Shown: positions 1 to 64,000 of the stretch, one piece after another
How positions within the stretch are numbered: position 1 is the first letter of the stretch
How the letters are laid out: each line of letters starts with the position of its first letter
The notes under the pieces: generated by a model
What the model was told of the DNA's origin: nothing
What the model saw: the letters and a program-made list of their open reading frames with translations, nothing else
Databases searched by the model: none
Assembly: GCF_016925675.1 (NCBI RefSeq)
Contig: NZ_CP070507.1
Span: 1-64,000, forward strand
Source of the DNA: Pseudomonas hygromyciniae
GTDB lineage: Bacteria; Pseudomonadota; Gammaproteobacteria; Pseudomonadales; Pseudomonadaceae
Direction of reading: 5' to 3'
DNA length: 64,000 nucleotides
Made by a program: the position numbers and the translations under genes

Positions 1-103
1 CACAGGAGGCTATCGCCAGGGAGGGACCAAAAGATTCGTTTTCAGGACGCTGGAGCGACAGATTTACTTGCGTCGTCCCGATCCACCCACAACAAACTCC
101 TCA

Positions 104-382
104 TCAGATCGGCATTATCCCAAGGGAAAAGAGCATCCCAACCAAGGAGCCAGTCAGAACTGAAAACGAGAAGGTGAGGTCGCGGAGCATTCGATGTTTC
201 TTGCTCATCCGTCGCGTCAGCACCGCTCCACAACATGCACCGACCAGCAGCCAGCCGAGAAAAATAGCCACTTTTATCTTGAGGTCGGACATTGCAATGA
301 CTGCATATGATTCCGAGGAATCAGCGAGTGCATATGAAACTGGCATAGCGATGAGTGCCAGAACGAGAGCGGATTTTTTCAT
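104..382 (-). CDS. small membrane protein with signal peptide
   Basis: A 92-residue protein that I do not recognise. It begins with a typical export signal (MKKSALVLALIAMPVSYALA), then has one hydrophobic stretch near residues 37-57 (LGWLLVGACCGAVL) and a second near residues 70-90 (VLTGSLVGMLFSLGIM), so a two-helix inner-membrane protein is likely. It is read away from parB, and a perfect 16-bp palindrome lies just upstream of its start. The arrangement recalls small plasmid membrane proteins of conjugation or exclusion, but nothing in the sequence shows that role. Confidence 0.55.
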   Translation of the reverse strand: MKKSALVLALIAMPVSYALADSSESYAVIAMSDLKIKVAIFLGWLLVGACCGAVLTRRMSKKHRMLRDLTFSFSVLTGSLVGMLFSLGIMPI

Positions 383-389
383 TCAATTT

Positions 390-405
390 GAGCAGACGTC
401 TGCTC
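390..405. promoter_or_regulatory. 16-bp perfect palindrome between divergent genes
   Basis: GAGCAGACGTCTGCTC reads the same on both strands and lies 8 bases upstream of the small membrane protein gene and about 115 bases upstream of parB. A dimeric repressor site controlling one or both genes is the natural reading. No T-run follows, so it is not a terminator. Confidence 0.4.
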
Positions 406-518
406 CCCCTACTTGTGAAGCAAGAAATATATCTACTCCCCCCGAAGTTGGTTCCTGCTTTCAGCCACTATTTGCGCCCGAATTTAACGACACCCTTAGC
501 GCTTGGGATTTTCCGTGA

Positions 519-2321
519 ATGAGGGAAGCTGAACTCATTGCAAACACGGAGTTTAGCCAAGTGAATCAGCAACTAGCCCAAATCCTCCCCCTCGGCCGCA
601 TCCGCAGGAACCCGCAAATTGACCCGCGCAAAGGCCGGAAGAAGTCCGCTTATGAGCAACTGGTGCGTTCTATCAGTGCCAAGGGCATTATCCAGCCGAT
701 TCTGGTGAGGCCAGTAAGCGATGACCCGAACTTCGACCATGAGGTGGTCGCAGGCAACCGGCGCTGGACGGCGGCCCACGATGCGGGCTTGATCGAGGTT
801 CCCGCCCTGATCCGTGCTATGAGCGATCAGGAAGCGCGGTTGATCGCCGCACTGGAGAACCAGGTGCGGGCGGACCTGACACCAATAGAAGAAGCCCAGC
901 ATGCCGTAATCTTGCTGGAGGACATGGCCAACGACCACTTGGCGGTGATGAAGGCGCTGGATTGGTCTAGAACCAAGCTCGACAGCCGTCTGCTGCTGGC
1001 CCATGCCTGTGATGAAGTTGCCGATGCCTTGCTGGAGGAGCAGATCAAGATTGGGCATGCCGAATTGCTATGCCGTCTCCCCGCTTCCGATCAAGCGGGC
1101 ATTCTGTTGAAGATCATCGAGAAGAACTATTCAGTCGAGCAGACCAGAGCACGCCTGTTAGAGCTGACGCGGGATGTTTCGACTGCGCGTTTTGATACCA
1201 CGGAATGCCGGAGTTGCATCCACAACTCGGGCGCGAATGCTGATTTGTTCGAAGCAAGCCTTGGGGCGTCTCGCTGCCAGAACTCCGTCTGCTGGAACCG
1301 GAAGACCGAGCAGCTAATTTCTGTTCGGTTGATTGAGGCGCAAGAGGAGCACGCGGTAGTTCACAGCGAGCTAAATCTCGCCAAGGACTCATACGTCAAG
1401 CTCGTAGCACGGGGTGATGATGGTGTAGGAGAACAACAGGCAGCGGCATGCGCTACCTGTGCAAGCTTCGGCGCAGTGGTCACGGTGTCGAGGGGGCGCG
1501 AAGGCGATGTGATCGGTGGCATGTGCTTCAACAAGCCTTGCCACAAGGAGAAAACCGCCGTGTACAAAGCCGCACTAGCCTCCTTATCGAACACAGCACC
1601 ATCCACATCTGCCGGGACCGCTGCCGGGGGAACACCGGCCAAGCCGAAAGCCGCAAGCGCTAAGCCCACCCAGGTGAAGAAGTCAATACGCCGTGTCGCC
1701 TTCGACCTCTACGCTCGTATGAGCAAGCAAGCTGTCCTCAATGATCGCTCGCTAGCGCTGGCAGTTGCCATCGTCAGCATGTACTTCGAAATGCGCAGCG
1801 ACCTCAAGAGTGAGGTGCGCGCACCGATGGAGAAGGCGATGGGCGTCACAAGCTCCCTGATGCCAACGGCCCGCGCCGATGCCGAGATTCGGCTTGCGCA
1901 ACTTGGAGAGGAGAAACTCCTCACTTTCATGGGAAGCATGGCTGCCGCCTCGCTATTCCGCACAGATAACGCAGACGCATTTGAGAAGTCTGTTTCGGGT
2001 GCTCAGTCGCTCAAGTTCATGGAGTACGCCCAAGTCGATCCGGCCAAAGGTTTCGCCATGAACGAGACCTATCTCAAGGCTCAGGTGAAGGCGGGCATCA
2101 TCGAAGATTGCAAGCGCTCAGGCTTTGCCACCGCCTACAACGAGGTGAAGGGCGAAAAGGCTTTTGAGGGGCTGACCACCGGCAAGGCAAGCGTTCTGAT
2201 CGACGCAGTGTTGGCCTTCAAAGAGTTCAACTGGTTGGGTTATTTGCCGCCTGCGTTAGAACTATCGGTACAGGGCGGGAAGAAACCCGCTCCCCAGCAG
2301 TCCGAATCGACCCAAGCCTGA
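519..2321 (+). CDS. PRTRC system ParB family protein
   Basis: 600 residues. The first 130 residues are a ParB/Spo0J-type nuclease-like fold: SAKGIIQPILVRPV, VVAGNRRWTAAHDAG and ALENQVRADLTPIEEA are its standard signatures. Residues 225-345 hold several cysteine pairs (CRSC, CQNSVC, CATC, CFNKPC), unusual for a plain partition ParB and suggestive of metal binding. The family heads the PRTRC (ParB-Related, ThiF-Related Cassette) operon of large plasmids, and the E, C, F, B and ThiF genes follow in order with short spacing. It probably binds DNA for partition or regulation; whether it acts as a true centromere protein without a nearby ParA is unclear. Confidence 0.9.
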   Translation: MREAELIANTEFSQVNQQLAQILPLGRIRRNPQIDPRKGRKKSAYEQLVRSISAKGIIQPILVRPVSDDPNFDHEVVAGNRRWTAAHDAGLIEVPALIRAMSDQEARLIAALENQVRADLTPIEEAQHAVILLEDMANDHLAVMKALDWSRTKLDSRLLLAHACDEVADALLEEQIKIGHAELLCRLPASDQAGILLKIIEKNYSVEQTRARLLELTRDVSTARFDTTECRSCIHNSGANADLFEASLGASRCQNSVCWNRKTEQLISVRLIEAQEEHAVVHSELNLAKDSYVKLVARGDDGVGEQQAAACATCASFGAVVTVSRGREGDVIGGMCFNKPCHKEKTAVYKAALASLSNTAPSTSAGTAAGGTPAKPKAASAKPTQVKKSIRRVAFDLYARMSKQAVLNDRSLALAVAIVSMYFEMRSDLKSEVRAPMEKAMGVTSSLMPTARADAEIRLAQLGEEKLLTFMGSMAAASLFRTDNADAFEKSVSGAQSLKFMEYAQVDPAKGFAMNETYLKAQVKAGIIEDCKRSGFATAYNEVKGEKAFEGLTTGKASVLIDAVLAFKEFNWLGYLPPALELSVQGGKKPAPQQSESTQA

Positions 2322-2335
2322 CAGGGAGCATCATC

Positions 2336-2794
2336 ATGCAATCCACGTTTTTATCCGTTATGGCCGCTGCATTGGCGGGCACTCAACACCGCGTCAATGT
2401 CGCCATCGAAAACGCGTCCGCCGACACGTTGAAGGTGATGATTACCGCTGACCTCGGCCCCACTCCTGAAAAGGCATCGGAACCCGAAGTGCAGCTTCGG
2501 GCCGCCATGTGCCGCCCGCTGATCTTGGTAGGAAGCGCTTTAGAAATCGAGGAGGCGCTGATGAAGCGCCTCACCCAGCAAGTCCAGGCCCTGAATGAGG
2601 GTATGAGCCTGCTGGAGCAAATCCGCTCGATTGGTGCGACCGTACAGTCGAAAGCTACCGTGCCAGCTCCAGTGGAGGCAGAACCGGCTGACCTTGACAT
2701 TGAGCCAACTGGAACCGATGCACAGGTAGGAGGTGGTTCGGGTGCATCGAGCAACTCAGACGAGCCTACCCTGAACCTCGCGGGCTCTTTCTAG
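2336..2794 (+). CDS. PRTRC system protein E
   Basis: 152 residues, starting 15 bases after parB with a GGGAGC ribosome site. Position and the sequence around residues 15-85 (STADLGPTPEK-like region and the helical ALMKRLTQQVQALNEG) fit PRTRC protein E. The last 50 residues are acidic and low in complexity. No enzymatic motif is visible. Its role in the cassette is unknown; co-transcription with parB and the ubiquitin-like gene suggests a shared complex. Confidence 0.75.
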   Translation: MQSTFLSVMAAALAGTQHRVNVAIENASADTLKVMITADLGPTPEKASEPEVQLRAAMCRPLILVGSALEIEEALMKRLTQQVQALNEGMSLLEQIRSIGATVQSKATVPAPVEAEPADLDIEPTGTDAQVGGGSGASSNSDEPTLNLAGSF

Positions 2795-2805
2795 GAGTTG
2801 GACTC

Positions 2806-3018
2806 ATGGCACTTATTGAAATTTCTCTCGCCCGCGTTTTCCGCTACGGCGGACGCGACCTCGCCGATCCGCAGCCCGACATGGCAGTGACTGACGTGCT
2901 GAAACACTATGCCCGTCAGTTCCCAAAGCTTAACGGAGCGAAAATTATCGACCCCATTGTGGAGAATGACAGCTATGTCTACGAGTTCCGAGACGGCGGA
3001 TTCGGCGCAAAAGGTTGA
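2806..3018 (+). CDS. PRTRC system protein C, ubiquitin-like
   Basis: 70 residues. PRTRC protein C belongs to a prokaryotic ubiquitin-like (beta-grasp) family. The sequence fits a small beta-grasp: an N-terminal strand (LIEISLARVFRYGG), a central helix (VTDVLKHYARQFP) and two final strands ending in the glycine-rich tail GGFGAKG. The terminal glycine is what an E1-like enzyme would need, and ThiF-like and E2-like genes lie downstream in the same operon. Conjugation to a target has not been shown by anything in the sequence and is inference from family and context. Confidence 0.8.
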   Translation: MALIEISLARVFRYGGRDLADPQPDMAVTDVLKHYARQFPKLNGAKIIDPIVENDSYVYEFRDGGFGAKG

Positions 3019-3181
3019 CCCACTCGAAGTCCTTAAGGCGTGGGAGCGTGGCGAAATCGATCGCCACCTCCCATCCGGTATCGAACCCGATTGTTTAGAC
3101 CACCAGCAGAGACAAAGGCTATGGAAGTTGCTGTCATCCCCCGCCAACCAGGGCACTATCGACTTCCAACTGCCGCGCTGA
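2975..3181 (+). CDS. small overlapping protein between PRTRC C and F
   Basis: A 68-residue reading frame begins inside the 3' end of the protein C gene and ends inside the start of F. It is hydrophilic, with a coherent central part (VDPLEVLKAWERGEIDRHLP) and regular codon use. It fills the otherwise empty 100 bases between C and F, which argues that it is translated. I do not recognise the family. It could be a PRTRC accessory peptide, or the translational coupling device for F. Confidence 0.45.
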   Translation: MSTSSETADSAQKVDPLEVLKAWERGEIDRHLPSGIEPDCLDHQQRQRLWKLLSSPANQGTIDFQLPR

Positions 3182-4488
3182 GCCCCCTTAGCTTGCCGAG
3201 TATCGGGTCTGCGATGCGCAACGCGCAGGCCCGACTTTTTAGCGATAACGGCGTGGGGTTGGTTGATCATCGCGGTCATAGCATGCTGTGCCGGGAGGCG
3301 CTGCAAGCCGGTCTGGTTGGCGATAGCGCCATTGAGTGGCTTCGGCAGTATCCAAATAGCTACGGCCTCCACCGCCTCACTGGTGAGGTTGTGCGGCACC
3401 TTAGTACGTCATTTCGCATCAGCGACAAAGGGCTGTTTCCACAGGGTGACGTCCTGCTGAATCGGCTGAATACCCCATACGTCGATCCAGTTGAGACGGC
3501 GTCCTACGCATTAGCTGCGATAGACGCAGGGTTAGTCGGCCTCGATGCTCTTGCCCCTCACATTGAGGCTGGCACTGACGGCGCTGGCAGGATAATGGCG
3601 GAGATGGAGCGCTCGTTGATCAGCCGGGTCAAGTTGCCCGTTGCCGTCGAGAAGGCGTTTTCCTTCGGAATTCAGGATGGTCATTTCATTCTGGAGTCGT
3701 GTTGCTTCGCTGATTTCACAGTCCAAGCGCCAGCAAGCTTGGAACTCCGAGTGCTTCTTTTCAAGACACTCGACGCGATGACTCGCCACCTACTGCCGTT
3801 CCACACGCCAATGACCTTCTTGGGGCAATTTAGCTACTTCAATCATGGGCTTTCAGAGGCTTACGAGGAGCTGGCCCCGCGTTTGGCTACACACACGAGA
3901 GAAGATCTTTGCACGTTCTTGTTGGACGAATCGGTCGAGCATGAGGAATACATCGCTGAATATTTCTACTGCAATGGCCAAGATGAGGATGCGGTAAACA
4001 CCTTGATCGATTCTGTCTACGAGATGGGCGAGTTGAAACAGGTAGCTGGAGCCAGCCTCAGTCAGGGAGATAGGGCAGAAATTTTGGAGCTTCACGAGCA
4101 GGCACGGCAAATCAGTGAGCGCGATGACGATCACCGCGCGCTGGTGCAAGTGCTGGGGGAAGCTTTGCATCACTGCCTGGAGCAGGAGGCTAATGAATCA
4201 CTCAAGGGGTTCCATCCTTCTGATTTCCCAGGCACAGCCGGTGATGGCGTAACCCTTTTCGAGAGCATTCTGGTTCGCCTGACTAGGGATTTCCCGAATC
4301 TGGAGCAGAGTAGCAATGACGGATTTGACGGCATCGTCGGCGGCTCTGGCTTCCCAGCCATCGGATTACCGCTGAACCCTGAGCAATTGCGATCCGTCAC
4401 TCTGCCAGTTCTAGATGCGCTATCTCTGACCTTGGGTCTGTTGCAGCGAATCGCCGACGCTTTAGAGGAATGCTGTAATGCTGAGTGA
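3121..4488 (+). CDS. PRTRC system protein F
   Basis: 455 residues from the ATG at 3121 (MEVAVIPRQPGHY). An upstream ATG in frame gives an Arg/Pro-rich extension that is the shadow of the small gene, so I chose the inner start. The body is mostly helical with conserved-looking acidic and aromatic runs (DESVEHEEYIAEYFYCNGQ). Place and size match PRTRC protein F. Function unknown; no catalytic signature seen. Its last 11 bases overlap protein B, which points to coupled translation. Confidence 0.8.
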   Translation: MEVAVIPRQPGHYRLPTAALSPLSLPSIGSAMRNAQARLFSDNGVGLVDHRGHSMLCREALQAGLVGDSAIEWLRQYPNSYGLHRLTGEVVRHLSTSFRISDKGLFPQGDVLLNRLNTPYVDPVETASYALAAIDAGLVGLDALAPHIEAGTDGAGRIMAEMERSLISRVKLPVAVEKAFSFGIQDGHFILESCCFADFTVQAPASLELRVLLFKTLDAMTRHLLPFHTPMTFLGQFSYFNHGLSEAYEELAPRLATHTREDLCTFLLDESVEHEEYIAEYFYCNGQDEDAVNTLIDSVYEMGELKQVAGASLSQGDRAEILELHEQARQISERDDDHRALVQVLGEALHHCLEQEANESLKGFHPSDFPGTAGDGVTLFESILVRLTRDFPNLEQSSNDGFDGIVGGSGFPAIGLPLNPEQLRSVTLPVLDALSLTLGLLQRIADALEECCNAE

Positions 4489-5179
4489 AAATGTTTCGAG
4501 CAAGGCCATGCTGATACACCACCACAGTCAGACTGGCGTGGTTTCCGTCACAAGTCATAGCGTCATCCCGCTGGAAGATGGTAAGGCCGGCTTCACGCTT
4601 GGTGCTGGCAGGGCCTTTAGCTCCTATGACAAAACCGAACTGGCTGCTTTGCTGTTGAATGAGGATTCGGGGGCGGAATTTCTGCCAGAGAGATATCTGT
4701 TCAGCTCACGCACAGTGTTGACCTGGTACCGCCGACCCGGCCTTCACGATATTCCGTTCCGTGATGAGCGCATCCGCGCCCCCTTGCCAGGGTTGATCTT
4801 CATCGCAGCGGCAAATCAATCTTTCCGTTGCTTTGCGTTCAAAGGTAATCAGCGCCCGACACCGGACACAGAACTGTTCTATGCCCCGCTGGGGAATGTG
4901 TATGAGGGTGGGACATTCTGCACCGGCAGCGGCAACGTTCCCCGCGATGTTCGACGTGAAAATATTCCGGCATGGGAGAACTTCGTGCTTGAGAGCGAAA
5001 ACATACACAGCGGCACGATTGAGCCGGTGGCGGGCTGCCGCTCCTTTGAGCGATTGAAGGAGTTCTATCGAGCATTGAACGAGAAAGGATCGAAGCGGTT
5101 CCCAGCCTCGAAACTGGTTTCTGCTGGTTCTTACCGTGGCCCGCTGTCGCTTGCGCAGGCTATCAAAGGGGGTGAGTAA
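4478..5179 (+). CDS. PRTRC system protein B, E2-like
   Basis: 233 residues. PRTRC protein B is placed among the prokaryotic E2-like (ubiquitin-conjugating fold) proteins. Here a single cysteine, C148 in GGTFCTGSG, lies in the second half after the strand PLPGLIFIAA and the YAPLGNVYEG turn, as expected for an E2-like active site. The gene overlaps F by 11 bases and the ThiF gene by one base. It probably accepts the ubiquitin-like protein from ThiF, though a purely structural role cannot be excluded. Confidence 0.8.
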   Translation: MLSENVSSKAMLIHHHSQTGVVSVTSHSVIPLEDGKAGFTLGAGRAFSSYDKTELAALLLNEDSGAEFLPERYLFSSRTVLTWYRRPGLHDIPFRDERIRAPLPGLIFIAAANQSFRCFAFKGNQRPTPDTELFYAPLGNVYEGGTFCTGSGNVPRDVRRENIPAWENFVLESENIHSGTIEPVAGCRSFERLKEFYRALNEKGSKRFPASKLVSAGSYRGPLSLAQAIKGGE

Positions 5180-5952
5180 TGAGCGTTCATCCGATCACAG
5201 CTAAACAATTACCAATCTATAAGACGCCAGCGTCGTGGCTTGAACGCGCACCCCGAATTTTGGTTATTGGAGCGGGCGGCAATGGCAGCGAGGTAGTTGA
5301 TGCGCTGGCCAGCTTCCATCATGCACTTCGTTCTCTAGGACACCCAAAAGGCTTGGATGTCACCGTCATTGACGATGCCATCGTGCGCGAGCCTAACCTC
5401 GTGCGTCAGCGTTTCTGGCCGTGCGATTTGGGCCAATACAAGTCAATCAGCTTGGTGAATCGTTACAACCTCATGCTGGGTACTACTTGGGTGGCCCTGC
5501 CCTTCCGGTTCCCTAGTCATGAGAGCAAAGAAGTGATCCGCGCTGCCGACGTGATCATTTCCGCCGTTGACCTTCCTTCTGCGCGCCGCGCAATTGCCAG
5601 CAGCCCTCTCCTACCCCGAAATTGCATGTGGCTTGACCTGGGCAACGAGGCACGCCATGGGCAGGTTGTGTTCGGAGCCGCGCACGTAGACAAGCGGAGC
5701 ATCTATCCCAACGTAATGGATGCTTATCCGGAAATCGGAACGCTCGAGGATGACACGAAGAAGTCCTGCTCAGTAGCGGAAGCCATTCGCTCGCAGGACT
5801 GCTTGGTCAACCGGGCAGTTACGACTGCCGGAATGAGTATTGTGTGGGAGTTGCTACGAACGGGGGAAACTGACAAGCACTGGATCACCGTGGATCTGGC
5901 GTCCGGTTGCCAAAATGCATTTCCGTTCCCTGCTGTTCAGCACTGCGCCTAA
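5179..5952 (+). CDS. PRTRC system ThiF-like E1 enzyme
   Basis: 257 residues. It has the E1/ThiF adenylation signatures: nucleotide loop ILVIGAGGNGSEVVDAL near residues 30-46, the acidic turn VTVIDDAIV followed by NLVRQRF, and VIISAVDLPSARR. A cysteine in KKSCSVAEAI is a candidate thioester residue. The expected reaction is adenylation of the C-terminal glycine of the ubiquitin-like protein. In the PRTRC cassette a protein A gene (JAB-type, as I recall) is usual; it is missing here, and ThiF directly follows B. The gene is convergent with an XRE regulator one base away. Confidence 0.88.
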   Translation: MSVHPITAKQLPIYKTPASWLERAPRILVIGAGGNGSEVVDALASFHHALRSLGHPKGLDVTVIDDAIVREPNLVRQRFWPCDLGQYKSISLVNRYNLMLGTTWVALPFRFPSHESKEVIRAADVIISAVDLPSARRAIASSPLLPRNCMWLDLGNEARHGQVVFGAAHVDKRSIYPNVMDAYPEIGTLEDDTKKSCSVAEAIRSQDCLVNRAVTTAGMSIVWELLRTGETDKHWITVDLASGCQNAFPFPAVQHCA

Positions 5953-5953
5953 A

Positions 5954-6253
5954 TCAACGGCCACCGCCTTCGCATTGATCCAGTTGCTGCTCCATCTGCG
6001 ATATCAGGTAAGCAGCTTTAACATCGAGCGCTTTGGACAATCTCATGATCAGGGGAAGCGTGGGGAGGCTCTCCCCACGCTCAATTTTTCCCAGGTGCGC
6101 CCGCTCCACCCTAGCCAGGAGAGAAAGTTTCTCCTGGGCCAGGCCCGATTTTAGGCGTTCTTCGCGCACAACGTTACCGAAAGCTTTTGCTACCCGAGGG
6201 TCAAAGCTCGATTTTCCTGCCGGTCGCCCGCGTGTTGGTGGTCGCTTCTCCAT
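5954..6253 (-). CDS. XRE-family helix-turn-helix regulator
   Basis: 99 residues from the ATG at 6253 (MEKRPPTRGRPAG). Residues 28-85 form a classic XRE/Cro HTH: QEKLSLLARVERAHLGKIERG, then LIMRLSKALDV. A basic N-terminal tail precedes it. The gene ends face to face with the ThiF gene, so it closes the PRTRC operon. Its target is not visible; the region upstream of it at 6254-6377, between it and the divergent hypothetical gene, is the most likely operator. Confidence 0.85.
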   Translation of the reverse strand: MEKRPPTRGRPAGKSSFDPRVAKAFGNVVREERLKSGLAQEKLSLLARVERAHLGKIERGESLPTLPLIMRLSKALDVKAAYLISQMEQQLDQCEGGGR

Positions 6254-6377
6254 AGACAGAAGCGTTATCGGCAGGAACAATTAAAACCACGTTTAAGAAT
6301 ACCCATTTTACTGGATACGCTATTGCTTCAGTGGTTCGCCGATCTGCTTACTTGCTTACCACCTCGGCAAAAGGAAC

Positions 6378-6806
6378 ATGCATATGAACCGAGTTACTAA
6401 CTCCATCCCCCAGCATTTGCTGGAGCTTTATCATGAATTGAGCGCATCGCGGGCTACCCTTCTTGCATTGATTGAGTCCGAGGGAACCGGCATTCATCGT
6501 CGTTCGTTGGTCCAGATTGACCGCATGATTGCGGAGATTTTTTTCCCGGTTGGGTTTGTTGTGTACCAGGAGAGTGAGGATTTGGCCTTGGCCGAGGCTG
6601 CACGACCAAATCAGACAGGTCTAGCGTGGTGTGTGATCAGTTGCGAGCGCGACGTTCGGGTGCTGCTGTGTCATGAAACCAAGGAGGAGAATTTGCTTAC
6701 GATTGAACAGGTCATCACCGGCTATGCGCTGGTACCAAATCATCTACCTGGGGAGCCTACAGAATTCGGAAAAAATCGTACGCTAAGGTTTTCCGACCTG
6801 TCGTAG
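6378..6806 (+). CDS. hypothetical protein cut by a transposon end
   Basis: 142 residues as read, unrecognised. The natural protein runs to about residue 124 ([14 protein letters not shown]); the remaining residues ([12 protein letters not shown]...) are encoded by the 38-bp Tn1721-type inverted repeat, so the gene has lost its true 3' end. The middle part ([26 protein letters not shown]) is ordinary globular protein. It is divergent from the XRE gene and probably belonged to the replicon backbone before the island arrived. Confidence 0.5.
6750..6787 (+). repeat. Tn1721-type 38-bp inverted repeat, left edge of island 1
   Basis: Starts GGGGAGCC and ends CGTACGCTAAG, 38 bases long, with GGGG outward to the left. 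It matches the Tn1721 terminal repeat as I remember it, apart from one base near position 9. The transposase stop codon lies inside it, as usual for this group. It marks the left boundary of the 6.75-27.2 kb island. Confidence 0.85.
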
Positions 6807-8305
6807 CGGCCTAAATTTCCCGTCTTCTAGCTTGCGGCTCTGCCGCCAAACGTATTCGCCGGTCAGGTTGATGTGCTCCCAGCCCAGCGGCGACAGATAT
6901 TGATACAGGTCGGTGTTCACCGGTTTTCCGGCGTCTGTCAGCCCTTGAGTGGCACGTTCCAGGTAGACCGTGTTCCACAGCACTATTGCAGCAGTTACCA
7001 AGTTGAGGCCGCTGGCTCGGTAGCGCTGCTGCTCGAAGCTCCGATCCCTAATTTCACCGAGACGGTTGAAGAACACCGCTCTGGCCAAGGAGTTGCGCGC
7101 CTCGCCTTTGTTCAGCCCTGCATGCACGCGACGGCGCAGCTCGACACTTTGCAGCCAATCCAGAATGAACAGCGTGCGCTCGATCCGGCCCAACTCCCGC
7201 AGGGCGACGGCCAGGCCGTTCTGGCGTGGATAGCTGCCCAGCTTACGCAACATCAGCGAGGCGGTGACAGTGCCTTGCCTGATCGATGCTGCCAGACGCA
7301 GAATTTCGCCCCAGTGAGCGCGGACGTGCTTGATGTTCAGGGTGCCGCCGATCATTGGCCTCAGTGTCGGGTAGTCCTGGACGCTCTGTGGCACATACAG
7401 CTTGGTTTCGCCCAGGTCGCGGATGCGCGGCGCAAAGCGAAAGCCCAGCAGGTGCATCAACGCGAAGACGTGATCGGTAAAACCTGCCGTGTCGGTGTAG
7501 TGCTCCTCGATCCGCAGATCCGACTCGTGATACAGCAGACCATCGAGCACGTAGGTCGAATCCCGTACACCGACATTCACCACGCGGGTGCTGAACGGCG
7601 CGTACTGGTCGGAGATATGGGTATAGAACAGTCGTCCTGGTTCATTGCCGTACTTCGGGTTGACGTGCCCAGTGCTCTCGCCTCGTCCACCTGCACGGAA
7701 GCGCTGGCCATCGGAGGAGGATGTGGTGCCGTCCCCCCAATTGGTGGCAAAGGTGTGATGGAGCTGGCTGTTGACCAGTTCGGCGAGCGCCGCCGAGTAG
7801 GTTTCGTCGCGGATGTGCCACGCTTGCAGCCAAGACAGCTTGGCGTAGGTCATACCCGGACTCGAGTCGGCCATCTTGGTCAATCCAATGTTGATGGCAT
7901 CGCCGAGGATCGCGGACAGTAGCAGTGTCCGATCTTTGGCCTGGGCACCATCCTTCAGGTGGGTAAAGTGACGTGTGAACCCTGTCCACTCATCCACATC
8001 CATCAACAGTTCGGTGATCTTGATGCGCGGCAGTAACTGACTGGTCTTGTCAATCAGCGCCTGGGCGGTATCCGGCACCGCCAAATCCAGCGGCGTGATC
8101 TTCAGTCCGGACTCGGTGAGGATGGCGTCGGGGAGTTCGTTGTCCTTGGCCAGCTTGGCGACGGTCGCCAGTTGCTCATCCAGCAACTGCAAGCGCTCTT
8201 CCAGGTACTGGTCGCTATTTGGGTTGATCGCCAATGGCAGCGCCTGTTTCTGCTTGAGCGCGGCAAACGTCGCGGGCGGTATCAGGTAATTGTAACGGCT
8301 TGCAA
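6783..8305 (-). pseudogene. tnpA: Tn3-family transposase TnpA, C-terminal half
   Basis: About 505 codons of an expected ~990. The conserved catalytic half of a Tn3/Tn21-family DDE transposase is present ([41 protein letters not shown]), ending in the inverted repeat. The N-terminal half is missing: at [14 protein letters not shown] the homology ends and a repeat-rich end block begins. The retained part closely resembles the second copy at 59.5-61.8 kb. It cannot encode a working transposase. Confidence 0.9.
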
Positions 8306-8460
8306 ACGAAAACGTCCCGACCTGCAATCAATACGATTTTCGACCGGAATTAACTGCGACTGACCGGCCCGGCAAACCAGTATTAGCTGCGAATGAACCT
8401 GCATTTATCCGCGCTGACCTGCATTCCATGGCTACCAACCAGCATTAATTGCAAATGACG
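8290..8460 (-). repeat. end-like repeat block, copy 1
   Basis: About 170 bases carrying several spaced copies of motifs such as AATGCAGG, TTGCAAGC and GCAGTTAAT. In reverse complement it aligns along its length with blocks at 17.65 and 27.0 kb. Repeated short sites near a terminus are typical of Tn7/Tn5053/Mu-type elements, where the transposase binds. The outer edge joins truncated tnpA at GCCGTTACA. The rest of 8306-8597 holds no gene. Confidence 0.7.
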
Positions 8461-8597
8461 GGGCTTATAGGTAGTGAATCGATTGCCTCGTTAGAGCGCA
8501 TGTCTGCTTGGCATGCGGGAACATCTAGTCTCTTCCGCCCACGAGCCAGATCATTCCAGGCAAACACATGGGGCCTACAGCTTTGAGGCCCACTACG

Positions 8598-9464
8598 CTA
8601 TGTGCGGGCTCGGTCTCGCCCAAAGGGTTCGGTCAACTGACCAAGGTAACCCTTGGGATAGTCCCTCTCACGCAAGCCGACATTGGCGTCGCCCTGCTTT
8701 CCTGTACTGTCGTAGAACGTCCCGAATAGCCGATCCCACACCATCAGAAATTCGCCGCAGTTCACCTGGGCATCTTCGAAGTCGCGCTTGTGGTGCCAAC
8801 GATGAATTTCAGCCACCCCGATGACATGGCGCAGCCAACCCAGCCGGTAATCCAGGTTCGAGTGCTGAAAGCCCAAGTGAACGGTCAGAATGCCGAACCA
8901 GGTGGCAACCACTGCCGAAGGCGCGCCGGATGCAAACAGCAGCACCAATCCCGGGCCAGCCATGAGCATCGCATGTAGGGGATGCCGGCGCTCCCCATTC
9001 ATCCAGTACAAGCGCTCGGCGCTGTGGTGAATCATGTGAAAACGCCACAGCCAGGGTACGTGGTGGCTGATGCGGTGCATGGCATACAGGCTCAGATCGA
9101 GCACGACGGCGACCAGCAGCAGCTGAACCCAAAGTGGACTCTCGACTGGGAAGAGACGAACTGTAGCCGGCACTGCATCGCCCAGCCTGGCCAGGATTTC
9201 GGCGGTGAACTGGATGACGGAAAGATTCACCAGCATATGCACCAGGTCGGTCAGGGTGTCCTGGTGATCCTCCAGCCAGCCCTCCCGGAAAGGCTGGATA
9301 CGCTCCAGCCCCGCGACGGCCAATAGACCGACTGCGGCTACCAAGGGTGTGCTGGGCCAGTACGGCACCCCGGCGTACAAGGCCCAGACCATGAAGGCGG
9401 CGCTGCCACCAAACACGAGCGGATAGCTCAACCAGCGTAGGGCGAATCGAAGAGAAGTGGACAT
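8598..9464 (-). CDS. sterol desaturase / fatty acid hydroxylase family protein
   Basis: 288 residues with three to four hydrophobic segments in the first 160 residues. The di-iron histidine boxes of the family are intact: HRISHH near 130, HMIHHS near 143 and EIHRWHHK near 225. Such membrane enzymes hydroxylate or desaturate lipids using O2. It is the last gene of a four-gene run (DUF3703, lspA, araC, this), 68 bases after araC. Its lipid substrate cannot be told from sequence. Confidence 0.88.
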   Translation of the reverse strand: MSTSLRFALRWLSYPLVFGGSAAFMVWALYAGVPYWPSTPLVAAVGLLAVAGLERIQPFREGWLEDHQDTLTDLVHMLVNLSVIQFTAEILARLGDAVPATVRLFPVESPLWVQLLLVAVVLDLSLYAMHRISHHVPWLWRFHMIHHSAERLYWMNGERRHPLHAMLMAGPGLVLLFASGAPSAVVATWFGILTVHLGFQHSNLDYRLGWLRHVIGVAEIHRWHHKRDFEDAQVNCGEFLMVWDRLFGTFYDSTGKQGDANVGLRERDYPKGYLGQLTEPFGRDRART

Positions 9465-9532
9465 CGCTCAGCTCCTATGTAGAGAGCCTTCACGGTAGGT
9501 GCAGAGGACGACGTTCGACTTGAACGAAAGAG

Positions 9533-10279
9533 CTATGACTTCTGGAGATCGACCGCAGCCAGGGCGGAGGACGGATCGATGCCCAGCAGCGCCCTGAATG
9601 TCCGGGAGAAATGCGCCGAGTCGGAAAAACCTGCCGCATGCGCGGCTTCGGTCAGCCGTCCCCCTTTGGCCAGGTGTTGCAGGGCTTGGGTGAGGCGCAG
9701 CCATTTGACATAGCTGCGCAACGGCAGGCCGGTTTGCTCCACGAACCAATGGGAAAAACGCGTGGGTGACAAATGCACCAACGCGGCCATTGCCTCACGC
9801 CCCATTTGGCCTTCGCGCAGCGCTGCGGTGACCTTGGTCAAGCGCGGATCAGGGATTGGTGGATCGGCAAGCCGCAACAGCCGACGTACCTGCGCCTGCA
9901 ACTGGACAGGCGAATGCCCCGACGCCCTCAGTGCCTCGACCATCGCAGCAATATCGGCCGCTACGATCTCCATCAGCCTCACGGCTCCGCTCACCCGCAA
10001 GGCACGCGCCTCATCGGACAGCACATCCAGGTAGATCGACAGGACATGCCCAGCACTGAGCCGGTGCTTCAAGCCTGCCGGAATCAAGATGGCAGCCCCA
10101 GATTGCCCACCCAACGGCGTTTCAACCGTTATCGCGGCGTCGAGCCCCACTGCAATTTGATGTGCTTGATGATGGTGCCAATCCTGGTGGGCGGCATGGC
10201 CGAGAAAGACGCCGATACCGGGGCCGACCCAGGCATGGCCTGACCAGCGAGCCACTTCTGCGGCATCCGAGCTTCGCAT
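9533..10279 (-). CDS. AraC-family transcriptional regulator
   Basis: 248 residues from ATG 10279 (MRSSDAAEV). The C-terminal 100 residues hold the double HTH of AraC proteins (MAALVHLSPTRFSHWF, then LTEAAHAAGFSDSAHFSRTFR), ending with LGIDPSS, a variant of the usual GxxPS end. The N-terminal part has a cupin-like feel (LIPAGLKHRLSAGHVLSIYLD). Its start overlaps the lspA stop by one base, so it is translated with lspA, and it may control the desaturase gene next to it. Confidence 0.85.
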   Translation of the reverse strand: MRSSDAAEVARWSGHAWVGPGIGVFLGHAAHQDWHHHQAHQIAVGLDAAITVETPLGGQSGAAILIPAGLKHRLSAGHVLSIYLDVLSDEARALRVSGAVRLMEIVAADIAAMVEALRASGHSPVQLQAQVRRLLRLADPPIPDPRLTKVTAALREGQMGREAMAALVHLSPTRFSHWFVEQTGLPLRSYVKWLRLTQALQHLAKGGRLTEAAHAAGFSDSAHFSRTFRALLGIDPSSALAAVDLQKS

Positions 10280-10788
10280 TATCTGCCCCGGTCCAGTTCC
10301 GCGCTTGGACTCAGCACACTGCTCAGGAGCAACATGGCGGCACCGCCCACGATGCCGATGTCCGCCAAGTTGAATGCAGGCCAATGCCAGGATTGCCAGA
10401 AAAAATCCAGATAGTCGATCACATGGCCTCGGAAGCTGCGATCGATCAGATTCCCCACTGCCCCTCCCAGTATGAGGCTATAGCCCAGCGCTTCGAGCTT
10501 GGCCCTGGGCTTACGCAAGAGCAACGCGAGCCCAATCGAAACAACCAGTGCGAGGAGAATGAAGAAGTAGCGCTGCCAACCGCCCGCGTCAGCTAGGAAG
10601 CTGAACGCTGCGCCGGTATTCCAGAAATGGACCAGATTGAAGACTGGGGTCAGAGGAACCACGGCGCCGACCGAGAGCGAACCCTCAATTACATATTTGA
10701 TCGCCTGGTCGGCCAGGGCAACGGCTAGCGATAGCGTCCACCAGAGCCCGGGAGTGATACGGTGCGCCATTCCAAGTGGCGATTTCAT
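10279..10788 (-). CDS. lspA: lipoprotein signal peptidase
   Basis: 169 residues, four membrane segments. The LspA signatures are present: FWNTGAAFSFL, GGAVGNLIDRSFRG and VIDYLDF...FNLADIGI, which include the two catalytic aspartates. It cleaves prolipoprotein signal peptides in the inner membrane. An accessory lspA beside a MerR regulator and a CDF transporter is known from ISPpu12-like and pbr-type metal clusters. It overlaps the DUF3703 gene by four bases. Confidence 0.93.
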   Translation of the reverse strand: MKSPLGMAHRITPGLWWTLSLAVALADQAIKYVIEGSLSVGAVVPLTPVFNLVHFWNTGAAFSFLADAGGWQRYFFILLALVVSIGLALLLRKPRAKLEALGYSLILGGAVGNLIDRSFRGHVIDYLDFFWQSWHWPAFNLADIGIVGGAAMLLLSSVLSPSAELDRGR

Positions 10789-11132
10789 TGTTTCGCTCCC
10801 TGAAACAGTCGCTGCAATCCGGGTGAGACGGGCATCGGCGCGAATGCACTGATCCTCGCGCGTCCGGTATTGCCGAGCGGTACCCAGATCTTCGAGAACA
10901 ACACGGCAGCGATGATCCGTGGTGCTTGGCCGAACATTTCCCGGTAGTCGCGCAACTGCCAGCCAGCCCTTAGCATCAACCAATGGCTCCGCGCATGCAG
11001 GACGGGCATGTGCTGGCTCAAGATGTGGGCGCGCTCGAGCCAGGGGAATGCCTCGGTTGGCGCCTTTTCACGGAGTGCTGTCCTTGCCTGGAAAAAGGCT
11101 TCATCGATGGCATTGCGGAGGGCGGTATTCAT
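10785..11132 (-). CDS. DUF3703 family protein
   Basis: 115 residues from ATG 11132 (MNTALRNAIDEAFFQAR). The pattern WLERAHILSQHMPVLHARSHWLML is typical of DUF3703, a small helical family of metal-resistance clusters. Histidines and methionines in the core could bind metal, but no role is proven. It is first in the operon, 62 bases downstream of a MerR-type promoter, and its stop overlaps the lspA start. Confidence 0.75.
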   Translation of the reverse strand: MNTALRNAIDEAFFQARTALREKAPTEAFPWLERAHILSQHMPVLHARSHWLMLRAGWQLRDYREMFGQAPRIIAAVLFSKIWVPLGNTGRARISAFAPMPVSPGLQRLFQGAKQ

Positions 11133-11193
11133 CTGGAACTCACTTGCGCAGCAGTTGGAAGGCCATGATTCTGGGCCGATCGTGCAAGTGAAC

Positions 11194-11217
11194 ACCCTGT
11201 AGCCGCTATAGGGTCAA
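11194..11217 (-). promoter_or_regulatory. MerR-type operator/promoter for DUF3703-lspA
   Basis: On the minus strand: TTGACC (-35) at 11217-11212, overlapping the dyad ACCCTATA-gcggc-TACAGGGT, with a weak -10 (TTCACT) after a long spacer near 19 bases. That overlong spacer with a central dyad is the hallmark of MerR-family promoters. An IS3 element sits two bases upstream of the -35. Confidence 0.75.
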
Positions 11218-11237
11218 GCTGAATCGCCCCGGGTTTC

Positions 11238-12119
11238 CTAGACACTCTCCAGGCTCGCTGCGTAACGCTTTTCAAACTCTACCGGTGACAGCTGATTGTT
11301 GAAACTGTGGCGTCGTTTTGGGTTGTAAAACATCTCGATGTAATCGAACACATCATCCCGAGCATCCTGGCGTGTAGTGTAGATTTTACGCTTGATCCGC
11401 TCCCGCTTTAGCAGCTGGAAAAAGCTCTCCGCCACAGCGTTGTCGTGGCAGTTACCTCGACGACTCATGCTGGCTACCAGGTTGTTAGCTTTCAAGAAGC
11501 TTCGCCAGTCTGAGCTGCTGTACTGACTGCCTTGATCCGAGTGGATCATCACCTCTTGCTTCGGCTTACGTCTCCAAACCGCCATCAGCAGTGCATCAAT
11601 GGCTACGTCGCTGGTCATCTGCGACTTCATTGACCAACCAATGATCTGGCGTGAAAACAGATCGAGCACCACGGCCAAATACAGCCAGCCTTCATATGTT
11701 CGGATGTAGGTAATGTCTGTGACCCAGACTTTGTTGGGTTCTCTGACATCGAATTGGCGCTTCAGTAAGTTCGGTGAGGCAACGGCTGGTTTACCGCCAT
11801 ATTTTCCCGGCCTCCGTCGATACCCAGTCTGAGAACGTAAACCTTCAAGGCGCATCAACCTAGCTACCCGGTGACGGCCACAGCTCTCACCAACCTCTCG
11901 CAGGTCATCATGGATCTTGCGATAGCCATAAACACCACCGCTTTCCAACCAGGAGTGTTTGATCAGTCCAAGCAGTCGCTGATCGTCCTTGGCTCGCGCA
12001 GATTTTGGTTCTGATAGCCACGCGTAGTAGCCGCTGGGATGAACCTTGAGCGTCAGGCAAAGCCGTCGAATCGCGTAATGACCCGCTTGCTGCTTAATAA
12101 AGGCGTACTTCAGCCGCAC
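11238..12119 (-). CDS. IS3-family transposase OrfB
   Basis: 293 residues with the full integrase core: VWVTDITYIRTYEGWLY (first D), MIHSDQGSQYSS (second D) and HDNAVAESFFQLLKRE (E), that is, DDE. An HTH_21 region (LLGLIKHSWLESGGVYGYRKI) precedes. It overlaps orfA by ten bases in another frame, consistent with a -1 programmed frameshift producing OrfAB. It appears intact. Confidence 0.95.
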   Translation of the reverse strand: MRLKYAFIKQQAGHYAIRRLCLTLKVHPSGYYAWLSEPKSARAKDDQRLLGLIKHSWLESGGVYGYRKIHDDLREVGESCGRHRVARLMRLEGLRSQTGYRRRPGKYGGKPAVASPNLLKRQFDVREPNKVWVTDITYIRTYEGWLYLAVVLDLFSRQIIGWSMKSQMTSDVAIDALLMAVWRRKPKQEVMIHSDQGSQYSSSDWRSFLKANNLVASMSRRGNCHDNAVAESFFQLLKRERIKRKIYTTRQDARDDVFDYIEMFYNPKRRHSFNNQLSPVEFEKRYAASLESV

Positions 12120-12388
12120 TCCTTGGCAAAGTACGCGGCGGCCTTTTTTAAGATGTCTCGCTCCTCCGTCACCCGTTTCAGCTCGGCCCGTAGACGACGA
12201 ACCTCAGCGCTCTGATCATCCTCCTCAACGCGCTGTTCCTGGGGCTTGGTGTAGCGCTTAACCCAGGCATAGAGGCTGTGCACGGACACACCCAATCGTG
12301 CAGCCACCTCCGAGACAGGAAGCTTCTTTTCGGTCACTTGTTTGACCGCCTGGATTTTGAATTCTTCGGGATATCGCTGGTTGCTCAT
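12110..12388 (-). CDS. IS3-family transposase OrfA
   Basis: 92 residues: an N-terminal HTH (VSEVAARLGVSVHSLYAWVKRY) followed by a leucine-rich coiled coil (EVRRLRAELKRVTEERDILKKA), the standard OrfA layout. It binds the IS ends and fuses to OrfB by frameshift near GCGTACTTTGCC at 12124-12135, where a run of As on the coding strand lies nearby. Confidence 0.93.
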   Translation of the reverse strand: MSNQRYPEEFKIQAVKQVTEKKLPVSEVAARLGVSVHSLYAWVKRYTKPQEQRVEEDDQSAEVRRLRAELKRVTEERDILKKAAAYFAKECG

Positions 12389-12496
12389 GGCACCTCCTAA
12401 TGGGCCTCATTTTAAGGCTTGGAGGTGTCTACGAAACTAGGGGCGATTCAAGCTCTACGCTTTGAGCAGAAGCGAATGGCACTTTTCTAGCGCGCC

Positions 12497-12904
12497 TTAT
12501 GGAAGCCGTTTGCCTCCCTCCACTAGACCCGAAAGTATTCCGCAGTCCAGGCTTTGTCGTTCGTCATCGCAGCAGCTGCGTAACGTCACCAACTGGTTTT
12601 CCAGGGCTTGCAAGGATGCGATCTGGGCCCTGACCTGGGCGATATGGCTATCAAGCAGCGTATTGACCGCCGCGCACGGTTGCTGCGGCTGTGCTTGAAC
12701 GCTCTGCAAAACACCAATTTCGTCCAACGACATGCCAAAGGACCGGCAACGGCGGATGAACAGCAGTTTCTCCACATGATCCGCTTCGTAGGCTCGGTAG
12801 CCATTTGCCTGGCGATTGGGCGATGCAAGCAGGCCCTGGCGCTCATAGAAACGAATGGTCTGAATGTCCGCTCCCGTCAGCTGTGCAAGTTGACCAATGC
12901 GCAT
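12497..12904 (-). CDS. MerR-family metal-responsive regulator (CadR/PbrR type)
   Basis: 135 residues. N-terminal winged HTH (MRIGQLAQLTGADIQTIRFYERQGLL), then the dimerisation helix. Metal-binding cysteines fit CadR/PbrR rather than MerR: C77 in QPCAAVNTLLDSH and a C-terminal CCDDERQSLDCG cluster. It is divergent from the CDF transporter, with a MerR-type operator between them, and probably also served the lspA operon before the IS3 insertion. Likely inducers are Cd, Pb or Zn. Confidence 0.88.
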   Translation of the reverse strand: MRIGQLAQLTGADIQTIRFYERQGLLASPNRQANGYRAYEADHVEKLLFIRRCRSFGMSLDEIGVLQSVQAQPQQPCAAVNTLLDSHIAQVRAQIASLQALENQLVTLRSCCDDERQSLDCGILSGLVEGGKRLP

Positions 12905-12940
12905 AGGCTGCTCCTCGATAAACAGCCAGTATATCCAGGC

Positions 12941-12971
12941 TTGACCCTATACCTGCTATATGGTTTTCAAT
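12941..12971 (+). promoter_or_regulatory. MerR-type operator/promoter for the CDF transporter
   Basis: TTGACC at 12941-12946, dyad ACCCTATA-cctgc-TATATGGT at 12944-12964 and a -10-like TTCAAT at 12966-12971, spacer 19. The half-site ACCCTATA is identical to that at 11.2 kb, which argues for one regulator acting on both. Confidence 0.75.
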
Positions 12972-13004
12972 TGCCAGAATTGAACCTGATAGGAGAGGCG
13001 GATC

Positions 13005-13898
13005 ATGAGCTCGTGTGAAAAATCCTGTGGCTGCGGTTCAGTGTCAGCGCCTGCTGAAGCAGCGAGCGCGCCCTCGACCGAAGGAGCCTGGGTCAGCCAT
13101 TTTTCTGTACCCAAGATGGATTGCCCTTCGGAAGAGCGAATGATTCGGCTCGCGCTGAATAGCTTGCCTGAGCTTCGTTCGTTGTCCTTTGATCTGAGCA
13201 GCAGGCAGGTACTCGCTTTCCATGACGGGGCGGTTGACCCAATCACTACCAAGCTGGAGTCCCTGGGTCTAGGGGCAGCGCTACTGGGGACTCAACCAGC
13301 TAGTCAGGAAGCAGCCTCGACCAATCGCGCTGATGAGGAATTAGCGGCGTCGAAAGAGGCGAGCACCCTGAAAATTTTGCTCGGCATCAACGCTGCCATG
13401 TTTGTTATCGAGATGGGCGCAGGGTTGATCGCTCAGTCGACGGGCCTTATTGCCGACTCGCTGGACATGTTTGCGGATGCTGCCGTCTATGGCTTGGCTC
13501 TCTTTGCCGTCGGCCGCAGTGCACAGCTGCAAGTTCGCGCTGCGCACCTGGCGGGTTTCTTTCAGATCCTGTTGGCACTGGGCGTACTCGTGGAGGTGGC
13601 TAGACGCTTCCACTATGGCAGCGAACCTGAGTCGATGCTGATGATGGGGATTGGCTTAGTTGCACTCGTCGCAAACGCCAGCTGTCTCTTGATGATCTAT
13701 GGCCATCGCGAAGGCGGTGCACACATGAAAGCGAGCTGGATTTTTTCGGCCAACGATGTGCTCGCGAACATTGGCGTTATCGTCGCCGGCGCGCTGGTTG
13801 CGTGGACGGGCTCTCCCTACCCAGACTTGGTGATTGGTACGGTCGTTGGCCTCATCGTATTGAACGGTGCGCGCCGAATCCTGGCATTGAAAGCCTGA
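13005..13898 (+). CDS. CDF-family cation efflux transporter with HMA-like N-terminus
   Basis: 297 residues. A cysteine-rich start (CEKSCGCG) and an HMA-like domain with a KMDCPSEE metal motif are followed by six membrane helices of the cation diffusion facilitator type, with GLIADSLDMFADAAVYG and HMKASWIFSANDVLANIG carrying the transport-site residues. It exports divalent metal ions (Zn, Cd or Co) from the cytoplasm. AGGAG precedes the start and a MerR-type promoter lies upstream. Confidence 0.88.
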   Translation: MSSCEKSCGCGSVSAPAEAASAPSTEGAWVSHFSVPKMDCPSEERMIRLALNSLPELRSLSFDLSSRQVLAFHDGAVDPITTKLESLGLGAALLGTQPASQEAASTNRADEELAASKEASTLKILLGINAAMFVIEMGAGLIAQSTGLIADSLDMFADAAVYGLALFAVGRSAQLQVRAAHLAGFFQILLALGVLVEVARRFHYGSEPESMLMMGIGLVALVANASCLLMIYGHREGGAHMKASWIFSANDVLANIGVIVAGALVAWTGSPYPDLVIGTVVGLIVLNGARRILALKA

Positions 13899-14029
13899 CC
13901 AACCGATCCTGTATTCCATCGCGATGGGCTCACTTTCTACAAGTGAACATCAATGGTACGGACAGTCCAATAAACCTTCGTTTGATAGACGCCTCTGGCG
14001 AGGTGTGCTGGGTGCACTCCTGGAAGGAT

Positions 14030-14048
14030 TGAGCTACAATGTAGCTCA
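14030..14048. promoter_or_regulatory. palindromic operator before the RelB/YafQ pair
   Basis: TGAGCTACAATGTAGCTCA is a 19-bp near-perfect dyad 21 bases before the antitoxin start. RelB-type antitoxins repress their own operon at such dyads. Confidence 0.65.
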
Positions 14049-14068
14049 TCAATCTGGAGGATCAAACC

Positions 14069-14332
14069 ATGTCCGCAAATGCTGTAGTCCGTGCCCGTAT
14101 CGACGAGCACATCAAGGAAGAGGCGACCGTCGTGCTGGCAGCGATGGGACTCACCGTGTCTGACGCCTTCCGCATCATGTTGACCCGAGTCGCCCGCGAG
14201 AAAGCCTTGCCGTTCGAGCCGCTGATTCCGAACGCCACCACCATCGAGGCGATGAAGGAAGCGCGCCGTGGCGGCTTGAAGTCGTTCGCTTCCGTCGAGG
14301 ATCTGATGGCGGATCTGAATGCGGACGATTGA
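14069..14332 (+). CDS. RelB/DinJ-family antitoxin
   Basis: 87 residues. The N-terminal ribbon-helix-helix (VVRARIDEHIKEEATVVLAAMGLTVSDAFRIML is split here into VVRARIDEHI and LTVSDAFRIMLTRVA) is typical of DinJ/RelB. The C-terminal part would wrap the toxin. It overlaps the toxin gene by 14 bases and should both repress the operon and neutralise YafQ. Confidence 0.92.
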   Translation: MSANAVVRARIDEHIKEEATVVLAAMGLTVSDAFRIMLTRVAREKALPFEPLIPNATTIEAMKEARRGGLKSFASVEDLMADLNADD

Positions 14333-14600
14333 ACAGACCAGCCGGTTCAAACGCGATTATAAACGCGAAGCCAAAGGCCCGCATCGTCAGACGCTGGCGA
14401 GCGATTTCATTGCCGTCGTCACAGCCCTGGCGAATAACCAGCCTCTGGCCGAGAAGCACCGTGACCACGCCCTCACCGGCGACTGGAAAGACCACCGGGA
14501 CTGTCACATCAAGCCCGACCTGGTGTTGATTTACCGCAAGCCGGATGACGCCGTGCTGCAACTCGTGCGTCTCGGATCGCATAGCGAGCTTGGCCTGTAA
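14319..14600 (+). CDS. YafQ-family mRNA interferase toxin
   Basis: 93 residues of the RelE/YafQ fold. DYKREAKGPH, HRDHALTGDWKDHRDCHIKPD and LVLIYRKPDD align with YafQ, including the histidines and aspartate used in ribosome-dependent mRNA cleavage and the terminal RLGSHSELG. Forms a toxin-antitoxin pair with the preceding gene, probably stabilising the island. Confidence 0.92.
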   Translation: MRTIEQTSRFKRDYKREAKGPHRQTLASDFIAVVTALANNQPLAEKHRDHALTGDWKDHRDCHIKPDLVLIYRKPDDAVLQLVRLGSHSELGL

Positions 14601-14635
14601 CGCCGGGGTCTGCCCAGGACAAGGAAAGAAGCTAC

Positions 14636-15101
14636 ATGACAATCAGCATCACCGACGACGATTGGAACGAACTGACTCCCGAGAGTTTCGATACCACCGC
14701 ACTGCTGCGGGCAGTCGATGCCGTGGACGAGCTGCGCGGCGATTGAGTGACAACGCAGACGGCGGGCCTCCGCAACTGCGCACCGACCTGTTGAAGCTGC
14801 ATCAACTGGCGATGAGGTGATCCAGGTGCGGATTCGAGAGCACGTCATCGCCACCAATGACATGCGTCTGTTCGGTCTGCACCTACTGGGGCAGGCGTCG
14901 CTGCGCATGGAGCAAGCGCTGTGGCCAGAAGAATATGAGCGGATGACCCGCGAGGTCGAAGAAGCTCTCCGTGAGGCCGACGACCCCAACGCCAAGTCGT
15001 ACACCCACGAGAAGTCATGCAGGCGATGCAGGAACGAATCGACCAAGCACGAGACAAGCCATGTTGATCGGCCCTGCCCCAACTCCCTCGAACTCGGATG
15101 A
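14636..15101 (+). other. decayed small reading frames, no recognised gene
   Basis: Downstream of yafQ are a 36-codon frame at 14636-14746 (MTISITDDDWNELTPESFDT...) and a frame at 14817-15101 whose first 60 residues look protein-like (RLFGLHLLGQASLRMEQALWPEEYERM). The joints between them are out of frame. This reads like one or two former genes broken by frameshifts or fusions. I do not recognise the family. Confidence 0.35.
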
Positions 15102-15156
15102 GTCGGACCTAGCAACGTGGTGACACCGATCATCTAGGGCCGGAGCAGAGCCTGTG

Positions 15157-16782
15157 TCAGCCCGCGAGGCGGTGCGTCACTTCGCTGAGCTGGGCCGACA
15201 GCGTATGCAGGTTCTGGCTGGCTGCCTCGGTACGCTCGACATTGTCCTGGTTGGTGGTGGCGATGGCGGTAATTTCGGTCAGATTGCGCGAGATATCTTC
15301 CGCCACGGACGTCTGCTCTTCGGCAGCGGTAGCGATCTGACGGTTCATGTCGCGGATCGCTTCGACTTCTTGGGTGATGCGCTGAAGCATGCTGCCCGCT
15401 TCCGTAACCTGTTCGACACCTTCGTTGCTGCGGGTTTGTCCATTTTCAATCGCACGCACCGCATCCACCGCGCCGGTCTGCACCGTGTCGATAATCTGAT
15501 GAATTTCAGCGGTGGAGTCGGCGGTGCGCCTGGCCAGCGTGCGCACCTCGTCGGCAACGACGGCAAACCCGCGTCCGGCATCGCCCGCGCGGGCGGCTTC
15601 GATGGCTGCGTTTAGCGCCAGCAGATTGGTCTGGTCGGCGATGCCGCGAATAACTTCCAGCACCTTGCCAATGCGACCGCTATCGGTCTCCAGACGGCGT
15701 ATTACCTCGGCGGTGTTGCTGATCTCGCCGCGCATGTGGGTAATGGTCTGGATAGTCGAACGCATCATGGTCTCACCCTGCTGCGCCGAATGATCGGCCG
15801 CATCCGCTGCACGCGCGGCTTCGGCGGCGTGACGGGCGACTTCCTGCGCCGTAGCGGACATTTCATGCATGGCGGTAGCGACCTGATCGGAGCGCGAGAA
15901 CTGCTCGCGAGTGCCTTGGCCCATCAGTGCGGCGATGGCGCTCAATTCACCACTGGCGCTGTCCAGGTCCGAGGTGTTGCGTTGCAGGAGGGTGAACGTA
16001 TCGGCAAGGAAGTCACGCAGGATATTCGCGGCAACTGCCAGACGTCCCAATTCGTCAGCACGGGACGCATCGACGCGCTGTGCAAAGTCGCCCTGGCTGA
16101 GCTTGGCGATGTGGTCGATCAGGTGACGGATGGGGGCGATCAGATTGCGGTTTACCAACCATAGGCTGAGCAAGGCGATGAAAACGCCAGCGGCTAGCAT
16201 TACCAACGAGCCGACGACTATTTTACGATCTGCGGCTTCGCTGATGGTTTCCGAACGATGCAGCGCCGAATCGCGCTGCTGGATGACCAAACCACTGAGC
16301 TGTTCGCTGGTGGCACGGTCGATGCCTTGAACCGCCTCGTCGCCGGCGAATGGATCGTTTCCGCCGGCGATGTAGGCCGCACGGCCCGCGCGGTAGGCGG
16401 CGCCGAGGCGCCGGTGCTCCTCGTGCAGGTCGCGGAGCTGCTTTGACAGGGCAGGGTTGTGCTCGCTTCGCTCAACGAGTCTGCCCAGGATGTCCTGGAC
16501 CTTTCGTTCCTGGTTCTCGAAGCTTTGCCAGTACTTGCTCAAGGCTTCAGGTGATTTGCCACGCAGCAAGACGTTCTTCCACTCCTGCACCTGCACTTTG
16601 AATTCCACGTTGGCTTCGTCGATCAGGCGCGACGTTTCGATCGGACCCTTGAGTAGTTGTTGATACTTGGAAATGTCATCCGACAAGAAGGAAAAACTGG
16701 CGAAGGCGATCAGCAATATCACCAACAGGCTGCCGCCGATCAGTGTGAGCAGCTGAGCGCGCAGGGATTTTTTCAAGAGCAT
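15157..16782 (-). CDS. methyl-accepting chemotaxis protein
   Basis: 541 residues from ATG 16782 ([12 protein letters not shown]). One transmembrane helix near the start, a periplasmic four-helix-bundle type sensor to about residue 190, a second helix ([19 protein letters not shown]), a HAMP domain, and the conserved signalling hairpin [20 protein letters not shown] with EVRTLARR. It has no CheR-docking pentapeptide at the end. An MCP gene is carried by Tn1721/Tn1722 as I recall, so this may be old Tn1721 cargo. The sensed ligand is unknown. Confidence 0.9.
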
Positions 16783-16869
16783 CTGGGCGGTCTCGTATCG
16801 AAAGGGGGGCGCTTGAGTCATACGCAAGATTGAGCGAGCGGTCAGCCAAATGACCGTTCGTTCGCCCCC

Positions 16870-17200
16870 TTATGTCGGCGTACCGCTGCGATACTTGAAC
16901 GCTTTCAGACCAGACGCAGATGGTTGTCCCAGAGCCCTGCCGGCAATTGCAGCGCGGTGCTGACGAAGCCCCCGCTGGCGGGGTCGACCGTTAGGACAAG
17001 ATGTCCGATCCGCGCTCATCGAAGCCTCCGCGCCTGGCCGGGGCACTTCTACCCGTGTGTTCGCGCAGTTGCGACAGCCAACCCGCAGGGAGTTTTTGCG
17101 GTTCATCCGCGTGGCTTGAGGAGACCAAGTTTCCGTCGCGGTCAAATAAGCTCATGCGCTTGAAAACCGGGTCCTCGGCGAGCATTCGCGCGGCTCGTCT
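16870..17200 (-). pseudogene. remnant of a sensor-protein gene
   Basis: A short minus-strand frame around 16991-17185 reads MLAEDPVFKRMSLFDRDGN..., which resembles the extracytoplasmic part of a sensor or diguanylate cyclase. It is not continued by a transmembrane or output domain in any frame. I treat it as a fragment. The stretch 17200-17600 shows nothing else I can support apart from the run-up to the DUF736 fragment. Confidence 0.3.
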
Positions 17201-17625
17201 CTGGTTTGGCCTTAAGCTACCGGCGCCCCTATCTGCCTGGTCTGCACTCTTTACTATACCGAACGACGAATGTCAGATCGAGCGCTCGGCGATCGGGAAT
17301 ATTTTTCGCCAAGCAAGGGCTACGCATGTCGCGAGATTCCAGCGCCTACGACTGGTGTTTAGAGTCGGCCAATACTCCTGTCCGGCCGGTCAGCCATGCG
17401 TCCTTGAGTCGTCGTGAATCCTGGCGGGATCGGACCTGGGCCCACAACCGTTCCCACCGAACATTTTCCCCGCCGGCGAGCGGCTTTCTCGCGCAACAAA
17501 TTGTTCGGAGCTCAAGGTCCTTCTCTACGTTTCGGCTGCATTGGCAGTGCGTTCGGCCCTCACCCGCCGATCGGCTCACAACAAGGACGCGATGGGCGCG
17601 ACCATGAATCCGAAAGGAGAACACC

Positions 17626-17679
17626 ATGGCCATCATCGGCATCTTTACCACCTCTAAAGACGGGGCTAGTTGCAGTTAA
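17626..17679 (+). pseudogene. 5' fragment of a DUF736 gene
   Basis: After the ribosome site GAAAGGAGAAC comes an ATG giving MAIIGIFTTSKDG, the characteristic N-terminus of DUF736 proteins found on many proteobacterial mobile elements. Homology stops at codon 13 where the end-like block starts. The upstream 150 bases probably hold its former promoter. Confidence 0.6.
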
Positions 17680-17829
17680 TGTGAGTAGGGAACGATGGAA
17701 TGCAAGCCGGCGCGGCTGAATGCAAGCTCGCTCGCAAATAATCTGAGCCAGACGGCTCCGTCAGTCGCAGTTAATCTGAGCCGGAAATTGCGCTGATTGC
17801 GAGCACGGCCGTTTTCGATTGCAAGCCGG
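17652..17829 (+). repeat. end-like repeat block, copy 2
   Basis: Same order of short repeats as the blocks at 8.3 and 27.0 kb (GGAATGCAAGCCGGCGCGG, GTCAGTCGCAGTTAAT, GATTGCAAGCCGGTACAG). It sits between a truncated DUF736 gene and a truncated tniB, in the same orientation as the 27.0-kb block and opposite to the 8.3-kb block. Confidence 0.7.
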
Positions 17830-18009
17830 TACAGCTACCTGCTCACCCGGAGCGAAGGCACCATCGGCGAGCTTGCACATCTGCTGGTGGCGGCGGCCGT
17901 CGCCGCCGTGGAGAGTGGCGAGGAAGCGATCAACCACCGCACGCTCAGCATGGCCGACTACATCGGCCCCAGTGAGCGGCGGCGACAGTTCGAGCGGGAA
18001 CTGATGTGA
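17830..18009 (+). pseudogene. tniB: TniB, C-terminal 59 codons
   Basis: The tail SYLLTRSEGTIGELAHLL...MADYIGPSERRRQFERELM matches the end of TniB, the ATPase of Tn5053/Tn402-type transposons. The Walker motifs and everything upstream, including tniA, are missing; the end-like block has replaced them. Its stop codon overlaps the tniQ start. Confidence 0.88.
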
Positions 18010-19223
18010 AGTCCGCGCCGCGCTGGCCGCTGCATCCGGCACCCAAGGAAGGCGAAGCCCTGTCCTCATGGCTCAACCGGGTCGCCGCCTGCTACCAGAT
18101 GGACGTGCACGAGCTGCTGGCCCACGATCTTGGTCACAGCCAACTTGATGACCTGGATACCGCACCATCCTTGTCGTTGCTGACGGCGCTCTGCCAGCGC
18201 AGTGGCGTCGAGCTGGAGCGGTTGCGCAGCATGAGTCTTGCAGGCTGGGTGCCGTGGCTGCTCGACAGTCTCGACGATTCGGTACCAGCAGCCTTGGAAA
18301 CCTATACATTCCAATGCGCGGTGCTCCTGCCCAAGCGCACCCGCAAGGTGCGGTCCATCACTCGCTGGCGTGCCTGGCTACCGAGCCAGACGATTCGCCG
18401 GGCGTGTCCGCAGTGTCTGAACGATCCAACGAATCAAGCTGTGCTACTCGTCTGGCAGCTCCCCTTGATGCTGAGCTGCCCGCAGCATGGCTGCTGGCTG
18501 GAGTCCTACTGGGGCATGCCCGGCCGGTATCTTCAGTGGGAAATCGCCGATGCTGCGCCGCGCCCTGCCGATGACGCAATCGCCTGCATGGACCGGCGCA
18601 CCTGGCAGGCGCTGACGACGGGTTTTGTGGAGCTGCCGCGTCGGCGTGTCCACGCCGGCTTGTGGTTCCGGCTGCTGCGCACCCTGCTTGATGAGCTGAA
18701 CACGCCGCTCTCGCACTGCGGCAGTTGCTCGGCGAGCATCCGCCATGTCTGGGAGCGCTGCGGCCATCCGCTGCGCGCCGGGCAGAGTCTGTGGCGTCCC
18801 TACGAGATTCTGGCCCCGGCGGTGCAGTGGCAGATGCTGGAGGCGGCGGCCACCGCCATCACGCTGATCGAGTCAAAGGCGCTGATCCCGCGCGGGGAAC
18901 AGGCCGCGCTGTTTCAGACGGAGCCGCACACTGGTTTCACCAACGGCCTGCCGGCGAAGGTGCCGAAGCCGGAACCCATCAACCACTGGCAACGAGCAGC
19001 CCAGGCCATCGATGAGGCCATCATTGAAGCGCGACACAACCCGGAGACGGCCCGCTTGCTGTTCACACTGGCGTCCTACGGGCGACGCGACCCCGAATCC
19101 CTGGAACGTTTGCGCGCCACGTTCACCAAGGAGGGCATCCCGCCGGAGTTTTTGTCACATTACGAGCCTGAATGGCCGTTTGCAGGTCTTAGACTAAATG
19201 ACGGGTTAAGTGACAGTTTTTGA
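18006..19223 (+). CDS. tniQ: TniQ transposition protein (Tn5053 type)
   Basis: 405 residues, starting with GTG at 18006 inside the tniB stop (ATGTGA). The TniQ family start (WPLHPAPKEGEALSSWLNRVA) and two zinc-binding regions (CPQCLNDP...CPQHGCWL, CGSCSAS) are clear. TniQ helps target selection by TniA/TniB. Length matches Tn5053 TniQ. With tniA gone and tniB truncated it has no resident partners, though the three-gene element downstream encodes related proteins. Confidence 0.93.
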   Translation: MKSAPRWPLHPAPKEGEALSSWLNRVAACYQMDVHELLAHDLGHSQLDDLDTAPSLSLLTALCQRSGVELERLRSMSLAGWVPWLLDSLDDSVPAALETYTFQCAVLLPKRTRKVRSITRWRAWLPSQTIRRACPQCLNDPTNQAVLLVWQLPLMLSCPQHGCWLESYWGMPGRYLQWEIADAAPRPADDAIACMDRRTWQALTTGFVELPRRRVHAGLWFRLLRTLLDELNTPLSHCGSCSASIRHVWERCGHPLRAGQSLWRPYEILAPAVQWQMLEAAATAITLIESKALIPRGEQAALFQTEPHTGFTNGLPAKVPKPEPINHWQRAAQAIDEAIIEARHNPETARLLFTLASYGRRDPESLERLRATFTKEGIPPEFLSHYEPEWPFAGLRLNDGLSDSF

Positions 19224-19247
19224 CGGCGAGAACTTTCTGGCTCACAC

Positions 19248-19275
19248 TGTCACATAATCGAACGTATATGTGACA
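19248..19275. promoter_or_regulatory. resolution site of the Tn5053-type resolvase
   Basis: The dyad TGTCACATA-N8-TATATGTGACA lies between tniQ and tniR, where the res site of Tn5053/Tn402 elements is found. A further TGACA half-site lies at the tniQ 3' end. It is the expected crossover and binding site of TniR. Confidence 0.65.
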
Positions 19276-19283
19276 GGTACGAC

Positions 19284-19898
19284 ATGCTGATAGGCTACAT
19301 GCGGGTATCGAAGGCGGACGGCTCCCAGGCTACCGATTTGCAGCGCGACGCGCTGATTGCCGCCGGGGTCGATCCAGTACATCTTTACGAGGACCAGGCA
19401 TCCGGCATGCGCGAGGATCGGCCCGGCTTGACGAGCTGCCTGAAGGCGTTGCGAACTGGCGACACACTGGTCGTGTGGAAACTGGATCGGCTCGGACGCG
19501 ACCTGCGACATCTCATCAACACCGTGCACGACCTGACTGGGCGCGGCATCGGCTTGAAGGTATTAACCGGGCACGGCGCGGCCATCGACACCACGACCGC
19601 CGCCGGCAAGCTGGTCTTTGGCATCTTCGCCGCCCTGGCCGAGTTCGAGCGCGAGTTGATCGCGGAGCGCACGATTGCCGGCCTAGCCTCGGCCCGCGCG
19701 CGCGGGCGGAAAGGCGGCCGGCCGTTCAAGATGACCGCCGCCAAGCTGCGGCTGGCGATGGCGGCAATGGGTCAGCCAGAGACCAAGGTCGGCGACCTGT
19801 GCCAGGAACTTGGCGTCACGCGGCAGACCCTGTATCGGCATGTTTCACCCAAGGGTGAGCTACGTCCAGATGGCGAGAAGCTACTCAGCCGAATTTGA
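19284..19898 (+). CDS. tniR: TniR serine resolvase
   Basis: 204 residues of the resolvase/invertase family. The catalytic serine is in YMRVSKADGSQ (S10), followed by WKLDRLGRDLRHL and AEFERELIAERT, and a C-terminal HTH (VGDLCQELGVTRQTLYRHV). It resolves cointegrates made by the TniABQ transposition path. It is convergent with merE. Confidence 0.92.
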   Translation: MLIGYMRVSKADGSQATDLQRDALIAAGVDPVHLYEDQASGMREDRPGLTSCLKALRTGDTLVVWKLDRLGRDLRHLINTVHDLTGRGIGLKVLTGHGAAIDTTTAAGKLVFGIFAALAEFERELIAERTIAGLASARARGRKGGRPFKMTAAKLRLAMAAMGQPETKVGDLCQELGVTRQTLYRHVSPKGELRPDGEKLLSRI

Positions 19899-19950
19899 TG
19901 CCGGCATGAGGCAACGTAGCGACAGCGTGGTTTGTCTCAATGGGAAGCGC

Positions 19951-20187
19951 TCATGATCGATCTTTGAAGGCCCGCAGCAGTCGTGTCACAGACAGGACGA
20001 ACAAACCGGTCAGCGTGAGGGCTGCGATACCCCAGTACTCTCCGATGAACGCGCCGGCCGTCGTGCCGGCCAGCACAATGGCGAGAATCGGCAAATGGCA
20101 GGGACAGGTGAGCACGGCCAGCGCGCCCCACAGGTAGCCGGTGATCGGTTTGTGCGTCTCGGACGGCAAGCGCTCGGGGCTGTTCAT
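19951..20187 (-). CDS. merE: mercury transport protein MerE, copy 1
   Basis: 78 residues with two membrane helices; the cysteine pair CPCH in the first helix ([16 protein letters not shown]) is the MerE hallmark. MerE transports mercuric and methylmercury ions. It overlaps merD by four bases and is the last gene of the first mer operon. Confidence 0.9.
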
Positions 20188-20549
20188 GGCAGACTCTCCG
20201 CGTGCTGTGCCGGCTCGGTCGGCATGGTGGCCAACTGCACCTCCAGATCGGCCAACGCTTCGCGCCGACGCTCGACGAACTGGCGCAGAACGGCAAGCTG
20301 CGCGGCCGCTTCATCGCCGTCCGCAGCATCCAGCGCCCGGCACAGCCGCGCCAGCGCGTCCAGGCCGATGCCCGCCTCGAAGGCCGCCCGCACGAAGCAC
20401 AGCCGTTGCAAGGCGGCATCATCGAACAGGCCATAGCCGCCCGGGGTGCACGCCACCGGACGCAGCAATCCGCGCAGCAGGTAGTCGCGCACGATATGCA
20501 CGCTCACCCCGGCATCAAGGGCCAGCCGGGACACGGTGTAGGCGCTCAT
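20184..20549 (-). CDS. merD: mer operon co-regulator MerD, copy 1
   Basis: 121 residues of the MerR family with the [23 protein letters not shown], lacking the three mercury-binding cysteines of MerR. MerD antagonises MerR activation at the mer promoter. Position between merA and merE is standard. Confidence 0.92.
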
Positions 20550-20565
20550 TGAAAACCTCCTTTTT

Positions 20566-22732
<2,167 letters not shown>

Positions 22733-22747
22733 GGTGAACTCCTGTGA

Positions 22748-23098
22748 TCAATAGAAAAATGGCACGACGTAGGGAAATCCGAGCGCGACCAAAACCAGCA
22801 CGGCCACGCCCCAGAAAATGAGCTTGTAAGTAGCTCGCACTTGGGGAATCGCGCAAACCTCACCCGGTTTGCAGGCGGCTGACGGCCGGTAGATGCGCCG
22901 CCAGGCGAAGAACAACGCCACCAGCGCCACGCCGATAAAGATGGGGCGATAGGGTTCCAACACCGTCAAGTTGCCGATCCAAGCGCCGCTGAACCCCAAG
23001 GCGATCAGAACCAGCGGCCCGAGGCAGCAAGCCGAGGCGAGGATGGCGGCCAGCCCGCCAGTGAAGAGCGCGCCGCGCCCGTTTTGAGGTTCAGACAT
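22748..23098 (-). CDS. merT: mercuric transporter MerT, copy 1
   Basis: 116 residues from ATG 23098 (MSEPQNGRGALF), three helices. [15 protein letters not shown] has the paired cysteines of helix one, and [12 protein letters not shown] is the cytoplasmic pair. It imports Hg(II). An in-frame upstream start would read through the mer operator and is rejected. Confidence 0.95.
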   Translation of the reverse strand: MSEPQNGRGALFTGGLAAILASACCLGPLVLIALGFSGAWIGNLTVLEPYRPIFIGVALVALFFAWRRIYRPSAACKPGEVCAIPQVRATYKLIFWGVAVLVLVALGFPYVVPFFY

Positions 23099-23137
23099 AC
23101 GTTTGTCCTTTCGAATCTGAATTGGATAGCTTAAGCT

Positions 23138-23166
23138 TACTTCCGTAGTTATGTACGGAGTCAAGC
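23138..23166 (-). promoter_or_regulatory. mer operator/promoter, copy 1
   Basis: On the minus strand TTGACT is followed by the dyad TCCGTACATAACTACGGA and then TAAGCT as -10, spacer about 19: the MerR-regulated PmerT. The divergent merR starts four bases to the right. Confidence 0.85.
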
Positions 23167-23169
23167 GAT

Positions 23170-23604
23170 ATGGAAAACAATTTGGAGAACCTGACCATTG
23201 GCGTTTTCGCCAGGACGGCCGGGGTCAATGTGGAGACCATCCGGTTCTATCAGCGCAAGGGCTTGCTCCCGGAACCGGACAAGCCTTACGGCAGCATTCG
23301 CCGCTATGGCGAGACGGATGTAACGCGGGTGCGCTTCGTGAAATCAGCCCAGCGGTTGGGCTTCAGCCTGGATGAGATCGCCGAGCTGCTGCGGCTGGAG
23401 GATGGCACCCATTGCGAGGAAGCCAGCAGCCTGGCCGAGCACAAGCTCAAGGACGTGCGCGAGAGGATGGCTGACCTGGCGCGCATGGAGGCCGTGCTGT
23501 CTGATTTGGTGTGCGCCTGCCATGCGCGGAAGGGGAACGTTTCCTGCCCGCTGATTGCGTCACTGCAAGGGAAGAAAGAACCGCGCAGTGCGGACGCGGT
23601 GTAG
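23170..23604 (+). CDS. merR: mercury regulator MerR, copy 1
   Basis: 144 residues. Winged HTH ([21 protein letters not shown]), dimer helix, and the three mercury cysteines: C82 in [10 protein letters not shown], then [10 protein letters not shown]. It represses and, with Hg(II), activates PmerT. Divergent from merTPFADE. Confidence 0.96.
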
Positions 23605-23620
23605 CCCGAGGGAACTACGC

Positions 23621-23658
23621 CTTAGCGTGCTTTATTTTCCGTTTTCTGAGGCGACTCC
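23621..23658 (-). repeat. vestigial Tn21-type 38-bp inverted repeat
   Basis: Reads in reverse complement GGAGTCGCCTCAGAAAACGG... to GCACGCTAAG. It lies beyond merR at the spot where Tn21/Tn501 ends occur. The GGAG instead of GGGG start suggests it is a relic from before the mer module was taken over by a Tn5053-type transposon. Confidence 0.8.
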
Positions 23659-23697
23659 AACGTCAGAAAAGACCGTGCGGTCGACTTTTGATATTTC

Positions 23698-23722
23698 GTG
23701 CTGTCGCCTTCTGAAAGTGACA
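23698..23722 (-). repeat. Tn5053-type terminal repeat (mer end)
   Basis: In reverse complement it begins TGTCACTTTCAGAAGGCGAC, close to the 25-bp Tn5053 terminal repeat (TGTCATTTTCAGAAG...). It marks the outer end of the Tn5053-like mer transposon; the other end was lost with tniA. Bases 23723-23821 hold likely resolvase sites for the next gene. Confidence 0.75.
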
Positions 23723-23821
23723 GCAATTCCCACGCAAACCCGCATCGTTGGCATCCAACTACAGTCTCCATCTTTCAGTATCCGACTACACTGAACTATC
23801 GCTGAATAGTTGGACAACGCC

Positions 23822-24397
23822 ATGTTGATTGGATATGCCCGCGTCTCGACCGACGACCAACTCCTCGATCTGCAACGCGATGCTCTGGCGAAGATCGGCT
23901 GCGAGCGGGTGTTCGAGGATACCGCCAGCGGTGCCAAGGCTGAGCGGGTTGGCTTGACCGCTTTGCTGGCCACGCTACGCCGTGACGACACCGTGGTGAT
24001 TTGGCGCCTGGATCGCCTCGGCCGCTCGCTGAAGGATCTGATCCGGCTGGTTGAGCAATTGGACGCCGCCGGCGTCGGCTTGCGCAGCTTGCAGGAAAAC
24101 ATCGACACCGCCTCGATTGGTGGCCGCCTGGTGTTTCACCTGTTCGGTGCCTTGGCCGAGTTCGAACGCAACCTAATCCGCGAGCGCACCCAAGCCGGCT
24201 TATCCGCTGCACGGGCGCGAGGCCGCAAGGGCGGACGCAAGAAACGGCTCGACCCGGCCAAGCAGGAGCTTGCCCTGCGCCTCTACCATGAGCGGAAACA
24301 TACCGTGGCGGAAATCTGTCGGATGATGGGCATCGGCCGCTCGACGCTCTACAACTATCTCACCGAGGCCGAGCGTGATGCCCAGCGGGCGGCGTAA
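23822..24397 (+). CDS. serine resolvase of a three-gene transposon
   Basis: 191 residues. Catalytic serine in GYARVSTDDQ, then IWRLDRLGRSLKDLI and EFERNLIRERT, and a C-terminal HTH (VAEICRMMGIGRSTLYNYL). It overlaps the downstream transposase by 23 bases, so the pair is coupled. It should resolve cointegrates of this element. A TTG four codons upstream is a possible alternative start. Confidence 0.9.
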   Translation: MLIGYARVSTDDQLLDLQRDALAKIGCERVFEDTASGAKAERVGLTALLATLRRDDTVVIWRLDRLGRSLKDLIRLVEQLDAAGVGLRSLQENIDTASIGGRLVFHLFGALAEFERNLIRERTQAGLSAARARGRKGGRKKRLDPAKQELALRLYHERKHTVAEICRMMGIGRSTLYNYLTEAERDAQRAA

Positions 24398-26039
24398 AGC
24401 CATCCCGACCGATTCGCTGATGCAGTTGCGGCAGCGGCTCGACCGTCTGCCCAAGAAAAGCCCGGAACGGATTACTCAGGTGGCCGCGATAGCCGAGTTG
24501 TACGGCGTGTCCCCAAGCACCGTATACCGGGCGCTGAACCTCATCCATAAACCCCACGCGGCTCACCGCGCCGACCATGGTAAGCCGCGGGTATTGCAGC
24601 AGGCCGAGCTGGAGCGCTACTGCGAGCTAATTGCCGCGCTGAAACTGCGCACCACCAACAAACAAGGGCGGCACCTATCTACCCGCCGTGCCATCGAGCT
24701 GCTGGAGGGCTATGGGGTGGAAACCGAGCAAGGCTTGGTCAAGGCGCCCAAAGGGGTTCTGACCCGCAGCACGGTGAACGAGTACCTAAGCCGCTGGCAC
24801 CTGGACCAGTCGCGGCTGTTGCGGCAACCACCGGCCACCCGCTTTCAGGCTGCGCACAGCAATGACTGCTGGCAGTTCGACCTGTCGCCCTCCGACCTCA
24901 AGCACATCGATAAGCCGGACTGGATCGATCCGGCTAGGGGCATGCCGACGCTGATGCTGTTCAGCGTGGTGGATGACCGCAGCGGAGTGGCCTATCAGGA
25001 GTACCACTGTGTATATGGCGAGGACGCGGAGTCAGCGCTGCGCTTCCTGTTCAACGCCATGACGCTGAAGGCGGACCCGACTTTTCCCTTCCAAGGCCGC
25101 CCGAAGATGATCTACCTGGACAACGGCCCGGTGGCCAAACGCCGAGTATTCCAGAACGTCATGCAGGCGCTGGACATCGAATGGCAGACACACATCCCGG
25201 CCGGCAAGGATGGCACCCGCACCACGGCTCGCTCGAAAGGCAAAGTGGAGCGCCCCTTCCGCACGGTGAAGGAAGCCCACGAGACGCTGTATCACTTCCA
25301 CAAACCGGAAACCGAAGCGCAGGCCAATGAGTGGCTGCTGCGTTATCTGGTGCGCACCTACAACGTGCAGGATCATCGCTCCGAACCGCATTCGCGGATT
25401 GAGGACTGGCTGGCCAACCTGCCCGTCGAGGGCCTGCGCGAAATGTGCACCTGGGAACAGTTTTGCCGCTTTGCCCGCGAGCCGGAACGACGCAAGGTCG
25501 GCGTCGATGCCCGCGTCACCATCGACGGCACGGCCTACGAGGTGGAGCCCGACATGGCGGGCGAAACCGTGGTGTTGCTCTGGGGCTTGTTCGATGACGA
25601 ACTCTATACCGAGTTCGAGGGGGAGCGCTTCGGACCTTACTACCCCGTCTCCGGGCCAATTCCCCTACATCGTTACCGCGCCTTCAAACGCGGCAAGGCG
25701 GATGAGCGCTCTGATCGCATCCGCTTGCTAGCCGGCCAGCTTGGCCTGCCTATCGCCGCATTGGCTGGCGACGATGTGCGACTCACACCCTCTATTATTC
25801 CGACGGCACTGCCACGCCAACCCTTCGATGCCGAGGCGCACGAATACCGGTTTCCCAATGCCATCGCCGCCAAGCTCGCCATTGCCGATGACCTAGCGCA
25901 GCCGTTGGCTAAGCTCTCTCCCGACGATCAAGCCTTCATCCATCAGGTGCTGAGCGAAACCCTGACACGCCGCATTGTCTTGGAGCGCGTGCGGGGCTAC
26001 TTCCGCCATAAGAAAACAGGAGAAGAACATGCGGGCTGA
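24375..26039 (+). CDS. DDE transposase, TniA/Mu-type
   Basis: 554 residues. HTH at residues 30-55 (AAIAELYGVSPSTVYRALN), integrase core with DCWQFDLSPSD (first D), KMIYLDNGPVAK (second D) and KGKVERPFRTVKEAHE (E), and a Mu-type C-terminal beta domain (VGVDARVTIDGTAYEVEPDMA). It is the strand-transfer enzyme of a Tn5053/Tn552-like element, partnered by the AAA ATPase that overlaps its 3' end. It looks intact. Confidence 0.9.
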   Translation: MMPSGRRKAIPTDSLMQLRQRLDRLPKKSPERITQVAAIAELYGVSPSTVYRALNLIHKPHAAHRADHGKPRVLQQAELERYCELIAALKLRTTNKQGRHLSTRRAIELLEGYGVETEQGLVKAPKGVLTRSTVNEYLSRWHLDQSRLLRQPPATRFQAAHSNDCWQFDLSPSDLKHIDKPDWIDPARGMPTLMLFSVVDDRSGVAYQEYHCVYGEDAESALRFLFNAMTLKADPTFPFQGRPKMIYLDNGPVAKRRVFQNVMQALDIEWQTHIPAGKDGTRTTARSKGKVERPFRTVKEAHETLYHFHKPETEAQANEWLLRYLVRTYNVQDHRSEPHSRIEDWLANLPVEGLREMCTWEQFCRFAREPERRKVGVDARVTIDGTAYEVEPDMAGETVVLLWGLFDDELYTEFEGERFGPYYPVSGPIPLHRYRAFKRGKADERSDRIRLLAGQLGLPIAALAGDDVRLTPSIIPTALPRQPFDAEAHEYRFPNAIAAKLAIADDLAQPLAKLSPDDQAFIHQVLSETLTRRIVLERVRGYFRHKKTGEEHAG

Positions 26040-27000
26040 AGTAATGCAGCACTACGGACTGGCGTTGCCACTGAACCAGGCCGGCTATTTTGAAACCGCC
26101 CACCATCAGCAGTTGATCAAGGACATCAAGGGGGCGATCTTCGAAGGACGGCTGATTGCACTGTGCGGCGTCATCGGCAGCGGCAAGACCGTAATGCTGC
26201 GCCGGCTTCAACAAGCGATGGAAGAGGAAAAGAAGATCACGGTCTCCAAGTCTCTCGCCATTGAAAAGCACAGCATCAAGCTGGCCACTTTCATCGCAGC
26301 GCTCTTCTATGACCTCTCCACCGAGAAGCAGGTACGCATCCCCACCCAGGGCGAAAAGCGTGAGCGTGACCTACGCGAGTTGGTGAGGAAGAACAAGCGC
26401 CCGGTCGCCCTGTTCGTCGATGAGGCCCATGACCTCAACGGCCATACCCTGACCGGTCTTAAGCGTCTGATGGAGCTGGTGGAGGACGGTGACGGGCGGC
26501 TGTCGATCGTGTTGGCCGGGCATCCCAAGCTGCGTAACGACCTGCGCCGACCGACGATGGAGGAAATCGGCTACCGCACCGACATCTTCTCGCTCGATGG
26601 CATTGCTGGCAGTCAGCGGGAATACATTCAGTGGCTGCTGGAAACCTGCACTGCGGGGAAGGTCGAACCCGAGTCGATTCTGACCGAAGACGCGATCGAC
26701 CTACTCGCCACTAAACTGCGCACGCCACTGCAAATCCAACTGCACCTCAGCCTGGCACTGGAAGCCGGCTACCTGACCGGCGAGAAACCCGTTTCGGCGG
26801 AACTCGTGCAATCGGTGCTGTCGCGCCAACTGGATGATCTGGAGCCAACCCTCACTCGTCACGGCTACCGCATCAAGGATCTAGTGGAGCAATTCGATGC
26901 CAAACCCACCGAAATCAAGGCTCTGTTCAGTAATGCGCTAGACCCGGCGCGGGCGGTTGAGTTACGTGACAAGATGCTGGCAGCGGGCTTGCCTATCTGA
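26029..27000 (+). CDS. TniB/ExeA-like AAA ATPase, transposition helper
   Basis: 323 residues from ATG 26029 with AGGAG upstream. Walker A GVIGSGKTVMLRRL, Walker B PVALFVDEAHDLNG, sensor-like IVLAGHPKLRNDL. Such ATPases select target DNA and stimulate the DDE transposase. It overlaps the transposase stop, and seven bases after its stop the end-like block begins. Confidence 0.9.
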   Translation: MRAEVMQHYGLALPLNQAGYFETAHHQQLIKDIKGAIFEGRLIALCGVIGSGKTVMLRRLQQAMEEEKKITVSKSLAIEKHSIKLATFIAALFYDLSTEKQVRIPTQGEKRERDLRELVRKNKRPVALFVDEAHDLNGHTLTGLKRLMELVEDGDGRLSIVLAGHPKLRNDLRRPTMEEIGYRTDIFSLDGIAGSQREYIQWLLETCTAGKVEPESILTEDAIDLLATKLRTPLQIQLHLSLALEAGYLTGEKPVSAELVQSVLSRQLDDLEPTLTRHGYRIKDLVEQFDAKPTEIKALFSNALDPARAVELRDKMLAAGLPI

Positions 27001-27006
27001 GTCCTG

Positions 27007-27177
27007 TCATTTGCAAATAATGCAGGCTGGCGACGATGGAATGCAGGTCGGCGCGGATCAATGCAGGCTCATTCGCAGTTAATGCTGGTTTGCCGGGCCG
27101 GTCAGTCGCAGTTAATTCCGGTCGAAAATCGTATTGATTGCAGGTCGGGACGTTTTTAAATGCAGGCCGCTACAGCT
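27007..27177 (+). repeat. end-like repeat block, copy 3 (right edge of island 1)
   Basis: Starts TGTCATTTGCAAATAATGC and runs through several ATGCAGG and GCAGTTAAT motifs to ATGCAGGCCGCTACAG. Lying directly behind the ATPase gene, it is the most natural of the three copies as a true transposon right end. Beyond it, 27178-27365 has short TGATACG repeats but no gene. Confidence 0.75.
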
Positions 27178-27365
27178 AGGCGGCTGGCCAGGCGCCCAAC
27201 CCTCGCATTCGTCACTTCGGGGACCGGGAAACTATATCGTCACAAATGGGTATACCCTAGTTGATACGCGATCAATACGAACGATGTAGTCATCGCCAGT
27301 ATTTAAAAAACGCCCATACTGATACGCTCAGTGAGTTACACCCAAACTGGTACAGGAAACGGATC

Positions 27366-27800
27366 ATGGCCGATTTACATTACGGTGCGCTCAAACTCAT
27401 CAATCGGCTCTTTGCAATGCTGGTTGTGTATCCCGCCGTCGGCATATTCGCCTTGCTCGCGGTGGGATCTGGTTTCTCCTTCAACGGGGCAGCTCAGTGG
27501 TTCACCGATATGCAGTACGAAGCACAACAACTCGGCAAAGCTGAACAAGCAGGACACATGCTCGTTAAGCGCTGTGATGAAAGTCACCAGGTGCAAGGCG
27601 AAATGCCAAAGCTCGCTGTATGCCAGCGCTGGAATGTGCAGGAGGTGTCAGTTGACGCTGCTACCCGTGAAGGTGGCCGAACATTTCGAAATCAGTACGT
27701 GATGTTTCTAGTGCTTGGATTCGGCTTCATGCTGCTTCGCGATTTTTCGCCGATCCTGTGGCGCAGAATGAAATCTGCCAACAGCCAGGTTAACTCCTAA
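27366..27800 (+). CDS. hypothetical membrane protein
   Basis: 144 residues from ATG 27366 (MADLHYGALKLIN). Helix one is FAMLVVYPAVGIFALLAVGSG, helix two YVMFLVLGFGFMLLRDF; the loop between has two cysteines (RCDESHQ, AVCQRWN) that could form a periplasmic disulfide. I do not recognise it. It is 13 bases before a serine recombinase gene and may be co-transcribed. Confidence 0.6.
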   Translation: MADLHYGALKLINRLFAMLVVYPAVGIFALLAVGSGFSFNGAAQWFTDMQYEAQQLGKAEQAGHMLVKRCDESHQVQGEMPKLAVCQRWNVQEVSVDAATREGGRTFRNQYVMFLVLGFGFMLLRDFSPILWRRMKSANSQVNS

Positions 27801-27813
27801 CCCAGGAGCATCC

Positions 27814-28449
27814 ATGTTTATCCGCGCTTACTTACGAGCTTCAACCGATGACCAGGACGCTAGCCGTGCCCGTGATCAGCTTGAAGCCTTCGTCGCCGGT
27901 TTTGGCCTCGCCATCGCAGCCAGTTACATGGAAAACGCCAGCGGCTCCCATGCCAACCGGCCAGAACTCATCCGCTTGCTGAAAGACGCCAAGCGAGGCG
28001 ATGTGTTGCTGGTGGAGAGCATTGATCGACTATCGCGCATGGGTGATCAGGATTGGCGGGAACTCAAGGGCGCGATTGACCAGCGCGGTCTGCGTATCGT
28101 CGCTATCGACCTTCCTACCAGTCACCAGGGCATGACCTTGCCCACCAACGATGAATTCACCGACCGGATGCTGTCGGCTATCAACTACATGATGATCGAT
28201 ATGATGGCGGCAATTGCCCGTAAGGATTATCAGCAGCGGCGGGAGCGGCAGAGTCAGGGCATCGTCAAAGCGAAAGCAGCTGGTGTATACAAGGGCAGAC
28301 CAGTGAACGAGGACCTGCGCAAGCGGGTGCGTGAGCTACTGGGCGCGAACCTCGGGATTCGCGCTACTGCCAGGCACGCGAACTGTTCAACCACCACCGT
28401 GATGCGTATTCGTGATGAGCTGTCAGTCGAGCCGGGCGGGAATGGGTGA
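27814..28449 (+). CDS. serine recombinase, resolvase type
   Basis: 211 residues. N-terminal catalytic domain with YLRASTDDQDASRARDQL (serine of RASTDDQ), VESIDRLSRMGDQDW and a C-terminal HTH (IRATARHANCSTTTVMRIR). It lacks nearby transposase genes of its own kind, so it may act as the multimer-resolution system of the replicon. Located just before the dyad-rich region and the RepL-like gene, which supports that reading. Confidence 0.85.
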   Translation: MFIRAYLRASTDDQDASRARDQLEAFVAGFGLAIAASYMENASGSHANRPELIRLLKDAKRGDVLLVESIDRLSRMGDQDWRELKGAIDQRGLRIVAIDLPTSHQGMTLPTNDEFTDRMLSAINYMMIDMMAAIARKDYQQRRERQSQGIVKAKAAGVYKGRPVNEDLRKRVRELLGANLGIRATARHANCSTTTVMRIRDELSVEPGGNG

Positions 28450-28599
28450 CTAGCGCAGGCGCAGCCGGAGTCTGTCAGCCATTCACGACTGGCCGCCGCC
28501 GGCAGGCGACTTTGAGGCCCTAACAGCCAAGGCAAACGATCAGGGGATTAGAGATCATAAGAACGGCGACTTGCCGACCCTTGTAATTCGCGGCCTGCA

Positions 28600-28870
28600 G
28601 GGCAGCACCTCGCTCATACTATGCACGAACCTCCGATCATGATCCATGAGCGACCATCGCTCACTATCTATGACCTACCCCTAGCTCATTATCCGTGAGC
28701 TAGGTTAGCTCACAGTATGAGCTACCCCCCCCAATGAGCTACCCCTAGCTCATGCGTGAGAGATATCGCACAAAACTTGAGAGATAACGTGCAAGGATGC
28801 GCTACCCATCGCTCATCAAATGAGCTAGGGTATGCGTGTCCATGATCGATATCTAACAAATATGCACGAT
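28600..28870. other. dyad-rich intergenic region, candidate origin or operator array
   Basis: In 450 bases without a gene there are at least five dyads with TGAGC/GCTCA arms: GAGCGACCATCGCTC, TAGCTCATTATCCGTGAGCTA is seen in parts (TAGCTCA and TGAGCTA), TAGCTCACAGTATGAGCTA, TGAGCTACCCCTAGCTCA and GCTCATCAAATGAGC. Two GAGAGATA direct repeats and a GCACGATATCG element follow. It ends 30 bases before the RepL-like gene, so iteron-like or autoregulatory binding is likely. Confidence 0.55.
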
Positions 28871-28901
28871 ATCGTTCACGCATTTCATCGAAGGAGGCTC
28901 A

Positions 28902-29456
28902 ATGGCCAGTGACAATAACGAGATCCGCGCCTACGCGCAGCCTGCCCAGCGTGGTACTTGGGTACAGACGGAACGCGCTGGGCATGAACAGTGGGCCGCG
29001 TTGACCGCACAGGCGCCGCGAGCTGCCCAACTGATGCACATCCTGGTGCAACACATGGACAAACAAGGGGCACTCATCATCAGCCAGGCCACGCTGGCCA
29101 AGTTGATGGACACCTCGGTCGCCACCACTAAACGCGCCATCGCCATTCTGACCAAGCATAACTGGATACAGACCATCAGCGTCGGTGGCCAGCGTGGTGG
29201 CACGCTCGCCTATGTGGTGAATAGCCGTATCGCATGGGCAGATAAACGCGACAATCTGCAATACGCCCTGTTTAACGCTCGGGTCTTGGTTTCGACTGAG
29301 GACCAGGCCGATTTGGGCAATAGCCAGCTCAAGCAGCTGCCGACGATGGAGGACGGCGACATTCAGCTGCCTGCAGGGCCAGGTATGGATCCACCCGCGC
29401 AGGAATCACTGGAAGGAATGTTGCCGGATATGCCTTCTATCCCCCACGGTAACTGA
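28902..29456 (+). CDS. RepL-like winged-helix protein, probable replication or copy control
   Basis: 184 residues. Residues 40-120 form a winged helix: LMHILVQHMDKQGALIIS, TLAKLMDTSVATTKRAIAIL, then a wing and AYVVNSRIAWADKRDNLQ, which resembles the plasmid RepL family. The last 60 residues are acidic and disordered. A GAAGGAGG ribosome site precedes it, with the dyad array directly upstream. Replication initiator is the best guess; a transcription regulator of this operon is the alternative. Confidence 0.6.
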   Translation: MASDNNEIRAYAQPAQRGTWVQTERAGHEQWAALTAQAPRAAQLMHILVQHMDKQGALIISQATLAKLMDTSVATTKRAIAILTKHNWIQTISVGGQRGGTLAYVVNSRIAWADKRDNLQYALFNARVLVSTEDQADLGNSQLKQLPTMEDGDIQLPAGPGMDPPAQESLEGMLPDMPSIPHGN

Positions 29457-29480
29457 CGCCAGAAACGCCAAGGAGGGTCT

Positions 29481-30143
29481 ATGTGGAAAATCACAATCAG
29501 CAAAGAGGACGTTGGAATAGGTCAATTCGGCGGCAGCGTACGGATGAACGATCCAGCGTTGTGGCCGGTACTGCCGGACACTAAGGTTCCACTTACCCCG
29601 CTCTGTACTATCACTGAGGCCTTATTGCCCGTTCGTTTCCTGCCGCCTGGCATGGCCATGACGGTGTTCATTGCGCCGAACCGTAAGGCCAACGGCTTCA
29701 ACTTGTCGACCATGCGGCGATACACCGTGCATCAGCAATCAGAGCTGCAAGCTGCACGGGATAGCGGGTATGCGAGGGTGATCCTCCACACCCTCACCGA
29801 TCATGAGCTGTCGCCACCGGACTCGGCCTTCATTCTCGACCGCGCATTCATCCGCAAGGAGGAATTCACCGAGGCAGAGGAAGATGCCGAGCTGGAGGAC
29901 GATGATTTCGGCCTGGAAATCAGCAAGGTGACAGGCCGACCTGCTTTTCTGCAGGACCCGATTTATGAACCTAGCTCTCGCTACATGTGGCTGCTACAGC
30001 TAAACGCCTCGGAGCTGGAGGCCATTGGGCCTCGGTACGAAGGCATCTTTGAGGATGGCATTGGCCACCTCATTCTTGATATGCAGGCCCGTAAGGCACC
30101 GCAAGGCGCTGAGGCGGGTTATTTCTTCATTCAATTCACCTAA
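29481..30143 (+). CDS. hypothetical protein, weak DUF1963/YwqG resemblance
   Basis: 220 residues. The second half (TGRPAFLQDPIYEPSSRYMW, then LLQLNASELEAIGPRYEG and AGYFFIQFT) has the strand pattern and closing aromatic motif of DUF1963/YwqG proteins. Residues 130-145 are a strongly acidic run. It lies 24 bases after the RepL-like gene with an AAGGAGG ribosome site. Function unknown. Confidence 0.5.
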   Translation: MWKITISKEDVGIGQFGGSVRMNDPALWPVLPDTKVPLTPLCTITEALLPVRFLPPGMAMTVFIAPNRKANGFNLSTMRRYTVHQQSELQAARDSGYARVILHTLTDHELSPPDSAFILDRAFIRKEEFTEAEEDAELEDDDFGLEISKVTGRPAFLQDPIYEPSSRYMWLLQLNASELEAIGPRYEGIFEDGIGHLILDMQARKAPQGAEAGYFFIQFT

Positions 30144-30160
30144 CACGCAAGGAAAGCCCG

Positions 30161-30451
30161 ATGCCGAAGCCAACCACCATGAGCTTTGAACAGCAAGAGC
30201 TGCACGCCAAGGCCCAGTGCCACGACTGGAACACCACCTACAAGCATGGTGCCCTGGTCAGCTACGCCGAAATTTACGGGCAGGGTGAAACACATCGCGC
30301 CGAAACAAGGGGCAATGCGTGGGTGATGTGTGGCCAGGCCGTCATTTTCGTGGATGGTTTGTCAGGCGCTGTGTCGCTTGACCATTGCACCGTTGTCGCC
30401 GCTCTCGATGCGGAGAAGAAGTCATCAACCGAGGAAACCGAAAATGTCTGA
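30161..30451 (+). CDS. hypothetical protein
   Basis: 96 residues, possibly starting at the second ATG (MSFEQQELHAKAQ). Small, soluble and unrecognised; the centre (GNAWVMCGQAVIFVDGLSG) looks like a beta-rich core. It overlaps the next gene by eight bases and follows the previous one by 17, so it is inside an operon running from 28.9 to 31.0 kb. Confidence 0.6.
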   Translation: MPKPTTMSFEQQELHAKAQCHDWNTTYKHGALVSYAEIYGQGETHRAETRGNAWVMCGQAVIFVDGLSGAVSLDHCTVVAALDAEKKSSTEETENV

Positions 30452-30992
30452 TGAACGCTTTGCGCGCCTGCAGCAGGCGCTTATCGAATCGGCCAAGCAA
30501 CACCTGGTGGAATTGACCGGGGCTTTGGCATTGCCCAGTGGGGCAGACCGCAATGAGGGGATTTCTTCGGCCTGGTGGCAACTGACCGGACTGACCCAGC
30601 TGGTTCACTTTGACAGTGGATTGGATGAGGCGACCAAGCAGGAGCTGGTGGCCATCGACCAGCTGGCCATCCAAGCCACAACCAAACCGGCAGACAAGGC
30701 ATTGATGGCCACCGAAGCAGACGCCGATATTGCGGCCGTATTGGCTGATCCAACCACTTCTCACTGGCTCAAACACAGCCTGCAGCAAGCGCTGCCGCGT
30801 GATCCAGTGGATGCGGTCAATGATGCGGAATGGCTTTTTGAGTTGCTGAATAAACGCTGCGTGGAGCAGCTGCAGGACGTAGCGGAGGCGCCGCCGATGA
30901 ACATGGAATTCCGCAAAGCGGATGGCAGCACCATACAGATCGACATTACCCAGGCTTCGCCTGTCATCGAGCTGGGCGGTTTCAAAGCTTGA
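30444..30992 (+). CDS. hypothetical protein, mostly helical
   Basis: 182 residues from ATG 30444 (MSDERFARLQQAL). Rich in helix formers with a tryptophan pair (SSAWWQLTGL). No motif recognised. It is the last gene before a clear terminator at 31.01 kb. Overlap with the gene upstream suggests coupled translation. Confidence 0.6.
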   Translation: MSDERFARLQQALIESAKQHLVELTGALALPSGADRNEGISSAWWQLTGLTQLVHFDSGLDEATKQELVAIDQLAIQATTKPADKALMATEADADIAAVLADPTTSHWLKHSLQQALPRDPVDAVNDAEWLFELLNKRCVEQLQDVAEAPPMNMEFRKADGSTIQIDITQASPVIELGGFKA

Positions 30993-31009
30993 CTGGACGC
31001 CAGAAAGAC

Positions 31010-31048
31010 GAAACCCGCAGCACGGCAATGCTTGCGGGTTTCTAGGTT
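31010..31048 (+). terminator. rho-independent terminator
   Basis: GAAACCCGCA and TGCGGGTTTC form the stem, with a 13-base loop and T-rich continuation (TAGGTTTTT). It closes the 28.9-31.0 kb operon. Confidence 0.75.
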
Positions 31049-31126
31049 TTTGCGAAGGAGCAAAAAGCCACGCGCTCATTGTACATCGAGCGCAGGAGAT
31101 TTCACAGCGACACGGAGGAATCAGCG

Positions 31127-32398
31127 ATGGCCGATCAACGTTACCCGGTAAGCATCGGACAAGGCGAGAATGCCAAGCAGTATTCCGAGGCCTACCAGAC
31201 CCAGCCAGGCTATGCGGTGCAGTGGAAAGGCATACTGCAGAAAGCACACGGTCAGGCCCTGGTGCGTTGCTTGTGCCCAGGCAAAGGCACTCGACGCTTG
31301 GCCGTACGGCACAGATCCGAACAGGATTCGTTTCACCTGTCCCGCTATCCGCACACCGGCGCCGAGCATGCGCTTGATTGTCTGTACTACTCGCCCGATC
31401 CCGACAAATCGGGTTTAGGTGCCTACAGCAAGGGCGTGGTCGAAGAAACCAAGGACGGTGACCTCAAGATCAAGCTCACCCTTTCGCTTCGCAAGAAGGA
31501 TCCGGCAGAAAACCAGCCGATGGAGGGTACTTCCCCTGCCCCATCGAGCAGCAAGCCTTCCAAACCGGCGATGACCTTGTGTGGCTTGCTCCACTTGCTC
31601 TGGAGCGAAGCAGGCCTCAACCAGTGGGTACCAGGTATGGCGGGCAAGCGTGGACTCGGCCTGATTCACAGCCGGCTGCAGCACGCTGCCGACCGCATGC
31701 TCGCTTCGCGCATGCGCATTGGTGACGCTCTGCTCATTGCTACAAGTTCGGCTGGCCAGCAGGCCGACGCCAATAGTCAGAAGGTGGCCAGCGCGATCAG
31801 AAACAAACGCCGCCTAATCGTCGTCGCCCCCTTGGCGGCGCACTCCGAAGAACGCGAACAGGCAATGAGCGGCTATCTCGCCATCGCTGGCTTCCATGGA
31901 GTACCGCGGCTGCTCATGGACGAAGAACTATGGCAGAGGACCGCCAGGAGCTACGCCGCCGCGCTGCGTGGATGGCGGGAAGGACGCCGAGTGATTGCCA
32001 TTGTCCAGACGGATCAACCCACAGTGCCCAGCAAAGCCCAAGCGCTCAATGTGGCCCTGATGGTTGTCAGTGACGAGTGGATACCCGTTGAGTCGGGCTA
32101 TGAGGCGGTGATCGAGGCGTTGCTCCGCGATCAGGGGCGCAGGTTCATCAAGCCGATGCGCTTTGATGCGGAGCAGGAACAGGTGTTTCCCGATTTCTGG
32201 CTGATGGACGTAGGCGCCGGCAGGGAGCTACCGATGGAAGTTTACGGGCGTCAGGATCCGAAGTACCTGGCCCGCAAGGAAGTGAAGTGCGCCTACTACA
32301 CGCGGCACTACGGGCCGACCGGATGGTGGTCGTGGGACGCCAGTGCGGACCCTCGAGGCTTGAGCATTCCCGCATTCCCCCCGGCTCGGCACCCCTAA
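31127..32398 (+). CDS. DUF1173 family protein
   Basis: 423 residues from ATG 31127 (MADQRYPVSIGQG). Family pattern of DUF1173: an N-terminal cysteine/histidine region (VRCLCPGKGTRRLAVRH, HTGAEHALDCLYY) and a C-terminal MRFDAEQEQVFPDFWLMDVG. It is found on integrative elements and plasmids; its biochemical role is not known. The next gene starts two bases after its stop. Confidence 0.8.
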   Translation: MADQRYPVSIGQGENAKQYSEAYQTQPGYAVQWKGILQKAHGQALVRCLCPGKGTRRLAVRHRSEQDSFHLSRYPHTGAEHALDCLYYSPDPDKSGLGAYSKGVVEETKDGDLKIKLTLSLRKKDPAENQPMEGTSPAPSSSKPSKPAMTLCGLLHLLWSEAGLNQWVPGMAGKRGLGLIHSRLQHAADRMLASRMRIGDALLIATSSAGQQADANSQKVASAIRNKRRLIVVAPLAAHSEEREQAMSGYLAIAGFHGVPRLLMDEELWQRTARSYAAALRGWREGRRVIAIVQTDQPTVPSKAQALNVALMVVSDEWIPVESGYEAVIEALLRDQGRRFIKPMRFDAEQEQVFPDFWLMDVGAGRELPMEVYGRQDPKYLARKEVKCAYYTRHYGPTGWWSWDASADPRGLSIPAFPPARHP

Positions 32399-32399
32399 C

Positions 32400-33140
32400 A
32401 TGGCCACCATTGACTGGGCGCTGTACGACTGCAAGTTGGGCCAGATCAAGGACGTTGAACTGGCCCGGTTGATCGGCTCGACCCCGCACCGGGTACGCCG
32501 CCGCCGTGAGCAACTGGGGATTCCGCCATGGTCTGTCGGCAAAAAAATCGAACCCTTCAAGGATCTCTTAGGCTTTGCCGCAGACAGCTCGATAGCTGCC
32601 CGCTGCGGCGTGGACGCCAAAAGCGTCAAGGCCTACCGCGAGTCGTTGGGCATCTTGCCCTTTTTCCGGCCCGCGCCACGCAAGCAGGTGCTGCCCATCG
32701 GGCACGATCTGAGGCCCTATAAGCCGCTGTTTGGCTACGTCAGTGACCAGGAGATCGCCCAGCTCGCCGGCGTTGATTTGGACCTGGTGCAGGACGTACG
32801 CGAGGGGCTTGGCTTTGAACCCGTCCTGCCGTTGCCAGGCAGTACAACACCAGATCCAGTACCAGACTTTCACGGCCCGTTGTTGGGTTACGAATCATTG
32901 TTCGCGACCCTGACGCCGACAGAGATCAGCCGAAGAACCGGCGTACCGTACCCTGTGATAGTGCAGCGCTGCGCCTTCTTGGGCATTCAGCCCTACAAGC
33001 GTGTTTCGGTAGCGTCCCGCTACGATCACTTGCTGGGAAAGGTGCCTGATGCGCTGGTGGCGAAGCTGGCAGGCGTTTCGCGAGCCAGCATCGGCGCCCG
33101 GCGCAAGCGGTTGTCGGCCCAGGCTAAAGCCGAGCTTTAG
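32400..33140 (+). CDS. protein of five tandem HTH-like repeats
   Basis: 246 residues built almost wholly of a repeated unit of about 30 residues: DVELARLIGSTPHRVRRRRE (19-38), DSSIAARCGVDAKSVKAYRE (62-81), DQEIAQLAGVDLDLVQDVRE (116-135), PTEISRRTGVPYPVIVQRCA (173-192) and PDALVAKLAGVSRASIGARR (216-235). Each looks like a helix-turn-helix followed by L(G/S)-phi. A multi-site DNA-binding or DNA-spacing protein is likely. I know no named family. Confidence 0.7.
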   Translation: MATIDWALYDCKLGQIKDVELARLIGSTPHRVRRRREQLGIPPWSVGKKIEPFKDLLGFAADSSIAARCGVDAKSVKAYRESLGILPFFRPAPRKQVLPIGHDLRPYKPLFGYVSDQEIAQLAGVDLDLVQDVREGLGFEPVLPLPGSTTPDPVPDFHGPLLGYESLFATLTPTEISRRTGVPYPVIVQRCAFLGIQPYKRVSVASRYDHLLGKVPDALVAKLAGVSRASIGARRKRLSAQAKAEL

Positions 33141-33142
33141 CT

Positions 33143-33162
33143 AATTCTCGCACGCGAGAATT
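33143..33162. promoter_or_regulatory. 20-bp palindrome, TTCTCGC-N2-GCGAGAA class, copy 1
   Basis: AATTCTCGCACGCGAGAATT lies in the short gap between the HTH-array gene and the convergent umuC. The 16-bp core recurs at 38.9 and 45.8 kb. Lacking a T-run, it is more likely a protein site than a terminator. Confidence 0.55.
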
Positions 33163-34447
33163 ACCGACACTGCACCGTCCACAACTGATCCCAGCTGGTC
33201 ATGTAACTGGGGCTAAGCAGGGCACGACGCATGCCCCAGTCAGGCGTCAGTGGGACCGCCGCAGTACGCAAGCAGTCATGCCCCCATCGGCGGTTGATCT
33301 TGTCCATCGTTGCCATGAGCGCATCCGAGCGCTCCGGCTGGCTCGGGCTGAAAAGATCCTGCGTGTACTCTCCCCGCTTGCGCAGGTCCATCAGCAGTAC
33401 CTCGGCCTTGCTATACGCAAAGCCAGGCCGGTAGATCTCTGCTGCCGCCTGCAGTGCATATTTCGTCAGCTGCCGCACATCATCGGTTGGGAATGCCGGT
33501 ATGCACGTCGCTGCATTCGCGTACTTGGGGCCGTCGCCATGAAACGAAGTCTGGATGCCAATGCGTAGCGCGCCGCATAGCGAACGCTGCATGCGCAGCT
33601 TTTCAGCGGCACGGTGAATGTAGGTCGCCAGTGCTTCCTGCAGCTCTCTGAGCGTGTGAACCCGCTTGCCAAACATCTTGCTGGAACAGATCGATTGCTT
33701 GGCCGGCGCGGTCTGTTCCAGGTCCATGCACGACTCGCCTGCCAGCTCACGAATGGTCCGCTCCAGTACGACACTGTATTTGCGACCCATGGCCCGCGCA
33801 TCCGCTTGCGATAGTTCCCAAGCGGTGCTGATCCCGTCGCTGGCCAGGTTGTCGCGCATACGGCGCCCGATACCCCAAACCTCATCAACCGGCATTCGCC
33901 GGAGCAGCCATTCGACCGCCTCTTGTTTGCGCAGATCCACTACCCCGCCAGTCTTCTCACGCCACACTTTTGAGGCGTGCTGCGCGGCCTTGGCCAAAGT
34001 TTTCGTATGCCCAATGCCCACACCCACTGGCAGCGCTGTCCATTGCAGGACGCGGGCTTGAATGGCCCGGCCTACATCAATGATCGGCTCGGGAAGGCCA
34101 TCGAGCCTGCAGAACAGTTCGTCAATGGAATAACGCTCCCATTCGGGTACCAGGGAGGCGATGGCTACGCCAACGCGGTGGCTCAATTCGCCATAGAGCG
34201 TGTAATTGGAGCTGAAAACCGCGACACCATTCTGTTCGAGGAACCCGCGCACCTTGAAATAGGGATCGCCCATCTTCAAGCCGAGGGCTTTAGCCTCGTT
34301 CGTACGGGCCACGATGCAGCCGTCCGAGTTGCTTAAAACGACGACCGGGCGCTGTCGCAGCTCCGGTCTAAAAATGCGCTCGCAGCTGCAGTAAAACGCG
34401 TTGACGTCTACCAGGGCGAAGATAGGTCGGGAGCTGTCAGCACACAT
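33161..34447 (-). CDS. umuC: Y-family translesion DNA polymerase, UmuC/RulB type
   Basis: 428 residues. Polymerase palm signatures FALVDVNAFYCSCERIF, NSDGCIVARTNEAKALG and RYSIDELFCRL with the catalytic acids, then GIGHTKTLAKAAQH and a C-terminal little finger. UmuC with processed UmuD2 forms DNA polymerase V for error-prone bypass. It overlaps the umuD gene by 11 bases. Plasmid-borne rulAB operons of Pseudomonas are of this type, giving UV tolerance. Confidence 0.95.
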   Translation of the reverse strand: MCADSSRPIFALVDVNAFYCSCERIFRPELRQRPVVVLSNSDGCIVARTNEAKALGLKMGDPYFKVRGFLEQNGVAVFSSNYTLYGELSHRVGVAIASLVPEWERYSIDELFCRLDGLPEPIIDVGRAIQARVLQWTALPVGVGIGHTKTLAKAAQHASKVWREKTGGVVDLRKQEAVEWLLRRMPVDEVWGIGRRMRDNLASDGISTAWELSQADARAMGRKYSVVLERTIRELAGESCMDLEQTAPAKQSICSSKMFGKRVHTLRELQEALATYIHRAAEKLRMQRSLCGALRIGIQTSFHGDGPKYANAATCIPAFPTDDVRQLTKYALQAAAEIYRPGFAYSKAEVLLMDLRKRGEYTQDLFSPSQPERSDALMATMDKINRRWGHDCLRTAAVPLTPDWGMRRALLSPSYMTSWDQLWTVQCR

Positions 34448-34868
34448 GCTTGGTCAGGTCCCAGGTAACAACCCCAAACACATCAATCGAGCCGTACTGA
34501 TCAGGGGTGATGGTCTTATAGTCGGGGTGGGCCGATTCCAGGAGCCAACGATCAGCGTTGTCCTTGGCCAGCCGTTTCACCAGCGGTTGGTTGTCCACGT
34601 AGGCGAGAACGATCTGACCCTTTGTCGCTGTGATCGATCGGTCAACGATCAGCACCCCGCCGTCGTAGATTCCCGCGTCACGCATGCTTTCGCCCTGGAC
34701 GCGCACAATCCAAACATGCGGCGCCCGAATATTCAGCAATTCATCCAGGGAAATCGGCGGCTCGTAGTAATCAGCTGCAGGGCTAGGAAAGCCGCCTGCA
34801 GCTGTTCCGGCGAGTACCGAAATGAGCTGGCTTGAGTCTCGAAGGGGCTGAATAGATACAACGTTCAT
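34437..34868 (-). CDS. umuD: UmuD/RulA-like self-cleaving SOS protein
   Basis: 143 residues from ATG 34868. Cleavage site A24-G25 (GTAAGGFPSP), serine S61 in QGESMRDAGI and lysine K98 in QPLVKRL form the LexA/UmuD Ser-Lys protease. RecA filament triggers self-cleavage to the active form. The start nearest the LexA box was chosen; upstream in-frame ATGs would lie within or above the operator. Confidence 0.94.
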   Translation of the reverse strand: MNVVSIQPLRDSSQLISVLAGTAAGGFPSPAADYYEPPISLDELLNIRAPHVWIVRVQGESMRDAGIYDGGVLIVDRSITATKGQIVLAYVDNQPLVKRLAKDNADRWLLESAHPDYKTITPDQYGSIDVFGVVTWDLTKHVC

Positions 34869-34885
34869 GGGGCACCGAGTTGATA

Positions 34886-34901
34886 CTGTTTGCATATACA
34901 G
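34886..34901 (-). promoter_or_regulatory. LexA box of umuDC
   Basis: CTGTTTGCATATACAG fits the CTGT-N8-ACAG LexA consensus and lies 18 bases upstream of umuD, overlapping its promoter. The divergent ligase gene starts 106 bases away and could share damage control. Confidence 0.85.
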
Positions 34902-35006
34902 TAATGCAGGCCGTACGGCGCGGCTAGAGCCGCCTGGACAAAAGGCGGATCTTTCCGTCTGCAGGAGAATCCACACCATATCGAGTGCCATTGAGGCGCA
35001 GGTGTC

Positions 35007-35960
35007 ATGGCTTCCAAGAAAACTGCGGTCCCTGCTCGCATCCAGCCGCAGCTGGTGGCCTTGGTGACCCGGCCACCAGCTGGCGACTGGGCTTACGAAA
35101 TCAAGTTCGATGGCTACCGCATGTTTGCCCGCATCGATTCCGGCGTGTCTCTGTTCACTAAAAACGGTTACGACTGGACGAAGCGGATGCCGCGTCTTGC
35201 CCGGGACCTGCAGTCACTTCCCATCCGTGGCGCCTGGTTAGATGGTGAAGTGGTCGTGCAAGACGACGACGACCGCCCAGCGTTCCAGTCCCTGCAGGAA
35301 GCCTTTGCCACCGGCGACACCGACCGCTTGATCTACTTCGCCTTCGACCTCTTGTTCATCGACGGCGTAGACCTAAGACCCCGGCCTGTCGAGCAGCGCC
35401 GGAACCTGCTACGGGTATTGCTGGAACAGGTCGACCTTGACCAGGTGCGGTTCTCAGAAACCCTCGAAGCGGATCCGGCGCATTTGCTGGCCAGCGCTTG
35501 CGCGCTCGGTATCGAGGGCATAGTAGGCAAGCGGTTGGGCAGTACCTACGCCGGCGAGCGGGATGGCTCATGGATCAAGCTCAAATGTGTGCAGCGGCAA
35601 GAGTTCGTGATCTTGGGCTACACCCGGAGCTCTGCCGGCATCGGCTCGCTGCTGATCGGTCTGCATGATGACGCCGGCCAGCTGCAGTACGCTGGTCGTG
35701 TCAGGTCGGGATTCACCGGGCGCGAGTTGGACAGGCTCAAAAAACGGCTCGGCCCATTGGTACGGAGAACATCGGCTTTACGTACGCCGCCCAAGCTGCA
35801 GGGCGGCGCCGTGGTATGGGTAGAGCCTCAGCTTGTGTGCGAGGTGAAGTTTGCCGAGTTGACCCCAGCCGGCAAAGTTCGCCACGCCGTGTACATCGCT
35901 CTGAGGGACGATAAGCCGGCATCGGCCATCAGTCTGGAGAGCGACACCGACCCTGTGTAA
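35007..35960 (+). CDS. ATP-dependent DNA ligase, LigD ligase-domain type
   Basis: 317 residues. Motif I EIKFDGYR with adenylated lysine K33, motif III LIYFAFDLLFIDG, motif IV GIEGIVGKRLGS, motif V SWIKLKC, then an OB-fold (LGYTRSSAGIGSLLIGLHD). It corresponds to the ligase domain of LigD without the polymerase or phosphoesterase domains and without Ku nearby. Nick sealing is expected. Divergent from umuDC, which suggests a plasmid DNA-repair patch. Confidence 0.92.
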   Translation: MASKKTAVPARIQPQLVALVTRPPAGDWAYEIKFDGYRMFARIDSGVSLFTKNGYDWTKRMPRLARDLQSLPIRGAWLDGEVVVQDDDDRPAFQSLQEAFATGDTDRLIYFAFDLLFIDGVDLRPRPVEQRRNLLRVLLEQVDLDQVRFSETLEADPAHLLASACALGIEGIVGKRLGSTYAGERDGSWIKLKCVQRQEFVILGYTRSSAGIGSLLIGLHDDAGQLQYAGRVRSGFTGRELDRLKKRLGPLVRRTSALRTPPKLQGGAVVWVEPQLVCEVKFAELTPAGKVRHAVYIALRDDKPASAISLESDTDPV

Positions 35961-35970
35961 CCAGGCGAAG

Positions 35971-36264
35971 ATGCGCCGGGAGGCGATTGTGTATGAGGTT
36001 CATATCGACGCCGAGGCCTGTGTAATCCAGTGTGAAATCACGGATGTGATCGAGGCCGATCCAAACCCAGGCTTATGGTCCAGCGACTGGGATTTACAGG
36101 GGTATCGCGAGCTGGAATTCAGGGTGCTTTCTGGTGTGGCGTACGACGCAGATGGTCACCCTAGCGATCTAGGCCGCAACGGCTGCGCCGAGGTGGCCGA
36201 CCGATACGCGGAGTTCATCGAGGACGATTTGTGGCACCAGCTGGACAACGAGCGATGCGAATAG
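35971..36264 (+). CDS. hypothetical protein
   Basis: 97 residues, acidic, unrecognised. Starts 11 bases after the ligase stop and ends at a terminator, so it is probably co-transcribed with the ligase. The pattern EVHIDAEACVIQCEITDVIEAD suggests a short beta-rich domain. Confidence 0.6.
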   Translation: MRREAIVYEVHIDAEACVIQCEITDVIEADPNPGLWSSDWDLQGYRELEFRVLSGVAYDADGHPSDLGRNGCAEVADRYAEFIEDDLWHQLDNERCE

Positions 36265-36278
36265 CGGGCAAAAGAAAA

Positions 36279-36312
36279 CCCGCGTTGGCCGAGGCCTCAG
36301 CGGGCTTTCTCC
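36279..36312. terminator. bidirectional terminator
   Basis: CCCGC...GCGGG stem with inner TGGCC/GGCC pairing, flanked by AAAAGAAAA on one side and CTTTCT on the other. It can end the ligase operon and, on the other strand, the small peptide gene. Confidence 0.7.
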
Positions 36313-36324
36313 GTCAGTCAGGTA

Positions 36325-36408
36325 TTAGCCGTTCCAACTATCGCGAATCGCCTCTACCAGGAGCTTTGCAAGCACCTGAATAGAGAGATTCTTTAGGAAA
36401 TTTTTCAT
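36325..36408 (-). CDS. candidate 27-residue amphipathic peptide
   Basis: Frame MKNFLKNLSIQVLAKLLVEA then IRDSWNG, ending at TAA 36325 and followed at once by the bidirectional terminator. It is short, with Lys and Leu/Ile placed as in an amphipathic helix, reminiscent of small toxins or holin-like peptides. A GGAG motif lies immediately upstream of the ATG, closer than usual, which lowers confidence. Confidence 0.3.
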   Translation of the reverse strand: MKNFLKNLSIQVLAKLLVEAIRDSWNG

Positions 36409-36689
36409 CTCCAAAGACCTCGATTGGGGCCTCTGTCCCTATCAATGCTTTTCCGGAACACATGGCACTGACAAGAGCATGGTCAGATGATCTTTGCGAG
36501 ACGCGGGCGGGGCTGGTGTTAACCGGGGATCAAATCCGCGCGGGTTCCTACGCCCGCGTCCCTGGCAGTGAATCTTTAGACGGGAAGCACCCCACCCGGC
36601 TCGCACGTCACAACTGACTGCTGGCGATCTTACCGGCTCCGCTGTCGCTGTGCCATCACAAAACGGGTTGGCGAGCATTTCTATGGGCA
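36409..36689. other. intergenic stretch without recognised gene
   Basis: No frame with coding character on either strand. The GC-rich segment at 36500-36570 could fold, but I see no tRNA or known RNA there. Confidence 0.4.
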
Positions 36690-36722
36690 AAAAAAAACCG
36701 CCGTAGGAGGGCGGTTTTTTTC
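36690..36722. terminator. strong bidirectional terminator
   Basis: AAAAAAACCGCC-gtaggag-GGCGGTTTTTTT: GC stem with A-run and T-run on both sides. Confidence 0.85.
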
Positions 36723-36862
36723 GGCATCGCGGTTAGGAGCCGCTTTGCCAGGTCTCGCAAAGATCATCTGACTGGGTTCATGGTTGCAAAAGTTGACACG
36801 TATGGCAACTCTTTTTTGAGTAATTCCCCAGTAAACGCTAGGGGAAACGAGGCAGCGCGCTA

Positions 36863-37314
36863 TGGGCGTGCCCCCATTCGGGGGGCGGCTGTCGTGAACC
36901 AAGCCCCGGCCAAAAGCACGCCGGGTCTTGGCCCTTCGGGCTTCCATCCTCACGCCTCCGGCCTACGGCCTGCGCGCTCCGCTTGCCGGTCGTTCCAGGG
37001 CAACCACTGCGGCTAGCTCAGCAACCATCGGTAGGAAGCGGACGCCCCAATGGCCTATCCGCCACCAGGCCTTGCCTGCAAGGGGCTTTCGCGGCATATC
37101 CTCGCTCGCTACGCTCCCTGCGGTATTCCACGGTCCCCTTGCACGCGGCCTGGCTCTGGATAGTCCGGGCTTACCGCGTCCTACCGAAGGCTGCCGAGCA
37201 GATCCACCCAGCGGTGGTGTGCTTCCATTCCCAAAGAGCAAGGCGGCATCCGCTTCGCGGCTGCTGCTTTGAAAAGCGTTTGTTTCCCGCGCCCCACGCT
37301 CGGCATTAAAGCAG
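36863..37314 (+). repeat. ~450-bp intergenic repeat, copy A
   Basis: Begins with the hairpin GTGCCCCC-attc-GGGGGGC and ends ...CGGCATTAAAGCAG. Copy B at 45.3 kb is nearly identical along the whole length; copy C at 50.46 kb has the first 120 bases. Open frames exist on both strands, but the few differences between copies change amino acids as often as not, so I regard it as noncoding. Confidence 0.8.
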
Positions 37315-37361
37315 ATCGGCAAGAGCGCCTGCGGTCAAGCGCTCAATGCCATGCAAATCGA

Positions 37362-37679
37362 TCAGAGGGAGTTGGCCAGGTCGTACACGCCGGTTACAGC
37401 GAACCAAAGGCCGATACCCGCAGCAAGCGCCGTATACAAAGGCAACCGCTTGTGTTTGTCCGTGTAGCCATCGCTGAATCTGTTCTGCTTCGGGGTGATG
37501 GTATAGAAGAACCCTTGAATGGCCTTGGGCAGGAGGATCAGGAATGCAAGACCCTTTAGGCTCAGTTCAGCGTTATCTGTCCAGGGGAATCGGGCCAGCC
37601 AAAATGCGCAGCCAATCCACAGGAGCCAGCCCCAGGCGAAAAGCGCCTTGGTTTGGTTCGGGGAAATAGTCTTTTCCAT
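37362..37679 (-). CDS. small membrane protein 1
   Basis: 105 residues from ATG 37679 (MEKTISPNQTKALF). Three hydrophobic segments (WGWLLWIGCAFWLA, GLAFLILLPKAIQGFF, ALAAGIGLWFAVTGVY). Unrecognised. It starts two bases from the stop of the next upstream membrane gene, so the three genes at 37.4-38.2 kb form one operon. Confidence 0.6.
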   Translation of the reverse strand: MEKTISPNQTKALFAWGWLLWIGCAFWLARFPWTDNAELSLKGLAFLILLPKAIQGFFYTITPKQNRFSDGYTDKHKRLPLYTALAAGIGLWFAVTGVYDLANSL

Positions 37680-37680
37680 G

Positions 37681-37902
37681 TCAGCCTCGCTTGTCCGGGC
37701 GACCTTCATTCCAGGTCATCCAGTAAAAAATGACGATGCCGACAACGGCGCCGAATGGGCCAATGCGCTCAGCCCAGGTAATCGGAAGAAGGGTAGGGAG
37801 GGCCAGTTTCAGGCCGATCACAATCATGGTTGCAACGATCCACCCAAACCCGGCTGCAACGGGGGTGAGCAAAATGCGTTTGACGATCAGGTCCGTGTTC
37901 AT
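37681..37902 (-). CDS. small membrane protein 2
   Basis: 73 residues with two helices (LTPVAAGFGWIVATMIVIG and IGPFGAVVGIVIFYWMT). Middle gene of the three-gene membrane operon. No family recognised. It might belong to plasmid entry exclusion or envelope stress, but nothing shows it. Confidence 0.6.
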   Translation of the reverse strand: MNTDLIVKRILLTPVAAGFGWIVATMIVIGLKLALPTLLPITWAERIGPFGAVVGIVIFYWMTWNEGRPDKRG

Positions 37903-37914
37903 AAGTACCCCCTT

Positions 37915-38235
37915 TTATCCGATTAGTGTGGCGATGAGATCTATCACTTTCGAATCACGCGCCATCACCCACGCGAAAACCGCCAAGGTCAGCAGCCCGT
38001 AAATCCACCGACGTTGTTGATCGGGGGTGACTTCGGCTCCGCTCTCCGGCCATATCGGCGGGATATCACCCTGGAGGAATTTGGGGAAAAGGCCCATCAA
38101 CGCGAACCAGGCCCAATCGAAACCAGCAGGCCCAGCGTAGGGCGACTTGGTGGCGATCCAAGCAGCTAGGCCGAGCCAAGCAGCCCATGCGCATGCGCGT
38201 ATGACCCCCTTCTTTTTCGACGTTAAAGCGATCAT
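37915..38235 (-). CDS. small membrane protein 3
   Basis: 106 residues from ATG 38235 (MIALTSKKKGVIRAC), with AGGAGG upstream. Helices at ACAWAAWLGLAAWIA, FDWAWFALMGLFPKF and WIYGLLTLAVFAWVMA. Its layout is like small membrane protein 1 (a helical pair around a PxxxQG turn: LFPKFLQGD against LLPKAIQGF), so the two are probably paralogues. Confidence 0.6.
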   Translation of the reverse strand: MIALTSKKKGVIRACAWAAWLGLAAWIATKSPYAGPAGFDWAWFALMGLFPKFLQGDIPPIWPESGAEVTPDQQRRWIYGLLTLAVFAWVMARDSKVIDLIATLIG

Positions 38236-38257
38236 GTAACCTCCTTGTTCACAACGA

Positions 38258-38557
38258 TTAGTGTACCGGCTCAACGTGCTTGCGGGTCGTAAGATCCAGG
38301 CCAACGGCACGCATTACGGCCAGCAGGGTTTTCAAAGTCGGGTTGCCCTTGTCCGAGAACGACCGGTAGAGGTGTTCGCGGGAAAGGCCAGATTCATTGG
38401 CAAGGGCGGTCATCCCTTTGGCGCGGGCTACGACACCCAGGCATTTTGCGATATAGGCCGCATCGCCCGTTTCGAATGCGTCCTCCATGAATACCGCGAT
38501 GGACTCCGCATCAGTCAACGCATCAGCGGGGTCGTAGTCGTAAAATTGTTCTTTCAT
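38258..38557 (-). CDS. HigA-like addiction-module antidote
   Basis: 99 residues. The pattern DPADALTDAESIAVFMEDAFETG, AKGMTALANESGLSREHLYR and KTLLAVMRAVGLDL is that of the HI1420-type antidote with an XRE HTH. It overlaps the toxin gene by four bases and lies downstream of it, the usual HigBA order. Confidence 0.88.
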   Translation of the reverse strand: MKEQFYDYDPADALTDAESIAVFMEDAFETGDAAYIAKCLGVVARAKGMTALANESGLSREHLYRSFSDKGNPTLKTLLAVMRAVGLDLTTRKHVEPVH

Positions 38558-38856
38558 TCATCGTCACTCCACTGGCTGGCCAACGCTTTAGCGGTTTCGA
38601 TATCCCGCGCTTGGCTGCTCTTGTCCCCACCACACAGCAACAGGACCAGTTGGTTACCGCGCTGCTGAAAATACACCCGGTAGCCGGGGCCGTGATGGAT
38701 GCGCAGTTCGCTGATCCCCTGGCCCACTGGTTGAACGTCCCCAAGCAGACCATTTGCAACGCGGAAGACTCGCGCAGCGATGATGGCTTTGGCCTGCTTG
38801 TCTCGCAGCTTGCGTTCCCAGTTCCTGTACGTGGCGGTTTGTTTAATTGTCTTCAT
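38554..38856 (-). CDS. RelE/ParE-superfamily toxin, HI1419 type
   Basis: 100 residues. TATYRNWERKLRDKQAKAII, ELRIHHGPGYRVYFQQRG and LVLLLCGGDKSSQARDIETA are hallmarks of the HigB/HI1419 phage-derived toxin family. With the antidote it forms a maintenance module of the replicon. Confidence 0.9.
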   Translation of the reverse strand: MKTIKQTATYRNWERKLRDKQAKAIIAARVFRVANGLLGDVQPVGQGISELRIHHGPGYRVYFQQRGNQLVLLLCGGDKSSQARDIETAKALASQWSDDE

Positions 38857-38894
38857 GGGCTCAATTGTAGCTTATAAATCACGGCTAGGCAAGA

Positions 38895-38910
38895 TTCTCG
38901 CACGCGAGAA
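38895..38910. promoter_or_regulatory. TTCTCGC-N2-GCGAGAA palindrome, copy 2
   Basis: TTCTCGCACGCGAGAA, identical in core to the site at 33.1 kb. It lies between the HigBA pair and the first repeated promoter-leader, 36 bases upstream of the -35 box. Confidence 0.6.
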
Positions 38911-38929
38911 AGTCAATTAATAGTAAATA

Positions 38930-39058
38930 TAGTATTGACCATAAGTTGACGCAAGGGGGATTTTTTAGGATACTGAATCCGTCGAAGCAATCCCGTCTCG
39001 ACAGCCTGGAACCAGCGGCGGCAACCGCTCCGGGCAACACTGCGAAGGAGTTCGAAGC
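38930..39058 (+). promoter_or_regulatory. repeated promoter plus two-hairpin leader, copy 1
   Basis: -35 TTGACG (38946-38951), 17-bp spacer, -10 GATACT (38969-38974). TTGACCATAAGTTGAC upstream is the degenerate operator. The leader starts six bases after the -10 with GTCGAAGCAATCCCGTCTCGA (hairpin 1, weaker here), then CCTGGAACC...CGCTCCGGG (hairpin 2 around GCGGCAACCGC), then GAAGGAG before the DUF4942 start. Confidence 0.8.
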
Positions 39059-39838
39059 ATGTCTATTTTCAAAGAGTTGGCGTTACCTTCTACGCTTGAC
39101 GATCTGCTAACTGCCCGCGAGGAAGCGCTACGGCTGATCACTGATGCACGCCGCATGCTGGAGCTGGCCCAGGAAGTTCTAGCGCCCCATGGTCGGCATC
39201 TGATGCCTCACGCTGCGCAACTCAGGGAAGACCAGGACAGGGTGCGCCGCGAACTGGACACCTCCCTATGGCGCCGGGCGTTCGATATGACAGGCTTTAA
39301 GCAACTGATGGACGCCGAGGCCGTCGCGGAGTTTGAGAAGAGCCTTTGCCCATCCCCGCCTGAATTCACCGCGTCGACGATCACCGCTACGTTCATCGAC
39401 TTGCGCATAAACGCCGAATCCATGTTCCAGCGTGGGGTTTTCAATGTGTTCCGGTATCTCTCCGACGACTACCGCACCAACGCAAAAGAGCCGTTTCGCA
39501 TCGGCCAGAAAGTGATCATGGAAGGGATGGTCGAACCTTCGTTCAAAAGTGGCCTTTGCATCCGGTACGGTTCATGGGCCAAGGACAAGCTCAATGACCT
39601 TGACCGGGTATTTCAGACGCTCGATGGCAAGCCCTTCCAGGCGCACGCATTGACCTCAGCTATGGATGCAGCTTTTCAGGCTGGGGAAGTGTTCGAGAAC
39701 GAGAACTACCGGGCCAAGGCGTTCAAGAAGGGCACCCTCCACCTGGAGTTTCTGCGCCTGGATCTGCTGGACAAAGTGAATGAGCAGATTGCCGAATATT
39801 ACGCCGGCAACGTGCTGCCAGACGCCCGCGCTGCGTAG
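39059..39838 (+). CDS. DUF4942 family protein
   Basis: 259 residues. The C-terminal FKKGTLHLEFLRLDLLDKVN with EQIAEYYAGN is diagnostic of DUF4942, frequent on Pseudomonas plasmids and prophages. An N-terminal coiled region (REEALRLITDARRMLELAQE) precedes. Function unknown. First gene of the run controlled by the repeated promoter-leader; RBS GAAGGAG. Confidence 0.8.
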   Translation: MSIFKELALPSTLDDLLTAREEALRLITDARRMLELAQEVLAPHGRHLMPHAAQLREDQDRVRRELDTSLWRRAFDMTGFKQLMDAEAVAEFEKSLCPSPPEFTASTITATFIDLRINAESMFQRGVFNVFRYLSDDYRTNAKEPFRIGQKVIMEGMVEPSFKSGLCIRYGSWAKDKLNDLDRVFQTLDGKPFQAHALTSAMDAAFQAGEVFENENYRAKAFKKGTLHLEFLRLDLLDKVNEQIAEYYAGNVLPDARAA

Positions 39839-39850
39839 TAAAAAAATGTC

Positions 39851-39989
39851 ACTATCAGTCAAATTAGATTTGACTGATAGTTGACTTGTTGGGGTTCCTT
39901 TGCGATACTTACCACGTCGAAGCAATTCCGCTTCGACAGCCCGGAACCAGCGGCGGCAACCGCTCCGGGCACACTGCGAAGGAGTTTCC
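39851..39989 (+). promoter_or_regulatory. repeated promoter plus leader, copy 2, with perfect operator palindrome
   Basis: A perfect 31-bp dyad at 39851-39881 (arms ACTATCAGTCAAAT and ATTTGACTGATAGT, centre TAG) runs into -35 TTGACT (39881-39886); spacer 17; -10 GATACT (39904-39909). Hairpin 1 GTCGAAGC-aattcc-GCTTCGAC (39916-39937) begins at the likely start of the transcript, then hairpin 2 (39939-39970) and GAAGGAG. Confidence 0.88.
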
Positions 39990-40358
39990 ATGAGCGCCTA
40001 TATCCTGAATCGTTTTCACATCTCCGCCATCCTCATGTTCACCTGCAACGGCAAGCCGGATGCAACCACCTACCAGCTCCTTGCCGACAAAGGGCAGCAG
40101 CTGCTTGACGAAAACATCCGATCCGTACGCACGCGCTACCCACGCGAAACGTTCAAGGGCGAGCTGTTCGGCCTGGATGAAACTGTCCCCAAGCCCACCC
40201 CGCTCGAAGCCCTCAAGCTCATCCAGTGCCTGGAATATCAGTCCAATCAAAACCCCGACTATTACGCGACCCAGGCATTTCGCACCCTGCATGAAATTCG
40301 CCGCGTAGCGCAGTCAAAGCTGCCGGGCTGGGATCAGGCGAGTTGGGATCTGGTCTGA
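39990..40358 (+). CDS. hypothetical protein
   Basis: 122 residues from ATG 39990 (MSAYILNRFHISAI). Soluble; a helical pattern with KPTPLEALKLIQCLEYQSNQ in the middle. Not recognised. The gene lies directly behind promoter-leader copy 2, and its stop overlaps the next start (TGATG). Confidence 0.65.
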   Translation: MSAYILNRFHISAILMFTCNGKPDATTYQLLADKGQQLLDENIRSVRTRYPRETFKGELFGLDETVPKPTPLEALKLIQCLEYQSNQNPDYYATQAFRTLHEIRRVAQSKLPGWDQASWDLV

Positions 40359-40708
40359 TGGCCGCGAATGCCCAGCAGGTAGCGCCGCCCATGTGGCGCT
40401 ACTCCCTGCGCTGGTGTCTGCCTCACTTGCCATGCCCCGGTGACTTCGAGCTGCTGGTGATCGAGGCGCCGGCAGGGCAGAAGCTCCCCGAGGAAATGCG
40501 CAAAGCGTGGGAGGCCCGGCCCGAGGGTTACGGGGTCTGTCTCGACTTTCCCGCCTCTCAGGCGGTCAAGCGCTGGAGCGCCGAGGCAAAGGGCAAGGTC
40601 AGGCGCAAGAACCTGGAGCGCCGGGTAGAAAAGCAGGCTCCGCTGTTTGCGGATGAGCTGATAGCCCGCGAACTGGCCCAGCGTCCCGCCTATTTCGAAG
40701 GCAAGTAA
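40358..40708 (+). CDS. hypothetical protein
   Basis: 116 residues from ATG 40358 (MAANAQQVAPPMW). Central part WCLPHLPCPGDFELLVIEAP has two cysteines; the C-terminal half is basic (KGKVRRKNLERRVEKQAP), possibly nucleic-acid binding. No family recognised. Translationally coupled to the gene before. Confidence 0.6.
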   Translation: MAANAQQVAPPMWRYSLRWCLPHLPCPGDFELLVIEAPAGQKLPEEMRKAWEARPEGYGVCLDFPASQAVKRWSAEAKGKVRRKNLERRVEKQAPLFADELIARELAQRPAYFEGK

Positions 40709-40722
40709 TCTAAAAAGCCGGT

Positions 40723-40767
40723 ACATGCGGCGGCAACCGCTCCGGCACAGCGAAGGAGAATCCCGCA
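40723..40767 (+). promoter_or_regulatory. leader hairpin 2 alone, copy 3
   Basis: GCCGG...TGCGGCGGCAACCGC TCCGGC followed by AGCGAAGGAG, with no promoter or hairpin 1. The inner stem GCGG/CCGC and loop CGGCAA are kept, the outer stem is shortened. Confidence 0.65.
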
Positions 40768-40986
40768 ATGACTACATACCGTGTTGTATGGGCTGTTGAT
40801 ATCAACGTTGACGGCGATCATCGAGCAGCCGCAGAGGCGTGCGCACGCCACTACTTCCAGCCGCGAATTGCAAACGGCGATCCCGACTGCGCATGCGTGT
40901 TCGAGGTGACAGGACCAGACAACAGGACCGCCGAGGTAGACCTGGTGCCGAGCTTGTGCGATCTCATTGGTGACGACACCGAGTAA
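40768..40986 (+). CDS. hypothetical small protein
   Basis: 72 residues, ferredoxin-like or beta-rich by eye (TTYRVVWAVDINVDGDHRAA), ending in an acidic tail (LCDLIGDDTE). Alternation of VVWAVDI, ACVFEVTG and AEVDLVPS suggests strands. Unknown function; start fixed by hairpin 2 and GAAGGAG. Confidence 0.6.
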   Translation: MTTYRVVWAVDINVDGDHRAAAEACARHYFQPRIANGDPDCACVFEVTGPDNRTAEVDLVPSLCDLIGDDTE

Positions 40987-40998
40987 ACGCAACCCAAC

Positions 40999-41051
40999 AG
41001 TGCCCGGATCCAGCGGCGGCAACCGCTCCGGGCACTTGCGAAGGAGTACGC
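40999..41051 (+). promoter_or_regulatory. leader hairpin 2 alone, copy 4
   Basis: GTGCCCGGA ... TCCGGGCAC is the longest outer stem in the set (9 pairs), enclosing AGCGGCGGCAACCGCT. GAAGGAG follows eight bases later, before the PP-loop gene. Confidence 0.75.
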
Positions 41052-42143
41052 ATGAACGCGATCAGCCGCGGCTGCCCCTCGGGCGGCGCTCACCCCGTTT
41101 TATCCCTCGCCCAGGCCGAGGCCCTGCGCGCTGCGCTGGCCGGTCGGCTGCTGGCTGTGTGTTTCGGATCGGGCGTGGATTCCACGGCCATGCTCGTAGC
41201 CCTGCACGCGGCAGGGCTGCGCCCGGATATCATCACCTTTGCCGACACCGGCGCGGAGAAACCCGAGACGTTGGCCCACATTGAGGCGATGGATTCCGTG
41301 CTGCGTGCGTGGGGCTGGCCGTCCGTTAGCGTGTGCCGGAAGAAACCGAAGCCCACCACCGGATACCAGGATCTGTACGGCAACTGCATGGCCAACGAGA
41401 CATTGCCTAGCCTGGCCTTTGGCATGAAATCTTGTTCGGTGAAGTGGAAGCAGGTTCCCCAGGATCAGTTTCTCATGGGCGCCCGGTCTGGCCCGAACGC
41501 CAGGCCAGCGCATCCTGTGTGGGAACGCGCCAAGGTGACGGGACAACGCATCGTCAAGCTGATCGGTTACGACTGCGGCAAAGCAGATCTGCGCCGCTCC
41601 AAAGCGCTCAAGCCTGCGGACGCAAACTTCGATTATGTCTACCCGTTGCAGCTGGTTCGCTGGACTCGCCGCGATTGTGTGCGTGCGATCACTCAGGCGC
41701 TCGGCGCGGACCTGGTACCGATCAAATCCGCCTGCTTTTTCTGCCCAGCTTCCAAGCACTGGGAACTGTATTGGCTTGCCGCGAATCACCCCGAGCTGCT
41801 GGAGCGGGCGCTGATGCTTGAGCGCAACGCCCTCACTGGCAAGCACAGCCGATTTGACGCAGTACAGTTCGGCGCATCGTGGGAACACCTGGTGCGAAAT
41901 GCCGATGGTTTCCCCAGTACAACGACAACCGTAGGGCTTGGGCGTAGCTTCGCTTGGAACCAGTGGGCCAGGGTCAATGACGTTGTAGACGAGCATTTTA
42001 ATGTCAGGCGAGCCGCTGCCGATCGAGCGCGTTTTGCGGCGTTGTCCGACAGCTTGCGGGATCCAGATAATGCCCTGGACTCGCGTACGCCGGGCATTCC
42101 CGTTGTCGATATCACTAACTCTGAGCAGTTAGAGCTGTGGTAA
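41052..42143 (+). CDS. PP-loop ATPase of the PAPS-reductase family
   Basis: 363 residues. P-loop-like pyrophosphate motif VCFGSGVDSTAMLVAL near residues 35-50 and PDIITFADTGAEKPE are those of PAPS reductase/DndC-type N-type ATP pyrophosphatases. Cysteines in GNCMANETLP, KSCSVKWK and SACFFCPASKH may bind an Fe-S cluster or thiolate. Relatives on phages and plasmids are annotated as PAPS reductase but are unlikely to reduce sulfate here. With a DNA methyltransferase two genes on, a nucleic-acid modification role is possible; this is inference. Confidence 0.8.
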   Translation: MNAISRGCPSGGAHPVLSLAQAEALRAALAGRLLAVCFGSGVDSTAMLVALHAAGLRPDIITFADTGAEKPETLAHIEAMDSVLRAWGWPSVSVCRKKPKPTTGYQDLYGNCMANETLPSLAFGMKSCSVKWKQVPQDQFLMGARSGPNARPAHPVWERAKVTGQRIVKLIGYDCGKADLRRSKALKPADANFDYVYPLQLVRWTRRDCVRAITQALGADLVPIKSACFFCPASKHWELYWLAANHPELLERALMLERNALTGKHSRFDAVQFGASWEHLVRNADGFPSTTTTVGLGRSFAWNQWARVNDVVDEHFNVRRAAADRARFAALSDSLRDPDNALDSRTPGIPVVDITNSEQLELW

Positions 42144-42149
42144 ATTATT

Positions 42150-42286
42150 AGTAAAAAATAGATTTGACTATAAGTTGACATTGATAATAGCCTTTGCGAT
42201 ACTGGGAACCGTCGAAGCAATCCTGCTTCGACAGCCTGGAACCAGCGGCGGCAACCGCTCCGGGCACTTGCGAAGGAGTTACAAAC
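42150..42286 (+). promoter_or_regulatory. repeated promoter plus leader, copy 5
   Basis: TTGACTATAAGTTGACA operator/-35 (TTGACA 42175-42180), spacer 17, -10 GATACT (42198-42203). Hairpin 1 GTCGAAGC-aatcct-GCTTCGAC, hairpin 2 CCTGGAACC...TCCGGG with one G-U pair, GAAGGAG. Confidence 0.85.
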
Positions 42287-42529
42287 ATGGCTATCGAAAC
42301 CCACCTGTTCTATTTCAGCTCAGCCACGCAGCTGCGCGATTTCTCCGGCTTCACCGTCGAGCCGTCCCATCAAGCCCGCCCAGGGCAAGAACCCTCCACC
42401 GTCACCATGTACACGGTCGTCGCTCAGCGCTCCGGCATCGGCCAGCGCGAAGTCATCGCAGAGTTCCCGCTGGAACTGCATGCCGAGATTTTCCGCGACA
42501 TGGCCGAGGCGACAGCCCGCGCCCTCTGA
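42287..42529 (+). CDS. hypothetical small protein
   Basis: 80 residues from ATG 42287 (MAIETHLFYFSSATQL). Soluble, no recognised motif. It is followed by a GC hairpin (CCCGGACC-ttg-GGTCCGGG at 42541-42559) that may attenuate transcription into the methyltransferase gene. Confidence 0.6.
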   Translation: MAIETHLFYFSSATQLRDFSGFTVEPSHQARPGQEPSTVTMYTVVAQRSGIGQREVIAEFPLELHAEIFRDMAEATARAL

Positions 42530-42571
42530 CCACAGCCCCGCCCGGACCTTGGGTCCGGGCCATCGTGACGG

Positions 42572-44263
42572 ATGACGAACATGCTTACAAAGTATGTGCT
42601 CAAGCACTTTCATTTCTGCTGCGGGCTTGGCGGCGGCGCCAAAGGCTTCAATCAAAACAAGGAAGTGGTCGGCCACCTGCAGGCGGAATGGCGCTGCATT
42701 GGCGGTGTCGATGTGGACGCCGGCGCGCTGCGTGATTTCCAACGCCTGGCCGGTGTACCAGGTACGCAAATGGACCTGTTCACCCGCGAGCAATACACCG
42801 CCTTCCATGGCAAGGAACCGCCAGCAGACTGGCGGGAGGCAACCCCGGCTGATATTCGCCGCGCTGCGGGCTTTCAGGATCCTGATGTGGTGTTCATCAG
42901 CAGCCCCTGCAAAGGCGCTTCTGGCCTGTTGTCCGAGGCGTTGAGCCTAACCCCCAAGTACCAGGCCCTCAATGAACTGACGCTGCGCTGCGTGTGGCTC
43001 ATGTGCGAGGCCTGGCAGCACAACCCGCCCGGCCTGATCGTGTTCGAGAACGTGCCGCGCCTGGCAACCCGTGGTCGCCACCTGCTCGATCAGATCGTTC
43101 AGGTGTTGAACTTCTTTGGCTATGCCGTGAGCGAGACAACCCACGACTGCGGGGAGCTGGGCGGCCTGGCCCAAAGCCGCAAGCGCTTTCTGCTGGTGGC
43201 TCGGCACGTGGAGAAAGTGCCACCGTTCTTGTACGAGCCGGAAAAGAAATCCCTGCAATCGGTCGGTGCTGTCCTTGGCCGCATGCCGCTGCCTGGCGAT
43301 ATCGAGCGCGCAGGCCCAATGCATCGGGTTCCAGCGCTGCAATGGAAAACGTGGGTTCGCCTTGCCCTGGTCGAGGCCGGCAAGGACTGGCGCAGCCTGG
43401 ATCAGTTGGCCATCGAGGACGGTTATCTGCGCGACTTCGTGATAGTGCCCGAGGCGTTCTCGGGATATCTAGGCGTGCGTAGCTGGGGTGATTCAATGGG
43501 CACCGTTGCCGGCCAGACAGGGCCAACCAATGGCGCATTTTCGGTTGCAGATCCGCGCAGCCCGGCACACGCCGCGCAGTACCAGCAATATGGCGTACGG
43601 CGCTGGGAGGACTCGAGCGGCGCAATCATCGGCATCAAGTCGCCAGGGCAGGGCACGTTCAGCGTGGCCGATCCGCGTGGCGCAGCTGGTGGACACGGGA
43701 AATACAGCGTCACCCGCTGGGATGGCTCGGCACGCACCGTCATTGCCGGCAGCACGACAGGGCAGGGCGCGTTTGCCGTACAGGATCCGCGCCCAGGCTT
43801 GCGCCGCGTGAAAGGCGATGCCTACCTCACCGGGGGCCACTATGGCGTCGTGCCGTGGGAAGGCCTGGCCGGGGCAGTATCCGCCAGTGCGCGCCTGGAC
43901 AATGGCCGCTGGAGCGTTGCCGATCCGCGCATGCCAGCCGCCAATGATCGATTGACCTGCGTGATTCGAAGCCTCGACGGCACCTGGCACCGCCCATTCA
44001 CCACGCTGGAAATGGCGGCGCTGCAAAGCCTGGTTGACCCGGAAGAAATGCTTGAGCTGGACGGTTTGAGCGACCAGGCGTGGCGCGAGCGGATCGGTAA
44101 TGCGGTACCACCGAAAGCCGCTGAGGCAATTGCCGGTGTAATGGCCCAAACCCTCCTGCTGGCCAAGCAGGGTGAAACCTTCCTGCTCAGTCATATGCCG
44201 GTATGGGTTCGCCCCGTCGCGGTCGGCCTGTCGCTGGCCAGCGAACTCGACAAGGCAGCATAA
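42572..44263 (+). CDS. C5-cytosine DNA methyltransferase with internal tandem repeats
   Basis: 563 residues. Motif I HFHFCCGLGGGAKGF (12-26), motif IV SPCKG with catalytic C113, motif VI ENV (159-161), motif VIII QSRKR (201-205), motif X GNAVPPKAAEAI (509-520). Between VIII and X, where the target recognition domain lies, there are four units of about 31 residues ending F/WSVADPR-like: 299-329, 339-369, 378-407 and 423-453. It should methylate cytosine; no restriction partner is adjacent, so it is probably an orphan or anti-restriction enzyme. M4 is an alternative start. Confidence 0.92.
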   Translation: MTNMLTKYVLKHFHFCCGLGGGAKGFNQNKEVVGHLQAEWRCIGGVDVDAGALRDFQRLAGVPGTQMDLFTREQYTAFHGKEPPADWREATPADIRRAAGFQDPDVVFISSPCKGASGLLSEALSLTPKYQALNELTLRCVWLMCEAWQHNPPGLIVFENVPRLATRGRHLLDQIVQVLNFFGYAVSETTHDCGELGGLAQSRKRFLLVARHVEKVPPFLYEPEKKSLQSVGAVLGRMPLPGDIERAGPMHRVPALQWKTWVRLALVEAGKDWRSLDQLAIEDGYLRDFVIVPEAFSGYLGVRSWGDSMGTVAGQTGPTNGAFSVADPRSPAHAAQYQQYGVRRWEDSSGAIIGIKSPGQGTFSVADPRGAAGGHGKYSVTRWDGSARTVIAGSTTGQGAFAVQDPRPGLRRVKGDAYLTGGHYGVVPWEGLAGAVSASARLDNGRWSVADPRMPAANDRLTCVIRSLDGTWHRPFTTLEMAALQSLVDPEEMLELDGLSDQAWRERIGNAVPPKAAEAIAGVMAQTLLLAKQGETFLLSHMPVWVRPVAVGLSLASELDKAA

Positions 44264-44299
44264 CCAACCTAAAGGCGCCTCAGCCCGGGGCGCCTAACT

Positions 44300-44355
44300 C
44301 AGCCCGGAAATGACGGCGGCAACCGTCCCGGGAACCCACGCGAAGGAGTAACACC
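44300..44355 (+). promoter_or_regulatory. leader hairpin 2 alone, copy 6
   Basis: CCCGGAAATGACGGCGGCAA then CCGTCCCGGG, then GCGAAGGAG. The inner stem is ACGG/CCGT instead of GCGG/CCGC, a compensated change that supports an RNA fold. A short hairpin AGGCGCC/GGCGCCT at 44273-44297 precedes and may end the methyltransferase transcript. Confidence 0.75.
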
Positions 44356-44577
44356 ATGTTCCGCGATCTCACGATGAGCAAAGCCCAACGTTCCAGCCAG
44401 GCCCTGCATACCGCTGCGCGGTTGGCAGAGCATCGGAAGAAGTGGTATTCAGCCGCCGAGCTTTACGAAGCAGCCGCATCCCTTTGGCCTGGCAAAGGCC
44501 TCAGTTTGATGCGCCGCGCCGAACAGTGCCGCTCCCTGGTTGTCGATGCCAGCGATGAAATGGAATTTGAGGATTGA
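44356..44577 (+). CDS. hypothetical small helical protein
   Basis: 73 residues. The central run HTAARLAEHRKKWYSAAELY and EAAASLWPGKGLSLMRRAEQ looks like a TPR-type helical pair. It starts after hairpin 2 copy 6 and ends three bases before the next gene. Function unknown. Confidence 0.65.
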   Translation: MFRDLTMSKAQRSSQALHTAARLAEHRKKWYSAAELYEAAASLWPGKGLSLMRRAEQCRSLVVDASDEMEFED

Positions 44578-44580
44578 GCC

Positions 44581-45021
44581 ATGGACGAACGAACGGAACA
44601 GCAACTGACCGATTATCTCGATACCCTGTTGTGGCTGGAGACCGCCTCCGTGGCCGAGATTGAAGGAGCCTTATCCACGGCCTCCGCCACTGTACGTGAG
44701 GACCTGGAGCTGGGCATTCAGTGCATGATGGACTCAGACCGTCCCGGCTTGGCCAACTACTTTCCCAACCTGGTCAGTCGGCCCACTTCGCTGTCAGTCA
44801 TCCGCCAAAAATTCTCAGCTGTCGCACTGGCTATGGATCAGCTTGAGGACTCGATGCGCCGGCGACAAACGGATCCTACCTATCCGTTAATGGGTTATGG
44901 CGCGGTTCTCGGTACGTTGGCCAAGTTGCAATACCTGAACAAAATCACACCGTCGCAGCGGGAGTTGCTGCTCAGCGAACTGGCTAGCCTCAAAGCTGGC
45001 GGCTTGCGTCTGGACAATTAA
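44581..45021 (+). CDS. hypothetical protein
   Basis: 146 residues, helical, acidic N-terminal half (DERTEQQLTDYLDTLLWLET). Not recognised. Its stop is nine bases before the next small gene, whose AAGGAGG lies in between, so 44356, 44581 and 45031 form one operon. Confidence 0.6.
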   Translation: MDERTEQQLTDYLDTLLWLETASVAEIEGALSTASATVREDLELGIQCMMDSDRPGLANYFPNLVSRPTSLSVIRQKFSAVALAMDQLEDSMRRRQTDPTYPLMGYGAVLGTLAKLQYLNKITPSQRELLLSELASLKAGGLRLDN

Positions 45022-45030
45022 GGAGGCGTC

Positions 45031-45288
45031 ATGAATCGCATGGCTAAACGCCGGAGTCGGTTACCCGTGATCCTCTGCGTAGCTGGGGGCATTCTCATTT
45101 TCGTGGTTGAAATGTTTTCGTCCTGGCACATGACCGAACGGCGCGTAGCGCGAAAGAACCAGGAGAAGGCTCGGTATCTGCAGGAGCATTCGCCGCCAAA
45201 ACCAGCCAATACGCACGTAGAGGTATTCATGCCGCCAGGGGCTTCGCACAATACCTCACACACCATCAAGGAAGCGGTTTCGCCTTGA
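45031..45288 (+). CDS. small signal-anchor protein
   Basis: 85 residues: basic start (MNRMAKRRSRLP), one hydrophobic helix (VILCVAGGILIFVVEMF) and a hydrophilic proline-rich tail. Probably a bitopic inner-membrane protein with the tail outside. Unrecognised. Confidence 0.6.
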   Translation: MNRMAKRRSRLPVILCVAGGILIFVVEMFSSWHMTERRVARKNQEKARYLQEHSPPKPANTHVEVFMPPGASHNTSHTIKEAVSP

Positions 45289-45295
45289 GTCATCA

Positions 45296-45744
45296 TGGGC
45301 GTGCCCCTGCGGGGGCGGCTGTCGTGAACCAAGCCCCGGCCAAAAGCACGCCGGGTCTTGGCCCTTCGGGCTTCCATCCTCACGCCTCCGGCCTACGGCC
45401 TGCGCGCTCCGCTTGCCAGTCGTTCCAGGGCAACCACTGCGGCTAGCTCAGCAACCATCGGTAGGAAGCGGACGCCCCAATGGCCTATCCGCCACCAGGC
45501 CTTGCCTGCAAGGGGCTTTCGCGGCATATCCTCGCTCGCTACGCTCCCTGCGGTATTCCACGGTCCCCTTGCACGCGGCCTGGCTCTGGATAGTCCGGGC
45601 TTACCGCGTCCTACCGAAGGCTGCCGAGCAGATCCACCCAGCAGTGGCGCGCTTCCATTCCCAAAGAGCAAGGCGGCATCCGCTTCGCGGCTGCAGCTTT
45701 GAAAAGCGTTTGTTTCCCGCGCCCCACGCTCGGCATTAAAGCAG
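45296..45744 (+). repeat. ~450-bp intergenic repeat, copy B
   Basis: Nearly identical to 36863-37314, in the same orientation. The first hairpin loop is shorter (GTGCCCC-tgc-GGGGGC). Only a handful of substitutions separate the copies, 8.4 kb apart. Confidence 0.85.
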
Positions 45745-45786
45745 CTCGGTAAAGCGGTCAAGCGTTCGGATCAAGAAAAAGCAGAT

Positions 45787-45802
45787 TTCTCGCGTGCGAG
45801 AA
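45787..45802. promoter_or_regulatory. TTCTCGC-N2-GCGAGAA palindrome, copy 3
   Basis: TTCTCGCGTGCGAGAA, the same arms with GT in place of AC at the centre. It lies 36 bases upstream of the -35 of promoter copy 7, as copy 2 lies 36 bases upstream of that of copy 1. Confidence 0.65.
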
Positions 45803-45814
45803 ACGCGACAAGCG

Positions 45815-45948
45815 GTCAATATGGATTTGACCAATAGTTGACTTTAGTTAGGCGTTGGGCGATACTACTCATGTCGAAGCAATTCCGCTTCGACGGTCTG
45901 GAACCAGCGGCGGCAACCGCTCCAGGCAAATCGCGAAGGAGTTTACGC
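45815..45948 (+). promoter_or_regulatory. repeated promoter plus leader, copy 7
   Basis: Operator half ATTTGACCAATAGTTGAC, -35 TTGACT (45838-45843), spacer 17, -10 GATACT (45861-45866). Hairpin 1 perfect; hairpin 2 outer stem is CTGGA/TCCAG, a compensated change relative to CCGGA/TCCGG. GAAGGAG before the ATG. Confidence 0.88.
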
Positions 45949-46347
45949 ATGACTATCACCGCTCAAGCCCCCGCCCTCAGCTTCAACAACTGGCTCACCC
46001 CAGCCGACTTTTTGAGCTTTGCCCAAAAGATCTGGGCGCCTGCCGTTGATTCGAGCATCGAGGCGATGGAGCGCAAAGTTGACGATCTCTACGGCGCGGC
46101 ATGTAAGCGCTTCCCCACCTATGACACCATGGTGCACAACGCTTTCTGTGCGAGCATGGATGAGGAGTTCGGCACCGATGAACAAGCCGAGGGAGTGGCG
46201 GAAGTGTTCGCGTACGCCCGCGAGGCTTATGGCTATATGTCTGCCAGTGAGAACGAAGCACAGCGCCAGGAAGACGCCGATAACGGCTTCTGCTGGCACG
46301 GCCTGGACGTTATGACCTGCCCTTGCGGTTGCTTCGAGAACGACTAA
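45949..46347 (+). CDS. hypothetical protein with C-terminal cysteine motif
   Basis: 132 residues from ATG 45949 (MTITAQAPALSFNNW). Helical body, and a C-terminal GLDVMTCPCGCFEND with three cysteines in five residues, possibly a metal site. Not recognised. It shares a run with ssb 24 bases downstream. Confidence 0.65.
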   Translation: MTITAQAPALSFNNWLTPADFLSFAQKIWAPAVDSSIEAMERKVDDLYGAACKRFPTYDTMVHNAFCASMDEEFGTDEQAEGVAEVFAYAREAYGYMSASENEAQRQEDADNGFCWHGLDVMTCPCGCFEND

Positions 46348-46371
46348 TTCAGACGGAGAAGGAGATTCATC

Positions 46372-46908
46372 ATGGCCCGTGGCGTAAACAAAGTAATCCT
46401 GGTCGGTACTTGCGGGCAGGATCCCGAAGTCCGCTACCTTCCCAATGGCAACGCCGTGACCAACCTCAGCTTGGCCACCAGCGAGCAATGGACCGATAAG
46501 CAGAGTGGCCAGAAGGTCGAGCGCACCGAGTGGCACCGTGTGTCGCTGTTCGGCAAGGTGGCCGAGATCGCCGGCGAATACCTGCGCAAAGGTTCGCAGT
46601 GCTACATCGAAGGCAAGCTGCAAACCCGCGAATGGGAGAAGGACGGAATCAAGCGTTACACCACTGAAATCATCGTCGATATGCAAGGAACGATGCAGCT
46701 GCTCGGCGGTCGCCCGCAGAACCAGCAGCCGGGCAGTGACCCCTACAACCAGGGCGGCAGTAACCAGGCCCCCCGCCAGCAAGCCCCGCGTCAGCAGCCA
46801 CCGCAGCGCCCGGCACAGCCGGCGCCGCAGCCAGCGGCAGACTTTGACAGCTTCGATGACGACATACCGTTCATGGATCCGTACCGCTTCAATTGGCACC
46901 TCCAATAA
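46372..46908 (+). CDS. ssb: single-stranded DNA-binding protein
   Basis: 178 residues. OB-fold with [53 protein letters not shown] and [12 protein letters not shown] Gln/Pro-rich linker follows. The acidic DDDIPF tip that binds partner proteins is present but is not terminal: it is followed by [11 protein letters not shown]. It covers ssDNA in replication, repair and transfer; plasmid-coded SSBs often serve conjugation. Confidence 0.96.
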
Positions 46909-46916
46909 TCATGAAG

Positions 46917-46965
46917 AGGGCGGGCGCCTAAGCCTGGCATGCGCTGGGCTTAGGCTCCGCCCGAT
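46917..46965 (+). terminator. long hairpin after ssb
   Basis: GGGCGGGCGCCTAAGCC pairs with GGCTTAGGCTCCGCCC around a short loop. The T-tail is poor, so termination may be partial and may leave transcription into the next small gene. Confidence 0.55.
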
Positions 46966-46996
46966 GGAAGCTGTAGGAACTTAGAGGAGAGAAATT

Positions 46997-47224
46997 GTGC
47001 GCCTGATCGCCTTTGTTCACGCGCTGGTTTTACTGGCAGTTATGTTTATGGTCGGTCGCTCCGATTTTGCGCAACATTCCGGTTATATAGGGGTAGTCGG
47101 GGCAATCATCGGAATGGTGATATCAGGCCGTAGCCAAACCCAATTGGGCAAAGCGATTGCGCTATGGCTAATCGTCACAGGTGTCGCGGCAACGACAGGT
47201 TGGCAATTTCACCTAATGGCCTAG
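46997..47224 (+). CDS. small membrane protein
   Basis: 75 residues starting with GTG or at this position with GAGGAGAG upstream. Helices LIAFVHALVLLAVMFMVG, YIGVVGAIIGMVIS and IALWLIVTGVAATTG. Unrecognised; ends 29 bases before a terminator. Confidence 0.55.
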   Translation: MRLIAFVHALVLLAVMFMVGRSDFAQHSGYIGVVGAIIGMVISGRSQTQLGKAIALWLIVTGVAATTGWQFHLMA

Positions 47225-47252
47225 TTCCGTTCCCCCCACTGTCAACGAAGAA

Positions 47253-47276
47253 GCCCCGGCACTAGCCGGGTTTTAA
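47253..47276 (+). terminator. rho-independent terminator
   Basis: CCCGGC-acta-GCCGGG followed by TTTT. It separates the ssb run from the next repeated promoter. Confidence 0.7.
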
Positions 47277-47284
47277 AACGACAG

Positions 47285-47422
47285 ACGGTCAAATTAGATT
47301 TGACCAATAGTTGACTTCAGTTTGTGCCTTTGCGATACTAACCCCGTCGAAGCAATCCCGCCTCGACAGCCTGGAACCAGCGGCGGCAACCGCTCCAGGC
47401 AAATCGCGAAGGAGATTCAAAA
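47285..47422 (+). promoter_or_regulatory. repeated promoter plus leader, copy 8
   Basis: GGTCAAATTAGATTTGACC operator core, -35 TTGACT (47311-47316), spacer 17, -10 GATACT (47334-47339). Hairpin 1 GTCGAAGC-aatccc-GCCTCGAC with one mismatch, hairpin 2 outer stem CTGGA/TCCAG. GAAGGAG before the DUF932 start. Confidence 0.88.
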
Positions 47423-48250
47423 ATGCGTCTATCCAGCAACTTCCGTAACCCTTGCATGGTCCGCAGCGACAGCCCGCTGAGTAATGACGAGATCGCACGT
47501 GTTGCCCCCTCGATCTTTGCCGAGGAAGCACATGAAAGCCGCTCCGATCGCTACCGCTACATTCCCACCGTTGACGTACTGGAAGCGCTGCGCAGTGAAG
47601 GGTTTATGCCGTTCATGGCGTGCCAAACCCGCGTGCGTAACACCGACAAGCGCGAACACACCAAGCACATGATCCGCCTGCGTCACGCCAACACCATCGT
47701 TGCCAAAGAGGCCAACGAAATCATCCTGCTGAACAGCCACGATGGCACGAGCAGCTACCAGATGATGGGCGGTTGCTTCCGTTTCGTGTGCGCCAATGGC
47801 CTGGTACTGGGTGACGCCGCGATGGATCAGAAAGTCCGCCACAGCGGGCGTCAGGATGTTATCGGGGATGTGATCGAGGGCGCATATGAAGTCCTGAATC
47901 AGTTCCAGCTGATCGAGGAACAGCGCGAAACCATGAAGGGTATCCAGCTGGGCGGCGACCTGCAGCACGCCTTTGCCGAGGCTGCACTTGCCTACCGCTA
48001 CGACCCGGCAGACGGCCCGGCTCCGGTGACCGCTAGCCAGCTTCTGGCACCACGGCGCCGCGAAGACGCCACCAACGACCTCTGGTCGACCTTCAACCGC
48101 GTACAGGAAAACACCATCAAGGGAGGGCTGCGAGGCCGCAACAAACAAGGGCGCCGTACCAGCACCCGTGCCGTTTCCGGCATTGACCAGGACGTGAAAT
48201 TGAATCGCGCCCTGTGGGTACTGGCCCAGCACCTGCGCCAAGCCGCCTAA
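47423..48250 (+). CDS. DUF932 family protein
   Basis: 275 residues. DVLEALRSEGFMPFMACQTRV, RLRHANTIVAKEANEIILLN and FRFVCANGLVLGD are the DUF932 signature, a common protein of plasmids, phages and integrative elements. A link to phage/plasmid early functions is known, a precise activity is not. Product of promoter-leader copy 8. Confidence 0.9.
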   Translation: MRLSSNFRNPCMVRSDSPLSNDEIARVAPSIFAEEAHESRSDRYRYIPTVDVLEALRSEGFMPFMACQTRVRNTDKREHTKHMIRLRHANTIVAKEANEIILLNSHDGTSSYQMMGGCFRFVCANGLVLGDAAMDQKVRHSGRQDVIGDVIEGAYEVLNQFQLIEEQRETMKGIQLGGDLQHAFAEAALAYRYDPADGPAPVTASQLLAPRRREDATNDLWSTFNRVQENTIKGGLRGRNKQGRRTSTRAVSGIDQDVKLNRALWVLAQHLRQAA

Positions 48251-48308
48251 CAGCCCCAGGCCGGGCGCCCACCGCGCCCGGCCTGCACCATGCAAGGAGA
48301 TCGCAGCC

Positions 48309-48731
48309 ATGCAAAAAGTTTTCTATGTACCCGGCCAAACCGCAATCATCGACTATGCCCGCCAGATCGGCCCCAATGCTTGGGCCGCTCGCGCAACCTG
48401 GCTGATGCTGCCAGAGATCCAGGTAATGCACCCCGGCGCTGTGCTGGGCGATGAAGTAGGCTTTCTGCAAGCGCAGGAAGCCGCCCACGGCACCCAGCCG
48501 GCGCGCATCACCGAAACCCGGTATGACTTCGCGCTTAGCCGCGCTCAGGTGCTCGACTATAACGCCGGCGAGGCCGGCGATTCGTTCATACTGCAGGCCC
48601 CCGAGGTTGGCGACCTGGTGCGCGTGTACGCCCGTTCAAACGGGCGTTACTGGACGTTCCTGGCGCTGCCAACGATCACGCATTGCGAGATCTGGCAGCG
48701 GATCCGCGAGCAGGGGGCCGCGGCTGATTGA
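48309..48731 (+). CDS. hypothetical protein
   Basis: 140 residues, soluble, beta-rich second half (ILQAPEVGDLVRVYARSNGR, YWTFLALPTITHCEIW). It begins 25 bases after a strong GC hairpin (GGCCGGGCGC-ccacc-GCGCCCGGCC at 48258-48282) and an AAGGAG site. Unrecognised. Confidence 0.6.
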   Translation: MQKVFYVPGQTAIIDYARQIGPNAWAARATWLMLPEIQVMHPGAVLGDEVGFLQAQEAAHGTQPARITETRYDFALSRAQVLDYNAGEAGDSFILQAPEVGDLVRVYARSNGRYWTFLALPTITHCEIWQRIREQGAAAD

Positions 48732-48754
48732 CTACTGACACTAGGAGCTGATGA

Positions 48755-49066
48755 ATGCAGCCGATGTACACCAAAGAAGAATGGAAGAAGGTTGCGCCCC
48801 TGTTTGCTTCCAAGCGCCTGGCCATCTCGACTGTCGAGGTGGCCAAGGCCGTTCTGGTCGATGGCCAGCGCATCACCGACGTAGCCGAGGCCAGAGGGAT
48901 GACCAAGCAGACCGCCCACGCAGCGGTTAAGCGCGTGCGGAAAATCCTTGAAGAACAGGGCGCCGGCGAACTGGTACCCGTTCTTGTGTGGCTGCCCCCC
49001 GAGCTGGCCGAGCAGGTACGGGAAATGGCCAAGCCATTCCCGCAGCCTGCTGCCCCGAAAAAGTAG
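48755..49066 (+). CDS. TrfB/KorA-related DNA-binding protein
   Basis: 103 residues. The core LAISTVEVAKAVLVDGQRIT and DVAEARGMTKQTAHAAVKRV is the TrfB/KorA HTH region. KorA proteins repress plasmid backbone promoters in a coordinated way. It is the best in-window candidate for the regulator of the repeated operators or the TTCTCGC palindromes, but this is inference from location. Confidence 0.8.
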   Translation: MQPMYTKEEWKKVAPLFASKRLAISTVEVAKAVLVDGQRITDVAEARGMTKQTAHAAVKRVRKILEEQGAGELVPVLVWLPPELAEQVREMAKPFPQPAAPKK

Positions 49067-49085
49067 GTCGATAGGAGAGAGGTTC

Positions 49086-49442
49086 ATGGAGAGAGCTACT
49101 AAATCTGCTGCTGCACTAATGCTATGGAGTGCGCTTGTGGTTGCCGCCCTACATTTCACCTGGCCAGCGGCCACGCTACCGGTCGAAGAGATCCCAGCAC
49201 TACCTGGAGTTGAGCAATGCGGGTTCGATAAATTCGAGAATTGCTTCGCCAAAGCCGTCACGCAGCGTCAGTGGATTTTCACGCGCCGTAATGAGTTCGC
49301 GGAATCTTACCCGGAGAGAACCCACAACCATCTGTTGATCGGTTCGATTGCCTGGGTAGCCCCAATCGCCCTGTTTTTTGCGGTCCGTCAATATCGGCAG
49401 GGCCACGGCAAAACTCGGAAGGAGAAACGTAATGTCGTTTGA
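49086..49442 (+). CDS. hypothetical membrane protein
   Basis: 118 residues from ATG 49086 (MERATKSAAALM). N-terminal helix ALMLWSALVVAALHFTW, a middle loop with two cysteines (EQCGFDKFENCFAKAV), and a second helix LLIGSIAWVAPIALFFAV. Periplasmic disulfide likely. Overlaps the next gene by 11 bases. Unknown role. Confidence 0.6.
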   Translation: MERATKSAAALMLWSALVVAALHFTWPAATLPVEEIPALPGVEQCGFDKFENCFAKAVTQRQWIFTRRNEFAESYPERTHNHLLIGSIAWVAPIALFFAVRQYRQGHGKTRKEKRNVV

Positions 49443-50448
49443 TGCACTCATTTTTCCAGGCGACCGGGTTCATTCGGTTTCCATTCATAACGTGACCCTT
49501 GTCGGTGGCCAGCTTAGCGAGGACGGGGTAACGCCCCAAATGATCGTTGAGTACCAGGGGAAACAGCATGTTTTGCGCGCCACTCGCCCAGTGTACGAGA
49601 AGGACATAGGCAAAGTGGGATACGTGCTGCCATCACAATTTCCGTCTGCAGCCGAATACGGCTCCACGATTTTCCGGGCATACCAGGATCAGAGCCTGCG
49701 CCGCGTATACGAACTGGACACCACGAACGACGAATATCACATGGTGCCGCTTAATCATGGAAAGTGGCCCCATCATCGTGCTCACCTGCAATGCGGTTGG
49801 CGTTGCGACAGTCGGCCTACTGGCTTTCTCGCACCGGCAGGGCTTGTGCCCGGGGCCAATGGTGAGTTCGTACCGGACGAAACGGAAGTCGTATCTGTGC
49901 GCATCCCCCCCGAATTTGAATGGGAAGCACGCCGGCATCAGATGAAAGCTGCCGATCTGCTCGAAAGCTTTATCGGTGACCTGGCTGGCATCCAGAACTA
50001 TGCAAACAAACCTCGGGCTGATCGCTTCGGTAGCAACGGCAGCGATGAACGCATGCTGGCCGAAAACTGGCTGGAGCGTGCGCATGGTATGAAGGCCATC
50101 GACCTGGACCAGTTGAGCCAGCAGATCGAAGAAGCCGAGGAATGGGACGCGCAGCAGGACGAATGGTCGGAGCAGCTGGGGGAATACGCTGATCGAGGCG
50201 GTGATCCTCGCCAGTTGCTGGAAGCCGTTGACGGTGTGCTGACCAAGCTGGACGAGTTGGGGCCTGATTTTGTGCTGGATCTGCAGGCCGAGGTTGAAGC
50301 GACTCAAACCCTACCCAAACTCACCGAGTTGAATCCCTCGCAGCTGGCGTACCTTGAAAAGTGGCTGGCCAGCAACGGCCCGAACAACCTCCTGAAATGG
50401 CCTGGTTGGCATGACGCCCGACTTGGCCAGGCTCCGAAAGACGTTTGA
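49432..50448 (+). CDS. hypothetical protein
   Basis: 338 residues from ATG 49432 (MSFDALIFPGDRVHSV) with AAGGAG upstream. N-terminal beta region, a middle with CGWRCD, and a long helical acidic C-terminal half (LDQLSQQIEEAEEWDAQQDE). I do not recognise it. It is the last backbone gene before repeat copy C and the second island. Confidence 0.6.
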   Translation: MSFDALIFPGDRVHSVSIHNVTLVGGQLSEDGVTPQMIVEYQGKQHVLRATRPVYEKDIGKVGYVLPSQFPSAAEYGSTIFRAYQDQSLRRVYELDTTNDEYHMVPLNHGKWPHHRAHLQCGWRCDSRPTGFLAPAGLVPGANGEFVPDETEVVSVRIPPEFEWEARRHQMKAADLLESFIGDLAGIQNYANKPRADRFGSNGSDERMLAENWLERAHGMKAIDLDQLSQQIEEAEEWDAQQDEWSEQLGEYADRGGDPRQLLEAVDGVLTKLDELGPDFVLDLQAEVEATQTLPKLTELNPSQLAYLEKWLASNGPNNLLKWPGWHDARLGQAPKDV

Positions 50449-50460
50449 CTTCCCCTCTTG

Positions 50461-50583
50461 TGCGTGCCCCCTTCGGGGGGCGGCTGTCGTGAACCAAGCC
50501 CCGGCCAAAAGCACGCCGGGTCTTGGCCCTTCGGGCTTCCATCCTCACGCCTCCGGCCTTCGGCCTGCGCGCTCCGCTTGCCG
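50461..50583 (+). repeat. ~450-bp intergenic repeat, truncated copy C
   Basis: First 120 bases of the repeat (hairpin GTGCCCCC-ttcg-GGGGGC through CGCGCTCCGCTTGCC). The rest is missing, replaced by unrelated sequence, apparently by the arrival of other DNA. Confidence 0.85.
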
Positions 50584-50857
50584 TTTGTATCGTACGGCCG
50601 AGGGGGCAATTCCTAACCCGGCCTCGCGGCCGGGATGGCCCATCCCACCTGGTAATCAAGATCGAGGGCGAGCCGGCCAGCAGGCCGGGCGCTGCAGCAG
50701 CTCGCGTGGGAGCAAGTGCACGGCTCGGGAAATCGCCCTGCAGTTGCCCACCGCCCAGGCGATGATGCACACCTGGTCCGTGGACAACTGCACCGCTCGC
50801 TCTGGCCCTTGTTGGGGCCTCGCTCGCTGGACGATTTTGCGTGCGCGAGCTGCTGCA
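50584..50857 (+). other. short decayed segment before island 2
   Basis: No intact gene. One plus-strand frame (AREIALQLPTAQAMMHTWSV) looks like a scrap of a protein cut by the inverted repeat that follows, but I cannot name it. Confidence 0.3.
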
Positions 50858-50895
50858 GGGGAGCCCGCAGAATTCGGAAAAAATCGTACGCTAAC
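50858..50895 (+). repeat. Tn1721-type 38-bp inverted repeat, left edge of island 2
   Basis: Begins GGGGAGCCCGCAGAATTCGG and ends CGTACGCTAAC; GGGG faces left. It agrees with the Tn1721 repeat as I recall it except for the last base. It probably pairs with the repeat at 61827-61864. Confidence 0.85.
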
Positions 50896-50939
50896 AGTTC
50901 AAGCGTCCCGGCCACGCCTGACTGTAGCTTGTTGACTGG

Positions 50940-51902
50940 TCAATCTGTCTCGCGGGTAAAGCGATAGAACAAGTTCGGCTCGCTGACCACGTACAAATAC
51001 CCTTCATCGTCGATGGTTACGCCTTCGGCTTGGGGTATACCTTTCAGCAAACCAGCAAACCCCCTCGCCAAGGAGCGGAAACTCACCACCTTGCCCTCGT
51101 CGGTCATTTCAATCAGCAGTTTCGACTCGTCGCTGAGCAGGATCAGATGGCCGCTCTGTTGATCGAATACAACCGAAGACAAGTCAGTGGCAAACACCTT
51201 GTCTTTTACTAGGTTGGACATGTCGCGGACGTGCAGGGAAACGCCTCCTTCCAGGCTGGCACGAAGGCCGCTCACTTCCAGTAATTGCCGGGGGTCACGC
51301 TCCTTGGTCACAAACAAACGATCACCTTTTAGGTCGTAGGCGAGCCCTTCAAGGCCTTTGTTGTCCTCCTTGCCAAGCGCCAAGGTTAGCGCTGAATACT
51401 GGTCTAGGCTCAATGGTCGATCAGGAGAAAGCTTACCGTATTCGTCGATGGGGATATCCACGATAACCAGGCTCTGCCGCCGCTCTTCGGCAATGACCAG
51501 TTGACCGTTGCCGGCATAGGACACCGCTTCCACGTCGTGGAAGCCATCCAGGCTGTAACGTCGCTCCACGTCACCGTCACGACTGAGGGCCAGCAGCTCG
51601 TTCGGGCCATTGGTAACCGCCCACAGCAGATTTAGGTCAGGATCGAAGGTCAGGCCCGAAAGGTTGTTGTCCACACCGGGAACCGCCTTAGCATCCAGCT
51701 CAACCCGATAGCCAGGCAGCCACACAGAGCGCTCCTGCCAATCGTCTGTGTGCCAGTGGGTCTTGATCCAAAAGTACAGACGATCATCAAGGTGATGAGT
51801 ACGTACTTGGAATACGGTGAGCAACACAAGGCATACAAGCGCCCACATCCAAACACTTACTTTCCGTGTTCGGCCCAGCCAGTTTTTAGCCATCAAATAC
51901 AT
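50940..51902 (-). CDS. SdiA-regulated domain (YjiK-like) protein
   Basis: 320 residues. An N-terminal signal anchor (VWMWALVCLVLLTVFQV) leads to a beta-propeller-like domain with repeats such as NLSGLTFDPDLNLLWAVTNG, GLEGLAYDLKGDRLFVTKE and SSVVFDQQSGHLILLSDES. This is the SdiA-regulated/YjiK family; function unknown, periplasmic or membrane-attached. It is the last gene of the sulP operon. Confidence 0.85.
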   Translation of the reverse strand: MYLMAKNWLGRTRKVSVWMWALVCLVLLTVFQVRTHHLDDRLYFWIKTHWHTDDWQERSVWLPGYRVELDAKAVPGVDNNLSGLTFDPDLNLLWAVTNGPNELLALSRDGDVERRYSLDGFHDVEAVSYAGNGQLVIAEERRQSLVIVDIPIDEYGKLSPDRPLSLDQYSALTLALGKEDNKGLEGLAYDLKGDRLFVTKERDPRQLLEVSGLRASLEGGVSLHVRDMSNLVKDKVFATDLSSVVFDQQSGHLILLSDESKLLIEMTDEGKVVSFRSLARGFAGLLKGIPQAEGVTIDDEGYLYVVSEPNLFYRFTRETD

Positions 51903-51947
51903 TAGAAGCCTCGTTAAATCAGACTGACGCCACGAGCCGTGATGGTT

Positions 51948-52307
51948 TCAACCCGACTCGGCGCGGCTGGCACAGGTGATACACAACGGCGTGGCCGGAT
52001 CGAACTCCAGACGGCCCGAGGCGATCAACTCGCCGCATTGGTTACACCAGCCATAGTCGCCCTCGTGCCAGCGCTTGAGGGCCAGTTGGAGACGGACACG
52101 TTCATGCCGTGCACGACTGCGGATCGCATCGTTCATCGCTTGTTGCTGGAGTGCGTCCATTCTCGATAGACGCCCCACCTTGCTTTGATCCAGCTCTACC
52201 GATTGCGAGCGAGACTCAGCGTCTCCCAGCAATCGATCCAGCTCGGCAGCCCGCTGTTCCAGTAGGGTCTTGAAATGGGCAAGATCGAGGGCGTCGTCCA
52301 GGCTCAT
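51948..52307 (-). CDS. TraR/DksA-family zinc-finger protein
   Basis: 119 residues. A helical N-terminal hairpin (AHFKTLLEQRAAELDRLLGD) and a C4 zinc finger (CNQCGELI...LCITCA). DksA-like proteins act in the secondary channel of RNA polymerase. The coiled-coil tip motif is not evident. It overlaps the uspA stop by one base. Confidence 0.88.
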   Translation of the reverse strand: MSLDDALDLAHFKTLLEQRAAELDRLLGDAESRSQSVELDQSKVGRLSRMDALQQQAMNDAIRSRARHERVRLQLALKRWHEGDYGWCNQCGELIASGRLEFDPATPLCITCASRAESG

Positions 52308-53158
52308 TAGCGCAGCAGTAACAGCGGACTGGTGGTGGTACGGAGCATGCTGGTAGTGGTGCTGCCGACCAGGAACTGCCGGATACGTGAGTGTCCATAA
52401 GCCCCCATCACTAGCAGATCGATGCCATGCTCTTTCTGATAGGCGTGCAGGGTACGTTCTATTTCACCGCTCCGAGTCTCAGCGCGAACGGTAAATCCGG
52501 CGTTGATCAGCACTTTCTGCGCCCAGTCCAGCTGCGCGGACGCTTCGTCGTTCACGGGCCCAACCATGACCAGATGGATCGGCAGCCCCTTCAGCAGCGG
52601 GCTGGCTGCCAGCATCTCCACACCCTTGCGGGTTGTAGCGCCGCCATCGAATGCCAGCATCGCGCTCTTGGGCTTTTGGAAGTTGGCCGGGGTGACCAGG
52701 ATTGGCCGGTGCATGATACGAATAACGCTTTCCAGCTGGCTTCCGACATGCTGACTCAGACCGCCACTAGACTCGCCCTGGCGACCGATAACCAGCAAGC
52801 GCGTTTCACTTTGCAGCTCTTGCAAGCTCTCCAGTAAATCGCCATGTCGCTGCTTGGACTCCGGTGCGCGCACACCATCATTCACGGCCCGTTCTTTCGC
52901 GGCTGCAAGCATGATTCGCCCTTGTTCAAGGGCCAACTTGCCGCGCTGTTCATCCAGGGAAGCAAGCTCATCAAGCAGGTGCTCGCGGCTGCCAAGGCCA
53001 ATGTTGCCACTCAAATCTGCTGCAACCGGATACTGGCGCTGATCCAGCACATGCAGGAAGGTCAGCGGCGCTTCCAGGCTCAGACTGGCCCAGGCCGCGT
53101 AGTCGCAAACAGCTGGAGCCGAGGTGGAACCGTCGATACAGGCAATTACGTGGGTCAT
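52307..53158 (-). CDS. uspA: tandem universal stress protein
   Basis: 283 residues with two Usp domains. The second holds the nucleotide-binding GAYGHSRIRQFLVGSTT loop. The first (VIACIDGSTSAPAVCDYA) lacks a clear G-x9-G loop. Such proteins bind ATP and support stress survival. Coupled to sulP (14-base gap) and dksA, as in sulP-usp modules of mobile islands. Confidence 0.92.
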   Translation of the reverse strand: MTHVIACIDGSTSAPAVCDYAAWASLSLEAPLTFLHVLDQRQYPVAADLSGNIGLGSREHLLDELASLDEQRGKLALEQGRIMLAAAKERAVNDGVRAPESKQRHGDLLESLQELQSETRLLVIGRQGESSGGLSQHVGSQLESVIRIMHRPILVTPANFQKPKSAMLAFDGGATTRKGVEMLAASPLLKGLPIHLVMVGPVNDEASAQLDWAQKVLINAGFTVRAETRSGEIERTLHAYQKEHGIDLLVMGAYGHSRIRQFLVGSTTTSMLRTTTSPLLLLR

Positions 53159-53172
53159 TGTTGTTCTCCTTC

Positions 53173-54672
53173 TCAGTGGCCCATGAGTTGATCAATGGCG
53201 TCAGGTTTATCGTGAACACCAAAGCGATCCACGATAGTGGCGCTGGCCTCGTTTAAGCCCAGCACTTCGACTTCAGTACCTTCACGGCGGAACTTAATGA
53301 CTACCTTGTCCAGGGCTGCAACAGCGGTGATATCCCAGAAGTGTGCACGATTCAGGTCGATGGTTACCTTGTTCAGGGCTTCCTTGAAGTCGAAGGCTGC
53401 GACGAACTTGTCAGCCGAGCTGAAGAACACCTGACCGGTGACGTTATAGCTACGATGCTCGCCGGCTTCGTCCAGCGAAGAACTGATCGCCATGTAATGG
53501 CCAACCTTGTTGGCGAAGAACATCGCAGCCAGTAGCACGCCGGCTAACACGCCGAAGGCCAGGTTGTGGGTGGCCACCACGACCACCACGGTGACGACCA
53601 TGACAATGTTGGTCGACAACGGATGCTTCTTCAGGTTGCGCAGCGAATCCCAACTGAAGGTGCCGATGGACACCATGATCATCACTGCCACCAGCGCAGC
53701 CATTGGGATCTGCTTCAGCCAGTCGCCGAGGAAAACCACCATCAGCAGCAGAAATACGCCTGCGGCAAGAGACGACAGGCGAGAACGACCGCCGGATTTC
53801 ACGTTAATGATCGACTGACCAATCATCGCGCAGCCAGCCATACCGCCGATCAGACCCGAAGCAATGTTGGCCACGCCCTGGCCCTTGCACTCGCGGTTCT
53901 TGTCACTCGGGGTGTCGGTCAGGTCGTCGACAATGGTCGCGGTCATCATCGACTCCAACAGACCGACCACAGCCAGTGCTGCCGAATAAGGAAAGATGAT
54001 GGCCAGCGTCTCGAATGTCAGCGGCACATCAGGCCAGAGGAAGATCGGTAGCGTATCCGGCAGTTCACCCATATCACCGACCGTGCGGATATCCAGACCA
54101 ACCGACATGGCGACGGCGGTCAGCACGATGATGCACACCAGCGGCGATGGGATGAGCTTGCCGATCTTGGGGACATAGGGGAACAGATAGATGATGCCGA
54201 GGCCTGCGGCTGTCATGGCGTAGACGTGCCAGGTGACATTAGTCAGCTCGGGCAGCTGAGCCATGAAAATCAGGATCGCCAGTGCATTGACAAAACCGGT
54301 CACCACCGAGCGCGAGACGAAGCGCATCAGCGATCCGAGCTTCAGGTAGCCAGCAGCAATTTGTAGCACGCCACATAGCAGCGTGGCGGCCAGCAGATAT
54401 TCAAGACCATGGTTCTTGACCAGAGTCACCATCAGCAGTGCCATGGCACCCGTTGCGGCCGAAATCATGCCTGGGCGGCCACCGACAAAGGCGATCACCA
54501 CAGCGATACAGAAAGAGGCGTAAAGGCCGACCTTAGGGTCAACGCCAGCAATGATCGAGAAGGCGATGGCTTCAGGGATTAGGGCCAGTGCGACCACAAG
54601 ACCGGCGAGGATGTCGCCACGGATGTTGGATAACCAGGTTTGTTTTAACGAGTGGAGCATCAGAATTCCCAA
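53173..54672 (-). CDS. SulP-family anion transporter
   Basis: 499 residues. About ten to twelve membrane helices with the SulP signature near the start ([29 protein letters not shown]), then a C-terminal STAS domain ([20 protein letters not shown]). It likely moves sulfate or bicarbonate. First gene of the four-gene operon; the same sup-uspA pair occurs in AbaR-type islands. MLHSLKQ four codons inside is an alternative start. Confidence 0.92.
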
Positions 54673-54985
54673 GGCAATGGATCGCGCAGCACAGCATGGC
54701 GCAGGCCAAGTGCAGCTGGTCGATACGAGGTCAAATGTCGGATGTAGAGGAGCTGTGGCGGGTGTTAAAACCTAAAGCACAGCAGAAAGCGACCGCTGGC
54801 AGAGCAAGCAGTCACAGATGATGCGGGGGGGCGAAGCGCTATGGCGGCGTAGGCAGCCAGATCATGTTTTGCAGGGTAAGCATGAGGTCTTATCGAGTGT
54901 CTTTAGTAACTCAATGGCCGCAACAGTCTACAGGAAGAGGGCAATTTCTGCGAGTCACCCCCGGACTAGGGCGTCCTGTTTGGAT
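54673..54985. other. intergenic stretch upstream of the sulP operon
   Basis: Holds the promoter region of the sulP operon. No gene recognised on either strand. Confidence 0.4.
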
Positions 54986-55013
54986 GTCAGCCTGAGCTAT
55001 GCCTCAATCTGAC
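54986..55013. promoter_or_regulatory. Tn21/Tn501-type res subsite
   Basis: GTCAGCCTGAG-ctatgc-CTCAATCTGAC is an inverted pair of resolvase half-sites. It overlaps the end of the EAL-domain gene, where tnpR should follow in Tn501. No tnpR is present, so this is the point at which the mer half joins the sulP half. Confidence 0.6.
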
Positions 55014-55993
55014 GGTAGCGAGTCGCAGGCGTTCGGATCGGCATCGGTTTCGTTCCCTGTCTTGGCACGCGCTTCGAAGCGTTGATAACACTCCAACCCG
55101 CAGAAGTGCTCGACGTATTCCGCGCCTTCCGGGGTGAAGGCGGCATCGAGCGGGATTTCCTTGCAGCACACGCAGCAACTGGTGGTGGTCGAGTCACTTG
55201 CATTCATGGTGGCACCCCTCCATTGACTGACGAAGACGGCGAATGCCGCCGCCGGCATTGGCTTCGCGAACAGGAAGCCTTGTCCTGTGTCGCAGTCCGC
55301 TTGTCGCAATAGATCAAGACTCGCCGATGTTTCCACGCCTTCAGCCACCACATCCATGCCCAGCCCGTGCGCAAGCTGAATCACGGTGTGCACGATGGTT
55401 TGGTCGCGGCGGTCGTTGGCGAGCCCGGCGACAAACGATTGGTCGATCTTGAGCGTGCTGATTGGGCAGCACTTCAGATGTTGCAGACAGGAATACCCCG
55501 TCCCGAAGTCATCGGCGGCGAAGCGCACACCGATCTGCCGCAAGGCGTCCAGGGCGGGGAAGATCGCCGGATCACCAAACGCGACCGATTCGGTCAGCTC
55601 GATTTCGAGATACTCGGCGGGCAACTCGGCATCAGCCAGCACGCCCTTTACCCACCCGTCGAAGTCCGGTCCCACTTGGCTCGCCGAAACATTGACGGCC
55701 AGCCGGAACGGTCGCCATGCCAGCATTCGCCAGTCACGCATCTGGCGGCAGGCTTCGCCCAGCACCCAAGCGCCGATTTCAGGCATCAGGCCGGACGATT
55801 CGACCACGGGCAGGAACTGGCCCGGTGGCAATAGTCCAAGCGTCGGATGACGCCAGCGCAACAGGGCTTCCGCGCCGACAATCCCACCACTGCGCAGATC
55901 GACGACGGGCTGGTAGTGCAGTTCAAGCTGCCCGCGCTCGACCGCTTGGGCCAGTTCCGGCGTCGTCCATCCATCCGGCCGGAAAGCGCTCAT
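55004..55993 (-). CDS. EAL-domain protein with DUF3330 tail (urf2 of mer transposons)
   Basis: 329 residues from ATG 55993, overlapping merE by four bases. EAL phosphodiesterase domain with [46 protein letters not shown] and VAEGVE; the C-terminal 65 residues are a cysteine-rich DUF3330 domain ([30 protein letters not shown]). This is the urf2 gene downstream of merE in Tn501-like elements. It may hydrolyse cyclic-di-GMP or be inactive. Confidence 0.88.
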
Positions 55994-56226
55994 TCTCTTT
56001 CCCTGAATGCCCGCAACGCCCGCGACAGGGACAGAAGGAACAGGCCGGTCAAACCGAGCGCCGCGATGACCCAATGCTCGCCGAGGAAAGCACCGGCGGT
56101 TGTGCCGGCCAGCACGACAGCGAGGATGGGCAGGTGGCAGGGGCAAGTCAGCACAGCCAGTCCGCCCCACAGGTAGCCGGTGATCGGTTTGTGCGTCTCG
56201 GACGGCAAGCGCTCGGGGTTGTTCAT
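55990..56226 (-). CDS. merE: mercury transport protein MerE, copy 2
   Basis: 78 residues, close to copy 1 but not identical ([18 protein letters not shown]). Helix-one CPCH motif is present. The stop overlaps the urf2 start, and its start overlaps merD. Confidence 0.9.
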
Positions 56227-56588
56227 GGCAGACTCTCCGCGTGCTGTGCCGGCTCGGTCGGCAGGGTGGCCAACTGCACTTCCAGATCGGCCAACGCTTC
56301 GCGCCGACGCTCGACGAACTGACGCAGCAGGGCAAGCTGCGCGGCCGCTTCGTCGCCGTCCGCCGCATCCAGCGCCCGGCACAGCCGCGCCAGCGCGTCG
56401 AGGCCGATGCCCGCCTCGAAGGCCGCCCGCACGAAGCACAGCCGTTGCAAGGCGGCGTCATCGAACAAGCCGTAGCCGCCTGGTGTGCACGCCACCGGGC
56501 GCAGCAATCCGCGCAGCAGGTAGTCGCGCACGATATGCACGCTCACCCCGGCATCAAGAGCCAGCCGGGACACCGTGTAGGCGTTCAT
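56223..56588 (-). CDS. merD: mer co-regulator MerD, copy 2
   Basis: 121 residues from ATG 56588 ([15 protein letters not shown]). Only a few residues differ from copy 1. MerR-type HTH without mercury cysteines. Follows merA by 17 bases. Confidence 0.92.
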
Positions 56589-56605
56589 TGAACACCTCCT
56601 TTTTC

Positions 56606-58303
<1,698 letters not shown>

Positions 58304-58362
58304 TTATCGTTTGTGGCGCCAGACAATGACGTCCGTTGTGCTGCGGTGCCGTTTTCAGTGAC

Positions 58363-58638
58363 TCACTGCTTGACGCTGGACGGATAGCCCGCGTCTGCGG
58401 TTGCCTTGGTCAGCTTCTGCACGCTGGTCTTGGCATCGTCGAAGGTGACGACCGCTTGGCGTGTCTCGAAAGTCACGTCAACTTTGCTGACGCCTTCGAC
58501 CTTGGAAATCGCCTTCTTGACAGTGATCGGGCAGGCGGAGCAGGTCATGCCCGGTACGGACAGCGTGACGGTCTGGGTGGCGGCCCAGACGGGGGCAACA
58601 ACGGCGGCGAGGGCGAGGGAGGCAAACAGTTTCTTCAT
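58363..58638 (-). CDS. merP: periplasmic mercury-binding protein MerP, copy 2
   Basis: 91 residues; signal peptide, then GMTCSACPITVKKAI. A few substitutions from copy 1. There is no merF or merC between merP and merA, only a 71-base gap. Confidence 0.95.
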   Translation of the reverse strand: MKKLFASLALAAVVAPVWAATQTVTLSVPGMTCSACPITVKKAISKVEGVSKVDVTFETRQAVVTFDDAKTSVQKLTKATADAGYPSSVKQ

Positions 58639-58650
58639 GGTGAACTCCGA

Positions 58651-59001
58651 TCAGTAGAAAAATGGCATGACGTAGGGAAATCCGAGCGCGACCAGAACCA
58701 GCGCGGCCACGATCCAGAAAATGAGCTTGTAAGTAGCTCGCACTTGGGGAATCGCGCAGACCTCACCCGGTTTGCAGGCCGCTGCCTGCCGGTAGATGCG
58801 CCGCCAGGCGAAGAACAACGCCACCAGCGCCACGCCGATAAAGATGGGGCGATAGGGTTCCAACACCGCCAAGTTGCCGATCCAAGCGCCGCTGAACCCC
58901 AAGGCGATCAGAACCAACGGCCCGAGGCAGCAAGCCGAGGCGAGGATGGCGGCAAGCCCTCCAGTGAAGAGCGCGCCGCGCCCGGTTTTTGGTTCAGACA
59001 T
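58651..59001 (-). CDS. merT: mercuric transporter MerT, copy 2
   Basis: 116 residues from ATG 59001 ([12 protein letters not shown]). [13 protein letters not shown] and [11 protein letters not shown] cysteine pairs. Nearly identical to copy 1. Confidence 0.95.
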
Positions 59002-59040
59002 GCGCTTGTCCTTTCGAATTGAAATTGGATAGCGTAACCT

Positions 59041-59069
59041 TACTTCCGTACTCATGTACGGAGTCAAGC
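59041..59069 (-). promoter_or_regulatory. mer operator/promoter, copy 2
   Basis: Dyad TCCGTACATGAGTACGGA on the minus strand with TTGACT upstream and an overlong spacer: PmerT controlled by MerR. Confidence 0.85.
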
Positions 59070-59072
59070 GAT

Positions 59073-59507
59073 ATGGAAAACAATTTGGAGAACCTGACCA
59101 TTGGCGTTTTCGCCAAGGCGGCCGGGGTCAATGTGGAGACCATCCGTTTCTATCAGCGCAAGGGCTTGTTGCTGGAGCCTGACAAGCCCTATGGCAGCAT
59201 CCGCCGCTATGGCGAGGCGGATGTAACGCGGGTGCGCTTCGTGAAATCAGCCCAGCGGCTGGGCTTCAGCCTGGATGAGATCGCCGAGCTGCTGCGGCTG
59301 GAGGATGGCACCCATTGCGAGGAAGCCAGCAGTCTGGCCGAGCACAAGCTCAAGGACGTGCGCGAGAAAATGGCTGACCTGGCGCGCATGGAGGCCGTGC
59401 TGTCTGAGTTGGTGTGCGCCTGCCATGCGCGAAGGGGGAACGTTTCCTGCCCGCTGATCGCGTCACTACAGGGTGGAGCAAGCTTGGCAGGTTCGGCTAT
59501 GCCTTAG
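59073..59507 (+). CDS. merR: mercury regulator MerR, copy 2, with altered C-terminus
   Basis: 144 residues. HTH and C82 ([10 protein letters not shown]), [10 protein letters not shown] intact. After SLQGG the tail differs from copy 1 (ASLAGSAMP), and the stop codon TAG lies inside the Tn21-type inverted repeat. The mercury-sensing cysteines lie before this change, so it should work. Confidence 0.94.
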
Positions 59508-59540
59508 CGTGCTTTATTTTCCGTTTTCTGAGACGACCCC
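59503..59540 (-). repeat. Tn21/Tn501-type 38-bp inverted repeat (mer end)
   Basis: In reverse complement GGGGTCGTCTCAGAAAACGG to GCACGCTAAG: the mer-side terminal repeat of Tn21/Tn501 as I recall it. Its outer edge abuts the middle of tnpA, so this mer transposon half was inserted there. Confidence 0.9.
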
Positions 59541-61831
59541 ACATCGAGCGGCTGAAGACATTTCAGCTGGTGGACTTGCCCGAAGGCCTGGGCCGACACA
59601 TCCACCAGAACCGCCTGCTCAAGCTGGCCCGCGAGGGTGGGCAGATGACGCCCAAAGACCTCGGCAAGTTCGAGCCGCAGCGACGCTACGCGACCCTGGC
59701 CGCCGTGGTGCTGGAGAGCACCGCGACGGTGATTGATGAGTTGGTCGATCTGCACGACCGTATCCTGGTCAAGCTGTTCAGCAGCGCGAAGCACAAGCAT
59801 CAGCAGCAGTTCCAGAAGCAGGGCAAGGCGATCAACGACAAGGTGCGCCTGTACTCGAAGATCGGCCAGGCTCTGCTGGAAGCCAAGGAAAGCGGTAGCG
59901 ATCCCTATGCCGCCATTGAGGCGGTGATTCCCTGGGACGAGTTCACCGAGAGCGTCAGCGAGGCCGAGCTGCTGGCCCGGCCGGAAGGCTTCGACCATCT
60001 GCACCTGGTCGGCGAGAACTTCGCCACTCTGCGCCGTTACACGCCGGCCTTGCTGGAGGTGCTGGAACTGCGCGCTGCCCCGGCTGCGCAAGGCGTGCTG
60101 GCAGCCGTGCAGACCCTGAGCGAGATGAACGCCTACAACCTGCGCAAGGTGCCGGCCGATGCGCCCACCGCCTTCATCAAGCCGCGCTGGAAGCCGCTAG
60201 TGATAACCCCGGAAGGCCTCGACCGGCGCTTCTACGAAATCTGCGCCCTGTCCGAGCTGAAGAACGCGCTGCGCTCCGGTGACATCTGGGTCAAGGGCTC
60301 GCGGCAGTTCCGCGACTTCGACGACTACCTGCTGCCGGCAGAGAGGTTCGCCGCGCTCAAGCATGCGCAGGCTCTGCCCCTGGCGATCAACCCGAACAGC
60401 AACCAGTACCTGGAAGAGCGCTTGCAGCTGCTGGACGAGCAGCTGGCCACCGTCACCCGCCTGGCCAAGGACAACGAGCTGCCCGATGCCATCCTCACCG
60501 AGTCCGGGCTGAAGATCACCCCGCTGGATTCCGCGGTGCCCAATACCGCGCAGGCGCTGATCGACCAGACCAGCCATTTGCTGCCGCGCATCAAGATCAC
60601 CGAACTGCTGATGGACGTGGACGACTGGACGGGCTTCAGCCGCCACTTCACACACCTGAAGGACGGTGCCGAGGCCAAAGACCGGACATTGCTGCTGTCA
60701 GCGATCCTGGGCGATGCAATCAACCTCGGGCTGACCAAGATGGCCGAGTCGAGCCCCGGCCTGACCTACGCCAAGCTGTCCTGGCTGCAAGCCTGGCACA
60801 TCCGAGACGAAACCTACTCGGCGGCCCTGGCCGAGCTGGTCAACCACCAGTACCGTCATACCTTCGCCGCTCACTGGGGCGACGGCACGACCTCTTCTTC
60901 CGATGGCCAGCGCTTCCGGGCGGGTGGTCGAGGCGAAAGCACCGGCCACGTCAACCCGAAGTACGGCAGCGAGCCGGGGCGGCTGTTCTACACCCACATC
61001 TCCGACCAGTACGCACCGTTCAGCACCCGCGTGGTGAATGTCGGCGTGCGCGACTCTACCTATGTGCTCGACGGTCTGCTGTACCACGAGTCCGACTTGC
61101 GGATCGAGGAGCACTACACTGACACGGCTGGCTTCACCGATCATGTCTTCGCCCTGATGCACCTGCTGGGCTTCCGCTTCGCACCGCGCATCCGCGACCT
61201 CGGAGAAACCAAGCTGTATGTTCCGAATAGCGTCCAGGACTACCCGACATTGCGCCCAATGGTTGGCGGCACCCTGAACATCAAGCACGTCCGCGCCCAT
61301 TGGGACGACATCCTGCGCCTGGCCAGCTCGATCAAGCAGGGCACGGTCACCGCCTCGCTGATGCTGCGCAAGCTCGGCAGCTATCCGCGCCAGAACGGCC
61401 TGGCCGTGGCCCTGCGCGAGCTGGGCCGGATCGAGCGCACGCTTTTCATCCTCGATTGGTTGCAAAGCGTCGAGCTGCGCCGGCGCGTGCATGCTGGACT
61501 GAACAAGGGCGAAGCCCGCAACTCCCTGGCCAGGGCGGTGTTCTTCAACCGCCTCGGCGAGATCAGGGATCGGAGCTTCGAGCAGCAGCGCTACCGGGCC
61601 AGTGGCCTCAACCTGGTGACGGCCGCCATCGTGTTGTGGAACACGGTGTACTTGGAGCGCGCCACCCAGGCGATGGGCGATGCGGGGAAGTCGGTGGATG
61701 GTGAGCTGCTGCAATACCTGTCGCCGCTGGGGTGGGAGCACATCAATCTGACCGGCGATTATGTCTGGCGGCAGAGCCGCAGGCTGGAGGACGGGAAGTT
61801 TCGGCCGCTAAGGCTGCCCGGAAAACCTTAG
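59540..61831 (+). pseudogene. tnpA: Tn21-family TnpA lacking its N-terminus
   Basis: About 763 codons, beginning without a start codon ([17 protein letters not shown]) directly after the mer inverted repeat, where homology to Tn21-family transposases begins about a quarter in. The catalytic half is intact ([39 protein letters not shown]) and the stop lies in the right inverted repeat. A frame extending from merR could in theory express it as a fusion, but it lacks the DNA-binding N-terminus. Confidence 0.9.
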
Positions 61832-61864
61832 CGTACGATTTTTTCCGTTTTCTCTATTCGCCCC
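61827..61864 (-). repeat. 38-bp inverted repeat at tnpA end, right end of the first transposon in island 2
   Basis: Reverse complement GGGGCGAATAGAGAAAACGG to CGTACGCTAAG. Inner end identical to the Tn1721-type repeat at 50858, outer half different. It probably pairs with that repeat, framing 50.86-61.86 kb. Confidence 0.85.
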
Positions 61865-61924
61865 CTGCAGCGCAGAAGCACCTTCGGTGACCAAGAGCTG
61901 CGCCCTTGGATCCGCAAACCAAAA

Positions 61925-61962
61925 GGGGTCGTTTGCGGGAGAGGGCGAAATCCTACGCTAAG
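61925..61962 (+). repeat. Tn5393-type 38-bp inverted repeat
   Basis: GGGGTCGTTTGCGGGAGAGG to CCTACGCTAAG, as in the strB end of Tn5393 to my memory. GGGG faces left, so the interior is the strAB side. Confidence 0.85.
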
Positions 61963-62030
61963 GCTTTGGCCAACGATATTCTCCGGTAAGATTGATGTGT
62001 TCCCAGGGGATAGGAGAAGTCGCTTGATAT

Positions 62031-62867
62031 CTAGTATGACGTCTGTCGCACCTGCTTGATCGCGGCCGCGATAGCTAGATCGCGTTGCTCCTCTTCTCCA
62101 TCCGCGTTCCAAGCTGCGGAAAGGCACCCATAAGCGTACGCCTGGTCGAGCAGGCGACGCGGATCGACGTCCAGCGCACGAGAGAATGCGTCCGCCATCT
62201 GTGCAATGCGTCTAGGATCGAGACAAAGGTCGTCTCTGTCAGCCGGATCGTAGAACATATTGGCGGCGCCAAAGCCCACTTCACCGACCAGACCGACGGG
62301 ATCTATCACCAGCCAGCCGCGACTGGAGAACATGATGTTTTCATGATGCAGATCGCCATGTAGCCCACGCAGTTCCGAGGCATTGCTCATCATTTGATCG
62401 GCTATAATCGCCGCGTGGACGTAGTCAGTTTGACAACCTGCGTTTTGATCATCGCGCGCCCGCTGAAACAAAGCTGCAAAGCGATCCCGGATCGGGAGAA
62501 GGGCAGAAGGCAGGGGTTCCTCAGATGCGGCATACAGCTTCGCCATTAGTTCCGCTGCAATTTCGGTCGCCTGGTAGTCGCCGTGCTCGGCAACGATGTG
62601 AGAGAGCATTCGCTCCCCGGCATATTCGAGCAACATCAGATTGTTCTCACGACCGAGCAACCGGACTGCTCCCCTCCCATTGCGCCATACCAGATAGTCG
62701 GCCCCGCGCAGTTCATCAGCAATGTCTTCTATAGGTTTCAATCCCTTGACGATTGCAGGAGTCCCGTCTGGCAATGAAACTTTCCAAACGAGGCTGGAAA
62801 AGGTGTCCGCAATGAGAACAGGTTGCGAAACGTGCCAATGAGCAGGAAAAACAGGCGGCATGAACAT
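62031..62867 (-). CDS. strB: aminoglycoside 6-phosphotransferase APH(6)-Id
   Basis: 278 residues from ATG 62867 (MFMPPVFPAHWHV). Phosphotransferase signatures RGLHGDLHHENIMFSS and WLVIDPVGLVGEVG. It phosphorylates streptomycin at the 6 position. Start overlaps the strA stop, so the pair is co-translated. Full length. It is 68 bases from the Tn5393-type repeat. Confidence 0.97.
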   Translation of the reverse strand: MFMPPVFPAHWHVSQPVLIADTFSSLVWKVSLPDGTPAIVKGLKPIEDIADELRGADYLVWRNGRGAVRLLGRENNLMLLEYAGERMLSHIVAEHGDYQATEIAAELMAKLYAASEEPLPSALLPIRDRFAALFQRARDDQNAGCQTDYVHAAIIADQMMSNASELRGLHGDLHHENIMFSSRGWLVIDPVGLVGEVGFGAANMFYDPADRDDLCLDPRRIAQMADAFSRALDVDPRRLLDQAYAYGCLSAAWNADGEEEQRDLAIAAAIKQVRQTSY

Positions 62868-63670
62868 CAACCCCAAGTCAGAGGGTCCAATCGCAGATAG
62901 AAGGCAAGGCGTTCGCGGTCGGGGGCTTCGATCCCCAATACATTGAATAGGACAGCGAAGGCGCGCTCTGCTTCATCTGGCGCTGCCCAGTTCTCTTCGG
63001 CGTTAGCAATCATGAGTGCCAAATCGGCATAGCGATCTGCTGTTCCGAGCCGCCCAAGGTCGATCAGACCCGTGCATTGAAGAGTTTTAGGGTCCACCAT
63101 GAAGTTCGGCATGCAGGGATCACCATGGCAAACAACCATATCGGTGCGCTCTTGGTCGAGCCGCACCGGTAGCTCTCGTTCGACACGAGCCAAAAGATCG
63201 AGCTGCGGCGTACTCTTGTCCTCGTCCGGTAAGAAGTCGGGATTGACGGCATTGCGGGACACCACATCAACGGCGCGTCCGAACATTCGCGACAGCCTGC
63301 GCTCAAACGGACATTGATCAACCGATAGGCTGTGAACAGCGCCAAGTTGCTGCCCCATTGACGGCCACGCTTTGAGCAAATCCGCTCCAGACAGATCAGC
63401 CGCCGGTACTCCCGGAATTGCCGTTATCACCAAGCATGCACCCTCCTGTTCCTCCTGCCAGTTGATCACCTCGGGGCAAGCCACACCTCGACCTTTGAGC
63501 CAAATGAGGCGGTCACGCTCTCCAGCGAGCTCACCGCGGCGGGAAGCAGGTGCGATTTTCGCGAAGGCATGCCCGTCACCACGTCGAAAAACAAAATCAC
63601 CAGATTCTCCGCCTCTGACAGGCAACCAGTCAGAATGCGATTCACCAAAAAAAATATTAGTTCGATTCAA
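62867..63670 (-). CDS. strA: aminoglycoside 3''-phosphotransferase APH(3'')-Ib
   Basis: 267 residues, full length (MNRTNIFFGESHSDWLPVRG). Catalytic VVCHGDPCMPNFMVD and metal-binding GLIDLGRLGTADRYAD. It phosphorylates streptomycin at 3''. Classic strA-strB operon of Tn5393 and RSF1010. Confidence 0.97.
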   Translation of the reverse strand: MNRTNIFFGESHSDWLPVRGGESGDFVFRRGDGHAFAKIAPASRRGELAGERDRLIWLKGRGVACPEVINWQEEQEGACLVITAIPGVPAADLSGADLLKAWPSMGQQLGAVHSLSVDQCPFERRLSRMFGRAVDVVSRNAVNPDFLPDEDKSTPQLDLLARVERELPVRLDQERTDMVVCHGDPCMPNFMVDPKTLQCTGLIDLGRLGTADRYADLALMIANAEENWAAPDEAERAFAVLFNVLGIEAPDRERLAFYLRLDPLTWG

Positions 63671-63697
63671 TGGAGGTTCCTTCAGTTTTCTGATGAA

Positions 63698-63735
63698 GGG
63701 GTCCGCTTGGAAAACGGAAAATATCCCACGCTAAG
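63698..63735 (+). repeat. 38-bp Tn3-type repeat upstream of strA
   Basis: GGGGTCCGCTTGGAAAACGG to CCCACGCTAAG, the same length and end pattern as the other Tn3-family repeats but a different inner part. GGGG faces left, in the same direction as the 61925 repeat. It lies 28 bases before strA and may also contain or displace its promoter. Confidence 0.6.
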
Positions 63736-64000
63736 ACTGTTTGCTGTACAAATTGATGTCGACAGCGCGTAATGACCGTAGTCACAGGAACAGCTAATGG
63801 TATTGAAAATTGACCCGTAACTGAAACAGCATCGACCCAGCAGCGATGATGTGAACCTTGAAGAACTTTGGGTGCAGCCTCTTATAGCAGCAGTTTTTGC
63901 TGTTGTTCCCTTAATAAGATATGCCCTGTAAATACCCTCATGGCTTCATTTATAATACTATTATTAGCTTACTACGACTCAGTCTAGAAACAGCATCATC
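63736..64000. other. end of window, no gene recognised
   Basis: AT-richer than the rest. No frame with coding character on either strand; possibly a resolution region or the flank of the strAB transposon. Confidence 0.35.

What the first reader, a model, noticed from the sequence alone, without database searches (positions are those of the whole stretch)
38930..47422. A family of eight repeated 5' leaders, candidate cis-acting RNA, before accessory genes
Eight genes between 39.0 and 47.4 kb are preceded by the same leader module. Five copies (38981, 39916, 42211, 45873, 47346) have hairpin 1 (GTCGAAGC-N6-GCTTCGAC) starting six or seven bases after the -10, then hairpin 2 (CCGGA...AGCGGCGGCAACCGCT...TCCGG), then GAAGGAG. 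Three more (40723, 40999, 44300) have only hairpin 2 plus GAAGGAG inside operons. Pairing changes are compensated: CCGGA/TCCGG becomes CTGGA/TCCAG in copies 7 and 8, GCGG/CCGC becomes ACGG/CCGT in copy 6. The constant loop GGCGGCAAC next to the ribosome site points to a shared binding partner (a protein, an sRNA or the ribosome) that sets translation of the whole set. I know no named RNA motif for it.
Basis: partly seen in the sequence, partly recalled or inferred. Interest (0 to 1): 0.85.

Follow-up and report, generated by a model that had tools for sequence, protein, structure and literature searches.

The report
Shared RNA leaders of plasmid establishment genes
Eight genes on a conjugative plasmid, probably switched on as it enters a new cell, share a small folded RNA start with one loop that hardly ever changes; other plasmid groups of Pseudomonas and gut bacteria carry the same design, whose controlling protein is of a known kind but for whose RNA part I found no description.

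Summary
The eight leaders are real and are the only copies found in this genome. They precede what is probably the leading-region ("establishment") regulon of an IncP-9-like plasmid. Related regulons are known: CUP elements of IncN plasmids and ArdK-controlled genes of R388. An ArdK/TrfB-family gene lies just downstream. The leader also occurs in IncN-typed, IncW and other conjugative plasmids: 166 matches in 48 of 49 searched sequences, 140 distinct with the signature loop.

Two parts behave differently. Hairpin 1 (8 bp, 6-nt loop) goes with promoters (76 of 98 copies with a promoter, 14 of 42 without, by a strict criterion) and starts about where the mRNA should start. Hairpin 2 (varying stem, near-invariant CGGCAA loop) precedes Shine-Dalgarno and start codon in 135 of 140, also in tight intercistronic gaps. 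This points to an RNA-level, per-cistron role. Tree-aware tests support both stems as wholes, but no single pair is significant, and wobble counts do not separate RNA from DNA.

Best reading: a repressor-controlled entry burst whose mRNAs carry a 5'-end hairpin and a per-gene translation or stability hairpin. Predicted Shine-Dalgarno accessibility is unchanged, so simple unmasking is not supported. Rfam has no match.

The parts
38934..38974 (+). copy 1: TTGAC direct repeat / promoter (-35 TTGACG 38946-38951, -10 GATACT 38969-38974)
   Evidence: sequence, family D7
38981..39002 (+). copy 1: hairpin 1 (7 of 8 pairs)
39004..39050 (+). copy 1: hairpin 2 (39004-39035, loop CGGCAA 39019-39024) and Shine-Dalgarno GCGAAGGAG 39042-39050, before the DUF4942 gene 39059-39838
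39868..39909 (+). copy 2: TTGAC direct repeat / promoter (-35 39881-39886, -10 39904-39909)
39916..39937 (+). copy 2: hairpin 1 (8 of 8)
39939..39984 (+). copy 2: hairpin 2 (39939-39970) and Shine-Dalgarno 39976-39984, before ORF 39990
40717..40758 (+). copy 3: hairpin 2 only (40717-40746) and Shine-Dalgarno, 8 nt after the upstream stop, before ORF 40768
41000..41046 (+). copy 4: hairpin 2 only (41000-41035) and Shine-Dalgarno, 16 nt after the upstream stop, before ORF 41052
42162..42203 (+). copy 5: TTGAC direct repeat / promoter (-35 42175-42180, -10 42198-42203)
42211..42232 (+). copy 5: hairpin 1 (8 of 8)
42234..42278 (+). copy 5: hairpin 2 (42234-42265) and Shine-Dalgarno, before ORF 42287 and the C5 DNA methylase gene 42572-44263
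44303..44348 (+). copy 6: hairpin 2 only, inner stem ACGG/CCGT, and Shine-Dalgarno, about 40 nt after the methylase stop, before ORF 44356
45825..45866 (+). copy 7: TTGAC direct repeat / promoter (-35 45838-45843, -10 45861-45866)
45873..45894 (+). copy 7: hairpin 1 (8 of 8)
45896..45941 (+). copy 7: hairpin 2 (outer stem GTCTGGA/TCCAGGC) and Shine-Dalgarno, before ORF 45949 and the ssb-like gene 46372-46908
47298..47339 (+). copy 8: TTGAC direct repeat / promoter (-35 47311-47316, -10 47334-47339)
47346..47367 (+). copy 8: hairpin 1 (7 of 8)
47369..47414 (+). copy 8: hairpin 2 and Shine-Dalgarno, before the DUF932 gene 47423-48250
48755..49066 (+). TrfB/KorA-family DNA-binding protein, likely the ArdK-type repressor of the set
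   Evidence: 34% identity over 93 aligned positions to ArdK of R46, 44% over 71 to the IncW protein, PDB KORA-domain chains E 1.6e-10

Best explanation
These are the leaders of the establishment (leading-region) regulon of an IncP-9-like conjugative plasmid. Five transcription units start at a sigma-70-type promoter whose -35 lies in a TTGAC direct repeat. That repeat is the probable operator of the ArdK/KorA-type protein encoded just downstream, so the genes should be expressed in a burst when the plasmid enters a cell without the repressor and then be shut down (inferred from R388 and IncN). The transcript should begin at hairpin 1, which would seal the mRNA 5' end. Hairpin 2, with its near-constant CGGCAA loop, sits just upstream of the Shine-Dalgarno of individual cistrons, including cistrons inside operons. 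It most likely acts on the mRNA, raising translation and/or stability of each cistron during the burst, probably through recognition of the loop by a host factor or the ribosome. Shown here: anatomy, spread, structure conservation at whole-stem level, and the link of hairpin 1 to promoters and of hairpin 2 to Shine-Dalgarno sites. Inferred: the repressor, the burst, the transcript start, the RNA-level action and its direction, and the partner.
For: A counterpart is described in print: CUP/ArdK in IncN (passages read), and in R388 ArdK repressing PardC, Porf7, Porf12, Porf14 and Pssb (passages read). Two IncW plasmids carry hairpin 2; in pMAK3 it precedes a zincin-like metallopeptidase (ArdC type), a DUF3560 gene, ssb and further genes. 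An ArdK-family gene lies next to the set, and a TrfB-related or KorA gene is annotated in 21 of the 22 fetched plasmid stretches that hold a match, pPC9 being the exception (read by eye). Hairpin 1: a hairpin with at most one unpaired position directly upstream of hairpin 2 in 76 of 98 copies with a promoter and 14 of 42 without; by a looser criterion 96 of 98, starting 6-8 nt after the -10 in 88 of the 96. Of the 42 copies without a detected promoter, an upstream ORF was determined for 36, and 34 of those end within 51 nt. A Shine-Dalgarno-like site and the start of an ORF of at least 40 codons (or open to the end of the sequence) follow in 135 of 140 copies, against 208 of 2800 random positions. 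Promoters found by an operator pattern without using hairpin 2: 60 of 68 have CGGCAA within 65 nt, at 43-46 nt after the -10 in 55 of the 60; 2 are hairpin-1-only copies, 1 has loop CAGCAA, 5 look like chance matches. Swapped-arm control for hairpin 2 with equal freedom: 5.69 vs 4.56 of 6 pairs, all six in 75% vs 23%. Tree-aware whole-stem tests: hairpin 1 main family 0.918 paired vs null 0.641 (0 of 1000 nulls); hairpin 2 outer stem 0.801 vs 0.504 (1 of 500).
Against: No single base pair is significant in the R-scape-like test (0 of 8 and 0 of 11). RNAalifold on the MAFFT alignment chose a shifted register with a CAA triloop and no double change. G-U and A-C cells are equally common in hairpin 1 (23 vs 23 in the main family, 5 vs 6 in the other) and close in hairpin 2 (14 vs 9), so wobble does not favour RNA over single-stranded DNA. 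Shine-Dalgarno accessibility is predicted no better than with shuffled leaders (0.448 vs 0.428, p = 0.10), which argues against simple unmasking. In one search the number of stem-breaking events was not lower than in the null for the hairpin 2 outer stem, nor for hairpin 1 when misanchored rows are kept. The hairpin 1 swap contrast (6.84 vs 2.82 of 8) is inflated because native arms were chosen for best pairing. R46, the plasmid in which CUP was described, has no match to the hairpin-2 model. The transcription start, repressor binding and oriT position in this plasmid are not shown.
Confidence: 0.6

Rival explanations
1. The hairpins act in the entering single strand, as a single-stranded promoter or priming site like Frpo/ssi of F.
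For: In related plasmids the genes are transcribed toward the stb/relaxase side, so the transferred strand would be the template (oriT position taken from published relatives, not mapped here). The stems can form on either strand, and wobble counts do not decide.
Against: In single-strand folding of the five promoter copies, both strands, the -10 is weakly paired (mean pairing 0.19-0.53) and the -35 variably (0.22-0.78). The 479-nt region upstream of ssb of F folds mostly into one very long hairpin (by eye; its -35 and -10 were not located, so this is a loose yardstick). Hairpin 2 recurs in promoterless intercistronic gaps next to Shine-Dalgarno sites.
Confidence: 0.12
2. Hairpin 1, or both hairpins, are DNA operators, i.e. 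palindromic protein sites just downstream of the promoter.
For: Hairpin 1 is a 22-bp palindrome at the probable start site; its 5' arm is nearly constant in the Pseudomonas plasmids while the 3' arm drifts, including A-C mismatches.
Against: A constant half-site with a drifting partner is odd for a dimer site. Hairpin 2 has no detected promoter near it in 42 of 140 copies and is asymmetric, with a bulge on one side only.
Confidence: 0.13
3. The leader is a nascent-RNA antiterminator that modifies RNA polymerase, comparable to the two-hairpin put RNA of phage HK022 (comparison from memory).
For: Two hairpins 0-1 nt apart at the start of the transcript, and terminator-like hairpins before some promoterless copies (by eye).
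Against: Does not explain the placement of hairpin 2 before each cistron's Shine-Dalgarno or the copies with hairpin 2 alone.
Confidence: 0.08
4. The repeats are merely recent cassette duplications kept by recombination, with no function of hairpin 2.
For: Copies within one plasmid are nearly identical in the core, and recombination between CUP repeats has been proposed in IncN2 plasmids (passages read).
Against: The same loop, layout and spacing persist across plasmid groups while stems and genes differ; whole-stem pairing exceeds tree-aware nulls.
Confidence: 0.07

Closest known systems
CUP (conserved upstream repeat) elements of IncN plasmids pKM101/R46 and IncN2, controlled by ArdK
   Same: Repeated upstream elements with promoter and putative ArdK site before operons of the leading region, arranged in one orientation (passage read); an ArdK-family repressor; R46 leaders also place an 8-bp hairpin with a GC-AATACC-GC signature after the promoter.
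   Different: R46 has no hairpin-2 match; its hairpin 1 lies farther from the -10 (by eye) and inside another stem; here some copies have hairpin 2 and no promoter. Whether the 1997 CUP paper described leader hairpins could not be read.
ArdK-repressed establishment promoters of IncW plasmid R388
   Same: ArdK represses the ardC, orf7, orf12, orf14 and ssb promoters, and the title names transcriptional overshooting (passages read); two other IncW plasmids carry six hairpin-2 matches each in the comparable region.
   Different: By eye most IncW leaders lack a clear hairpin 1 and use GCAGGAG with a longer spacing; the R388 paper's text has no occurrence of hairpin, stem-loop, leader or untranslated. 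R388 itself was not examined.
Frpo/ssi single-stranded promoters of F-type leading regions
   Same: Leading-region genes including ssb, DUF932 and methylases.
   Different: -35 and -10 are not held in one single-strand hairpin here.
5'-terminal stabilising stem-loops such as that of ompA (recalled, no call)
   Same: Hairpin 1 starts at the probable 5' end.
   Different: No half-life data; hairpin 2 with a near-fixed loop has no counterpart that I know.

Membership tests
CUP elements of IncN leading regions | Repeated element upstream of several genes of the leading region in one orientation | tested here: met
   Eight copies, all + strand, before the set 39.0-48.2 kb; relatives alike. That this is the leading region is inferred from relatives.
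CUP elements of IncN leading regions | Each element carries a sigma-70 promoter | tested here: inconclusive
   Met in 5 of 8 window copies; 3 of 8 have none.
CUP elements of IncN leading regions | ArdK-type repressor encoded by the plasmid and bound at the element | tested here: inconclusive
   Homologous gene at 48755-49066; binding not testable here.
CUP elements of IncN leading regions | Sequence or structure homology to R46 CUP | tested here: inconclusive
   Hairpin 1 signature shared; hairpin 2 not found in R46.
Frpo/ssi single-stranded promoter | -35 and -10 base-paired within the folded single strand | tested here: not met
   mean pairing of the -10 at most 0.53 on either strand in the five copies.
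Any Rfam family | Match to a covariance model | tested here: not met
   0 matches at gathering over the window and 0 at E up to 1 over 9176 bases around three of the copies.
Intrinsic terminator/attenuator | Hairpin followed by a run of T | tested here: not met
   By eye no T-run after hairpin 2 in the eight window copies; one relative (L009 12711, same in L011) has TTTTT there.

The most novel reading that the evidence does not exclude
Hairpin 2 is an undescribed class of cis-regulatory RNA: a CGGCAA-loop element placed before individual cistrons of plasmid establishment genes and recognised by a factor conserved across Gammaproteobacteria, so that the whole set is translated together right after plasmid entry.
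Probability: 0.35. Interest if true: 0.8.

Novelty: new variant of a known kind. Interest (0 to 1): 0.6.

Why it matters
Leading-region genes help incoming plasmids, including resistance and catabolic plasmids, to survive restriction and establish, and the control that I found described is at the promoter level. A shared RNA element before individual cistrons of this set, spread over IncP-9, IncN-typed, IncW and other plasmids, would add an RNA layer to plasmid establishment. It also gives a sequence signature for finding establishment genes of unknown function, and a concrete test: what recognises the CGGCAA loop?

Tried and rejected
Single-pair covariation (R-scape-like tree null): nothing significant, so I report only whole-stem tests. 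In one search, with substitutions re-dealt over all columns, same-branch compensated changes exceeded the null for the hairpin 1 main family (7 vs 0.90, 0 of 1000) and the hairpin 2 outer stem (6 vs 1.07, 0 of 500), but not for all 69 hairpin 1 rows (4 vs 1.53, p = 0.061) or the inner stem (2 vs 0.89, p = 0.22). With stem substitutions kept within stem columns the four values were 7 vs 1.48 (0 of 1000), 6 vs 2.08 (p = 0.014), 4 vs 1.78 (p = 0.091) and 2 vs 0.49 (p = 0.060).

Wobble asymmetry to separate RNA from DNA: no discrimination. Shine-Dalgarno unmasking by hairpin 2: not supported over 132 of 140 copies. Frpo reading: disfavoured on folding.

RNAalifold's register with a CAA triloop was set aside because rare stem variants keep the hexaloop register and break the other: GGGG/CCCC in L174 and GCGA/TCGC in L226, and GAGG/CCTC in L177. 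That comparison is by eye; ACGG/CCGT does not decide, since it fits both by a G-U pair. One L174 copy (17897) has CCGG/CCGC, which breaks one pair.

CsrA/RsmA binding through GGA (from memory): the first GGA is missing in the P. fragi type. A pairing of the -10 region with the Shine-Dalgarno region seen in some DNA folds is not shared by all copies, and the -10 should not be transcribed. Genome scans with over 40 genomes use stricter filters that lose weak matches. Rows dropped: 22 of 166 matches as duplicates, 4 of 144 for lack of CGGCAA (one a real leader with loop CAGCAA, three other hairpins); in the family-A hairpin 1 tests, 8 of 69 rows (misanchored or other family). The first count of Shine-Dalgarno and start codons (138 and 137 of 140) used a lax rule and was replaced.

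Full report
Observation. Five consist of a TTGAC direct repeat overlapping the -35, a 17-nt spacer, GATACT, hairpin 1, hairpin 2 and GCGAAGGAG. Three have hairpin 2 and GCGAAGGAG only. They are the only eight matches of the covariance model in this two-contig genome, and the close sequence matches are confined to the window. The window is G000:C2:1-64000; that C2 is a plasmid is inferred from its similarity to IncP-9 plasmids (pWW0, NAH7 and relatives; that these are IncP-9 is recalled).

What the genes are. The set comprises a DUF4942 gene, a C5 DNA methylase gene, a DUF932 gene, small genes without a Pfam match (7 of 10 proteins scanned had none) and an ssb-like gene (annotated so in relatives). 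Next to it lies a TrfB/KorA-family protein with 34% identity to ArdK of R46 and PDB hits to KORA-domain proteins and to TrfB. In relatives the same block is followed by stb genes and then the relaxase genes, i.e. the leading-region side. oriT was not mapped here and stb genes were not looked for in the window. The IncN block is the published CUP-controlled regulon: CUP elements carry a promoter and a putative ArdK site, and ArdK represses (passages read in PMC6289460, and PMC5371602). The founding paper (Delver and Belogurov 1997) is known to me only from those citations and from memory (not held). In R388, ArdK represses the ardC, orf7, orf12, orf14 and ssb promoters, and the title names transcriptional overshooting (passages of PMC3937220).

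Spread. Blast with one leader matched 179 PLSDB records, mainly Pseudomonas and Enterobacteriaceae; with an IncN-typed leader 201. A covariance model (R1, 45 sequences, 59 positions, 11 pairs) found matches in 9 of 298 Pseudomonas genomes, the window's own included; 8 of the 9 have four or more copies. In 398 genomes of the phylum and 369 of the class it matched only the window's own genome (stricter filters), so false positives are rare. Over 49 held sources, 780,511 bases, it gave 166 matches at E up to 0.1 in 48 of the sources; 144 are distinct and 140 of these have the CGGCAA loop. R46 gave none.

Division of labour. 98 of the 140 have a detectable promoter. A hairpin with at most one unpaired position lies directly upstream of hairpin 2 in 76 of these 98 and in 14 of the other 42; of those 14, by eye, three are hairpin 1 with a degenerate or missed promoter and the rest look like terminator-type hairpins. 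By a looser criterion (at least n-3 Watson-Crick pairs, best of several registers) 96 of 98 have hairpin 1, starting 6-8 nt after the -10 in 88; a few of these look like chance. Its stem differs between groups: GTCGAAGC/GCTTCGAC in IncP-9, CGGTTAGC/GCTGACCG and CGGTCGGC/GCCGACCG in IncN-typed plasmids, CGGTTGGC/GCCAACCG in Enterobacter, CAGTTAGC/GTTAACTG in Rouxiella, and a 9-bp version with a 5-nt loop in the P. fragi type. R46 CUPs carry a related hairpin, CGGGTGGC/GCCGCCCG in one. The 42 copies without a detected promoter sit in tight intercistronic gaps: an upstream ORF was determined for 36, and 34 of these stop within 51 nt; by the same rule only 11 of the 98 promoter copies have such an ORF, 3 of them within 51 nt. 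A Shine-Dalgarno-like site and the start of an ORF of at least 40 codons (or open to the end) follow hairpin 2 in 135 of 140 (132 ATG, 3 GTG), against 208 of 2800 random positions of the same sequences. So hairpin 1 belongs to transcription starts and hairpin 2 to cistrons.

Loop. Because the model was seeded with CGGCAA sequences, I looked for operator-bearing promoters without using hairpin 2 (the pattern was written after seeing the leaders and misses many): 68 found in 33 loci. Of these, 60 have CGGCAA within 65 nt of the -10, 55 of the 60 at 43-46 nt; 2 are copies of a hairpin-1-only leader, 1 has CAGCAA, and 5 look like chance matches. Rare inner-stem variants (GGGG/CCCC, GCGA/TCGC, ACGG/CCGT; GAGG/CCTC) keep the loop.

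Structure tests. The tool's shuffles favour the hairpin 2 stems (the alignment behind one search is fitted to the model and leans its way). Swapped arms pair less well: hairpin 2, equal freedom, 5.69 native vs 4.56 swapped of 6; hairpin 1, 6.84 vs 2.82 of 8, inflated because native arms were chosen for pairing. A tree-aware null built from FastTree and Fitch reconstruction, re-dealing substitutions over columns, gives: hairpin 1 main family (61 rows, anchored on sequence) 0.918 cells paired vs 0.641, 0 of 1000; all 69 rows 0.851 vs 0.387, 0 of 1000; hairpin 2 outer stem at fixed bulge (114 rows) 0.801 vs 0.504, 1 of 500; inner stem 0.998 vs 0.636, 0 of 500. With stem substitutions kept in stem columns the nulls are 0.726, 0.444, 0.572 and 0.980, reached by 0 of 1000, 0 of 1000, 0 of 500 and 1 of 500. 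But no single pair reached E < 0.05 (0 of 8, 0 of 11), and RNAalifold on the sequence alignment chose another register with no double change. Breaking events were fewer than in the first null for the hairpin 1 main family (18 vs 27.1) and the inner stem (1 vs 29.3), not for all hairpin 1 rows (41 vs 32.3) or the outer stem (41 vs 36.4). The trees come from very short sequences, so these nulls are rough.

Function. The link to Shine-Dalgarno sites, the orientation and the promoterless copies point to the mRNA. Against a simple mechanism, predicted Shine-Dalgarno accessibility equals that of shuffled leaders (0.448 vs 0.428, 73 of 132 higher, p = 0.10). Wobble counts (G-U 23 vs A-C 23 in hairpin 1 main types, 5 vs 6 in the other type; 14 vs 9 in hairpin 2) do not separate RNA from single-stranded DNA. 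Single-strand promoter folding of the Frpo kind is not seen. I therefore favour loop-specific recognition, with protection of the 5' end by hairpin 1, and leave the partner open. The protein type that I saw in nearly every annotated neighbourhood is the TrfB/ArdK/KorA family (21 of 22 stretches with a match); as this is a DNA-binding repressor family, a host factor or the ribosome seems the likelier partner of the loop (inference).

Novelty. Rfam has no match. Searches for a description of such a leader RNA and the passages that I read of CUP, ArdK and leading-region papers showed none; most subscription papers, including the original CUP paper, were not available. The regulon is a known kind; the two-hairpin leader with one near-fixed loop looks like a new variant of it.

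Noticed in passing
window 30995-31060: A longer hairpin with the same CGGCAA loop (stem AGCA/TGCT within GAAACCCGC...GCGGGTTTC) followed by TGCGAAGGAG, near the start of the ORF at 31079 (the DUF1173 position in pWW0); also in pWW0 and NAH7. It has a T-run and no start codon right after GCGAAGGAG, so it may be a terminator or a ninth member.
   Followed up: partly
window 36881-37180 and 45311-45610, third partial copy near 50467-50588: A 300-nt direct repeat, reported 100% identical between the first two copies, flanking gene modules; possibly a recombination site for module exchange.
   Followed up: no
L131 457-525, L167 3426-3484, L146 161-229: IMG/VR contigs with a CGGCAA-loop hairpin followed by TGCGAAGGAG: weak matches to the model for L131 and L167 (E 0.033 and 0.016) and a stronger one for L146 (E 9.4e-6); possible phage or plasmid relatives.
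   Followed up: no
L009 12542 and L011 22316: IncN-typed leader with promoter and hairpin 1 directly followed by the Shine-Dalgarno, no hairpin 2; the next gene has a bare inner hairpin 2. A natural experiment for the separate roles of the two hairpins.
   Followed up: partly
L181 (R46) CUP leaders: One R46 leader folds with an outer CCGATA/TATCGG stem enclosing hairpin 1, a different solution for a structured 5' end.
   Followed up: partly
window, operator of copy 2, just upstream of the -35 at 39881: Copy 2 carries a long near-perfect inverted repeat around the operator (CTATCAGTCAAATTAGATTTGACTGATAG) that is weaker or absent at copies 1 and 5.
   Followed up: no
L083 (NZ_JAHHIU010000151.1): A contig titled Streptomyces sp. 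IBSBF 2953 holds 5 matches, 4 of them copies of this Pseudomonas-type leader; probably contamination or a mislabelled contig.
   Followed up: no
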